Source of the DNA: an uncultured Gammaproteobacteria bacterium
GTDB lineage: Bacteria; Pseudomonadota; Gammaproteobacteria; Arenicellales; JAANXG01
Direction of reading: 5' to 3'
Assembly: GCA_947259175.1 (NCBI GenBank)
Contig: CAMYKW010000035.1
Span: 1-33,890, forward strand
DNA length: 33,890 nucleotides
Each line of letters starts with the position of its first letter. Position 1 is the first letter of the stretch. Made by a program: the position numbers and the translations under genes. Below the pieces are notes generated by a model. The model was given only the letters and a program-made list of their open reading frames with translations, made no database searches and was not told where the DNA came from. This document shows, piece after piece, positions 1 to 33,890 of the stretch.

Positions 1-329
1 AAATGGGACGTGTCAAAAATGAGACGGATCCTGGCGATCCTGCCGTCCTTGACGTCGAAGGTTTGCGCCATCGGAGTTTTGATGCCTTGCTTGGTAAATT
101 CGTAGATTAAACATACGGAATCGGCCGCTTCGTAAACCTTCATGATTTTGTACGCGGCGCCATGCGGCGGGTCTTGTTTTAGGGATTTCAGATAATCTTT
201 GGCGGAGAAAAATTCGTACAGCGGACCTTGAAAAATCAGGTCTTCAGCCAACAGAGGCTCCATCGACCCCAATGGCACCTCGCCATAGAAGCACGCCATG
301 TATTTTTCGGCCAGTTGAAGCGGGTTCAT
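1..329 (-). CDS. SnoaL-like / NTF2-fold protein, 3' end cut by window
   Basis: I translated this stretch by hand from the ATG at 329. It reads about 109 residues with no stop before the window edge, so the C-terminus is missing. The N-terminus (MNPLQLAEKYMACFYG) is a helix of the kind that opens SnoaL/NTF2-like proteins. The end (DGRIARIRLIFDTSHF) matches the usual last strand of that family, where DGKI-RIR-IFD is common. These cone-shaped folds serve as small isomerases, hydrolases or ligand-binding domains, and no substrate can be deduced. It lies downstream of three VOC genes on the same strand, in a segment less GC-rich than the core of the window. No strong ribosome site precedes the ATG. 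The family call is fair, the function is open. Confidence 0.7.
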   Translation of the reverse strand, partial: MNPLQLAEKYMACFYGEVPLGSMEPLLAEDLIFQGPLYEFFSAKDYLKSLKQDPPHGAAYKIMKVYEAADSVCLIYEFTKQGIKTPMAQTFDVKDGRIARIRLIFDTSH

Positions 330-335
330 GCTCAC

Positions 336-351
336 GGGGATCAGGTCTTTC
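336..351. repeat. GGGGATCAGGTCTTTC, inverted partner of 1998-2012
   Basis: This 16-base element matches the reverse complement of 1998-2012 (GGGGTCAGGTCTTTC) except for one inserted A. Together the two copies bracket the three VOC genes in inverted orientation. Such a match may mark the ends of a mobile or once-mobile segment, but two copies of a 15-mer are weak proof. Confidence 0.4.
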
Positions 352-465
352 TTTGCAGCATGGCGCTTCTCTTTGCAGTAGGGTATTGATTTTAATTTTG
401 TATCTCAGCCCTGACATGGTGGGCTTGATCCGAAAACTGCGGAATAATCGAACCGATTTTTCAAC

Positions 466-903
466 TCAAGACTTATCCTTTATGTTTCTCTCGCCGGATG
501 ATAGTTGCGACCTGAGCTCAACCGTGTTGCCTTCAGGATCTTTAATATAGATGGATTTTCCAAAGCCTTGCGCACCGTATCGTTCCTGAAAATTTCCCGT
601 ATCGATGCCATGGGACGATAAATGTTTTTTTATTTCCGCCTCGGAGACGAGTTTTAACTGAACACAGAAATGATCCAGGTTGTTTTCAGATTTCGCCGGC
701 GGCCCACCACCCATCCTTCCCAAACGGCTGTCGACAACAACCAGGTCGATCAAAGCGTTTCCGGCGCGCAGTTGGGTCAATCCCATTTCAACGGAGGTTT
801 CCCTTTCAACGACGCAGCCCAAGACATTGCAGTAAAAGTCGAGCATCTCCTTTAACCGCGTTGTTCTTAGAACAAGATGATCAATTGCCGCGATCTCTAT
901 CAC
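466..903 (-). CDS. VOC family protein (glyoxalase/dioxygenase fold), metal site intact
   Basis: A 145-residue single VOC module with two beta-alpha-beta-beta-beta repeats. The three metal ligands expected for the family are visible: His9 (IDHLVLR), His78 (LDHFCVQL) and Glu129 (NTVELR). The segment DPEGNTVELR is the classical C-terminal signature. VOC proteins include glyoxalase I, fosfomycin-resistance enzymes, methylmalonyl-CoA epimerase and extradiol dioxygenases, and the sequence does not say which chemistry applies. The start is a GTG at 903, well supported by an AGGAGAAG ribosome site 6 bases upstream. The C-terminal tail (SSGERNIKDKS) is charged and probably disordered. It is the last of three tandem but separately spaced VOC genes. 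The three are diverged from one another, so recent tandem duplication is unlikely. Confidence 0.85.
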   Translation of the reverse strand: MIEIAAIDHLVLRTTRLKEMLDFYCNVLGCVVERETSVEMGLTQLRAGNALIDLVVVDSRLGRMGGGPPAKSENNLDHFCVQLKLVSEAEIKKHLSSHGIDTGNFQERYGAQGFGKSIYIKDPEGNTVELRSQLSSGERNIKDKS

Positions 904-1092
904 GTGTGCTTCTCCTCAGGGCGCAGGATTCACGGCATTAACGCCTCAGCGTATTGGGCTCTTGGCGAAAAGCGCTCTTGTTGCCAGCTATGACGCTCGA
1001 TTGCAGCCACATTAAATTGTTTCTGAAACTTAACGTCGCCCTGAGAGCACAGCGTCTCGAGCTTGCTCACGAAGGGCTTATCAGGCGCCTCT

Positions 1093-1461
1093 TTATTTGA
1101 CCGCTTCATCCAGTTGCAAAATACCGAACGTATTTCCCTCGGTGTCAATACACATGACTAAGTAGCCGACTCCCGGGAGGGCTTTCTTGTCTTCCCTGAT
1201 CTTTCCACCCGCCTCTACAACAACTTTTGCAAAATCATCAACGGACGCGACGTCGAAAACCACCGCCGTGGTATCCCCCGGATTTATTCTTCTCGCGACG
1301 CCACCCGTCACACCGGGATCTTGCCCCGTTCCTGTTTGTATGAGCCAATAGTCCTCCGGACCCTCCCACTTCTCAACTTTCCATCCAAATACACGTCGAT
1401 AGAATTCGGCAGCACGTTCAGGATCGTCCGCGCTCATATCGAAGTGGATCACACGTGACAT
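1093..1461 (-). CDS. VOC family protein lacking the usual metal ligands
   Basis: A 122-residue VOC-fold protein opening MSRVIHFDMSADDPERAAEFYRRVFGW, which is typical of the CFP-30B-like group. The first ligand position is His6. The second repeat has TTAVVFDV where a His is normally found, and the end reads GNTFGILQ where a Glu is expected, so the two-His/Glu metal site is incomplete. Members of this group are often small ligand-binding or antibiotic-binding proteins rather than metalloenzymes, so a non-metal role is my inference. The ATG at 1461 is the only sensible start, with GGAAA about 10 bases upstream. Its upstream region carries a perfect 15-base palindrome (1483-1497). About 190 bases of apparently non-coding sequence separate it from the next VOC gene. 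Confidence 0.85.
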   Translation of the reverse strand: MSRVIHFDMSADDPERAAEFYRRVFGWKVEKWEGPEDYWLIQTGTGQDPGVTGGVARRINPGDTTAVVFDVASVDDFAKVVVEAGGKIREDKKALPGVGYLVMCIDTEGNTFGILQLDEAVK

Positions 1462-1482
1462 TAGTATTTTCCGCGCTTGATC

Positions 1483-1497
1483 AGCAGCATTGCTGCT
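1483..1497. promoter_or_regulatory. Perfect odd-centred palindrome AGCAGCATTGCTGCT
   Basis: Arms AGCAGCA and TGCTGCT surround a single T. It lies 21 bases upstream of the VOC gene starting at 1461 and downstream of the VOC gene ending at 1562. The position suits an operator for a dimeric regulator. There is no T-run on either side, so a Rho-independent terminator is unlikely. No regulator gene is adjacent. Confidence 0.3.
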
Positions 1498-1509
1498 CTA
1501 CATCAGCGT

Positions 1510-1557
1510 CAAGGCGCACGCGCGGCGGTAATATAGTCCGGCTCCGTGCGCCTGTTG
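1510..1557. repeat. Long hairpin with 8-bp perfect arms between two VOC genes
   Basis: GGCGCACG (1513-1520) and CGTGCGCC (1545-1552) are perfect inverted repeats around a 24-base loop. An outer CAA/TTG extends the stem past a 2-base bulge. It starts 5 bases after the stop of the VOC gene at 1562. It resembles the extruded shape of an integron attC site only superficially, because no RYYYAAC/GTTRRRY core boxes are present. It could stabilise the 3' end of the upstream message. Confidence 0.35.
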
Positions 1558-1561
1558 CCGG

Positions 1562-1963
1562 TCATAATTGTGGATTTTGGTGAAACTCGATTACGTTCCT
1601 GTCCTGATCACGGATGAATAACATTACCCCTCCGTCCGGCAGAGTAACGGGTCCTTCCGTAATCTCAATCCCCAAGTTCTTTATTGAAGCCTCGATTGCT
1701 TCTATATCAGTCACATCAAGGGCCATGTGGGTATAGCCGGGATGTCTCTCGGGCACGTCCATCAGTATGTTGTCGGTGACGCCGGAATCTGCATTAAGAA
1801 TTAGGTTGATATTCACTCCCGAAGGATGCTCCATGATAGCCACCGGTTCGGGACCTACTGGTCCTATAATAAATTCAAAACCCAATTGCTCATAAAATCT
1901 TCTCGCCTTTTCCAGGTCGGATACTCGAATGCCTACGTGATTGATTCCCGATATTTCCTTCAT
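1562..1963 (-). CDS. VOC family protein (glyoxalase I-like), metal site intact
   Basis: A 133-residue VOC protein. His9 (INHVGIRV), His79 (YTHMALDV) and Glu126 (NVIEFHQ) occupy the metal-ligand positions. The phrase DLEKARRFYEQLGFE is the standard first helix of glyoxalase/bleomycin-resistance proteins. The reaction is probably an isomerisation, epimerisation or glutathione/thiol-dependent addition, but substrate cannot be read from sequence. The ATG at 1963 follows the acyl-CoA dehydrogenase gene by 57 bases on the same strand, with the GGGGTCAGGTCTTTC motif in the gap. It could be co-transcribed with the CoA block, although the drop in GC content between the two suggests a junction. No clear ribosome site is seen. 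Confidence 0.85.
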   Translation of the reverse strand: MKEISGINHVGIRVSDLEKARRFYEQLGFEFIIGPVGPEPVAIMEHPSGVNINLILNADSGVTDNILMDVPERHPGYTHMALDVTDIEAIEASIKNLGIEITEGPVTLPDGGVMLFIRDQDRNVIEFHQNPQL

Positions 1964-1997
1964 GATATCAGTTAGCGGTCGTTTGACATTGTGAGGT

Positions 1998-2012
1998 GAA
2001 AGACCTGACCCC
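1998..2012. repeat. GAAAGACCTGACCCC motif immediately 3' of the acyl-CoA dehydrogenase gene
   Basis: The partner of 336-351 in inverted orientation. It sits 8 bases beyond the stop codon at 2021, exactly where composition shifts from the GC-rich CoA operon to the AT-richer VOC segment. A boundary of an inserted piece is the simplest reading. Confidence 0.4.
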
Positions 2013-2020
2013 TTTTGCGT

Positions 2021-3793
2021 TTAGAGTTGTTCCGGCGCGACGGCCAGGGTCGCCTCGGAACCCTCGGTGATGGTGTGCAGTAAGGCGCCGCTTTGCGGCA
2101 GGATGTGGGTGGCGTAGTAGCGCGCGGTTTCGATCTTGGCGCGGTAGAAGTTGTCGTCGCCGCCGCCGGCCTCGAGCCTCTGCTGCGCCACCAGCGCCGC
2201 CTTGGCCATCAGCCAGCCGCCGATGACGGTTCCCCACAAGCTGAGGTAGTAGTAGGACGCCGCGGCGGGCAGGCGCGGGTCGCCCTGCGCGGTGTTGACG
2301 ATCCAGTCGGTCGCCTGTTCGAGATGGTCCAGGCCAGCCTCCACCGCGCGGCCGACGCCGTCCAGGACATCGAAGTCGATGTCGCGCAGTCCGTCGATGA
2401 ACGCGCGTGCCGCGTGGCCCTGGTCGCGGAGCAGCTTGCGGCCAACGAGGTCGTTGGCCTGAATGCCGGTGGTGCCCTCATAGATGGTGGTGATGCGCGC
2501 GTCACGAAAGTGCTGCGCCGCGCCGGTTTCCTCGATGTAGCCCATGCCGCCGTGGACTTGAATGCCCAGTGACGCTACCTCATTGCCGGTCTCGGTACAC
2601 CAGCCCTTCACCACCGGCGTGAGCAGCTCGACGGCGCCGAAGTGGCGCAAGCGTTCCTCCTGGTCCGCATGATGCTGCGACTTGTCGAGGGCCGATGCCC
2701 ATACATAGACCAGCGCGCGCATCGCCTCGACCTTGGTCTTCATGGTCATCAACATGCGGCGCACGTCGGGATGATGCGCGATTGGCGCGCGGTCCGCGGT
2801 CTGCGCGCCAATCGGCCGACCCTGCACCCGCTCCAGGGCGTAGCTCTTGGCCTGCTGGAACGCGCGTTCGGCGATCCCCAGCCCTTCCACGCCCACGGCG
2901 TGCCGCGCCAGGTTCATCATCGTAAACATATATTCCAGGCCGCGGTTGGGTTCGCCCACAAGATAGCCCAACGCGCCCTGGTCATCGCCGTAGGCCAGCA
3001 CCGCGGTGGGGCTCGCGTGGATGCCCAGCTTGTGCTCCAAGGACACGCAGCGAACTTCGTTGCGCGCGCCGGGCTCCCCGTTGTCGTCCACCAGCATCTT
3101 GGGCACCAGGAACAAGGAAATGCCACGCACGCCTTCCGGGGCGTCGGGCAGGCGCGCGAGCACCATGTGCACGATGTTTTCGGTGAGGTCGTGGTCGCCG
3201 TAGGTAATGAAAATCTTCTGCCCGAACAACCGGTAATGGTCCCCCTCGGGCACCGCCTTCATGCGCACCGCGGCAAGATCCGAACCCGCCTGGGATTCGG
3301 TAAGGTTCATGGTGCCGGTCCACTCTCCGGACACCATCCTGGGGAGATAGCGATCCTGCAATTCCTCGGACCCGTGCAGGATCAACGCCTCCACCGCGCC
3401 CTGGGTGAGCATCGGACACAGGCCGAACGACATGTTCGAGGCGTGCCACATTTCCTGCACCGCGGTCGCCACCAGCCAGGGCAGATTCTGCCCGCCGTAC
3501 TTTTCTTCGAACGCCAGCGAATTCCAGCCGCTTTCAATAAAGGTCCGGTAGGCCTGTCTCCAGCCGTCCGGGGTGATCACCTTGTCGTCCGCCAGGCGCG
3601 AGCCCTGTTGATCGCCGACCTGATTGAGCGGCGCCAGCACCTCTTGCGCCAGCCTGGCCGCCTCGTCCAGCACCGCCTGCACGACATCCGGGGTGGCCTC
3701 TTCGTATCCGGGCAGCGCCGCGACGCCTTCAAGGTCGGCTAACTCGGTCAACACGAACTGCATGTCTTGAAGCGGCGCGGTATAAGTGCTCAT
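2021..3793 (-). CDS. Acyl-CoA dehydrogenase, long DmdC-type
   Basis: At 590 residues this is well above the roughly 380 of short-chain acyl-CoA dehydrogenases and fits the DmdC/AidB-like long class with an extra C-terminal domain. It oxidises an acyl-CoA to the trans-2-enoyl-CoA using FAD and passes electrons to ETF. Visible marks are the FAD/substrate signature MNLTESQAGSDL (162-173), the arginine-rich helix LERVQGR (320-326), QVHGGMGYIEETG (412-424), and the catalytic-base motif IYEGTTG with Glu439. The N-terminal helical extension (MSTYTAPLQDMQFVLTEL) is typical of 3-methylmercaptopropionyl-CoA dehydrogenase relatives, whose substrates range widely. The start has a GAGAG site upstream. It is the last gene of the CoA block, 43 bases after etfA, so its electron acceptor is probably the neighbouring ETF. 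Confidence 0.93.
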   Translation of the reverse strand: MSTYTAPLQDMQFVLTELADLEGVAALPGYEEATPDVVQAVLDEAARLAQEVLAPLNQVGDQQGSRLADDKVITPDGWRQAYRTFIESGWNSLAFEEKYGGQNLPWLVATAVQEMWHASNMSFGLCPMLTQGAVEALILHGSEELQDRYLPRMVSGEWTGTMNLTESQAGSDLAAVRMKAVPEGDHYRLFGQKIFITYGDHDLTENIVHMVLARLPDAPEGVRGISLFLVPKMLVDDNGEPGARNEVRCVSLEHKLGIHASPTAVLAYGDDQGALGYLVGEPNRGLEYMFTMMNLARHAVGVEGLGIAERAFQQAKSYALERVQGRPIGAQTADRAPIAHHPDVRRMLMTMKTKVEAMRALVYVWASALDKSQHHADQEERLRHFGAVELLTPVVKGWCTETGNEVASLGIQVHGGMGYIEETGAAQHFRDARITTIYEGTTGIQANDLVGRKLLRDQGHAARAFIDGLRDIDFDVLDGVGRAVEAGLDHLEQATDWIVNTAQGDPRLPAAASYYYLSLWGTVIGGWLMAKAALVAQQRLEAGGGDDNFYRAKIETARYYATHILPQSGALLHTITEGSEATLAVAPEQL

Positions 3794-3836
3794 GATTGCT
3801 CTCTCATTACTTGGGAGTCAGCGCGGGCGCCGATAA

Positions 3837-4775
3837 TTATTTCTCGAGGGCCGCGGATAGTTTCGGTAACGCATCGAACAAATCGGCGACCAAGCCGTAA
3901 TCGGCCACCTGGAAGATCGGCGCCTCTTCGTCCTTGTTGATGGCGACGATCACCTTGCTGTCTTTCATGCCCGCGAGGTGCTGGATCGCCCCCGAGATGC
4001 CGACGGCGATGTACAGCTCCGGAGCCACGACCTTGCCGGTCTGTCCCACTTGATAATCGTTGGGCACATAACCGGCATCCACTGCGGCGCGCGAGGCGCC
4101 CACCGCGGCGTCGAGCTTATCCGCCAGTTGCTCCAGCAGTTTGAAGTTGTCGGCGCTGCCCAGGCCGCGTCCCCCGGACACCACCACCCGCGCGCTGGTC
4201 AATTCCGGCCTTTCCGAGCGCGTCAGTTCCTGACCGACAAAGCGCGACAGATCAGCGGGGCCGTCCACCGGCTGCATTTCACGCACCGTGGCCGAACCGC
4301 CCTCCGGTGCGGCGGCGGTGAACGCCGTCGTACGCGCGGTGATCAGCTTCTTATCGTCACCGCTCTGGACAGTTGCCATGGCGTTGCCGGCATACACCGG
4401 GCGAACGAAGGTGTCTGCCGACTCGATGCCGACGATGTCCGAGATCGGCGCGACATCCAGCAGTGCGCCCACACGGGGGATCAGGTTCTTACCGAACGTG
4501 GACGCCGGCGCGAGGATGTGTGGGAACTCGGCGGCCACCGCAGCCACCAGGGCGGCGACGTCTTCCGCCAGTTGATGTTCGTAACGCGCGTCGTCGCACA
4601 GCAGGACCTCCGACACACCGACGACCCTGGCGGCCGACTCCGCCACTTTGCCGCAATCCCGTCCCGCCACCAGCACCGCCACGGACGAGTCGATTTCCCC
4701 GGCCGCGGTCACCGTAGTCAGCGTCGACGCCTTGAGTTCAGCATTATCGTGTTCCGCGATCACCAATACCGGCAT
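3837..4775 (-). CDS. etfA: Electron transfer flavoprotein subunit alpha
   Basis: 312 residues, the normal length. It forms with EtfB a heterodimer that binds FAD and AMP and shuttles electrons from acyl-CoA dehydrogenases to the membrane ETF:quinone oxidoreductase. The C-terminal FAD domain shows its full set of loops: SGGRGLGS (200-207), SRAAVDAGY (228-236), QVGQTGK (242-248), GISGAIQH (259-266) and INKD (279-282). The arginine at 229 and the QVGQTGK loop are the residues that hold the isoalloxazine and diphosphate in known structures. The gene follows etfB with only two bases between stop and start, indicating coupled translation. The dehydrogenase gene follows 43 bases later. I see nothing unusual. 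Confidence 0.97.
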
Positions 4776-4777
4776 GG

Positions 4778-5527
4778 TCAGATCACCTTGGCTTCGTTCT
4801 TGAGCTTGTCGACGAGCGCCTCGACGCTTTCCACGCGTACGCCGCCGCTGCGCCCCGGGGGCTCCGCGACAGTCAGGGTCTTCAGCCGCGGGCTGAGGTC
4901 CAACGCGAAATCGCCGACGGCCAGGGTTTCCAGCGGTTTTTTCTTGGCCTTCATGATATTGGGCAGCTTCACGTAGCGCGGTTCGTTAAGGCGCAGGTCG
5001 GTGGTAATCACCGCCGGCAGCGCCAGAGACAGTGTCTCCAACCCGCCATCGACCTCGCGGGTCACCGCCACCCGCTGATCGGCGAACTCGAGCTTGGATG
5101 CAAACGTGCCTTGCGGCCAGCCCAGCATGCCGGCCAGCAACTGTCCGGTCTGATTGCTGTCGTCGTCGATCGCCTGTTTGCCCATGATCACCAGTTCGGG
5201 CGATTCCTTGTTGACGATCTCGCGCAGAATCTTGGCCACGGCCAGCGGCTCCAACTGGTCTTCGGTCTCTACCAGGATGCCGCGGTCCGCGCCCATGGCC
5301 AGTGCGGTGCGGATCGTCTCCTGGCACTGCCTGACACCGATGGAAACGATGATGACTTCTTCCGCCTGCCCCGCTTCCTGCAGGCGCACCGCCTCCTCGA
5401 CGGCAATCTCATCGAACGGGTTCATCGACATCTTCACGTTGGCGGTGTCGACGCCGGACCCGTCCTTCTTGACGCGCACCTTGACGTTGTAATCCACCAC
5501 GCGTTTGACCGGCACCAGTATTTTCAT
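4778..5527 (-). CDS. etfB: Electron transfer flavoprotein subunit beta
   Basis: 249 residues. [20 protein letters not shown] is the characteristic opening of the AMP-binding beta subunit. The family signature spans about 157-200 and includes [24 protein letters not shown] and the recognition-loop region [11 protein letters not shown], which docks on acyl-CoA dehydrogenases. [14 protein letters not shown] at 36-49 is also standard. It is the first of the etfB-etfA-dehydrogenase trio. It lies 90 bases after the CaiB-type gene and could be read from that upstream message. A GGAG sits too far from the ATG (about 14 bases) to be an ideal ribosome site. This is a classical group II ETF used in fatty and amino acid oxidation, not the nitrogen-fixation FixAB type with FixCX, which are absent here. 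Confidence 0.97.
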
Positions 5528-5617
5528 TGTTCGTTTGCGTACTCCAGGGGATGAAAGATTATTACGCCGAGTGTCGCCAGATGCTACCCGCTCCCTGATG
5601 CACGCGCAAACGTCCTC

Positions 5618-6766
5618 TCAGATAACACCGTCGCTGCGCAGCGCAGTGATTTCCTCGCTGCTGTAGCCGAGCTCTCCGAGGATTTGCGCACTGTGTTCCC
5701 CGTGGGCAGGGGCCGGGGCCCGCGCCTCGAAGCTGAATTCACTGAACCGGATCGGGAAGGCGAACCGCGGCAAACCATCCGCGGACGTGTGGATCATGTC
5801 CCGGGCGGCGAACTGCGGGTGGTCGAGCGCCTCGTCCAGGGTCAGCACCGGCGAAAAACAGCAATCGGCGGCCTCTAGCCGCGCCACCCAATGCGCCTGG
5901 GTCTGCGACTTGAGCAAGTCCCGCAACTCGCTGCGTACCTGCTCACGTTGCGTGGCATCGCCGTGGTAGGCGCCGATCCAGTGTTCTCGGTCCAGGGCGG
6001 TACACAATCGGCGCCAGAATTTTTCCTCCAGGGACGCCACCGCTACATAGCGCCCGTCTGCGGTCTCGTAGATCCCGTACCACGGCAGCCCGCCGCTGAG
6101 CATATCCTCGCCCCGGGGGGCTACCGCGCCGTACTGGTGGCGGGCCGACAACGGGATTACCGCGTGGGCCAGCGTGCAGTCGCTCATAGCGACATCGACG
6201 TAGCGTCCATGGCCACTGCGTTGCGCATCGATCAATGCCGCCAGTATACCCATCACCGCGCTGAGGCTGCCGCCCAACAGGTCGGCCATTTGTATATTCG
6301 GGATCACCGGCGGCCCGCCACGCACTCCGATCTGGTCGATGACGCCGGCGTAGCTCAGATAATTGAGGTCATGGCCGGCCCGATCCCGGAATGGTCCGGT
6401 CTGGCCGTAACCGCTCATCGCGCAATACACGATTTTAGGATTGCGCGGTTGGATGTCGTCATAAGCGATGTGCAGTCGGTCCACGGCGCCGGGGCGGAAG
6501 CCCTCGATGACGACGTCGGCGGAATCCGCAAGGCACAGGAACAACTCGCGCCCGGCGGCCTGCTTGAGGTCTACGGCGAGGGAACGTTTGTTGCGGTTCA
6601 CGCTGCCGTAAAAGCTCCCCATGCCGCGGGCGTAGTCCCCCTGCCCGGTGTCCTCCACCTTGATCACGTCCGCGCCCATATCGGCGAGATGCAGGCTGCA
6701 CATCGGCCCGGGCAACAGGCGCGTCAGATCCAGCACCCGGATGCCGGCCAGCGGCTTATGCCGCAT
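5618..6766 (-). CDS. CaiB/BaiF family protein, alpha-methylacyl-CoA racemase type
   Basis: 382 residues, the usual length for alpha-methylacyl-CoA racemase. PLAGIRVLDLTRLLPGPMCS is the class opening, followed by DMGADVIKVED and NRNKRSLAVDLK for CoA binding. The racemase catalytic pair is present in the right spacing: His132 in GHDLNYLSYAG and Asp162 in NIQMADLLGGS, matching the His126/Asp156 pair of the mycobacterial enzyme. It would interconvert 2R and 2S methyl-branched acyl-CoAs so that stereospecific acyl-CoA dehydrogenases can act. This fits the neighbours: ETF and a dehydrogenase follow, and an acetoacetyl-CoA synthetase precedes by 91 bases. A CoA-transferase role is possible for the superfamily, but the His/Asp pair favours racemase. 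Confidence 0.9.
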   Translation of the reverse strand: MRHKPLAGIRVLDLTRLLPGPMCSLHLADMGADVIKVEDTGQGDYARGMGSFYGSVNRNKRSLAVDLKQAAGRELFLCLADSADVVIEGFRPGAVDRLHIAYDDIQPRNPKIVYCAMSGYGQTGPFRDRAGHDLNYLSYAGVIDQIGVRGGPPVIPNIQMADLLGGSLSAVMGILAALIDAQRSGHGRYVDVAMSDCTLAHAVIPLSARHQYGAVAPRGEDMLSGGLPWYGIYETADGRYVAVASLEEKFWRRLCTALDREHWIGAYHGDATQREQVRSELRDLLKSQTQAHWVARLEAADCCFSPVLTLDEALDHPQFAARDMIHTSADGLPRFAFPIRFSEFSFEARAPAPAHGEHSAQILGELGYSSEEITALRSDGVI

Positions 6767-6857
6767 GTCCCATCACGGCGACCGGCATCATCCCCGACTC
6801 ACCGGCGCAACATCGATGCAAAGCAGCAGCCGGCGCGGAATCGTGCATCGAAAAAAA

Positions 6858-8813
<1,956 letters not shown>

Positions 8814-8828
8814 ATTCTCAGCTCCGCG

Positions 8829-9824
8829 TCATCCACCACCGATGGTCACGACGGTGCGGCCGGTGTTGGTGCCGCTGATATAGTCATCGAAGACACCCGG
8901 CAGCTCATCGAAGCCCACGGTGCGTGTGACGATCTTGTCCAGATGCCGCGGTTTGAGATCGTTGCCGAGGCGGCCCCACACGCTCTGGCGCAGCGATGGA
9001 GAACACAACACCGAATTGATGCCCAGCAGCGACACGCCGCGCAGAATGAAAGGCATCACCGTGGTATTCAGCTCATAGCTCGCGGCCAGGCCAATGGAAG
9101 CGATGTTGCCGAACGGCTTCACGGTGCGCGTCAGCCACGTCAACACCTCACCACCCAGATTGTCGATGGCACCTCCCCACTCCGCCTTCTCCATGGGACG
9201 CTTGCCGAGATCCGTCTCATCGCGCAACAGCAGCCGCGACGCGCCCAGCTCGCTCAGATATTCCTCGGCGGACCGCTTACCGGTGTAGGCCACCACGTCA
9301 TAGCCGGCGCCATCAAGAATATCGATGGCGAGACTCCCCACACCGCCGGTGGCCCCGGTGACTACGATCGGTCCATGCTGCGGTGTTTGGCCATTCTCCT
9401 CCATACGCTGCACCGCCAACGCCGCGGTGAATCCCGCCGTGCCGATGGCCATGGCGTCGAACAGCGACAGGGTATCGGGGATGCGCACCACGCAATCAGC
9501 GGGCACCCGCACGTACTCGGCGTAACCCCCGTCGCGGATCTCGGAAAGCTCACACCCGCATACGGTAACCGCATCACCCGGTTTGAATCGATCGCTGTCC
9601 GACTGTTCCACGGTGCCGGACACATCGACACCGCCTACCAGTGGATAGTGGCGCAGTATCTTACCCTTGCCGGTCGCGGCCAGAGCGTCTTTGTAATTGA
9701 CGTCGGAATATGCGGAGCGGATGACGACGTTACCTTCGGTGAGGTCGTCGATGCCGATGGTTTCGAACTGCGCACGGATCGATCCGTCATCGTTGTGGAT
9801 ACGATATGCCTTGAAAGATTGCAT
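8829..9824 (-). CDS. acuI: YhdH/AcuI-type NADPH-dependent acryloyl-CoA reductase
   Basis: 331 residues of a zinc-free medium-chain dehydrogenase/reductase. The YhdH/AcuI branch shows as DVNYKDALAATGKG (41-54), GVDVSGTV (65-72), the Rossmann loop GATGGVGS (157-164), and YTGKRSAEEYLSELGA (180-195), where the basic residues hold the NADP phosphate. Known members reduce acryloyl-CoA to propionyl-CoA, both to detoxify acrylate and in DMSP or 3-hydroxypropionate catabolism. The gene leads the CoA block. A sigma-70-like promoter lies about 40 to 65 bases upstream and a GAGAA precedes the ATG. Its pairing with a DmdC-type dehydrogenase at the other end of the block recalls DMSP metabolism, but no DMSP lyase or demethylase is in view. 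Confidence 0.92.
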   Translation of the reverse strand: MQSFKAYRIHNDDGSIRAQFETIGIDDLTEGNVVIRSAYSDVNYKDALAATGKGKILRHYPLVGGVDVSGTVEQSDSDRFKPGDAVTVCGCELSEIRDGGYAEYVRVPADCVVRIPDTLSLFDAMAIGTAGFTAALAVQRMEENGQTPQHGPIVVTGATGGVGSLAIDILDGAGYDVVAYTGKRSAEEYLSELGASRLLLRDETDLGKRPMEKAEWGGAIDNLGGEVLTWLTRTVKPFGNIASIGLAASYELNTTVMPFILRGVSLLGINSVLCSPSLRQSVWGRLGNDLKPRHLDKIVTRTVGFDELPGVFDDYISGTNTGRTVVTIGGG

Positions 9825-10139
9825 GGTTCATTCTCACGTGATGGTGGTCTGGTTCAGGAGCAATCTACTGCGGTTCGCGATTAATGTAAAACTCACGTCG
9901 ATACTCAAGAGTTACGCCTTGTCCGCGGCGGCGTCGCTGGCACACGCGGTGAGTCCCGTTCAAGCGGGAGCCATGGGCGCGCGCATCGCCGCGGCGAACG
10001 CCCGGACGCGCCGCCACCCGAGAGCGGCGACAGATAAGGCCGTGAGCAATTCATCGGCTCGCCATCCGCCCTTCCCCTTGACAGTGGCCGTATGCTGTCG
10101 GCAGGCTAACCGCAACGCTTGGCGCAATATGCGGCTTAC
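9825..10139. other. Divergent intergenic region, 315 bases
   Basis: It separates the leftward CoA block from the rightward repeat-protein gene. It contains the acuI promoter, a small hairpin with arms TCCCG/CGGGA, and a TTGACA at 10078-10083 that could be a -35 box for the rightward genes, although no good -10 box follows at 17 bases. No RNA gene or real coding sequence is apparent. Confidence 0.5.
9862..9890 (-). promoter_or_regulatory. Sigma-70-like promoter for the acuI-aacS-caiB-etf block
   Basis: On the minus strand, TTTACA (5 of 6 consensus bases) is followed after exactly 17 bases by TAGATT (4 of 6). Transcription would begin about 30 bases before the acuI ATG at 9824. Spacing and location make it the best promoter candidate for this operon. 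Confidence 0.5.
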
Positions 10140-11759
10140 ATGAACCGATCAGCTTTACGGTCAAATCCCGGGGTGTACATCGCGGCGGTGCTGCTGATCG
10201 GGGCCGCAATCGGACTGGGTTACTACCTGCTGCCACCCGCCGGCCCGCATCAGGACCCTGGCGCACGCACTACGGCGGAGGCGGCGGACCCCTTAACCGC
10301 TACTATCCCCGTGCAGCCGGCTGTAACCACGGCCAAACTACGCCCGGCGCCCGCTCGGACGACGCAACGAGACACCTTAGACGATTCCACAGAGGCAACG
10401 GATGAACCCGGATCAACACCGGTGGAGCAAGGAGAGCTGTCTATCGCCGGGCGGATATTGAACCGGCGTGGTGATCCGGTTTCCGGGATCGAGATCAGAG
10501 CGCGACGTTATGATCCGGCGACCAATCGGTTTTCATCGCGTCAAAACTCGGCGCGCAGTCTTGCCGGAGGCCGGTACCTCATCGAGGGTTTGGCCGCCGG
10601 CGACTACCAGCTGCGCACTACCGGGAACGACCGCTACACGTCCGCGGCGATCTATGTGCGAGCAGGTTTTCATTCTGCGGACATCGTGCTCAACGACGGT
10701 CATCAGCTGCGCGTCGTGGGAACCGTCACCGATAACGCCGATTACCCTCTGGCGGGTGTGGAAGTCATCCCATCCCGCGGCGGCCGCTCCGCTACCACGG
10801 ACGAAGCCGGCAACTATGAGCTCAGCGTCCTTGCTCAGCGCAACCGCACCTACTCGATACGTTTTCAAGCCGCGGGTTACACCGACGAGATCGGCTCGTT
10901 TGTCGGCGCCGAGGTCATGGGCATTACGGAAACCCGACTGGACGCGCGGTTGCGACCGGCGGGCAATTCACAGGTTACCGGCATGGTGACCAATGAGTTC
11001 GGAAACGTCGTGGTGGGTGCGCGAATCTGGATCAATTCGCCGTCCCTCAAAACGACATACCGCGCGCGCAGTGACGCCAACGGGTTTTATTCGATTTCCG
11101 GCATTAAAGCGGGCTCGGACTACCAGCTCACCGCCACCGTGCGTGGTCTCTACGAACGCTACATCAGAAGACCGGTGGCAATCACCGATGGCGGCTCGAC
11201 CTTGGACATCACGCTGCGCTCCATAGCGGGCGGCCGCGTGGTCGGCAACATGGTGGATGTGCTGGGAGAACCGGTGCCCTCCTTCACGCTGCTGCTGACC
11301 AGCTCCAAGGCCGCGGGGAGGACGGTGCCGGTCGTCGGCGACGACAACGGTTATTTTGCAGTGGACAAGGTCCCGGAAGGACGGCTGACGTTTGTAACCC
11401 GTTCGCAGCCGCGCGTCAGTATTCGCGGCGCGGAACTTACCGCAACCAGCGAAGTATTTGTGCGCCTGGTGATCGACTGGGGGGTGCATGACCTGGTCGG
11501 ACGGGTCACGGACATCTCCGGCAACCCACTCCCCGGCGTTGACGCGGCGCTGACCTGGCGCCATGAGGCGGGACTCATATTGAGCAGTTCGTCGCGCCGT
11601 ACATTGACGGACGCAGAGGGGCTTTTCCGTTTCACCCAGCTTGGCCCGGGCGTACACCGGCTCGACCTGATGGCGAATGGATATCAACGCTACAACTCGA
11701 ACGTCGATGTCAGCGGCGAAGCGGGAGAGTTGAGCATTCAGCTGCAACGTGATTCATAG
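10140..11759 (+). CDS. Membrane-anchored protein with five carboxypeptidase-regulatory-like repeats
   Basis: 539 residues from the ATG at 10140, where MNRSALRSNPG leads directly into a single membrane helix (about 10-33). A TTG at 10119 would add seven residues. After a Pro/Ala/Thr-rich linker to about residue 100 come five beta-sandwich repeats of about 85 residues (near 100-186, 189-275, 277-360, 364-448 and 453-539). Each opens in a G-V-(T/D)-G-P-(L/V)-GV pattern, such as VGTVTDNADYPLAGVEV and VGRVTDISGNPLPGVDA, and ends with a Y/F-x-(I/L)-GL-x-G motif. These prealbumin-like domains usually bind ligands or protein partners outside the cytoplasm. There is no enzyme domain. It precedes the heparinase-like gene by three bases and is probably its partner in the same operon. 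Its exact job is unknown. Confidence 0.85.
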   Translation: MNRSALRSNPGVYIAAVLLIGAAIGLGYYLLPPAGPHQDPGARTTAEAADPLTATIPVQPAVTTAKLRPAPARTTQRDTLDDSTEATDEPGSTPVEQGELSIAGRILNRRGDPVSGIEIRARRYDPATNRFSSRQNSARSLAGGRYLIEGLAAGDYQLRTTGNDRYTSAAIYVRAGFHSADIVLNDGHQLRVVGTVTDNADYPLAGVEVIPSRGGRSATTDEAGNYELSVLAQRNRTYSIRFQAAGYTDEIGSFVGAEVMGITETRLDARLRPAGNSQVTGMVTNEFGNVVVGARIWINSPSLKTTYRARSDANGFYSISGIKAGSDYQLTATVRGLYERYIRRPVAITDGGSTLDITLRSIAGGRVVGNMVDVLGEPVPSFTLLLTSSKAAGRTVPVVGDDNGYFAVDKVPEGRLTFVTRSQPRVSIRGAELTATSEVFVRLVIDWGVHDLVGRVTDISGNPLPGVDAALTWRHEAGLILSSSSRRTLTDAEGLFRFTQLGPGVHRLDLMANGYQRYNSNVDVSGEAGELSIQLQRDS

Positions 11760-11762
11760 CCT

Positions 11763-14700
11763 GTGCAGACGTTGGCGAATCCCTACCCCCAGGTCGTGAT
11801 ACACAGCCGCAAGAATGTCCTCCTTCATCGCCGCGCTGTACGCCGTTCGGGCGCGGCATTGGTCCTAGCGTGGTTGCTGGCAGTGACTCCCGCCGGTTTC
11901 GCCGCGGAGCCGCCGGCGCTGCCGACACCGCAGGCGCGTCCGTTTATGTTCAACGACGAACACCTCGCCCGCGTGCGACGTTTGATTGCAACGGAACCTT
12001 GGGCCGCCGAAGAGTACCGCCGGGTGCAACACCTGGCCGCGCAGGGGGATGGTTACTGGGCCGCCTTCCTGTATGCGCTGGACCACGATTCAAGGCAGTT
12101 GACGACCGCCCGGGAGTGGCTGCTCAAGTACGGCCGGCGCGGCGGTGACTTGCAACGCCCGGCGTCGCGGACGGATCCGGGATTTTTTGCCGGACCGCGG
12201 CCGTGGCTGGGCGACGTCTATTACCGCATCGACGACCGGCCGCTGATAGCCTACGATTGGCTATACGAGGCGCTCACCACGGCGGAGCGCGCCGAGATCG
12301 AGGGCGGCATACTGGCCTCCGCGCGTTACCGCATGGGTGCCGTCGATCACTGGCCGCAAACACCCAATCTGGTGTTCAAACCCGGTTACATGGTGGCATT
12401 GGCGGGACTGGTCACCGGTGACGCGCAATCCACCCAATGGGGATTCTTTCGCCACCCGGGCTCCCCTCAGGGGGGTTACTTTCATGCGCTGAACGCGATG
12501 CTGCGTGACGGCGGCGTATGGGGCGAAGCGCCGCTGTATCCGATTTCCCACAAGAGCCTGCTGCTGATGGCGCGCATGTCCCGCCATCTCGGACGCATCG
12601 ACGGCGGGGATTGGTTTTCGCGGAAAACCTCCGCCGGTGCCAGCCCCCGGACGCTGATGGATTACTTCATCGATACCGCCTATCCGGTGGAGCGCCTGCG
12701 CGGGGGTCGGCAGCGTATCCGCATCGCGAGCTATGGCGACGGCGCCACCGGTCCCGCGAGCGATCTGTTCGTGATCAACCAGTCCGGCCACCGCCACCAT
12801 TTGCACGACGAACTGGCGGCGGCCTACGCAAATGTCGCGGATGGGAGATATGCCGCGTTCCTGTCCCTGTTGCCGGACTACCGTCCCGACCTCACGGACC
12901 GGCCGCCGCTGCCGGCGCGCGCGTCGCTGCCCGCGGCGCCCTCGAAGATCTGGTCTGACTACGGCCTTGCGATGTTGCGTTCCGACGAAACGCCACGGTA
13001 CTGGCGCAACCCGGATGCCATCGCCGTGCTGCAAATCATGTCCCGGGGTTACGGCCACGACCACCGGGATAAGTTTTCCATCACCCTCCATGGGGCCGGG
13101 CAACTGCTGTACCCGGACTACAACGCGATACAGTATGAAAACCCGTCGATCGGCTGGACCCGCCATACCATCGCCCACAACACGCTCACTGCCGATGGGC
13201 GCGACACCCGTAACGCACCGCTGACCGCCGTGCATCACGACTTCTCGCCGGACGTAAAGTATCTGGCCACCGCCGCGAGCGGCGTGTTTCTCGGCGTGGA
13301 TCAGACCCGCATCTTGATGCTGACGAGACAATATCTTCTCGACGTGTTTCAAGCGCGCAGCCTGTTGCCTCACCGATACGATTACCTGCTGCACAGTTTC
13401 GGCCGTCCGGTGCCGGTCAGCGACCACCGCTACGGCCCCACCGATGCGTTCGCACAACGCTACTGGGGCATGGTTGCGCCGCACGCCAGCCGCACCGATA
13501 CCGCCTGGTCGTTGGACTTCGTACTGGACGCCGCGGCATGGGACACTTACATTGAATACGCCGACGAACAGCTCAAGGGCCGGGCAACCGAGGGCTATCT
13601 TCAAGATCGACCGCTGGACAGGGCGGCGGTGCGGGTCACCGCCGCGGCCGCCGCAGACACCACCATTGGTTACGGGCGCGGCCGGCATGGACTGGGGATG
13701 TTGATCGCCCGCCGCGATGGTGTACAAGATGCGCAGTTCACCGTGGTCCACGAACCCTACCGTGATCACCCGTCGGTGATCGGCGTGCAGGTGCTCGCCG
13801 CTGACGATCGCGCCACCGTGGTGCGTATCATTGCCGACGACTTCACCGACTACGCGGCCGCCGCCCTCGCGCCGGACAGCCATGGGACGTCCCACGAGAT
13901 GCACGCTCGCGCCGATGCGCGTACCCGGTTTGCCTTTACCGGCTACGGCTGGTTGCGAATGCATCGCGATGGCCACGTGGCGGCGCGGGGAAACTGGCGC
14001 GGATTTCGCGTCCCGAGCGAACGGACGGAACACGTTATCCGCGGCGCGCGCGTCCGCGCGAAGGACGGTTACCTCGAATACGGCGAGCTGGGTGCCGCGC
14101 CGCGGCCGCCCGCGTCGATGCCGCGCGCATCCATTGACATACCGCGCACCGCGACAACGATACGCATGCGCGGCACCGACCGCGCCGCCACCACGATCAC
14201 GCTGCGCAATTCCGCCGAAAAGGCCATCGAGGCACAGGTGCGGCTCGCCGCACCCGAGGGCATGGAGATTGCGCCCAATGCCGGCGCGGTCCGGCGCCTG
14301 GAAGCGGGCGCCGCCGTCCGCTTTCCGGTTACGGTCATCACCCGCAACGCCCGCCCAGGGTGGACGGTGCTGCCCTATCGCACCGCAGAGCGGTCCGACG
14401 ATGGTCCGTGGCGGTGGTCCCGACCACGGGGCCTGGCGGTGGCCGTCGGTGCGGTACTGGAACCGGTGTACGACTTCCCCAATCCTCCGGTTTACCGTGT
14501 GCATGCACCGGATTACACGGTGGAGCTGGATATGCATCACGGACTCATTCGTCGCCTGATCCACGCCGACGGCACCCGGATCCTCGACGGCGAGCCGCTG
14601 TTTACACTGGCCGACGACGAGCGGTTGCTGTTGTCCCCCGACACGCAGACCGCTTTCACCTGGACCGAGGAAAGTCCGGCGGAACTGGTGGCCCACGCCG

Positions 14701-15116
14701 AGAACCGGTTGCGCTGGCGTGCGCGGTTCGAGGATGACCGCGTCCGCTTCAACCTGATCCCCGAATGGGCGCGGTCGCAACGGGTGCATGTCGCGTTCCC
14801 CGGAGACTGGGCGCAACCGGCGCGCTGGCGCCGACTGCGCACCGCGACCGGGGTGCGGGTTTTCGAAGCCGCGGCGCAAGCACCGACGCCGATCTTGTTG
14901 GATGCCCTGGAGCTGGACTACGGCGCGCGCGACTGGAGCCTTTGTCTAGGCTTGTCCACGCCGCGCACGGTCACCGTAGGCGAAACCGGAATCCGCTTCT
15001 CCCTTCCCGCGCAAACCCGGGACACATGGAGCGTGGGCGTCTGCCCGCGCGGCGGATTAGCTGCGTGGGCGGGACGCGATCAATCCACGTCCTCGGCGAC
15101 CAACCAGAATCCGTGA
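11763..15116 (+). CDS. Secreted heparinase II/III family protein with C-terminal beta-rich extension
   Basis: 1117 residues from GTG 11763. A second in-frame GTG at 11796 gives a neater signal peptide (RKNVLLHRRAVRRS, then AALVLAWLLAVTPAGFA before AEPP). The order is an alpha/alpha toroid (about 60-400), then the heparinase II/III beta-sandwich around 420-700 with YGHDHRDKFSITLHG (430-444), LLYPDYNAIQYE and HTIAHNTLTADGRD. The His residues at 432 and 434 lie in the segment that holds the metal- or substrate-binding His in this family. A CARDB/NEW3-like domain sits at about 795-870 (ATTITLRNSAEKAIEAQVRL), followed by a further beta domain. The length is about 400 residues above classical lyases. 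It probably cleaves an acidic polysaccharide in the periplasm or outside, with substrate unknown. The 3' end overlaps the convergent gene by 37 bases. Confidence 0.85.
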   Translation: MQTLANPYPQVVIHSRKNVLLHRRAVRRSGAALVLAWLLAVTPAGFAAEPPALPTPQARPFMFNDEHLARVRRLIATEPWAAEEYRRVQHLAAQGDGYWAAFLYALDHDSRQLTTAREWLLKYGRRGGDLQRPASRTDPGFFAGPRPWLGDVYYRIDDRPLIAYDWLYEALTTAERAEIEGGILASARYRMGAVDHWPQTPNLVFKPGYMVALAGLVTGDAQSTQWGFFRHPGSPQGGYFHALNAMLRDGGVWGEAPLYPISHKSLLLMARMSRHLGRIDGGDWFSRKTSAGASPRTLMDYFIDTAYPVERLRGGRQRIRIASYGDGATGPASDLFVINQSGHRHHLHDELAAAYANVADGRYAAFLSLLPDYRPDLTDRPPLPARASLPAAPSKIWSDYGLAMLRSDETPRYWRNPDAIAVLQIMSRGYGHDHRDKFSITLHGAGQLLYPDYNAIQYENPSIGWTRHTIAHNTLTADGRDTRNAPLTAVHHDFSPDVKYLATAASGVFLGVDQTRILMLTRQYLLDVFQARSLLPHRYDYLLHSFGRPVPVSDHRYGPTDAFAQRYWGMVAPHASRTDTAWSLDFVLDAAAWDTYIEYADEQLKGRATEGYLQDRPLDRAAVRVTAAAAADTTIGYGRGRHGLGMLIARRDGVQDAQFTVVHEPYRDHPSVIGVQVLAADDRATVVRIIADDFTDYAAAALAPDSHGTSHEMHARADARTRFAFTGYGWLRMHRDGHVAARGNWRGFRVPSERTEHVIRGARVRAKDGYLEYGELGAAPRPPASMPRASIDIPRTATTIRMRGTDRAATTITLRNSAEKAIEAQVRLAAPEGMEIAPNAGAVRRLEAGAAVRFPVTVITRNARPGWTVLPYRTAERSDDGPWRWSRPRGLAVAVGAVLEPVYDFPNPPVYRVHAPDYTVELDMHHGLIRRLIHADGTRILDGEPLFTLADDERLLLSPDTQTAFTWTEESPAELVAHAENRLRWRARFEDDRVRFNLIPEWARSQRVHVAFPGDWAQPARWRRLRTATGVRVFEAAAQAPTPILLDALELDYGARDWSLCLGLSTPRTVTVGETGIRFSLPAQTRDTWSVGVCPRGGLAAWAGRDQSTSSATNQNP

Positions 15117-16564
15117 GCGGACACCCCGGCGCGCGGTAACACCCGGGCGCCGGGCACGGTGATCAGTTTACCGCCGATGCGGAAGGTCGCCGGGTCCGGG
15201 CTGACCAGCAGCGCCGCCAACGACGCCTCGCCGCCGAGCCGCGGCGTCAACCGCCACACCGTCCTGGCGCCGGCGCGCATGCCGGTGACCACGTACGCAT
15301 CCGACCAGCCGGCAAGCTCATTCATCAGCGACTGCCGGTCGCCGTTGCCCAGCACCTCATCGAATTCGCGCAGCGTGTCGCTTACCAGGCGGTCACTGTC
15401 GGCGCTGGCCGGCGGTGTGACACTGTGCGGATTCCAATACAGGAATTGCTCGACACCGGTCAGGCCGATGTGGAAGATCAATTCCTGGTACAGATCCGAA
15501 TTGCTTAGCAGGCTTTCGTCGAATTCCTTGTGTGAAATCCACGGATAAACCGGCACGTTTGAAGAGAGCTTCATGGCGCGCATTTTATTGACCGCGTAGC
15601 GGAACGCGTTGAATGTCGATTTACCATATTCGACAACACCGTCCAGCTTGGCTTGCGCGACATTGCCGAGCCAACCGTATAACTCGCGGGACTGGTGGGT
15701 GCCGACGTGCCCCCCGCCGAAGTATTTGTGGGCGTCGTGTCCGTTGAGGTCCAGCAGGCGCAGTGACGGGTCCTGATAGTAGGCGCCGTAGTTGGCCATC
15801 TTTACGCGTGGAAACGCCTCACGCACCGGGGTGAATAATGCCTGGTTGATGTCCTCGGTGAAACGCCGGTGCATGGCGGCGTTCCAGCGCAGATAATGGT
15901 CACTGGCGTACCAGCGCACCACCGGGGACAAGTCGGTGAACCCGAGCTCGGCGCTCAAGGCGGCGAAGCGGGGGTCGTTCTGTATCGCGGCAAAATAGTC
16001 GTCAAGGTCGCAGCCCAGGCGTTGCGCGTGCTGATTGAGATACCAGGTTATCGGGACATCCTCGAAATCCAAAATCAATACATCGAGATCACCGCCGGCC
16101 GCGGCATAGCGGGTGAAGAATTGACTGAATCGCTCGCGCGCCGCGCGCCGGCCCTGGTCCCACCAGAGGCCGTGGTAGGGACTCTTGCGCCCGTCTTTAT
16201 TCATGCAACCCGCGACTTTCCCGTTCGTGTCGCGCACCGCGTCGCCACTGTGGTAGGCCATGATGCGATGCATATCCCAACTGAACAGCACGCGATGTCC
16301 GCGCGGCATCGCCCGGGTGGCGGCGATCGCATCCTTGATAGCGGCATCCATCCGTGCCATGGCCGACCAACGCAGCCAGTGAAAGGGCACTATGTTTTCC
16401 AGCGTGCCGGCGACCGGGCGCCAACTGTAGGCATAGGTCCGCTGCGGCGCCGCAGCCGACGCCGCCGGTACCCAGCCGGCCCACGAAAGCCAGGCAATGA
16501 TCAACGAAGCGACGAGCGCGTCCGCTCGCCCTGACCGCCTGGCTTTGTTACGCTTGGATATCAC
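15080..16564 (-). CDS. Secreted putative TIM-barrel glycoside hydrolase, family not assigned
   Basis: 494 residues from the GTG at 16564. The longer frame to 16645 would run into the start of hinT and destroy the signal sequence. Residues 1-37 form a Sec signal (MISKRNKARRSGRADA, then LVASLIIAWLSWAGWVPAASA). The mature part alternates strands and helices like a beta/alpha barrel. DLDVLILDFEDV (159-170) carries an acidic Asp-x-Glu pair (Asp166, Glu168) at the end of a strand, as in GH18/GH56-type enzymes. Other barrel-like strand ends are VLFSWDMHR (92-100), VKMANYGAYY (254-263) and VEQFLYWNPH (371-380). I do not recognise the family. Its position, tail to tail with the heparinase-like gene, suggests a shared glycan substrate. 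Confidence 0.7.
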   Translation of the reverse strand: MISKRNKARRSGRADALVASLIIAWLSWAGWVPAASAAAPQRTYAYSWRPVAGTLENIVPFHWLRWSAMARMDAAIKDAIAATRAMPRGHRVLFSWDMHRIMAYHSGDAVRDTNGKVAGCMNKDGRKSPYHGLWWDQGRRAARERFSQFFTRYAAAGGDLDVLILDFEDVPITWYLNQHAQRLGCDLDDYFAAIQNDPRFAALSAELGFTDLSPVVRWYASDHYLRWNAAMHRRFTEDINQALFTPVREAFPRVKMANYGAYYQDPSLRLLDLNGHDAHKYFGGGHVGTHQSRELYGWLGNVAQAKLDGVVEYGKSTFNAFRYAVNKMRAMKLSSNVPVYPWISHKEFDESLLSNSDLYQELIFHIGLTGVEQFLYWNPHSVTPPASADSDRLVSDTLREFDEVLGNGDRQSLMNELAGWSDAYVVTGMRAGARTVWRLTPRLGGEASLAALLVSPDPATFRIGGKLITVPGARVLPRAGVSAHGFWLVAEDVD

Positions 16565-16613
16565 GCCGTTGTCCGCTTGAAACCACAGTCGAACGATTAA
16601 ACAAGAGACCACG

Positions 16614-16970
16614 ATGACCGAAGAAACGATTTTTACCAAGATCATCCGCCGGGAGATACCGGCCGATATTGTATATCAGGACGAACGCGCCACCGCGTTT
16701 CGCGACATCAGCCCCCAGGCGCCGACGCATATCCTGATCGTCCCGAATAAACCCATCCCCACGGTCAACGACGTCAGCGAACACGACGAGGCGGATCTCG
16801 GTCATCTGTTCGTGATCGCCGCAAGACTGGCTAAGGAGGAAGGTATCGCCGAGGACGGCTTCCGGCTCATCGTCAACTGCAACCGGGATGGCGGGCAGAT
16901 CGTGTTTCATCTGCACATGCATCTGCTCGGCGGCCGCCCACTCGGCCGCATGGTGGCGCGACCAAAATGA
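16614..16970 (+). CDS. hinT: HIT family purine nucleoside phosphoramidase
   Basis: 118 residues, the standard HinT size. It hydrolyses adenosine phosphoramidates and aminoacyl-adenylates. The histidine triad is [10 protein letters not shown] with His99, His101 and His103, the middle one being upstream of the nucleophilic His103 by one pair as in the family. [19 protein letters not shown] (6-24) and [19 protein letters not shown] (28-46) are the conserved nucleotide-pocket strands, and [13 protein letters not shown] completes it. A GAGACC sits just before the ATG. The gene is divergent from the secreted barrel protein (49 bases apart) and converges on the nucleoside transporter 13 bases downstream. 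There is a mild thematic link in nucleotide/nucleoside metabolism but no shared transcript. Confidence 0.96.
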
Positions 16971-16983
16971 GCCGTTGGTTGCG

Positions 16984-18228
16984 CTATATGAGAATCCCGA
17001 CCACGGCGCCGGTGCAGGTGGTCGCCAGGGTGCCGGCGACGATGCTCTTCAATCCCAAAGCCACGATTTCGTCACGGCGCTCCGGGACCATGGTGGTCAG
17101 TCCGCCGATCATGATGCCGAGGCTGCCGAAGTTGGCGAATCCACACAACGCGTAGCTGATAATCAAGCGGCTTCGTTCGCTCAACGCCTCACTGGGCAGA
17201 TCCGCCAGCCGCAAATAAGCGAGAAACTCGTTGAGTACGGTCTTGGTGCCCATCAGCGAGCCGGTGGTGGCGGCCTCGCTCCACGGAATTCCCATCAACC
17301 AGGTGATCGGCGCCATGACATAACCGAGCACCCGTTCCAGGGTTATCGGCGCGTTATCGACGTTCGGCAGCAGACTCAATAGCGCGTTGACGAGATGCAC
17401 CAGCGCGACAAACACAATCAGCATCGCAATAATATTCAAAAACAGCTGCAAACCGCTTTGCGTGCCCCGGGTAATGGCATCCATGCTGCTGCGGGCCTCC
17501 GACTTGACGTGCAACTCTGCGTCGGTGACGGCGCCGTCGTCCGGGACCATGAGTTTGGCGATGGTGATTGCCGCAGGGGCGCTGATCAGCGACGCGATCA
17601 GCAGATGGGCGACGGGATCCGGGATCACCCCGCGCAGAAACGTCGCGTACAGGATCAACACCGTCCCGGCGATGGTCGCCATGCCCGCGCACATCAGCAT
17701 GAATAACTCGCTGCGTGAAAGTTGTCTCAGGTAGGGACGCACGAACAACGGCGCTTCCACCATACCGACGAAGACGTTGGCGGCAACTCCCAGCCCGACG
17801 GCGCCGCCGATGCCCAATGATCTTTGCAGAAGCGTCGACAAGGCGGTTACCAGCACCGGCAATATGCGCCAATACGTGAGCAGTGCGGTCAGCGCGCTGA
17901 TGACGATCACCAGGGGAAGCGCGCGGAACGCCAACACGAAGCTGGAGCCGACCCGGGTCTCCTCAAAAGGCAGCGGCCCACCACCGAGAAACCCGAACAC
18001 GAACGAGGATCCGGCCTCACTGGCGTTCTGTAACGCCACTACCCCGTCATTCAACGTGGCAAACAGCTTGTGCACATAGGGCAGTTTCAACAGCAGCACC
18101 GCCATGGCAAGCTGAATGCCGGCACCGGCGGCAGCGACCTTCCACAATTGCCACTGGCGCCGCTCACTCATGAGCCATGCGAGCAGCAGGAGCAGCAACA
18201 GCCCGAGGGCGCTTTGCAGGTTATCCAT
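16984..18228 (-). CDS. Concentrative nucleoside transporter (NupC/CNT family) with altered base-binding motif
   Basis: 414 residues, all helical hydrophobic segments, closely following the layout of the Vibrio cholerae CNT: helices, the FVFGFL/FEETRVGSSFVLAFRALP re-entrant hairpin, AANVFVGMVEAPLFVRPYL (149-167), WSEAATTGSLMGTKTVLNEF, and CGFANFGSLGIM near the end. It would couple sodium or proton entry to nucleoside uptake. The residues that contact ribose (Glu in WSEA, Asn and Ser in FANFGS) are conserved. The Gln-Thr of the GQTE motif, which reads the pyrimidine base in the Vibrio protein, is replaced by Met156-Val157, leaving Glu158. This may change base preference. It is a single gene, 101 bases downstream of the aminopropyltransferase-like gene on the same strand. 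Confidence 0.93.
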   Translation of the reverse strand: MDNLQSALGLLLLLLLAWLMSERRQWQLWKVAAAGAGIQLAMAVLLLKLPYVHKLFATLNDGVVALQNASEAGSSFVFGFLGGGPLPFEETRVGSSFVLAFRALPLVIVISALTALLTYWRILPVLVTALSTLLQRSLGIGGAVGLGVAANVFVGMVEAPLFVRPYLRQLSRSELFMLMCAGMATIAGTVLILYATFLRGVIPDPVAHLLIASLISAPAAITIAKLMVPDDGAVTDAELHVKSEARSSMDAITRGTQSGLQLFLNIIAMLIVFVALVHLVNALLSLLPNVDNAPITLERVLGYVMAPITWLMGIPWSEAATTGSLMGTKTVLNEFLAYLRLADLPSEALSERSRLIISYALCGFANFGSLGIMIGGLTTMVPERRDEIVALGLKSIVAGTLATTCTGAVVGILI

Positions 18229-18329
18229 TGCCGAGGAAATGCGTATGAGTGCTTGGGTGCGGCGGCGATTATTTGGCCTGCATTATCCCACCGCCCCGGC
18301 TACCGGTCCACGCGGGCGTGCACGCCGGT

Positions 18330-20798
18330 TCAGCGACACCCCGGCGCCTTGCTAACGGCAATCACGCGCGGGAAGCTGATCGCCGCCGAGATGTACAACA
18401 GCACCGCCAGGGCGATGACCGCCGAAAATCCCAAATGGATTGCACATAAGGTGGCGAGCACCGCGCTGATCACCGAGGCACAGCCGTTCACGCCCCATGC
18501 CCAGGGGATGAGGTGGGGCGCCGCAGCGCTCAATCGCGACAGACCCAGAGGGAACGGCATACCCATGCAATAGGCCAGTGGCGCAATCACAACCGCCGAC
18601 ACGATGACCTTCACCGGCATCGGCCATGCCACCAGATATGCCAGCAATGGACCCAGCAGCCACGTGTAAGCCGCGGCAGTCAGCGCGATGCCGGCAATCG
18701 CGTAGCGCGCGGTGCGGGCGTGACCGCCGGCGCCCAGGGTGCGCTGGGTCACCGCGCTGCCGATGCCGGCGAATATCAGAAACGAAGCCAGCGTTACCGA
18801 CACCGCATACACCGGATGGTGCAACAGCAATACAAACTTCTGTATAAATGCGATCTCGACAAACAAGAATCCCAATCCCACAGCGAAAAAGTACCACAGC
18901 ACCCGCGCAGCGCTGACGCCGGACCGGGTGTCTGACGAGTGGCGTCGCCTGAGATAAGTCAACGGCAAGACAATCAGTACCGCGCTGGCGATGATGGCCT
19001 TGATCAAGGTCGCCGCGAGGATGAGGTAGCCGATCTCGAGTAACGGCATACCGCCGCGGGCGCGCAGCGCCATGATCTCCGGAAACACCCGCCACTTGAA
19101 AAAGTGAAAAAAGTGCGGGCGGTCGTCGTAGGTGGGGCGAATCTCGTATTTATAATCGCGATAAAACGCGTCGCGTCGCGGACCCAGCAGCGCGCTTGCC
19201 GCGAGAAAATAGTAAGGCTGCCGCAGCACATTGTAGCGGTTGACCTCGCTGTCTCCGATGCCCGGATACCAGGCTACATCAAATGCCCGCTCGGCGGCGA
19301 ATCGCTTGAGCGCGGCAATCTCACGGTCTTCGAATTCGCCGTTTTTGATCAACAAGGTGCTGGTCTGCCAGCTGCGAATCAAGATCAACCGCCGGCCGGG
19401 GTGCGGTTCGTTTTCGCGCTGCAACGCCTCCACCGCGGTGGCAAACAGCTTCAATGTGTCCCGCGGTGGAAGTTTGATCCATCGCGTGATCGACAAGTAA
19501 CCTCCAGGCGCGAGATGCCGCAAGTAGACCTGCAGCGCGTCCACCGTATACAGGTAGCTTTCGTTCAATGCGTACAAGCCGGCCGACGATGCCGCAAAGG
19601 AATCCAGCAGCGCCAGTTGCACCAGGTCATATCGATCCCGCGAACGGGCGACGAAACCACGCGCTTCCGCGACATGGAGCTCGACGCCCTCGCGGCCCAG
19701 GATGTCGTTCGCGAACTCGCGATAGCGATCCCGCACGATGTCCACCAGCTGGGGATTGAGCTCCACCGCGGTGATCCGGGGCGCGCCGTGGTAGCGGGCC
19801 TGGTGGATGTCGGCGCCGCCTCCCGCGCCGAGGATCAACACGTGATCCGGGTCGCGCAGGTGGTAGGGCAAGGCTGAGGTCGTGTAGTCGAGATAGGCGA
19901 ATGCGTCTCGATCAGCGCGGTCCTCGGTGACCACCGTCATGTTGTCCGCGTCGGTGAAAATCGCTACCTGGGGCGGCGGCTCTACCGTGGCATTGATGCT
20001 CAATCCGGGGGCGTGCCGCAACGGCACTTGCTCGCTCTCGAGGACACTGAGAAATCCGAGCGGACTCGAGCGTGTATCCACCACCTTCGTGCCGGCGATA
20101 CGCAAGGCCTGGCTGAGGCCCTTATAGGGCGAGATCGCGAGATGCATGTGAGCGCCCGCCCAAGACATTACGACCGCCCCCAGCATCGCCGCCGCGGTCA
20201 GCTGCACACGCGAGGCGGCCTTGAGTTCCCACGCGGCTATCGCCACGGAAGCCATCATCATCATCCCCAGGACCACGAGGGCCGACAGGGGATCCAGCAC
20301 AAAGGTCAGGACGACGATCAACAGACTGCCCAATCCGGCGCCGATCAGATCGACGGCATAAATACGGGACATCCGGTCACTGAATCGAATCAATGCCAGG
20401 GCCAACGCATTGGCGACAAAAAAGAACGGCAACGCCAGCAACAGGTAGATCGCGAACAGGCGCAGCAACTGTGGGGGATTCCACAACACCTCCTCGGCGT
20501 TGAAAGAAATCTGTTGCGCGACTTGGAAGCAGACTACCGTCGATACAGCGAACAGAACGATGTTGGCGATGAAGCTTGCCGTGAAGCGTTGCACCAGCCG
20601 CTTCTGCAGGAAACAGAGAAAGGTGCCGCTGACGCCATACCCCAGTAACGCCAGGCTGATAATCATGTACGCGAAATGATGCCATTGCAGGATCGAAAAC
20701 AGCCGCATCAACAACACCTCGTACGCCAGGGCGGCGCCCGAGATCAACGCGATGCTTATCAGGGGTGGACGCGCCGCGGTATGGAAGGCTTCATTCAC
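18330..20798 (-). CDS. Membrane-embedded spermidine-synthase-like protein
   Basis: 822 residues from a GTG at 20798. Three parts are visible. About seven membrane helices (12-215) come first, then a Rossmann spermidine synthase/methyltransferase-like domain (about 240-560), then about seven more helices (595-815). The nucleotide loop is VLILGAGGGADIHQA (320-334), with the acidic ribose contact at Glu346 (TAVELNP). The canonical aminopropyltransferase motif D-S/T-x-D-P is not kept; the site reads LLDSFAASS (397-405), so polyamine synthesis is doubtful. Fused MFS/spermidine-synthase-like proteins are widespread in proteobacteria and their reaction is not established. It follows the isoaspartyl methyltransferase gene by 18 bases, so the two probably share a message and perhaps an SAM-linked envelope role. 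Confidence 0.85.
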   Translation of the reverse strand: MNEAFHTAARPPLISIALISGAALAYEVLLMRLFSILQWHHFAYMIISLALLGYGVSGTFLCFLQKRLVQRFTASFIANIVLFAVSTVVCFQVAQQISFNAEEVLWNPPQLLRLFAIYLLLALPFFFVANALALALIRFSDRMSRIYAVDLIGAGLGSLLIVVLTFVLDPLSALVVLGMMMMASVAIAAWELKAASRVQLTAAAMLGAVVMSWAGAHMHLAISPYKGLSQALRIAGTKVVDTRSSPLGFLSVLESEQVPLRHAPGLSINATVEPPPQVAIFTDADNMTVVTEDRADRDAFAYLDYTTSALPYHLRDPDHVLILGAGGGADIHQARYHGAPRITAVELNPQLVDIVRDRYREFANDILGREGVELHVAEARGFVARSRDRYDLVQLALLDSFAASSAGLYALNESYLYTVDALQVYLRHLAPGGYLSITRWIKLPPRDTLKLFATAVEALQRENEPHPGRRLILIRSWQTSTLLIKNGEFEDREIAALKRFAAERAFDVAWYPGIGDSEVNRYNVLRQPYYFLAASALLGPRRDAFYRDYKYEIRPTYDDRPHFFHFFKWRVFPEIMALRARGGMPLLEIGYLILAATLIKAIIASAVLIVLPLTYLRRRHSSDTRSGVSAARVLWYFFAVGLGFLFVEIAFIQKFVLLLHHPVYAVSVTLASFLIFAGIGSAVTQRTLGAGGHARTARYAIAGIALTAAAYTWLLGPLLAYLVAWPMPVKVIVSAVVIAPLAYCMGMPFPLGLSRLSAAAPHLIPWAWGVNGCASVISAVLATLCAIHLGFSAVIALAVLLYISAAISFPRVIAVSKAPGCR

Positions 20799-20816
20799 CG
20801 CCGGCGGGCAGCAATA

Positions 20817-21626
20817 CTAGTGACCGCCGGTGAGGGGCACGAATCTCACCGGTAGCAATTGCCGCGTCGACACTTTTCCCTCCGCATCTTTCACCACCAT
20901 CAACAATTCCTGCACCAAAAAGCGCGTGCCCACGGGAATCACCATACGGCCGCCGGGTTTGAGCTGCGCGATCAGCGGAGGCGGCACGTGACTTGCCGCG
21001 GCGGTGACCACGATGGCGTCAAACGGCGCGTGTTGCTCCCACCCGTAATAGCCGTCGCCGTGGCGTATCGTGACGTTGGCGTAACCCAGCCGGCTGAGCC
21101 GCTCCTCGGCTCGGGTCGCCAGCGGCTCGATGATTTCCAGTGAATAGACCTGCGCCACCAATTCGGCAAGTACCGCGGCCTGATATCCGGAACCGGTGCC
21201 GACCTCCAGCACGCGGTCATCGGCGTCCACGCCGAGCAGATCGGTCATCACCGCAACGATGTATGGCTGGGAGATGGTCTGACCGTGACCGATGGGCAGC
21301 GGGCGATTTTCATAGGCCCGCGCCTGCAGATTCTCGGCCACGAACTCATGTCGCGGCACCCGCCCCATGGCCGCTAACACCCGCGGATCGGCGTGCTCCT
21401 TGTCGATGTAGAGGGCGGTATCCTGATAATCGGCGCGTATCGCATCCAACATCGCGGCGCGAAGCTGCGCGTAGCGGTTCGCATCGGCGGCGGCGATACC
21501 GCAGGCAAGCAAGGTGGCCGGCAGCAGTGCCTGAATCCAGCGGGCCGCACGCCATCGTTCCTGAGCTGTGTGTTCGCGCATTACGGCCGATCTCGCTGTT
21601 TCAACATCCGATATTTTTCCTGTCAT
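20817..21626 (-). CDS. pcm: Exported protein-L-isoaspartate O-methyltransferase
   Basis: The catalytic part is unmistakable. IGHGQTISQPYIVAVMTDLL (112-131) is the isoaspartate-binding motif, VLEVGTGSGYQAAVLAEL (139-156) binds SAM, DAIVVTAAASHVP (203-215) is motif II, and VRFVPLTG (260-267) closes the pocket. It methylates L-isoaspartyl carboxylates to start repair of aged proteins. The odd feature is the N-terminus: after a basic stretch comes WIQALLPATLLACGIAAADA (30-49), a signal peptide absent from cytosolic Pcm, followed by mature sequence starting near NRYAQLR. LLAC could even be a poor lipobox. A second ATG at 21581 (residue 16) gives a shorter n-region and may be the true start. Export would place repair in the periplasm, where the SAM supply is unclear. 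Confidence 0.92.
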   Translation of the reverse strand: MTGKISDVETARSAVMREHTAQERWRAARWIQALLPATLLACGIAAADANRYAQLRAAMLDAIRADYQDTALYIDKEHADPRVLAAMGRVPRHEFVAENLQARAYENRPLPIGHGQTISQPYIVAVMTDLLGVDADDRVLEVGTGSGYQAAVLAELVAQVYSLEIIEPLATRAEERLSRLGYANVTIRHGDGYYGWEQHAPFDAIVVTAAASHVPPPLIAQLKPGGRMVIPVGTRFLVQELLMVVKDAEGKVSTRQLLPVRFVPLTGGH

Positions 21627-21807
21627 ACCGCTTCACCAGCAACCGGCGGCGCGGAAAAACGACCATGGGTGGTACGGACAAGTCCGGCACATCGCGCCGC
21701 GGTTATAATTGTCGGGAGTCTCGCGTACCCACATCGCCTGCAGGGCTACGCGGATGTTCCTGCCGCCAATTTGCCACGTGTATTGACAATAGGCAACATG
21801 GACGCAG

Positions 21808-21822
21808 ATTGTGGTTCACAAT
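21808..21822. promoter_or_regulatory. Operator-like palindrome ATTGTGGTTCACAAT
   Basis: A perfect 6-base inverted repeat (ATTGTG/CACAAT) around GTT, 41 bases before the SemiSWEET start. A TTGACA at 21783-21788 lies just upstream. It resembles a helix-turn-helix dimer site, but the regulator is unknown. Confidence 0.35.
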
Positions 21823-21863
21823 AGTCACCATCTAAGCTTGAGCATGCATGCAGAAAAATCGTT

Positions 21864-22136
21864 ATGGCTGATTTAGTCGGCTGGATAGGATCCATAGCGT
21901 TCGCCATATGCGGCATTCCACAGGCCTGGGAATGCTATAAGAATAACAGCGCCAAAGGCATCAATCCCGCCTTCGTCACGCTCTGGTTGCTCGGCGAGGT
22001 CTGTTATGTCATCAGCGTCCTGATGAAATTTGGTTGGGTCGGTTGGATGATGTTCAACTATGTCGCCAACATCATCTCAGTATTCGTGATCATCTTTTAT
22101 ATGGTTAAAGATAAACAACAGCCGGTCACCCCGTAG
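21864..22136 (+). CDS. SemiSWEET / PQ-loop small sugar transporter
   Basis: 90 residues with three membrane helices (about 4-22, 37-55 and 59-80), the minimal half-transporter that works as a dimer. The PQ motif is Pro19-Gln20 in CGIPQAWECYKN, followed by the usual NSAKGINPAFVTLW loop (28-41) and an Asn in the third helix (FNYVANI). Bacterial SemiSWEETs carry sugars passively, or in some cases other small molecules. The gene is single, divergent from pcm with a 237-base gap, and preceded by a palindromic operator-like site. The ribosome site is weak (AGAAAAA). The length and motif make the family clear. The substrate is open. Confidence 0.9.
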   Translation: MADLVGWIGSIAFAICGIPQAWECYKNNSAKGINPAFVTLWLLGEVCYVISVLMKFGWVGWMMFNYVANIISVFVIIFYMVKDKQQPVTP

Positions 22137-22147
22137 TTACCACGGGG
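22129..22147 (+). terminator. Possible hairpin at the SemiSWEET stop codon
   Basis: CCCCGT and ACGGGG form a 6-base stem over a 7-base loop that includes the stop codon region. No T-run follows, so it would be at most a weak or Rho-assisted terminator. Confidence 0.25.
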
Positions 22148-22261
22148 GCGGGTTGGTATTCAAACCGGCCATCGATCATTACTCCAATACCGTACAATTA
22201 TCGCTCCTGAGAAACCATTCGCGCCATTCAGTCAGTGAAATGAGATTTTCGGTATAGCACC

Positions 22262-23434
22262 ATGCGCCTGGGACTGGAAAGACTACTGGCAAACCCGAAA
22301 CAATGGGTGGGCGGCGAACGTGCCGGGCTGATCGCCAATCCCACCAGCGTCGATCGGCAGTTACGGCACGCGGTCGATCTCATGCATCATCATCCCGATA
22401 TCGACCTTCGCCTGTTATTCGGACCCGAGCACGGCCTGCGCGGTTCCGCCCAAGACATGATCGGCATCGATGACGCCCGCGATTCCGCGACCGGGCTGCC
22501 GGAGATCAGTTTGTACGGCCGCAGCTTTGACTCGCTGTCGCCGTCACCCGAGCATCTGTCACAAATTGATGTTCTGGTTTACGACATCCAGGATGTTGGC
22601 GCGCGCTATTACACCTACGCCGCAACCATGGCGCTTTGCATGCGCGCTGCGAAGGCGCACGGTATAAGAATGGTGGTACTCGACAGACCCAATCCCATCG
22701 GCGGCCTGCAGATCGAGGGCGGCGGCGTGGATCCGGGACTGGAAAGCTTCTGCGGCTTGTATCCAATTCCGCAACGCCACGCGATGACCACCGGAGAGTT
22801 GGCGCGGCTGTACAACCATACCTTCGGCGTCGGAGCCGATCTGCAGGTAGTCGCGTGCGAGGGCTGGCAACGGGCGGCGTACTACGACGAGTGTGGCCTG
22901 CCATGGGTCATGCCATCGCCGAATATGCCGACCCTCGATACAGCCATCGTCTACCCCGGGATGTGCCTGTTGGAAGGCACCAACCTGTCCGAGGGACGCG
23001 GGACCACGCGGCCGTTCGAACTTACCGGTGCACCTTTCATTGATGCGCGTGCCCTGGCGCACGAGCTGTCACGTTACGCGCTTCCCGGTGTGGGATTCAG
23101 ACCCTGCGTCATCGAGCCGGTGTTTCACAAGTTCGCCCGCCAACGCTGCGAAGCGATCCAGTTGCACGTTACCGATCGACAGGCCTTCGATGCCTATCGC
23201 ACCGGCATTGCCGTGCTGATCGCGGTGAAATCTCTGTGGCCCCGGGACTTTGCCTGGCGCTCCGAGGGCTATGAGTTCCGCGACGACGTGCCGGCGATCG
23301 ACGTACTGACGGGATCACCCCGGGTGCGGGCGGCAATCGACGACGGCACGGACCTCGACAGCGTCATGCAAATTGCGACTACCGGCACCGAACCATATGC
23401 CGCCGGCCGCGAAGCCGCGCTGTTATACGCTTAG
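22262..23434 (+). CDS. namZ: DUF1343 / NamZ-type exo-beta-N-acetylmuramidase, no signal peptide
   Basis: 390 residues covering the whole DUF1343 family: LFGPEHGLRG (52-61), YDIQDVGARYYTYA (107-120), VLDRPNPIGG (139-148), MPSPNMPTLDTAIVYPGMCL (217-236), and EGTNLSEGRGTTRPFE (238-253). Glu56 of GPEHG is a likely catalytic carboxylate by analogy with Bacillus NamZ, which removes non-reducing terminal MurNAc from peptidoglycan fragments. NamZ proteins usually have a signal peptide, but here the enzyme domain begins at residue 2, and an in-frame stop lies 18 bases before the ATG with no other start between. The product should be cytoplasmic and would act on imported muropeptide sugars. It stands alone, with no amidase or beta-glucosaminidase gene adjacent. 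Confidence 0.9.
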   Translation: MRLGLERLLANPKQWVGGERAGLIANPTSVDRQLRHAVDLMHHHPDIDLRLLFGPEHGLRGSAQDMIGIDDARDSATGLPEISLYGRSFDSLSPSPEHLSQIDVLVYDIQDVGARYYTYAATMALCMRAAKAHGIRMVVLDRPNPIGGLQIEGGGVDPGLESFCGLYPIPQRHAMTTGELARLYNHTFGVGADLQVVACEGWQRAAYYDECGLPWVMPSPNMPTLDTAIVYPGMCLLEGTNLSEGRGTTRPFELTGAPFIDARALAHELSRYALPGVGFRPCVIEPVFHKFARQRCEAIQLHVTDRQAFDAYRTGIAVLIAVKSLWPRDFAWRSEGYEFRDDVPAIDVLTGSPRVRAAIDDGTDLDSVMQIATTGTEPYAAGREAALLYA

Positions 23435-23537
23435 CGCGTTCAATCCAAGAAACCGGCCGAATGGCGCGCCGGCCAACGCGATCCGCCCCCTACACAGTGG
23501 CTGAACGCGCCCGACGCGCGGCAATTGCCAATATCCA

Positions 23538-23550
23538 TAGTAATGTACTA
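23538..23550. promoter_or_regulatory. Palindrome TAGTAATGTACTA before the first bacteriohemerythrin
   Basis: Perfect 5-base arms around ATG, ending 10 bases before the start codon and touching the AGGA ribosome site. A protein bound here would block translation initiation or late promoter steps. It may be chance in an AT-rich patch. Confidence 0.25.
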
Positions 23551-23560
23551 GGATAGATGT

Positions 23561-23968
23561 ATGGCGTTGATTGAATGGAAATCCGAGTTTTCGCTGGGCG
23601 TGCCCCTGGTAGACAACGAGCACCGAGAAATGATTGATCTCGTCAATCAACTCCATCAAAAAGTCAAGTCGCAGGAGCAGGATGCCGGCATCGTCGATTT
23701 TTTGGAGGATCTGTACGCCTGCGCCGCCAAACACTTCGCTCACGAAGAGCTAATGATGCAGTCGCGTCGTTACTCCGCCTTCGAACATCATCAGGCCGAT
23801 CACCAACGCCTGTTGAACGAGCTCACGTCCATGATGTTCGAAGTTCAAGACGGCATGCTGAACAACATCGAGGCGATGACCGAAAGACTGTACGACTGGT
23901 TTTGCATCCATTTCAAGACCCACGACGCCCCCCTCCACCGTCTGGTCCATTCATTCATCAAGCTCTGA
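23561..23968 (+). CDS. Bacteriohemerythrin, copy 1
   Basis: 135 residues, a single-domain hemerythrin that binds O2 at a non-heme di-iron centre. All seven ligands are present at the same numbers as in the Methylococcus protein: His21, His58, Glu62, His77, His81, His117 and Asp122. The opening MALIEWKSEFSLGVPLVDNEH and the closing FKTHDAPLH are diagnostic. There is no fused signalling domain, so it is a free carrier or buffer of oxygen. AGGAT lies 6 bases before the ATG. About 57% of residues match the second copy at 25419, so they are old paralogs. It precedes a diguanylate cyclase gene, with a REP-like pair in the intervening 174 bases. Confidence 0.95.
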   Translation: MALIEWKSEFSLGVPLVDNEHREMIDLVNQLHQKVKSQEQDAGIVDFLEDLYACAAKHFAHEELMMQSRRYSAFEHHQADHQRLLNELTSMMFEVQDGMLNNIEAMTERLYDWFCIHFKTHDAPLHRLVHSFIKL

Positions 23969-24049
23969 AACCCGGCAGACAGATACGGCTGCGGCGGTGG
24001 CGGAGAGCAGCGACAACCTCCCTGCGGGCGCGGCCCTCTATCCTGCTGC

Positions 24050-24099
24050 GTGGGCGCAAGCGCCGCGAAACGGTCCCGCGGATAAAAGCCGCTGCCATC
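24050..24099. repeat. Degenerate inverted REP-like pair
   Basis: GTGGGCGCAAGCGCCGCGAA at 24050-24069 has the GTGGG head, a GC stem and the CGCGA tail of REP elements. The following bases (24072-24099), read on the other strand, contain CAGCGGCTTTTATCCGCGG, a second REP-like stem facing the first. The match is poorer than the pair at 32378-32431. Confidence 0.4.
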
Positions 24100-24142
24100 G
24101 AAGGTTTAGGCTAATCACTTGCCCCTCTGCTAAGCTTTAGTA

Positions 24143-25003
24143 ATGGTTCCAGAAACCCAACGCGCGGAACATACCGGCATAGTCACGGTCGAGATGATCG
24201 AGGCGGCGCTGCCGTTCTTAGATTCTCTTCCGTATCCGGTTATGTGGATCGACCCGGACTACCGCGTACGCTACGTCAACAAGAGCGGCCGCAATGTCTA
24301 TGGCGACGACTACGATACCTGCTACCGGCTCACCCACGGCTACGAACGCCCCTGCCATTTGCAAGGCGAAAGCTGTCCCAAGGTCACCGCCGACGATCTC
24401 GGGATTCCGGTGTCCGTGCTGCACTCCCACGTCACCGAAAAGGGCAATCAGGTATTCATGGTGTTGGCGTCGCCCGTCGAAAACGGGGATGTAGTCGAGT
24501 TCCACATCGAGCTGACCGACACCGTGTGCCGCGACGCATTGACGAATCTCTATTCCCGCACCTTTTTTGAGCAAATGGCAGGGCGTGAACTGGCTCTGCT
24601 GCAACGAATGAAACTCCCCTACGCTCTGGTTTTCATGGACCTCGATGAATTCAAAGTCATCAACGACCAATATGGCCACAAGGCCGGTGATATGGCGTTG
24701 CGGGCAGTGGGCCAAACCGTGATGCAATTTCTCCGCGACAGCGATCTGGCGGGTCGTTGGGGTGGGGAAGAGTTTTGCATTTTTCTGCCGGGGTCGAACC
24801 GGGACAACGCGGTGCGAGTCGCGCAGCGTGTGTGTGACGCCATCCGTGACATCCGTTTGGACAACCCGTGGTCTCGGGTACGGATTACCGCCAGCCTCGG
24901 GGTGTATTCAAGCGCCGATTGCTACGATTTTGAGAAGGCCGTCCGGGAGGCCGATCTCGCGATGTATCAAGCCAAGGAAAAGGGCAGAGACCGGGTTACA
25001 TAA
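24143..25003 (+). CDS. PAS-GGDEF diguanylate cyclase with cysteine-rich sensor
   Basis: 286 residues. An N-terminal PAS domain (about 20-125) begins FLDSLPYPVMWIDPDYRVRY and contains Cys60, Cys71 and Cys78 with His65 (CYRLTHGYERPC, then GESCP), a pattern found in a subset of PAS sensors and suited to metal or redox binding. The GGDEF domain (about 127-286) has DALTNLYSRTFFEQ, MDLDEFKVINDQYGH (165-179) and the active-site GGEEF (207-211). The product-inhibition site RxxD is present as Arg198-Asp201, five residues before GGEEF. It therefore makes c-di-GMP and is probably feedback-controlled. There are no membrane segments. No good ribosome site precedes the ATG at 24143. It is flanked by two hemerythrin genes, which suggests control by oxygen or redox. 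Confidence 0.93.
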   Translation: MVPETQRAEHTGIVTVEMIEAALPFLDSLPYPVMWIDPDYRVRYVNKSGRNVYGDDYDTCYRLTHGYERPCHLQGESCPKVTADDLGIPVSVLHSHVTEKGNQVFMVLASPVENGDVVEFHIELTDTVCRDALTNLYSRTFFEQMAGRELALLQRMKLPYALVFMDLDEFKVINDQYGHKAGDMALRAVGQTVMQFLRDSDLAGRWGGEEFCIFLPGSNRDNAVRVAQRVCDAIRDIRLDNPWSRVRITASLGVYSSADCYDFEKAVREADLAMYQAKEKGRDRVT

Positions 25004-25162
25004 CGCCTCAGCTATCCCCTGCCCGCATTTTTCGTAATCGCGCCGCAACCAGCCAAGGTCATACCGCGCGACCGTCAACGCGCCGCAACCGCTTGATCTG
25101 AATCATAGCGCCGACGACTGCGACAGGCTATTTGTGTGTCGTCAGCCAGGAGACCTCACACT

Positions 25163-25327
25163 ATGCCGACTTACGAATACCGCTGTGAACAATGCGCCGA
25201 GACCTTCGAGACAAACGAACACGTCGAAGAGCACGACACCGGTCACCCCACTTGCCCGAAGTGCGGCAGCGACCAGGTCACGCGAATACCCGGGGCCTTT
25301 TTCGCGAAGACATCGCGAAAGAGTTGA
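25163..25327 (+). CDS. FmdB-type small zinc ribbon protein
   Basis: 54 residues from the ATG at 25163, which has an ideal AGGAG site 9 bases upstream. A frame opening earlier at 25136 would add nine residues without homology. MPTYEYRCEQCAETFE is the FmdB family opening. Cys8/Cys11 and Cys31/Cys34 form a zinc ribbon (CEQC and CPKC), with ITRIPGAFF-like text after it. Family members are named after a putative regulator of formamidase but have no proven general function. Here it sits between the cyclase and the second hemerythrin gene on the same strand, and may be transcribed with either. Confidence 0.9.
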   Translation: MPTYEYRCEQCAETFETNEHVEEHDTGHPTCPKCGSDQVTRIPGAFFAKTSRKS

Positions 25328-25418
25328 TGACGCCGTGGTGCGAGCCCGCCTGCGGGGAGCCGCCTGATCTGGTTCATGTTACTATGCCGCGAACAGCGTA
25401 TCGACGGGGGATAGAACT

Positions 25419-25811
25419 ATGGCGTTGATCGAGTGGACACCCGAGTTCTCGCTTGGTGTGGATGAGTTGGATGAAGAGCATCGTGACTTGATCGAAGCCG
25501 TGAACCAGCTGTACCAGCAAGTGCGGTCGGGCCGCTATCAGACCACCGTTATCGACGCGCTGGAAGCACTGCACGCCAGCGCCGCCGCCCATTTCGCACA
25601 CGAAGAGGAGATGATGCAGAGCCATCATTACGCCGATTATGACGCCCACCACGCCGACCATCGCCGCCTGCTCACTGAGGTCACGGACATGATGTACCAA
25701 TGTCAGGATGGGGTCGACGATGATGAGGCGATGGCGAACTGGCTGCGTGACTGGTTCTGCGGCCACTTCAAGACCCACGACGCCCCGCTGCACCGGGTCA
25801 TCGTCGCCTAG
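25419..25811 (+). CDS. Bacteriohemerythrin, copy 2
   Basis: 130 residues. The di-iron ligands are complete: His21, His58, Glu62, His77, His81, His116 and Asp121. It begins MALIEWTPEFSLGVDELDEEH and ends FKTHDAPLHRVIVA. Differences from copy 1 fall mainly in the loop at 37-47 and in a one-residue deletion near 100 (DGVDD-DEAM), away from the metal site but near the oxygen access path. GGGGGA lies about 8 bases before the ATG, a strong ribosome site, so it may be the more highly expressed copy. It stops 15 bases before the 3' end of the convergent ABC permease gene, with no visible terminator between. Confidence 0.95.
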   Translation: MALIEWTPEFSLGVDELDEEHRDLIEAVNQLYQQVRSGRYQTTVIDALEALHASAAAHFAHEEEMMQSHHYADYDAHHADHRRLLTEVTDMMYQCQDGVDDDEAMANWLRDWFCGHFKTHDAPLHRVIVA

Positions 25812-25826
25812 CCGGCCGTCCCATGG

Positions 25827-27041
25827 TCACAGTTCGCGCAAGCCCTCCGCGGGTTCGATGCGAGATGCGCGCATCCCACCCAGGAAAGAAGCCAACAGCG
25901 CAGCGCCGAGTGTGATACCGATCGCGATACCGTAGTGCTGCGGCAATAACCGGCACAGCTTGGCGCCCGCTTCCAGACCCTCGGCGAACAGGCGGTTCAA
26001 TCCCTGTTCCACGCCGACGTAGATGAGCACCGCCAACATCCAGCCGAACACCGCCGTAAATAATGCCTGCAACACCGGAAACCAGACGATACCGGCGGTA
26101 TAAAAACCAACCAGCCGCAGCACGCTCAATTCACGGCGTTTCCGGTCAACGTTCGCCCAGATACTCGCCCCCAAGGACAGCGAAAATCCGATCATCGCGA
26201 CCAGGGCCACCACCCAGAAGGTCACGGTCAGATTACGGTCCAGTTTCTGCACCAGCTCGATTTCCGCCTGCCGGCTCCTCACGTCCAGACCTTGTTTGAC
26301 CAGGGCGTTTTGCAGCGCATTCACGTCGTATATGGAGCGCGCATACAGCCGAAATCCGCTGAAGGTTCTCTCGCTGTCCGGCGATGACCCGCGCCAGCCC
26401 AATTCCGGTACAGCGCGGCCGTCGCGAAAATCCTCCGTCGCCACTAACAGGTCCAAGCTTACAAACGCACCCTCCCGGGGGAACGCACCCGGTTCCGCAA
26501 CCGCGAGCACCTTCAACGGCAGGTGGACGCGCTCCTGGCGTCCCGCGTAAACGCGCGCCAGGCTGCCATCGAGCTCGCCGCCGACCCCGATCTGCAACTT
26601 CTCCGCCGCCCGCTTTGACACGACCACCTCGTTCAATCGACTGGGCCTGGGTGTGCCGCGCCCCAGCAACGGGTCGCCGTTTCCGGTCGGAATCAGCTCT
26701 ACGGATACGATCTTCGCCGGGCGCGCTTTGCGATTGTACAACTCCATCGTCGCCGCGATAGTGCGTGTACGCGGCATGACGAATGCCACATCCGGCCGCC
26801 GCCGCATGTCCTCGAACCAGTCGCTGCGAAAATTTCCGCTCCCGACGGTGCGGATTTCGAGATTGCGCGGATCCTGCACCAGGCGGTCCACCATGTTGCT
26901 CACGACCCCGAATTTCAAACCGAACAACACCATCATCGGCGCCAGTATCGCCGCGAGCGCCAAAATAAAACACAGCGACATCTGCCACTCGTGCAGATAA
27001 TCGCGTAGCGCTAATTGGATGGTGTGAAAAAAGCCGGACAT
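25827..27041 (-). CDS. FtsX-type ABC transporter permease, TagS-like candidate
   Basis: 404 residues with the MacB/FtsX/LolC topology: a first helix (about 22-45), a large periplasmic domain (50-268) starting NMVDRLVQDPRNLEIRTVGSGNF, then three helices (270-293, 313-345, 370-390). The C-terminal RASRIEPAEGLREL is the usual end of these permeases. Such proteins often act as mechanotransmitters rather than pores. The neighbouring gene 15 bases upstream encodes its ATPase. With the VWA gene before that, the set resembles TagS/TagT and the periplasmic part of PpkA, which feed envelope signals into the H1 type VI secretion system of Pseudomonas aeruginosa. LolCDE-like lipoprotein transport is an alternative, but no LolE partner is present. 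Confidence 0.88.
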   Translation of the reverse strand: MSGFFHTIQLALRDYLHEWQMSLCFILALAAILAPMMVLFGLKFGVVSNMVDRLVQDPRNLEIRTVGSGNFRSDWFEDMRRRPDVAFVMPRTRTIAATMELYNRKARPAKIVSVELIPTGNGDPLLGRGTPRPSRLNEVVVSKRAAEKLQIGVGGELDGSLARVYAGRQERVHLPLKVLAVAEPGAFPREGAFVSLDLLVATEDFRDGRAVPELGWRGSSPDSERTFSGFRLYARSIYDVNALQNALVKQGLDVRSRQAEIELVQKLDRNLTVTFWVVALVAMIGFSLSLGASIWANVDRKRRELSVLRLVGFYTAGIVWFPVLQALFTAVFGWMLAVLIYVGVEQGLNRLFAEGLEAGAKLCRLLPQHYGIAIGITLGAALLASFLGGMRASRIEPAEGLREL

Positions 27042-27056
27042 GGGCGCGTTACACTT

Positions 27057-27782
27057 TTATCCTTGAAACACCGAGTTGATGACGCCTTTCTTTTTCGACG
27101 GGCGGAAAATCTGCCGCACCGGCCGCATGCCCAATTGCACGACGAACTGGGTATTGTGGCTGGCGACGATCACCGTGGTTCCGAGTTCTTCCGCCAAGCC
27201 GAGAAATACGCCCATGATCTTCTTCGCCTGAACAGGATCTACCGCCGCGGTCGGCTCGTCCGCCAACACGATGGGAGGCCGGTGCGCCAGGGCGCGGGCG
27301 ATGGCAACGCGCTGCCGTTCGCCGACCGACAATATCCCCGGCAACTTGTTCAATTGCCGCCTGATTCCGAGGGTCTTTGCCAGCGCCCTCACGGTGCCGT
27401 CATCGGGCATCGACAAAATTTGCCGCGACAGGTTGATGTTGTCCCACACCGTCAAAAACGGCAGCAGGCCACCGGTTTGCAGCACGTACCCCATGTACTG
27501 CTTGCGTAAATCGCTCAGCACATTCCATCTGCTGGTCTCCCAGGCAAGCCACACATCCAGCGGTACTTTGCCGTCCGGGGCAAACACGAATTCGTTGACC
27601 GAACTCGGGCGCAGCACCATGACCAGCATGTCCAGCAGCGTACTCTTGCCACAACCGCTTTCGCCGACCAGCGCCACTTTCTCGCCCGCGGCGATGTCCA
27701 ACTGCGGTACGACGAGGCAGAAATTCGCACCCTCGGCAATGCGCAGTTTTCTAACATCACGGAGTTTGAAAACCAGTGACAC
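27057..27782 (-). CDS. ABC transporter ATP-binding protein, TagT/LolD-like
   Basis: 241 residues from the GTG at 27782. An ATG at 27857 would overlap the preceding gene by 44 bases and add residues unlike the family. Walker A is GESGCGKST (40-48), the Q-loop is Gln102 in YVLQTGG, the signature is LSVGERQRVA (151-160) with Glu in place of the commoner Gly-Gln, Walker B is IVLADEP (171-177), and the H-switch is SHN (208-210). This is the MacB/LolD/FtsE group that energises FtsX-type permeases, and the permease gene follows directly. A 25-residue insert after the Walker A helix (RPSSVNEFVFAPDGKVPLDVW) distinguishes it from plain LolD. Confidence 0.9.
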   Translation of the reverse strand: MSLVFKLRDVRKLRIAEGANFCLVVPQLDIAAGEKVALVGESGCGKSTLLDMLVMVLRPSSVNEFVFAPDGKVPLDVWLAWETSRWNVLSDLRKQYMGYVLQTGGLLPFLTVWDNINLSRQILSMPDDGTVRALAKTLGIRRQLNKLPGILSVGERQRVAIARALAHRPPIVLADEPTAAVDPVQAKKIMGVFLGLAEELGTTVIVASHNTQFVVQLGMRPVRQIFRPSKKKGVINSVFQG

Positions 27783-27813
27783 GGTTAGGTCAAGTATCAA
27801 CAGACGTCGGCAG

Positions 27814-29838
27814 TCAGGGGAGTCGGGCCAACGCGATCGGGAACACCGAATCTCCACCTATGGAACCGCCGTCCAGCGAGGTCCACAGATCGGTGTTGTC
27901 GTGAATCGCCTGGTAATAATTGATCTTGGCTTCCAGTTGGTGCACGAATTCCAGCTGCCGTTTCGCGGACCATTCCTCCCAGATATCGAGGGAGATACTC
28001 AGCAGCTCGCTGGTATAGGGCAGACCCTCGATGTATTCGCGCATGTAACCCAGGTCGGTGAGATTGGCCCCCGCCGCTCCGGTTGCGCGGGTACTGGCGC
28101 TCACCGCGGCAGGATCGCGGCTCACTGAAGCGGCGAGACTCTTGAGATCATCGAGAAAATCCTTCGGCGAAAGCAACCCCTCCTCGGCGGTGTCGAGGAC
28201 CTTCTTCAACACGCTCTGCAGGTCGCTCAGTTGATTGCGGGTGAGCAACACGTGCACACCCAGGGCCTCGCGCTGCGGATTCTCGAACTCGCGATCCACC
28301 AGCCATGCGTTGAACACCTCCGGAACCTGTTCGCCACGCAGTTTCTTCAGGTAACGCATACGCATGGCATAGCCCAGCTTCTCGACCTTCTTTTGAAATT
28401 GCGACAATCGTTGCTGCGGACTCACCGGTTGATCGGTCTTGTACTCGACATCCATGCTGAACTCCGGCACCGGCACCGGCAGGATGCCCTGCGACGTATC
28501 CAGAACCTGCTGCGTAATTTGGCCGGCCAGTGTTTTCAACACGCTGCCAAACTCGTCCACGGAACCCATGGTCACCGGGTAATGAAAGTGACCGATTCCC
28601 GGGTAGCTCGTCAGGCGCTGGTATTGCACGCTCGCCGCCGCGTGGTCACCGAACCCTTGCGGTGTCTGCAGGTGAAGCACCCAGATCGCGATGCCCAGGT
28701 CCTGTGCAAGCTGGCGCAACGATTCCGCGTCCAAACCCGTCGCGCCCAGCGGGTCATGGGCCGGCCGCGCACCCGCATCGGTAATCAATACGATGTAGCG
28801 GGCGTCGTAACCGCTCCACTCGGTATTCTCAATAGCGCCCTTCACCCCGGCAAACGCATCTTCAATGAAATCCCTGCTGGAGACTTCGGCGGGTTCGATG
28901 GACTTCACCAGTTCGAAGAAGGCCTGTGGATCCCGGCTCTGTTCGAGGGTCGCATAGCGGCGCGTGACATAATCCAACGCCGGTACCACATCGATGTTGT
29001 CGCGATAAGCAAACACACCGAAACTGACGTCACCAAGCAGCTCCGAACTCGCCAACGAGTCGTAGATCTTGCGAATCGCCTCGCGGGTCGCATCGATGTA
29101 CGGTCCCATGGAAATCGTGGCGTCGCTGACAAACACAATTCCCGATCGATAACGCTTGGGTTGCGCGTTGTTGGTTTCATCGCCGGGTGGTTTGCCGGCA
29201 TCCGCAACTTTGTCGACGACCAGCGGTACCGTGGCCACCTCGAGCACCAGTGCCCGCTCGCCGCCGAGGAAGGCATCCTCATGATCGAGAATCGGTACCA
29301 GGTAGAAATCCTCGCGAATATCGGTATGCGACTTCGGCTGGATGGCCACTACCGGCGAGTCGGTTGACACCTCACCGGATTCTGCTTGCTCGCGCAAACG
29401 CTGATATGCCCCCGTGTCGTAACTGTCGATCAGAGACTTCAAGGAATCCCGGTCCTTGAAAAGCAAAACCCGGTTACGGTTCACGGGTTCCTTGAAGGTA
29501 ACGGTGAGCGCCTGTTTCCACTCGATGAGCTGGTCCTGCTTGATCCACCCGTTGATTCCGCCGCGGCTGTCATCCCCCACCAGCACCCAGTCTCCTTCCC
29601 GGGCGTAGACGTAGAACACCGAGAACGGGGTCACCGGTTTTGCACCCTCGGCGGATGCGACATCCGCGGCCCAATGCAGCTTGGCTTGTGGCCGGGAAAT
29701 GACTCTCTGATAAAGCGACTTTTTCCCCGCCATCAACATCGGCTTGTTGGCGGAAAACGCAATATCAGGCGCCGACCAGATCACCGCCAACAAAGCGCCC
29801 CAGGCATACCCAATTGGTCGAAATTTACGGCATTTCAT
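27814..29838 (-). CDS. Exported SH3-like plus von Willebrand A protein resembling the PpkA periplasmic region
   Basis: 674 residues. The signal peptide is MKCRKFRPIGYAWGALLAVIWSAPDIAFSA (1-30). An SH3-like domain (about 40-110: SLYQRVISRPQAKL, VFYVYAREGDWVLVG, GWIKQDQLIEWKQ) is followed by a linker region and a VWA domain (about 232-460). The metal-binding MIDAS site is DATIS (Asp239, Thr241, Ser243), with a further Asp354 in VLITDAGA. FVSDATISMGPYIDATREAI is close to my memory of the C-terminal VWA of the type VI kinase PpkA. No kinase domain is present here. A helical C-terminal region (470-674) contains a disordered Ala/Thr stretch. It sits between a Sel1-type gene and an ABC ATPase gene and probably works with them as an envelope sensor. 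Confidence 0.85.
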   Translation of the reverse strand: MKCRKFRPIGYAWGALLAVIWSAPDIAFSANKPMLMAGKKSLYQRVISRPQAKLHWAADVASAEGAKPVTPFSVFYVYAREGDWVLVGDDSRGGINGWIKQDQLIEWKQALTVTFKEPVNRNRVLLFKDRDSLKSLIDSYDTGAYQRLREQAESGEVSTDSPVVAIQPKSHTDIREDFYLVPILDHEDAFLGGERALVLEVATVPLVVDKVADAGKPPGDETNNAQPKRYRSGIVFVSDATISMGPYIDATREAIRKIYDSLASSELLGDVSFGVFAYRDNIDVVPALDYVTRRYATLEQSRDPQAFFELVKSIEPAEVSSRDFIEDAFAGVKGAIENTEWSGYDARYIVLITDAGARPAHDPLGATGLDAESLRQLAQDLGIAIWVLHLQTPQGFGDHAAASVQYQRLTSYPGIGHFHYPVTMGSVDEFGSVLKTLAGQITQQVLDTSQGILPVPVPEFSMDVEYKTDQPVSPQQRLSQFQKKVEKLGYAMRMRYLKKLRGEQVPEVFNAWLVDREFENPQREALGVHVLLTRNQLSDLQSVLKKVLDTAEEGLLSPKDFLDDLKSLAASVSRDPAAVSASTRATGAAGANLTDLGYMREYIEGLPYTSELLSISLDIWEEWSAKRQLEFVHQLEAKINYYQAIHDNTDLWTSLDGGSIGGDSVFPIALARLP

Positions 29839-29859
29839 ACGCTTGCAATTCAGTTGGTG

Positions 29860-30498
29860 CTAATCGCGCCACCGTTTCAACAGCAGCAAGGCGTTCTCGT
29901 CTCCCTGCATCGCCTGTGCGCTCACCACCTGCTTGAGTTCGCCAAGGTGATCGTGCGCGGATGGATCGCCTGCGGCGGCGGCTCGCGAATACCACTTGTA
30001 CGCCTGCGCGGGGTCGGCACGGCCGACGATGCTGTAGGCGGTGGTGTGGTACTTTGGATCGTATATCCTGCCCAAAGCCAGGGCGGAAGCCGCGTGACCG
30101 CGACGTGCATTGAAAAACAGAAGCAGATGCGCATCCGCGTGTTGCCCGGCGGCGGTGAACTCGCGGCTTTTTGCGTGCAGGTCGTCCTCGGTGAGCGGCG
30201 ACGACGAATCCCTCATTGCCGCAATGATCTCCCGCGCCGCGTCGCCCTCCCGCGGGACGGAACGGATTACCGGTTCAGGCATCGGCTGTTGGCTTGGGAT
30301 CACCGCCGCAAGGGGTGGCGCCTGGCTGCGTGCCGCCTGTTCGGCGTCATCGCCAAGAATGTAAAACCATATGCCGATCATGCCGAGCACCAACACCACG
30401 GCGACCAACCACAGCGGCGAGGGACGTCTTTTCTCGGGCGGCCAGTCGCTGGATTCCGCGGCTTGCTTGCGCTCCGGCATCAGCAGCGGACCGTTCAT
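29860..30498 (-). CDS. Membrane-anchored Sel1/TPR-type repeat protein
   Basis: 212 residues from the ATG at 30498, which has AAGGGG 9 bases upstream. A longer frame from 30576 adds only basic low-complexity residues and no ribosome site. A proline-rich cytoplasmic tail (MNGPLLMPERKQ, then PPEKRRPSP) leads into one membrane helix (about 29-48: LWLVAVVLVLGMIGIWFYIL), then a linker and a helical repeat domain (about 95-212). It contains RGHAASALALGRIYDP and AQAYKWYSRAAAAGDPSAHDHL, which are Sel1-like repeats. Such repeats bind protein partners. The gene starts the unit, with the VWA gene 21 bases downstream, so the periplasmic repeats may contact the VWA protein. No enzyme activity is expected. 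Confidence 0.8.
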   Translation of the reverse strand: MNGPLLMPERKQAAESSDWPPEKRRPSPLWLVAVVLVLGMIGIWFYILGDDAEQAARSQAPPLAAVIPSQQPMPEPVIRSVPREGDAAREIIAAMRDSSSPLTEDDLHAKSREFTAAGQHADAHLLLFFNARRGHAASALALGRIYDPKYHTTAYSIVGRADPAQAYKWYSRAAAAGDPSAHDHLGELKQVVSAQAMQGDENALLLLKRWRD

Positions 30499-30666
30499 GC
30501 GCGCACCCCTTGCGCCGCGTCCGCCGTCGAACTTTTCTCGAGCCACAGCGATCCGCACCCTGTCGCGGTGTCGCATCGATCGTTCAATTGCCGGTAACTT
30601 ATCATGGCGCCGGATCGATCCTATCAGTTATTTGCGCTGGGCGGACCGCAGCCGCAGCCCAACGAA

Positions 30667-31251
30667 TCAGGCCGCTACACGGGAACGGTCGCGAACCGCG
30701 CGCGTTGTGACCCTCTCCACCAGCGCAACGACGAGATCGTAAGCGGAATTGTCGTTTGCGGTGATTTCCAACGTATCGAACTCGCCCCGCTTATCGCTGA
30801 AATAAACGCTGTAGTATCCGCTTGAAAAATACTCGATTTCCAGATCGATGTCATGAGTGAGCCATTGCGCCTGGATGCCGCCCTGAACTGTCGGCGCCAA
30901 TGCGGGAAGCGGCGTTTGCGGCTCCATCGCGTTGGCGAGAAACCGCAGAACGTCCGCCGCGACACACACGCCAGGGAACTGCCGCCAGGTTTGATTTTCA
31001 TCGTGATCAGAATCAAGTATCGCTTCCAGTCTGCGGGCAATCGGCTCCAGCCATGCGGGAGGATCGCCTTTGAACGCGACAAACAGATCCGGTCCGATCC
31101 TTTCCAGGTGCTTATTCCCGAGTCGCGCTTTAACACCGGCGACATTCCTCGATTCCAGGACTTTGTTGGCGTGGGTAACGACGCGGCTCTGGTTTGCCAG
31201 GCAATCGTCCACGCTGTGAACGTTATGTGGAAGCGGCGCTACGGCATTCAT
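30667..31251 (-). CDS. Protein of unknown function coupled to the TIGR04255-type gene
   Basis: 194 residues from the ATG at 31251. This start overlaps the preceding stop as ATGA and has GGAGGT four bases upstream, so it is preferred to the ATG at 31263. I do not recognise the family. The sequence is soluble with no signal or membrane helix. It alternates helix and strand: ESRNVAGVKARLGNKHLERIGPD (35-57 region), a Trp/Pro stretch (PPAWLEPIARRLEAIL), then a beta-rich end with WLTHDIDLEIEYFSSGYYSVYF and DKRGEFDTLEITANDNSAYDLV. The last part reads like an adaptor that presents paired strands. Tight coupling to its neighbour implies that the two products are made in fixed ratio and probably interact. 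Confidence 0.75.
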   Translation of the reverse strand: MNAVAPLPHNVHSVDDCLANQSRVVTHANKVLESRNVAGVKARLGNKHLERIGPDLFVAFKGDPPAWLEPIARRLEAILDSDHDENQTWRQFPGVCVAADVLRFLANAMEPQTPLPALAPTVQGGIQAQWLTHDIDLEIEYFSSGYYSVYFSDKRGEFDTLEITANDNSAYDLVVALVERVTTRAVRDRSRVAA

Positions 31252-32075
31252 TTTGACCTCCATGCTCTATGCATGTCTTCAGACGTGATGGACTTAAAGC
31301 CGCGGACGATCATTTCTCTGCCACGATCGAAAGATTTGAACGCGCCGTCGACGCCGATGCCGTCCGGCCGGCTGCGGGCGGTCAAGGTCAAGACGAAGAT
31401 CGGAACATCGTGCTCGGGTATCAACGCCGGTTGCACCGACGCGTACAACCTGCCCAGCGGTTCATCGCTGTCGTCGTAGTAGATCCATTGACTGGAGAAG
31501 CGGCAATTCTCCGGGGCCGGGAGAAAGTCGTCGCTGTACTCCGACTTCCACATCGTAATGACCTGGTCGAGCTTGGAGTGATTTTCCCAGACATCGCCGG
31601 GCATGATGTGGTTGGTGTAAGCCACCTCGCATTGGTTGGGTTTGAGTTCGCCAAGTCGCTCCCGGGTCAGGAATCCCATGAACCGCTCGATTTCACTCTG
31701 GAACTCGGCGCGAATCACCTCGTAGCGGGGATAGATCTGCGCGTCGTCCGCCTTGCGCCAGGTGTGAATGAAGTGATTCTGTTGCACTTGTATCAGTTGC
31801 GCGCGGTGCTGATCCAGGAACCAGCACCGGGGGGATGGAAAGGATTGCGTGACGTCGATGGCGGGCGCCTGCTTTGGCCGTGAGCCGAAGGTTTCAAACA
31901 CCGCGTCGATGGGGGGGTGTTGCTCGGTGTAGGGATACGATTCGCGGAACTCACTCCACAGCAAGCCGATTTGCGGCGTCTGCAGTCCGGGAAGCGGTTC
32001 GAATTGCAGCGCCAGCGATGTCTCCACGACCGGCGGATCGTCGAAATCCGGCAGCGTGCGCTTGGCGTCGACCAT
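31248..32075 (-). CDS. TIGR04255-family protein (sporadically distributed, function unknown)
   Basis: 275 residues. DFDDPPVVETSLALQFEPLPGL (10-31) and IGLLWSEFRESYPYTEQHPP (37-56) match the opening of the family, as do the central strand pair RCWFLDQHRAQLIQVQQNHFIHTWRK and YPRYEVIRAEFQSEIERF. The family appears patchily among bacteria and often beside defence, toxin-antitoxin or mobile genes. No catalytic motif is known to me and none stands out here. The C-terminal VPIFVLTLTARSRP and SFDRGREMIVRGFKSITSEDMHRAW complete the family pattern. It starts 13 bases after the RHH-like gene and ends with an ATGA overlap into the unknown gene, so all three form one operon. The family assignment rests on reading alone. 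Confidence 0.75.
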   Translation of the reverse strand: MVDAKRTLPDFDDPPVVETSLALQFEPLPGLQTPQIGLLWSEFRESYPYTEQHPPIDAVFETFGSRPKQAPAIDVTQSFPSPRCWFLDQHRAQLIQVQQNHFIHTWRKADDAQIYPRYEVIRAEFQSEIERFMGFLTRERLGELKPNQCEVAYTNHIMPGDVWENHSKLDQVITMWKSEYSDDFLPAPENCRFSSQWIYYDDSDEPLGRLYASVQPALIPEHDVPIFVLTLTARSRPDGIGVDGAFKSFDRGREMIVRGFKSITSEDMHRAWRSK

Positions 32076-32088
32076 CGGCGGCGATCCG

Positions 32089-32283
32089 TTACCGCTTGAG
32101 TCTCTTTAACGAGCCGTCCTGTATCAACAGCTCGATCGAGCGGGTGATCAGCCGCTCCGCGGCGTCGGGCCGGGTCTTCCCGTAAAGGCCGGAAGCGACG
32201 AGACTGTCGAGGTATTGATGCACCAGCGGCGTGGTCCGGATCTTCAGCTCGGCGGTCTCCATGTCGTTGGGTTTGCGCGCCAT
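32089..32283 (-). CDS. Small ribbon-helix-helix-like protein, possible antitoxin or regulator
   Basis: 64 residues. ELKIRTTPLVHQYLDSLVASG resembles a ribbon strand (ELKIRT) followed by a helix, and GKTRPDAAERLITRSIELLI resembles the second helix of Arc/MetJ-type dimers, where the turn carries a G-x-T/S-x-x-x-(A/V)-A pattern. The products are DNA-binding homodimers that often repress their own operon or act as antitoxins. There is no ribosome site before the ATG at 32283, and the likely -10 box is only about 15-20 bases upstream, so the message may be nearly leaderless. Three phased 11-base steps beginning ATTA lie at 32302-32327, in the place expected for its own operator. It opens the three-gene operon. 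Confidence 0.65.
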   Translation of the reverse strand: MARKPNDMETAELKIRTTPLVHQYLDSLVASGLYGKTRPDAAERLITRSIELLIQDGSLKRLKR

Positions 32284-32301
32284 GGGCGCGAATATAGCAT
32301 A

Positions 32302-32327
32302 ATTAGCCCCTTATTAGGCCCTAATTA
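32302..32327 (-). promoter_or_regulatory. Phased 11-base repeats upstream of the RHH gene
   Basis: On the plus strand ATTAGCCCCTT is followed at once by ATTAGGCCCTA and then by ATTAATTACC. The first two agree at 8 of 11 positions, and all start ATTA one helical turn apart. The centre also forms the near palindrome TTAGGGCCTAA. Tandem short boxes on one face of DNA are the usual target of ribbon-helix-helix dimers, here with the -10 region alongside. Confidence 0.45.
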
Positions 32328-32377
32328 ATTACCAAAACTAGCAAAAAGTCATTTCCCACAGGAACCCATCGCATCAC

Positions 32378-32431
32378 GTGGGAGCGCTTTGCAAGCGCGA
32401 TCGTTTAATTCGCGGTCGAAAACCGCCCACC
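32378..32431. repeat. Inverted REP pair (BIME-like)
   Basis: The first element (32378-32402) starts GTGGGAGCGC, has a 6-base stem GCGCTT/AAGCGC over TGC, and ends CGCGATC, the classical Pseudomonas-type REP. The second (32407-32431), read on the other strand, starts GGTGGGCGGT, has a stem CGGT/ACCG, and ends CGCGAATT. They face each other across 4 bases. They may arrest transcription, protect 3' ends, or mark a past REP-transposase event. Confidence 0.65.
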
Positions 32432-32622
32432 AGGAATCAAATGAAAACGAAGCGCATTTTTGAGCGGGATCGCTTTCACAAATAGGTTTGCTTCAACTTA
32501 CGTTAATAACAAGAAACAATGTGTCCATGATCTTTTCTTGCAGTATCGATGATGGAGTCGTTCATAAGTCGCTCAATGACGCCGATAAAGAGAGCCTAGC
32601 AAAACGCGATGTAAGCGGATCA

Positions 32623-33537
32623 TCAAACAACTTGCGCAGAAGATTCCGAGGACAAATCCGGAACGCACGCCACAATCTGCTTGCGAACCCACAAATAAGC
32701 ATCTGAAGTTTTCCGATCGGGCTTGACAATACTGGTATGGGATCCCCTTACGTGTCGTTTCTGACTGGTGGGAATCCAAGGCCCGGTACTTAGCTTGTCT
32801 ACCAACATATCCCGATCCGCCGTGACAACAAAAATGGGGAGTTGACGAATAGTTTTCCCGGACTTCGTCATTGTCCGCATTGCAAAAGGGTTGATGTGAT
32901 TTGCAAATGTCTCATGGATTTGATTGAGATAGTCATTATACGGGTACAGCACCCTCGCATCCTTGGACAGCAAACGCGTAAGCCATGGTACCTTTCTCGA
33001 CCCGAGTTGCGGTGTCGCCATCAAGAACAGCCCTTTTATGTTATCAAGCGCTTCTTCCTCGGTGCGCAACAAATATTGAATTGCACCCATATGCATGACA
33101 CCACCCATGCTATGCCCGATTAAAAAAATATGTCTATAATCTTTTTCATCGCGAATGACATGTGCAAGCGTTTGCGCTTGATCAGGAACCTTGGGTGTTT
33201 TACGAAAGAATCTGGAACGCGCGGTGGCATATTCGTACATTCCGACGTCGACATAAGGTAATTCTTCTTGCAGAAACTGCGGAAACTTTTGCCACGTGTC
33301 AAATCGACTTCCCGATAATCCATGAACAAAAATAACCAACGTTTGTTTGCCCTTGTCTTGGTAATCGTTCTGATAGATAACAAGCGGCTCCTTGCTGTCA
33401 ATTTCTATCGGTTCCATGCCAGTGCCATCGGATTTCTGGTTGGAAGTTGATTGCACACCGTATTGTTTTGATATCGTTGAAACAGCCATTCGGTGTGGCG
33501 GCTTTCGCGTATACTGGTTGCGCAATGTCACTTTCAT
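32623..33537 (-). CDS. Alpha/beta hydrolase (lipase/esterase-like)
   Basis: 304 residues. IFVHGLSGSRFDTW (69-82) forms the oxyanion region, and the nucleophile elbow is GHSMGG with Ser143. The acid is probably Asp243 in TADRDMLV and the base His267 in GSHTSI, giving a full Ser-Asp-His triad. ATPQLGSRKVPWLTRLL (174-190) is the helix after the nucleophile seen in PGAP1- and lipase-like proteins that act on membrane lipids or large esters. There is no signal peptide, and the first 40 residues are polar and basic. Codon use and composition are AT-rich relative to the core of the window, which suggests transfer. AAGG lies 8 bases before the ATG. ATG at residue 17 is a weaker alternative. The substrate is unknown. 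Confidence 0.85.
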   Translation of the reverse strand: MKVTLRNQYTRKPPHRMAVSTISKQYGVQSTSNQKSDGTGMEPIEIDSKEPLVIYQNDYQDKGKQTLVIFVHGLSGSRFDTWQKFPQFLQEELPYVDVGMYEYATARSRFFRKTPKVPDQAQTLAHVIRDEKDYRHIFLIGHSMGGVMHMGAIQYLLRTEEEALDNIKGLFLMATPQLGSRKVPWLTRLLSKDARVLYPYNDYLNQIHETFANHINPFAMRTMTKSGKTIRQLPIFVVTADRDMLVDKLSTGPWIPTSQKRHVRGSHTSIVKPDRKTSDAYLWVRKQIVACVPDLSSESSAQVV

Positions 33538-33890
33538 CTCGTTAACCTTGAATTGACCAGCGATAGTTCGACAGCATTTTCAATCAGTGAGTCACTCGTC
33601 GTAGTCTATCATTCTCTCAATATACGATTCTTACATGCGGTATCCTACAAATGATCTACACGCTGATAGCCTATTGGTCTAATTGGTCGACGCAGACAAT
33701 TATGGGTGCAATCATTAGGTGTCGAGATGGAACAACGATAGAGTCAGCGACTGATCGTTACTCAGATCAGCATTCATTTTGTCTCTGACCTGAATGGCAC
33801 TTACTTAAGGGATAAGCGACTGATATAGGAAACGAATAAAGGCTGGTTCGGGTGATAAGATGTGAGTTACCCAACTAACAACTATCAACC
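33538..33890. other. AT-rich end of window without a visible gene, 353 bases
   Basis: No reading frame here looks real. TATATT near 33620, read on the minus strand, could be a -10 box for the hydrolase gene, but no -35 box sits at good spacing. A 10-base direct repeat AGCGACTGAT occurs at 33746-33755 and 33815-33824. I see no RNA gene, terminator or insertion sequence end. Confidence 0.5.

What the first reader, a model, noticed from the sequence alone, without database searches (positions are those of the whole stretch)
30667..32327. Three-gene RHH / TIGR04255 / unknown-protein unit behind phased operator-like repeats
A small ribbon-helix-helix-like protein, a TIGR04255-type protein and an unrecognised 194-residue protein are packed with a 13-base gap and an ATGA overlap. 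Phased 11-base ATTA boxes overlap the promoter area, as expected for autorepression. The unit adjoins an inverted REP pair and an AT-rich hydrolase gene. A self-regulated, sporadic operon with a DNA-binding first gene is the layout of toxin-antitoxin and phage-defence systems. The defence reading is inference.
Basis: partly seen in the sequence, partly recalled or inferred. Interest (0 to 1): 0.68.

Follow-up and report, generated by a model that had tools for sequence, protein, structure and literature searches.

The report
Mobile TIGR04255 gene cassette, one gene missing
Two of the three genes belong to a small gene cassette that recurs in distant bacteria, sometimes beside integrases or DNA-restriction genes; this copy lacks the cassette's usual third gene and has a small putative regulator in front, and a role against phages is plausible but untested.

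Summary
The three ORFs, 13-base gap, ATGA overlap and TIGR04255 assignment are real. Three 8-base boxes exactly 11 bp apart precede the first gene (0 of 1000 shuffles as good). Gene A (RHH-like by eye) had no credible relative in any search. B (TIGR04255) and C are two thirds of a recurrent cassette B-C-D whose third gene D is missing here. D lay beside a C-type gene in 14 of 14 places found in two phyla (3 of them had seeded the profile). C and D also recur as the end domain and the second gene of PADLOC's candidate defence system PDC-M32, and C-D pairs follow an AAA ATPase and a ClpP-like protease. B-C-D units occur by tyrosine integrases, after gpD of a prophage, on a plasmid and behind a type I R-M operon. 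B, C and D distances correlate (r 0.66-0.73). A PADLOC neighbourhood test was inconclusive, and no function is shown. B's weak structure model resembles guanidino kinases. Best reading: a horizontally moving conflict or defence cassette, here a B-C variant without D, possibly autorepressed by A.

The parts
32089..32283 (-). Gene A, 64 aa (possibly 57 aa from the ATG at 32262), RHH-like by sequence pattern; putative autorepressor
   Evidence: ORF; no family match at E <= 1; no credible relative found; RHH fold not tested
32298..32327 (-). Three phased 8-base boxes TAATTAGG / TAATAAGG / TAATTATG, 11 bp apart, putative operator of A
   Evidence: 0 of 1000 dinucleotide shuffles as good; the boxes overlap an imperfect inverted repeat 32300-32311 / 32316-32327
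32291..32299 (-). TGCTATATT, extended -10-like element close to the start of A
   Evidence: by eye; the -35/-10 consensus scan did not list it
31248..32075 (-). Gene B, 275 aa, TIGR04255 family
   Evidence: NCBIfam TIGR04255 E 2.9e-18, 66.6 bits, cut-off 30; model pLDDT 63, pTM 0.65
30667..31263 (-). Gene C, 198 aa (194 aa from the ATG at 31251), WDG-type domain in residues about 90-170, here with R94 where D is usual
   Evidence: PADLOC PDC-M32A C-terminus E 1.6e-6; profile of five C proteins of other loci E 4.5e-14; model pLDDT 74.8

Best explanation
B and C are a B-C remnant or variant of a horizontally moving three-gene cassette: B (TIGR04255), C (WDG-domain protein), D (a protein of mostly 130-180 aa with conserved R, S and H). 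Shown: recurrent gene order, tight coupling (4-base and other overlaps), correlated distances of the three proteins, every D found lying beside a C-type gene, and kinship of C and D with PADLOC candidate PDC-M32. Inferred: it is a conflict system (defence against phages or other mobile elements). C and D form a regulatory or sensing adaptor, and the upstream partner (B here; a type I R-M context, an AAA ATPase or a ClpP-like protease elsewhere) is the working part. In this genome D has been lost or was never acquired. A small gene A sits in front, and its product would bind the 11-bp phased boxes over its own promoter and hold the operon low. Which of B and C is toxic, if either, is not known. 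B is favoured as the effector because it also pairs with helix-turn-helix second genes, in the gene order of some toxin-antitoxin pairs (recalled).
For: B family search: 30 of 398 same-phylum genomes, own included. Of the 31 other loci fetched, 11 have B, C and D in order by profile and 2 more have B and D with a weak middle gene. D: 10 places in 9 of 249 same-phylum genomes, all 10 beside a C-type gene, 8 of the PDC-M32A subfamily and 2 in B-C-D; 2 of the 10 were seeds of the profile. D in the phylum of L002: 4 of 346 genomes, all 4 B-C-D, L002 itself a seed. A D profile from five B-C-D units alone matches the gene after the PDC-M32A-type gene in 8 of 9 such loci, E 3e-7 to 0.0019, and a C profile from the same units matches all 9 M32A-type proteins, E 2e-8 to 3e-5, and the window's C, E 4.5e-14. 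PADLOC M32A: L002 C 8.5e-8, L031 C 1.2e-8. Mantel correlations B-C 0.66 (20 units), B-D 0.73 and C-D 0.68 (19 units), 0 of 5000 permutations as high. hsdR-hsdM-hsdS in front of B-x-D in L176. Integrase in 5 of 31 B loci against 0 of 34 shorter control loci, Fisher 0.021; without the seed locus 4 of 30, 0.043. Phage gpD then B-C-D in L057. Partner swaps: AAA_21-C-D in L177, SDH_protease-C-D in L117.
Against: No functional datum. PADLOC scan of 140 of 245 neighbour proteins against 140 of 189 control proteins at E <= 1e-10 gave 185 against 63 models, but both draws held known defence genes (controls: PglW, PglZ, CBASS cyclase), so no enrichment is claimed. 18 of 31 B loci have no D, and 5 of these pair with HTH genes. 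Of the 5 B loci with an integrase only L056 and L058 are B-C-D units. PADLOC's own M32B model hardly sees D: L064 0.015, L002 none. One M32A-type locus (L071) has no D. Most C domains in viral contigs have neither B nor D: D in 4 of 31, B in 3 of 31, so C has uses outside the cassette. The window's C lacks the D of the WDG motif that 16 of 20 units have. Two B proteins found nothing in the phage collection.
Confidence: 0.58

Rival explanations
1. Classical type II toxin-antitoxin operon: A is the RHH antitoxin and autorepressor, B or C the toxin.
For: Small first gene, phased operator-like boxes, 13-base gap, sporadic spread; B also pairs with HTH genes in 5 of 31 loci, 4 of which seeded the model.
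Against: A was found with no other B or C, whereas B and C persist without it; no toxin family match for B or C; the unit elsewhere has B, C and D.
Confidence: 0.15
2. Accessory or control genes of DNA restriction-modification: the C-D module, with or without B, modulates type I enzymes or their expression.
For: PDC-M32A/B follow hsdM in L068 (Pfam N6_Mtase) and, by eye, in L069 and L070, with HsdS-like genes after them in L069, L070 and L072 by eye; hsdR-hsdM-hsdS directly in front of B-x-D in L176; the Crinalium plasmid B lies 3.4 kb from type I genes, though its second and third genes are not C or D by profile.
Against: Among the B-C-D units looked at, R-M genes were recognised beside L176 only (no systematic R-M search was made); the ten window proteins scanned further away and the six scanned nearby show none; the HsdS-like protein of L069 gave no Pfam match at E <= 1e-5.
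Confidence: 0.15
3. A metabolic or signalling enzyme operon: B is a guanidino-kinase-like phosphotransferase and C its regulator; mobility is incidental.
For: The first 39 rows of the structural comparison are guanidino kinases going by their titles (one, 4q2r, does not say), best Z 9.2, rmsd 3.8, 186 residues.
Against: Model confidence is low (pLDDT 63, 4 sequences); Foldseek had no E <= 1e-3; at 75% over 20 units only P15, E18, P48, Q96, Y115, Y153, N155 and F260 are conserved, no evident catalytic set; TBP also matches at Z 6.3.
Confidence: 0.07
4. Decaying insert: D lost, C motif altered, unit no longer works.
For: D not found in the genome, C has R94, the hydrolase and Sel1-like genes on either side are also variable within the family.
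Against: All three ORFs are open and tightly packed; the boxes are regular; B scores well over its cut-off.
Confidence: 0.05

Closest known systems
TIGR04255 family (NCBIfam, 'sporadTIGR04255')
   Same: B is a member over its whole length
   Different: The family model carries no function; the partner genes C and D are not part of it
PADLOC candidate system PDC-M32 (PDC-M32A + PDC-M32B)
   Same: C carries the domain found at the C-terminus of M32A; D of relatives is related to the gene that follows M32A, and one D weakly matches M32B
   Different: C is a separate gene without the M32A N-terminal region; B does not resemble that region (hhalign probability 0.2%); the window has no D
Type II toxin-antitoxin modules with RHH antitoxin
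   Same: Small first gene, phased operator-like boxes, short operon
   Different: A was not found with other B and C genes; no toxin fold or activity shown
Prophage hotspots of antiviral systems (PMC9122126, passages read)
   Same: Small variable loci between conserved phage genes; L057 B-C-D lies after gpD in a prophage that looks P2-like by eye
   Different: The published P2 hotspot is between gpA and gpQ; the site in L057 is a different one

Membership tests
TIGR04255 | Score over the curated cut-off along the whole model | tested here: met
   66.6 bits against 30; positions 2-252 of 252
B-C-D cassette (defined here) | TIGR04255 gene followed at once by a WDG-domain gene | tested here: met
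   C fits a profile of five other C proteins at E 4.5e-14 and overlaps B
B-C-D cassette (defined here) | Third gene D | tested here: not met
   No D in the own genome (16 of 23 first-look candidates were scored); best window peptide for D E 0.51, at 5493-5663
PADLOC PDC-M32 | Full-length PDC-M32A | tested here: not met
   Only profile positions 289-369 of 375 match C, E 1.6e-6
PADLOC PDC-M32 | PDC-M32B neighbour | tested here: not met
   None of the four proteins A, B, C and hydrolase matches M32B; no D-type peptide in the window
Ribbon-helix-helix (CopG/Arc) regulators | Match to an RHH family model | tested here: inconclusive
   0 families at E <= 1 in Pfam and NCBIfam; a single orphan sequence cannot build a profile
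Ribbon-helix-helix (CopG/Arc) regulators | RHH fold | not tested
Type II toxin-antitoxin | Operator repeats at the promoter of the first gene | tested here: met
   Three boxes at 11 bp, 0 of 1000 shuffles; promoter activity and binding not shown
Type II toxin-antitoxin | Toxin and neutralising antitoxin | not testable with these tools
   Needs expression assays
Guanidino kinase fold | Catalytic-domain fold | tested here: inconclusive
   Z 9.2 over 186 residues from a pLDDT 63 model
Anti-phage defence system | Enrichment near defence genes | tested here: inconclusive
   185 against 63 PADLOC models, controls also held defence systems

The most novel reading that the evidence does not exclude
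C-D is a general sensor-adaptor pair of bacterial and prophage immunity that is plugged onto interchangeable effectors: TIGR04255, a type I R-M context, AbiEii-like AAA ATPases and ClpP-like proteases. Phages carry the stand-alone C domain as a counter-part or decoy. The window shows a stage in which D is dispensed with and an RHH repressor has taken over control.
Probability: 0.25. Interest if true: 0.82.

Novelty: new variant of a known kind. Interest (0 to 1): 0.58.

Why it matters
TIGR04255 proteins carry a name that says only that they are sporadic; no paper in the searched library holds the term TIGR04255. Showing that many of them (11 to 13 of 31 here) are the first gene of a B-C-D cassette, and that C and D are shared with a defence candidate and with other effector genes, turns part of an orphan family into a testable conflict system with swappable parts. 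It also gives a simple order of tests: D, not the RHH-like gene, is the usual partner to study.

Tried and rejected
Rejected: A, B and C as one co-travelling unit, because A had no credible relative in any search.

Rejected for lack of signal: B as the N-terminal part of PDC-M32A (hhalign probability 0.2%); C and D as one family (probability 0.1%); sequence relatives of B, C or D in the PDB (best E 0.88, 0.77 and 0.11); the weak matches of C to Pfam DUF6959 (E 0.16) and PHROG 26768 (E 0.031). The fold of C stays open: best rows Med17C Z 8.1, PsiB 5.8, MotA C-domain 5.2, a range that may mean only a common arrangement.

Led nowhere: viral scan with the L082 protein and with A; viral scan with D gave only the contig already known; phage collection with two B proteins; tRNA call at 30631-30728, taken as false because Rfam listed nothing at its gathering scores in 29800-33890; paper search on R-M accessory genes and on fold terms, listings only.

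Inconclusive: PADLOC and Pfam scans of neighbours and controls. Pfam Phage_integrase came up in 3 of 140 neighbour proteins and is not among the 25 families listed for controls.

Considered: that the WDG motif of C serves contact with D and was lost with it in the window. Several stand-alone phage C domains keep the motif without D, so this is not supported.

Not seen: whole papers. PMC12429752 and PMC9122126 were read as passages only (one search found none of its terms); the others are search listings.

Full report
WHAT IS THERE. On the minus strand lie A (32089-32283, 64 aa), B (31248-32075, 275 aa) and C (30667-31263, 198 aa, or 194 aa from the ATG at 31251). A and B are 13 bases apart, and ATGA joins B and C. 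B is a TIGR04255 protein, 66.6 bits against a cut-off of 30, along the whole model. A matched nothing in Pfam, NCBIfam, PADLOC or PHROGs at E <= 1; its pattern (a strand-like start and two helices with the spacing of an RHH protein) is a judgement by eye. C matches the C-terminal part of PADLOC's PDC-M32A (E 1.6e-6, positions 289-369 of 375).

OPERATOR. In the 62 bases before A there are three 8-base boxes exactly 11 bp apart with 6 of 8 columns identical; none of 1000 dinucleotide shuffles did as well at period 11 or at periods 9 to 12. For box lengths of 9 to 11 the any-period figure is 2 to 9 of 1000, and pairs of boxes alone are not remarkable (21 to 126 of 1000). The boxes overlap an imperfect 12-nt inverted repeat. 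The consensus promoter scan listed nothing there; TGCTATATT near the start of A is an extended -10 by eye. This fits, but does not show, autorepression by A.

THE REAL NEIGHBOURHOOD OF B. The TIGR04255 model hit 30 of 398 genomes of the phylum, own included. I fetched wide flanks of the 31 other loci. Profiles for B, C and a third protein D were built from seeds and iterated on these and related loci, so E-values of members taken in during the iteration are not independent. 11 of 31 loci have B, C and D in order, overlapping or within 60 bases; 2 more (L051, L052) have B and D with a middle gene that scores E 0.5 and 0.0034; 5 have a helix-turn-helix second gene (4 of these seeded that model); 13 have other or no close second genes. 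Among 100 relatives B occurs in 5, own included, and in only 1 of 5 other genomes of the genus (35% identity); all 4 non-own hits (L082-L085) carry D, two of them with a middle gene that the C profile does not recognise.

D GOES WITH C. A D profile found 10 places in 9 of 249 genomes of the phylum. All 10 lie beside a C-type gene: 8 of the PDC-M32A subfamily (some with another N-terminus or cut by the contig end) and 2 in B-C-D; two of the ten had seeded the profile. In the phylum of L002, an Actinomycetota record, 4 of 346 genomes have D and all 4 are B-C-D, L002 itself being a seed. A check with profiles made from five B-C-D units only: the D profile matches the gene behind the M32A-type gene in 8 of 9 loci (E 3e-7 to 0.0019; L071 has none) and, more weakly, the last gene of L077 (E 0.0065); the C profile matches all 9 M32A-type proteins (E 2e-8 to 3e-5) and the window's C (E 4.5e-14). 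PADLOC's own models agree for C (L002 8.5e-8, L031 1.2e-8 to M32A) and barely for D (L064 0.015 to M32B, L002 none). D was not found in the own genome, where 16 of 23 first-look candidates were scored, and no window peptide did better than E 0.51. The window is the only B-C pair without D that I met.

COUPLING. In 20 units (window included; 6 further units, L084, L085, L051, L052, L060 and L116, were left out because C was not well recognised or B was cut), pairwise protein distances correlate: B-C 0.66, B-D 0.73, C-D 0.68, with 0 of 5000 permutations as high. Shared ancestry of hosts can add to this.

MOBILE AND DEFENCE SETTING. Tyrosine integrases lie next to or near units in L002, L086, L127, L058 and L165/L168 (Pfam confirms L168 and L127; the others were named by eye). 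A profile built from these five found an integrase in 5 of 31 B loci (409 kb; L058 is one of its seeds; only L056 and L058 of the five are B-C-D units) and in 0 of 34 control loci (262 kb, several very short); Fisher 0.021, without the seed locus 0.043. L057 holds B-C-D after Phage_GPD of a prophage that looks P2-like by eye. L086, L116 and L127 are viral contigs. L064 is a plasmid, with a MobF relaxase just before B. In L176 an hsdR-hsdM-hsdS operon precedes B-x-D on the same strand. PDC-M32A/B in L068 follow hsdM (Pfam N6_Mtase); the HsdS-like genes behind other copies were named by eye, and the one tested (L069) gave no Pfam match at 1e-5. PDC-M32 has been listed in Sinorhizobium prophages (PMC12429752, passages). 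P2 hotspots of antiviral systems are described in PMC9122126 (passages), at another site of the genome.

A NEGATIVE RESULT. 140 of 245 neighbour proteins of the 31 B loci and 140 of 189 proteins from control loci of the same genomes were scanned with PADLOC at E <= 1e-10: 185 models against 63. The neighbours include a retron- or Septu-like ATPase and reverse transcriptase, AbiEii and PDC-S01, several of them hit by many models each; the controls drew BREX-like and CBASS genes. Only the 25 most frequent families are listed, so proteins cannot be counted exactly. I do not claim enrichment.

MODULARITY. The C domain also occurs with other first genes: AAA_21 ATPase-C-D in L177, SDH_protease-C-D in L117, a TPR-like N-terminus fused to C and then D in L074, an HNH-like N-terminus fused to C in L103 (TPR and HNH by eye). 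All 31 viral loci found with C fit the profile; 4 have D and 3 have B within the fetched stretch, and 18 carry C as an ORF of 77-124 codons, five of these being near-identical contigs.

STRUCTURE. B's model is weak (pLDDT 63, 4 sequences). Foldseek gave no match at E <= 1e-3. VIA-align put guanidino kinases, going by titles, in the first 39 rows (best 9b0t_A, Z 9.2, rmsd 3.8, 186 residues) and TBP next (Z 6.3). I take this as a two-repeat alpha/beta arrangement and no more. C's model is better (mean pLDDT 74.8, above 85 in residues 101-160), with helices, a five-stranded sheet and a long last helix, and no clear relative.

MECHANISM, STEP BY STEP. Shown: gene order, coupling, patchy spread, operator-like repeats. 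Inferred: A represses the operon at the boxes; B and C act together; the cassette serves conflict between phages, plasmids and hosts; the first gene is the effector and C (with D where present) the sensing or restraining part. The window's variant lacks D, and C has R94 where 16 of 20 units have D, so it may work differently or be on the way out.

VERDICT. A real, recurrent, unnamed cassette, of which the window holds a reduced form; related by two of its parts to a listed defence candidate; function open.

Noticed in passing
window 32623-33537: AT-rich (46% G+C) alpha/beta hydrolase (DUF676, weak LmuA and phrog_1846 matches), absent from the 12 other genomes of the family searched.
   Followed up: partly
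window 25827-30576: FtsX permease, ABC ATPase, weakly vWA-like protein and Sel1-like protein in a row behind the unit; in the 12 other family genomes the Sel1-like gene has only one weak hit, in G403.
   Followed up: partly
window 30631-30728: ARAGORN tRNA-Ala (cgc) of 98 nt over the end of C, not supported by Rfam; a TTGCGCTGG/CCAGCGCAA inverted repeat (by eye) lies there.
   Followed up: partly
window 32378-32482: REP-like GTGGGAGCGCTTTGCAAGCGCGATCG, once in the window, with a degenerate inverted partner.
   Followed up: partly
L117 302-2330: ClpP-like SDH protease, C protein and D protein in a row on a viral contig.
   Followed up: partly
L177 3853-6311: AAA_21 (AbiEii-like) ATPase, C protein and D protein in a row.
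   Followed up: partly
L036, L039, L046, L063, L044: B followed by a helix-turn-helix-type protein in place of C; L039's copy (as L009) has a Pfam HTH_3 match, the others rest on a small profile.
   Followed up: partly
L103 4362-5414: C domain fused behind an HNH-like region (by eye), with a short D-like ORF after it.
   Followed up: no
L047 3373-3791: D appears split into two overlapping ORFs (93 and 46 aa).
   Followed up: no
L178 4135-6086: A 242-aa protein of similar size to B, a C protein and a 162-aa protein in the B-C-D layout; the first and third are not recognised by the B and D profiles.
   Followed up: no
L071 1450-2802: PDC-M32A-type protein with no recognisable D behind it.
   Followed up: no
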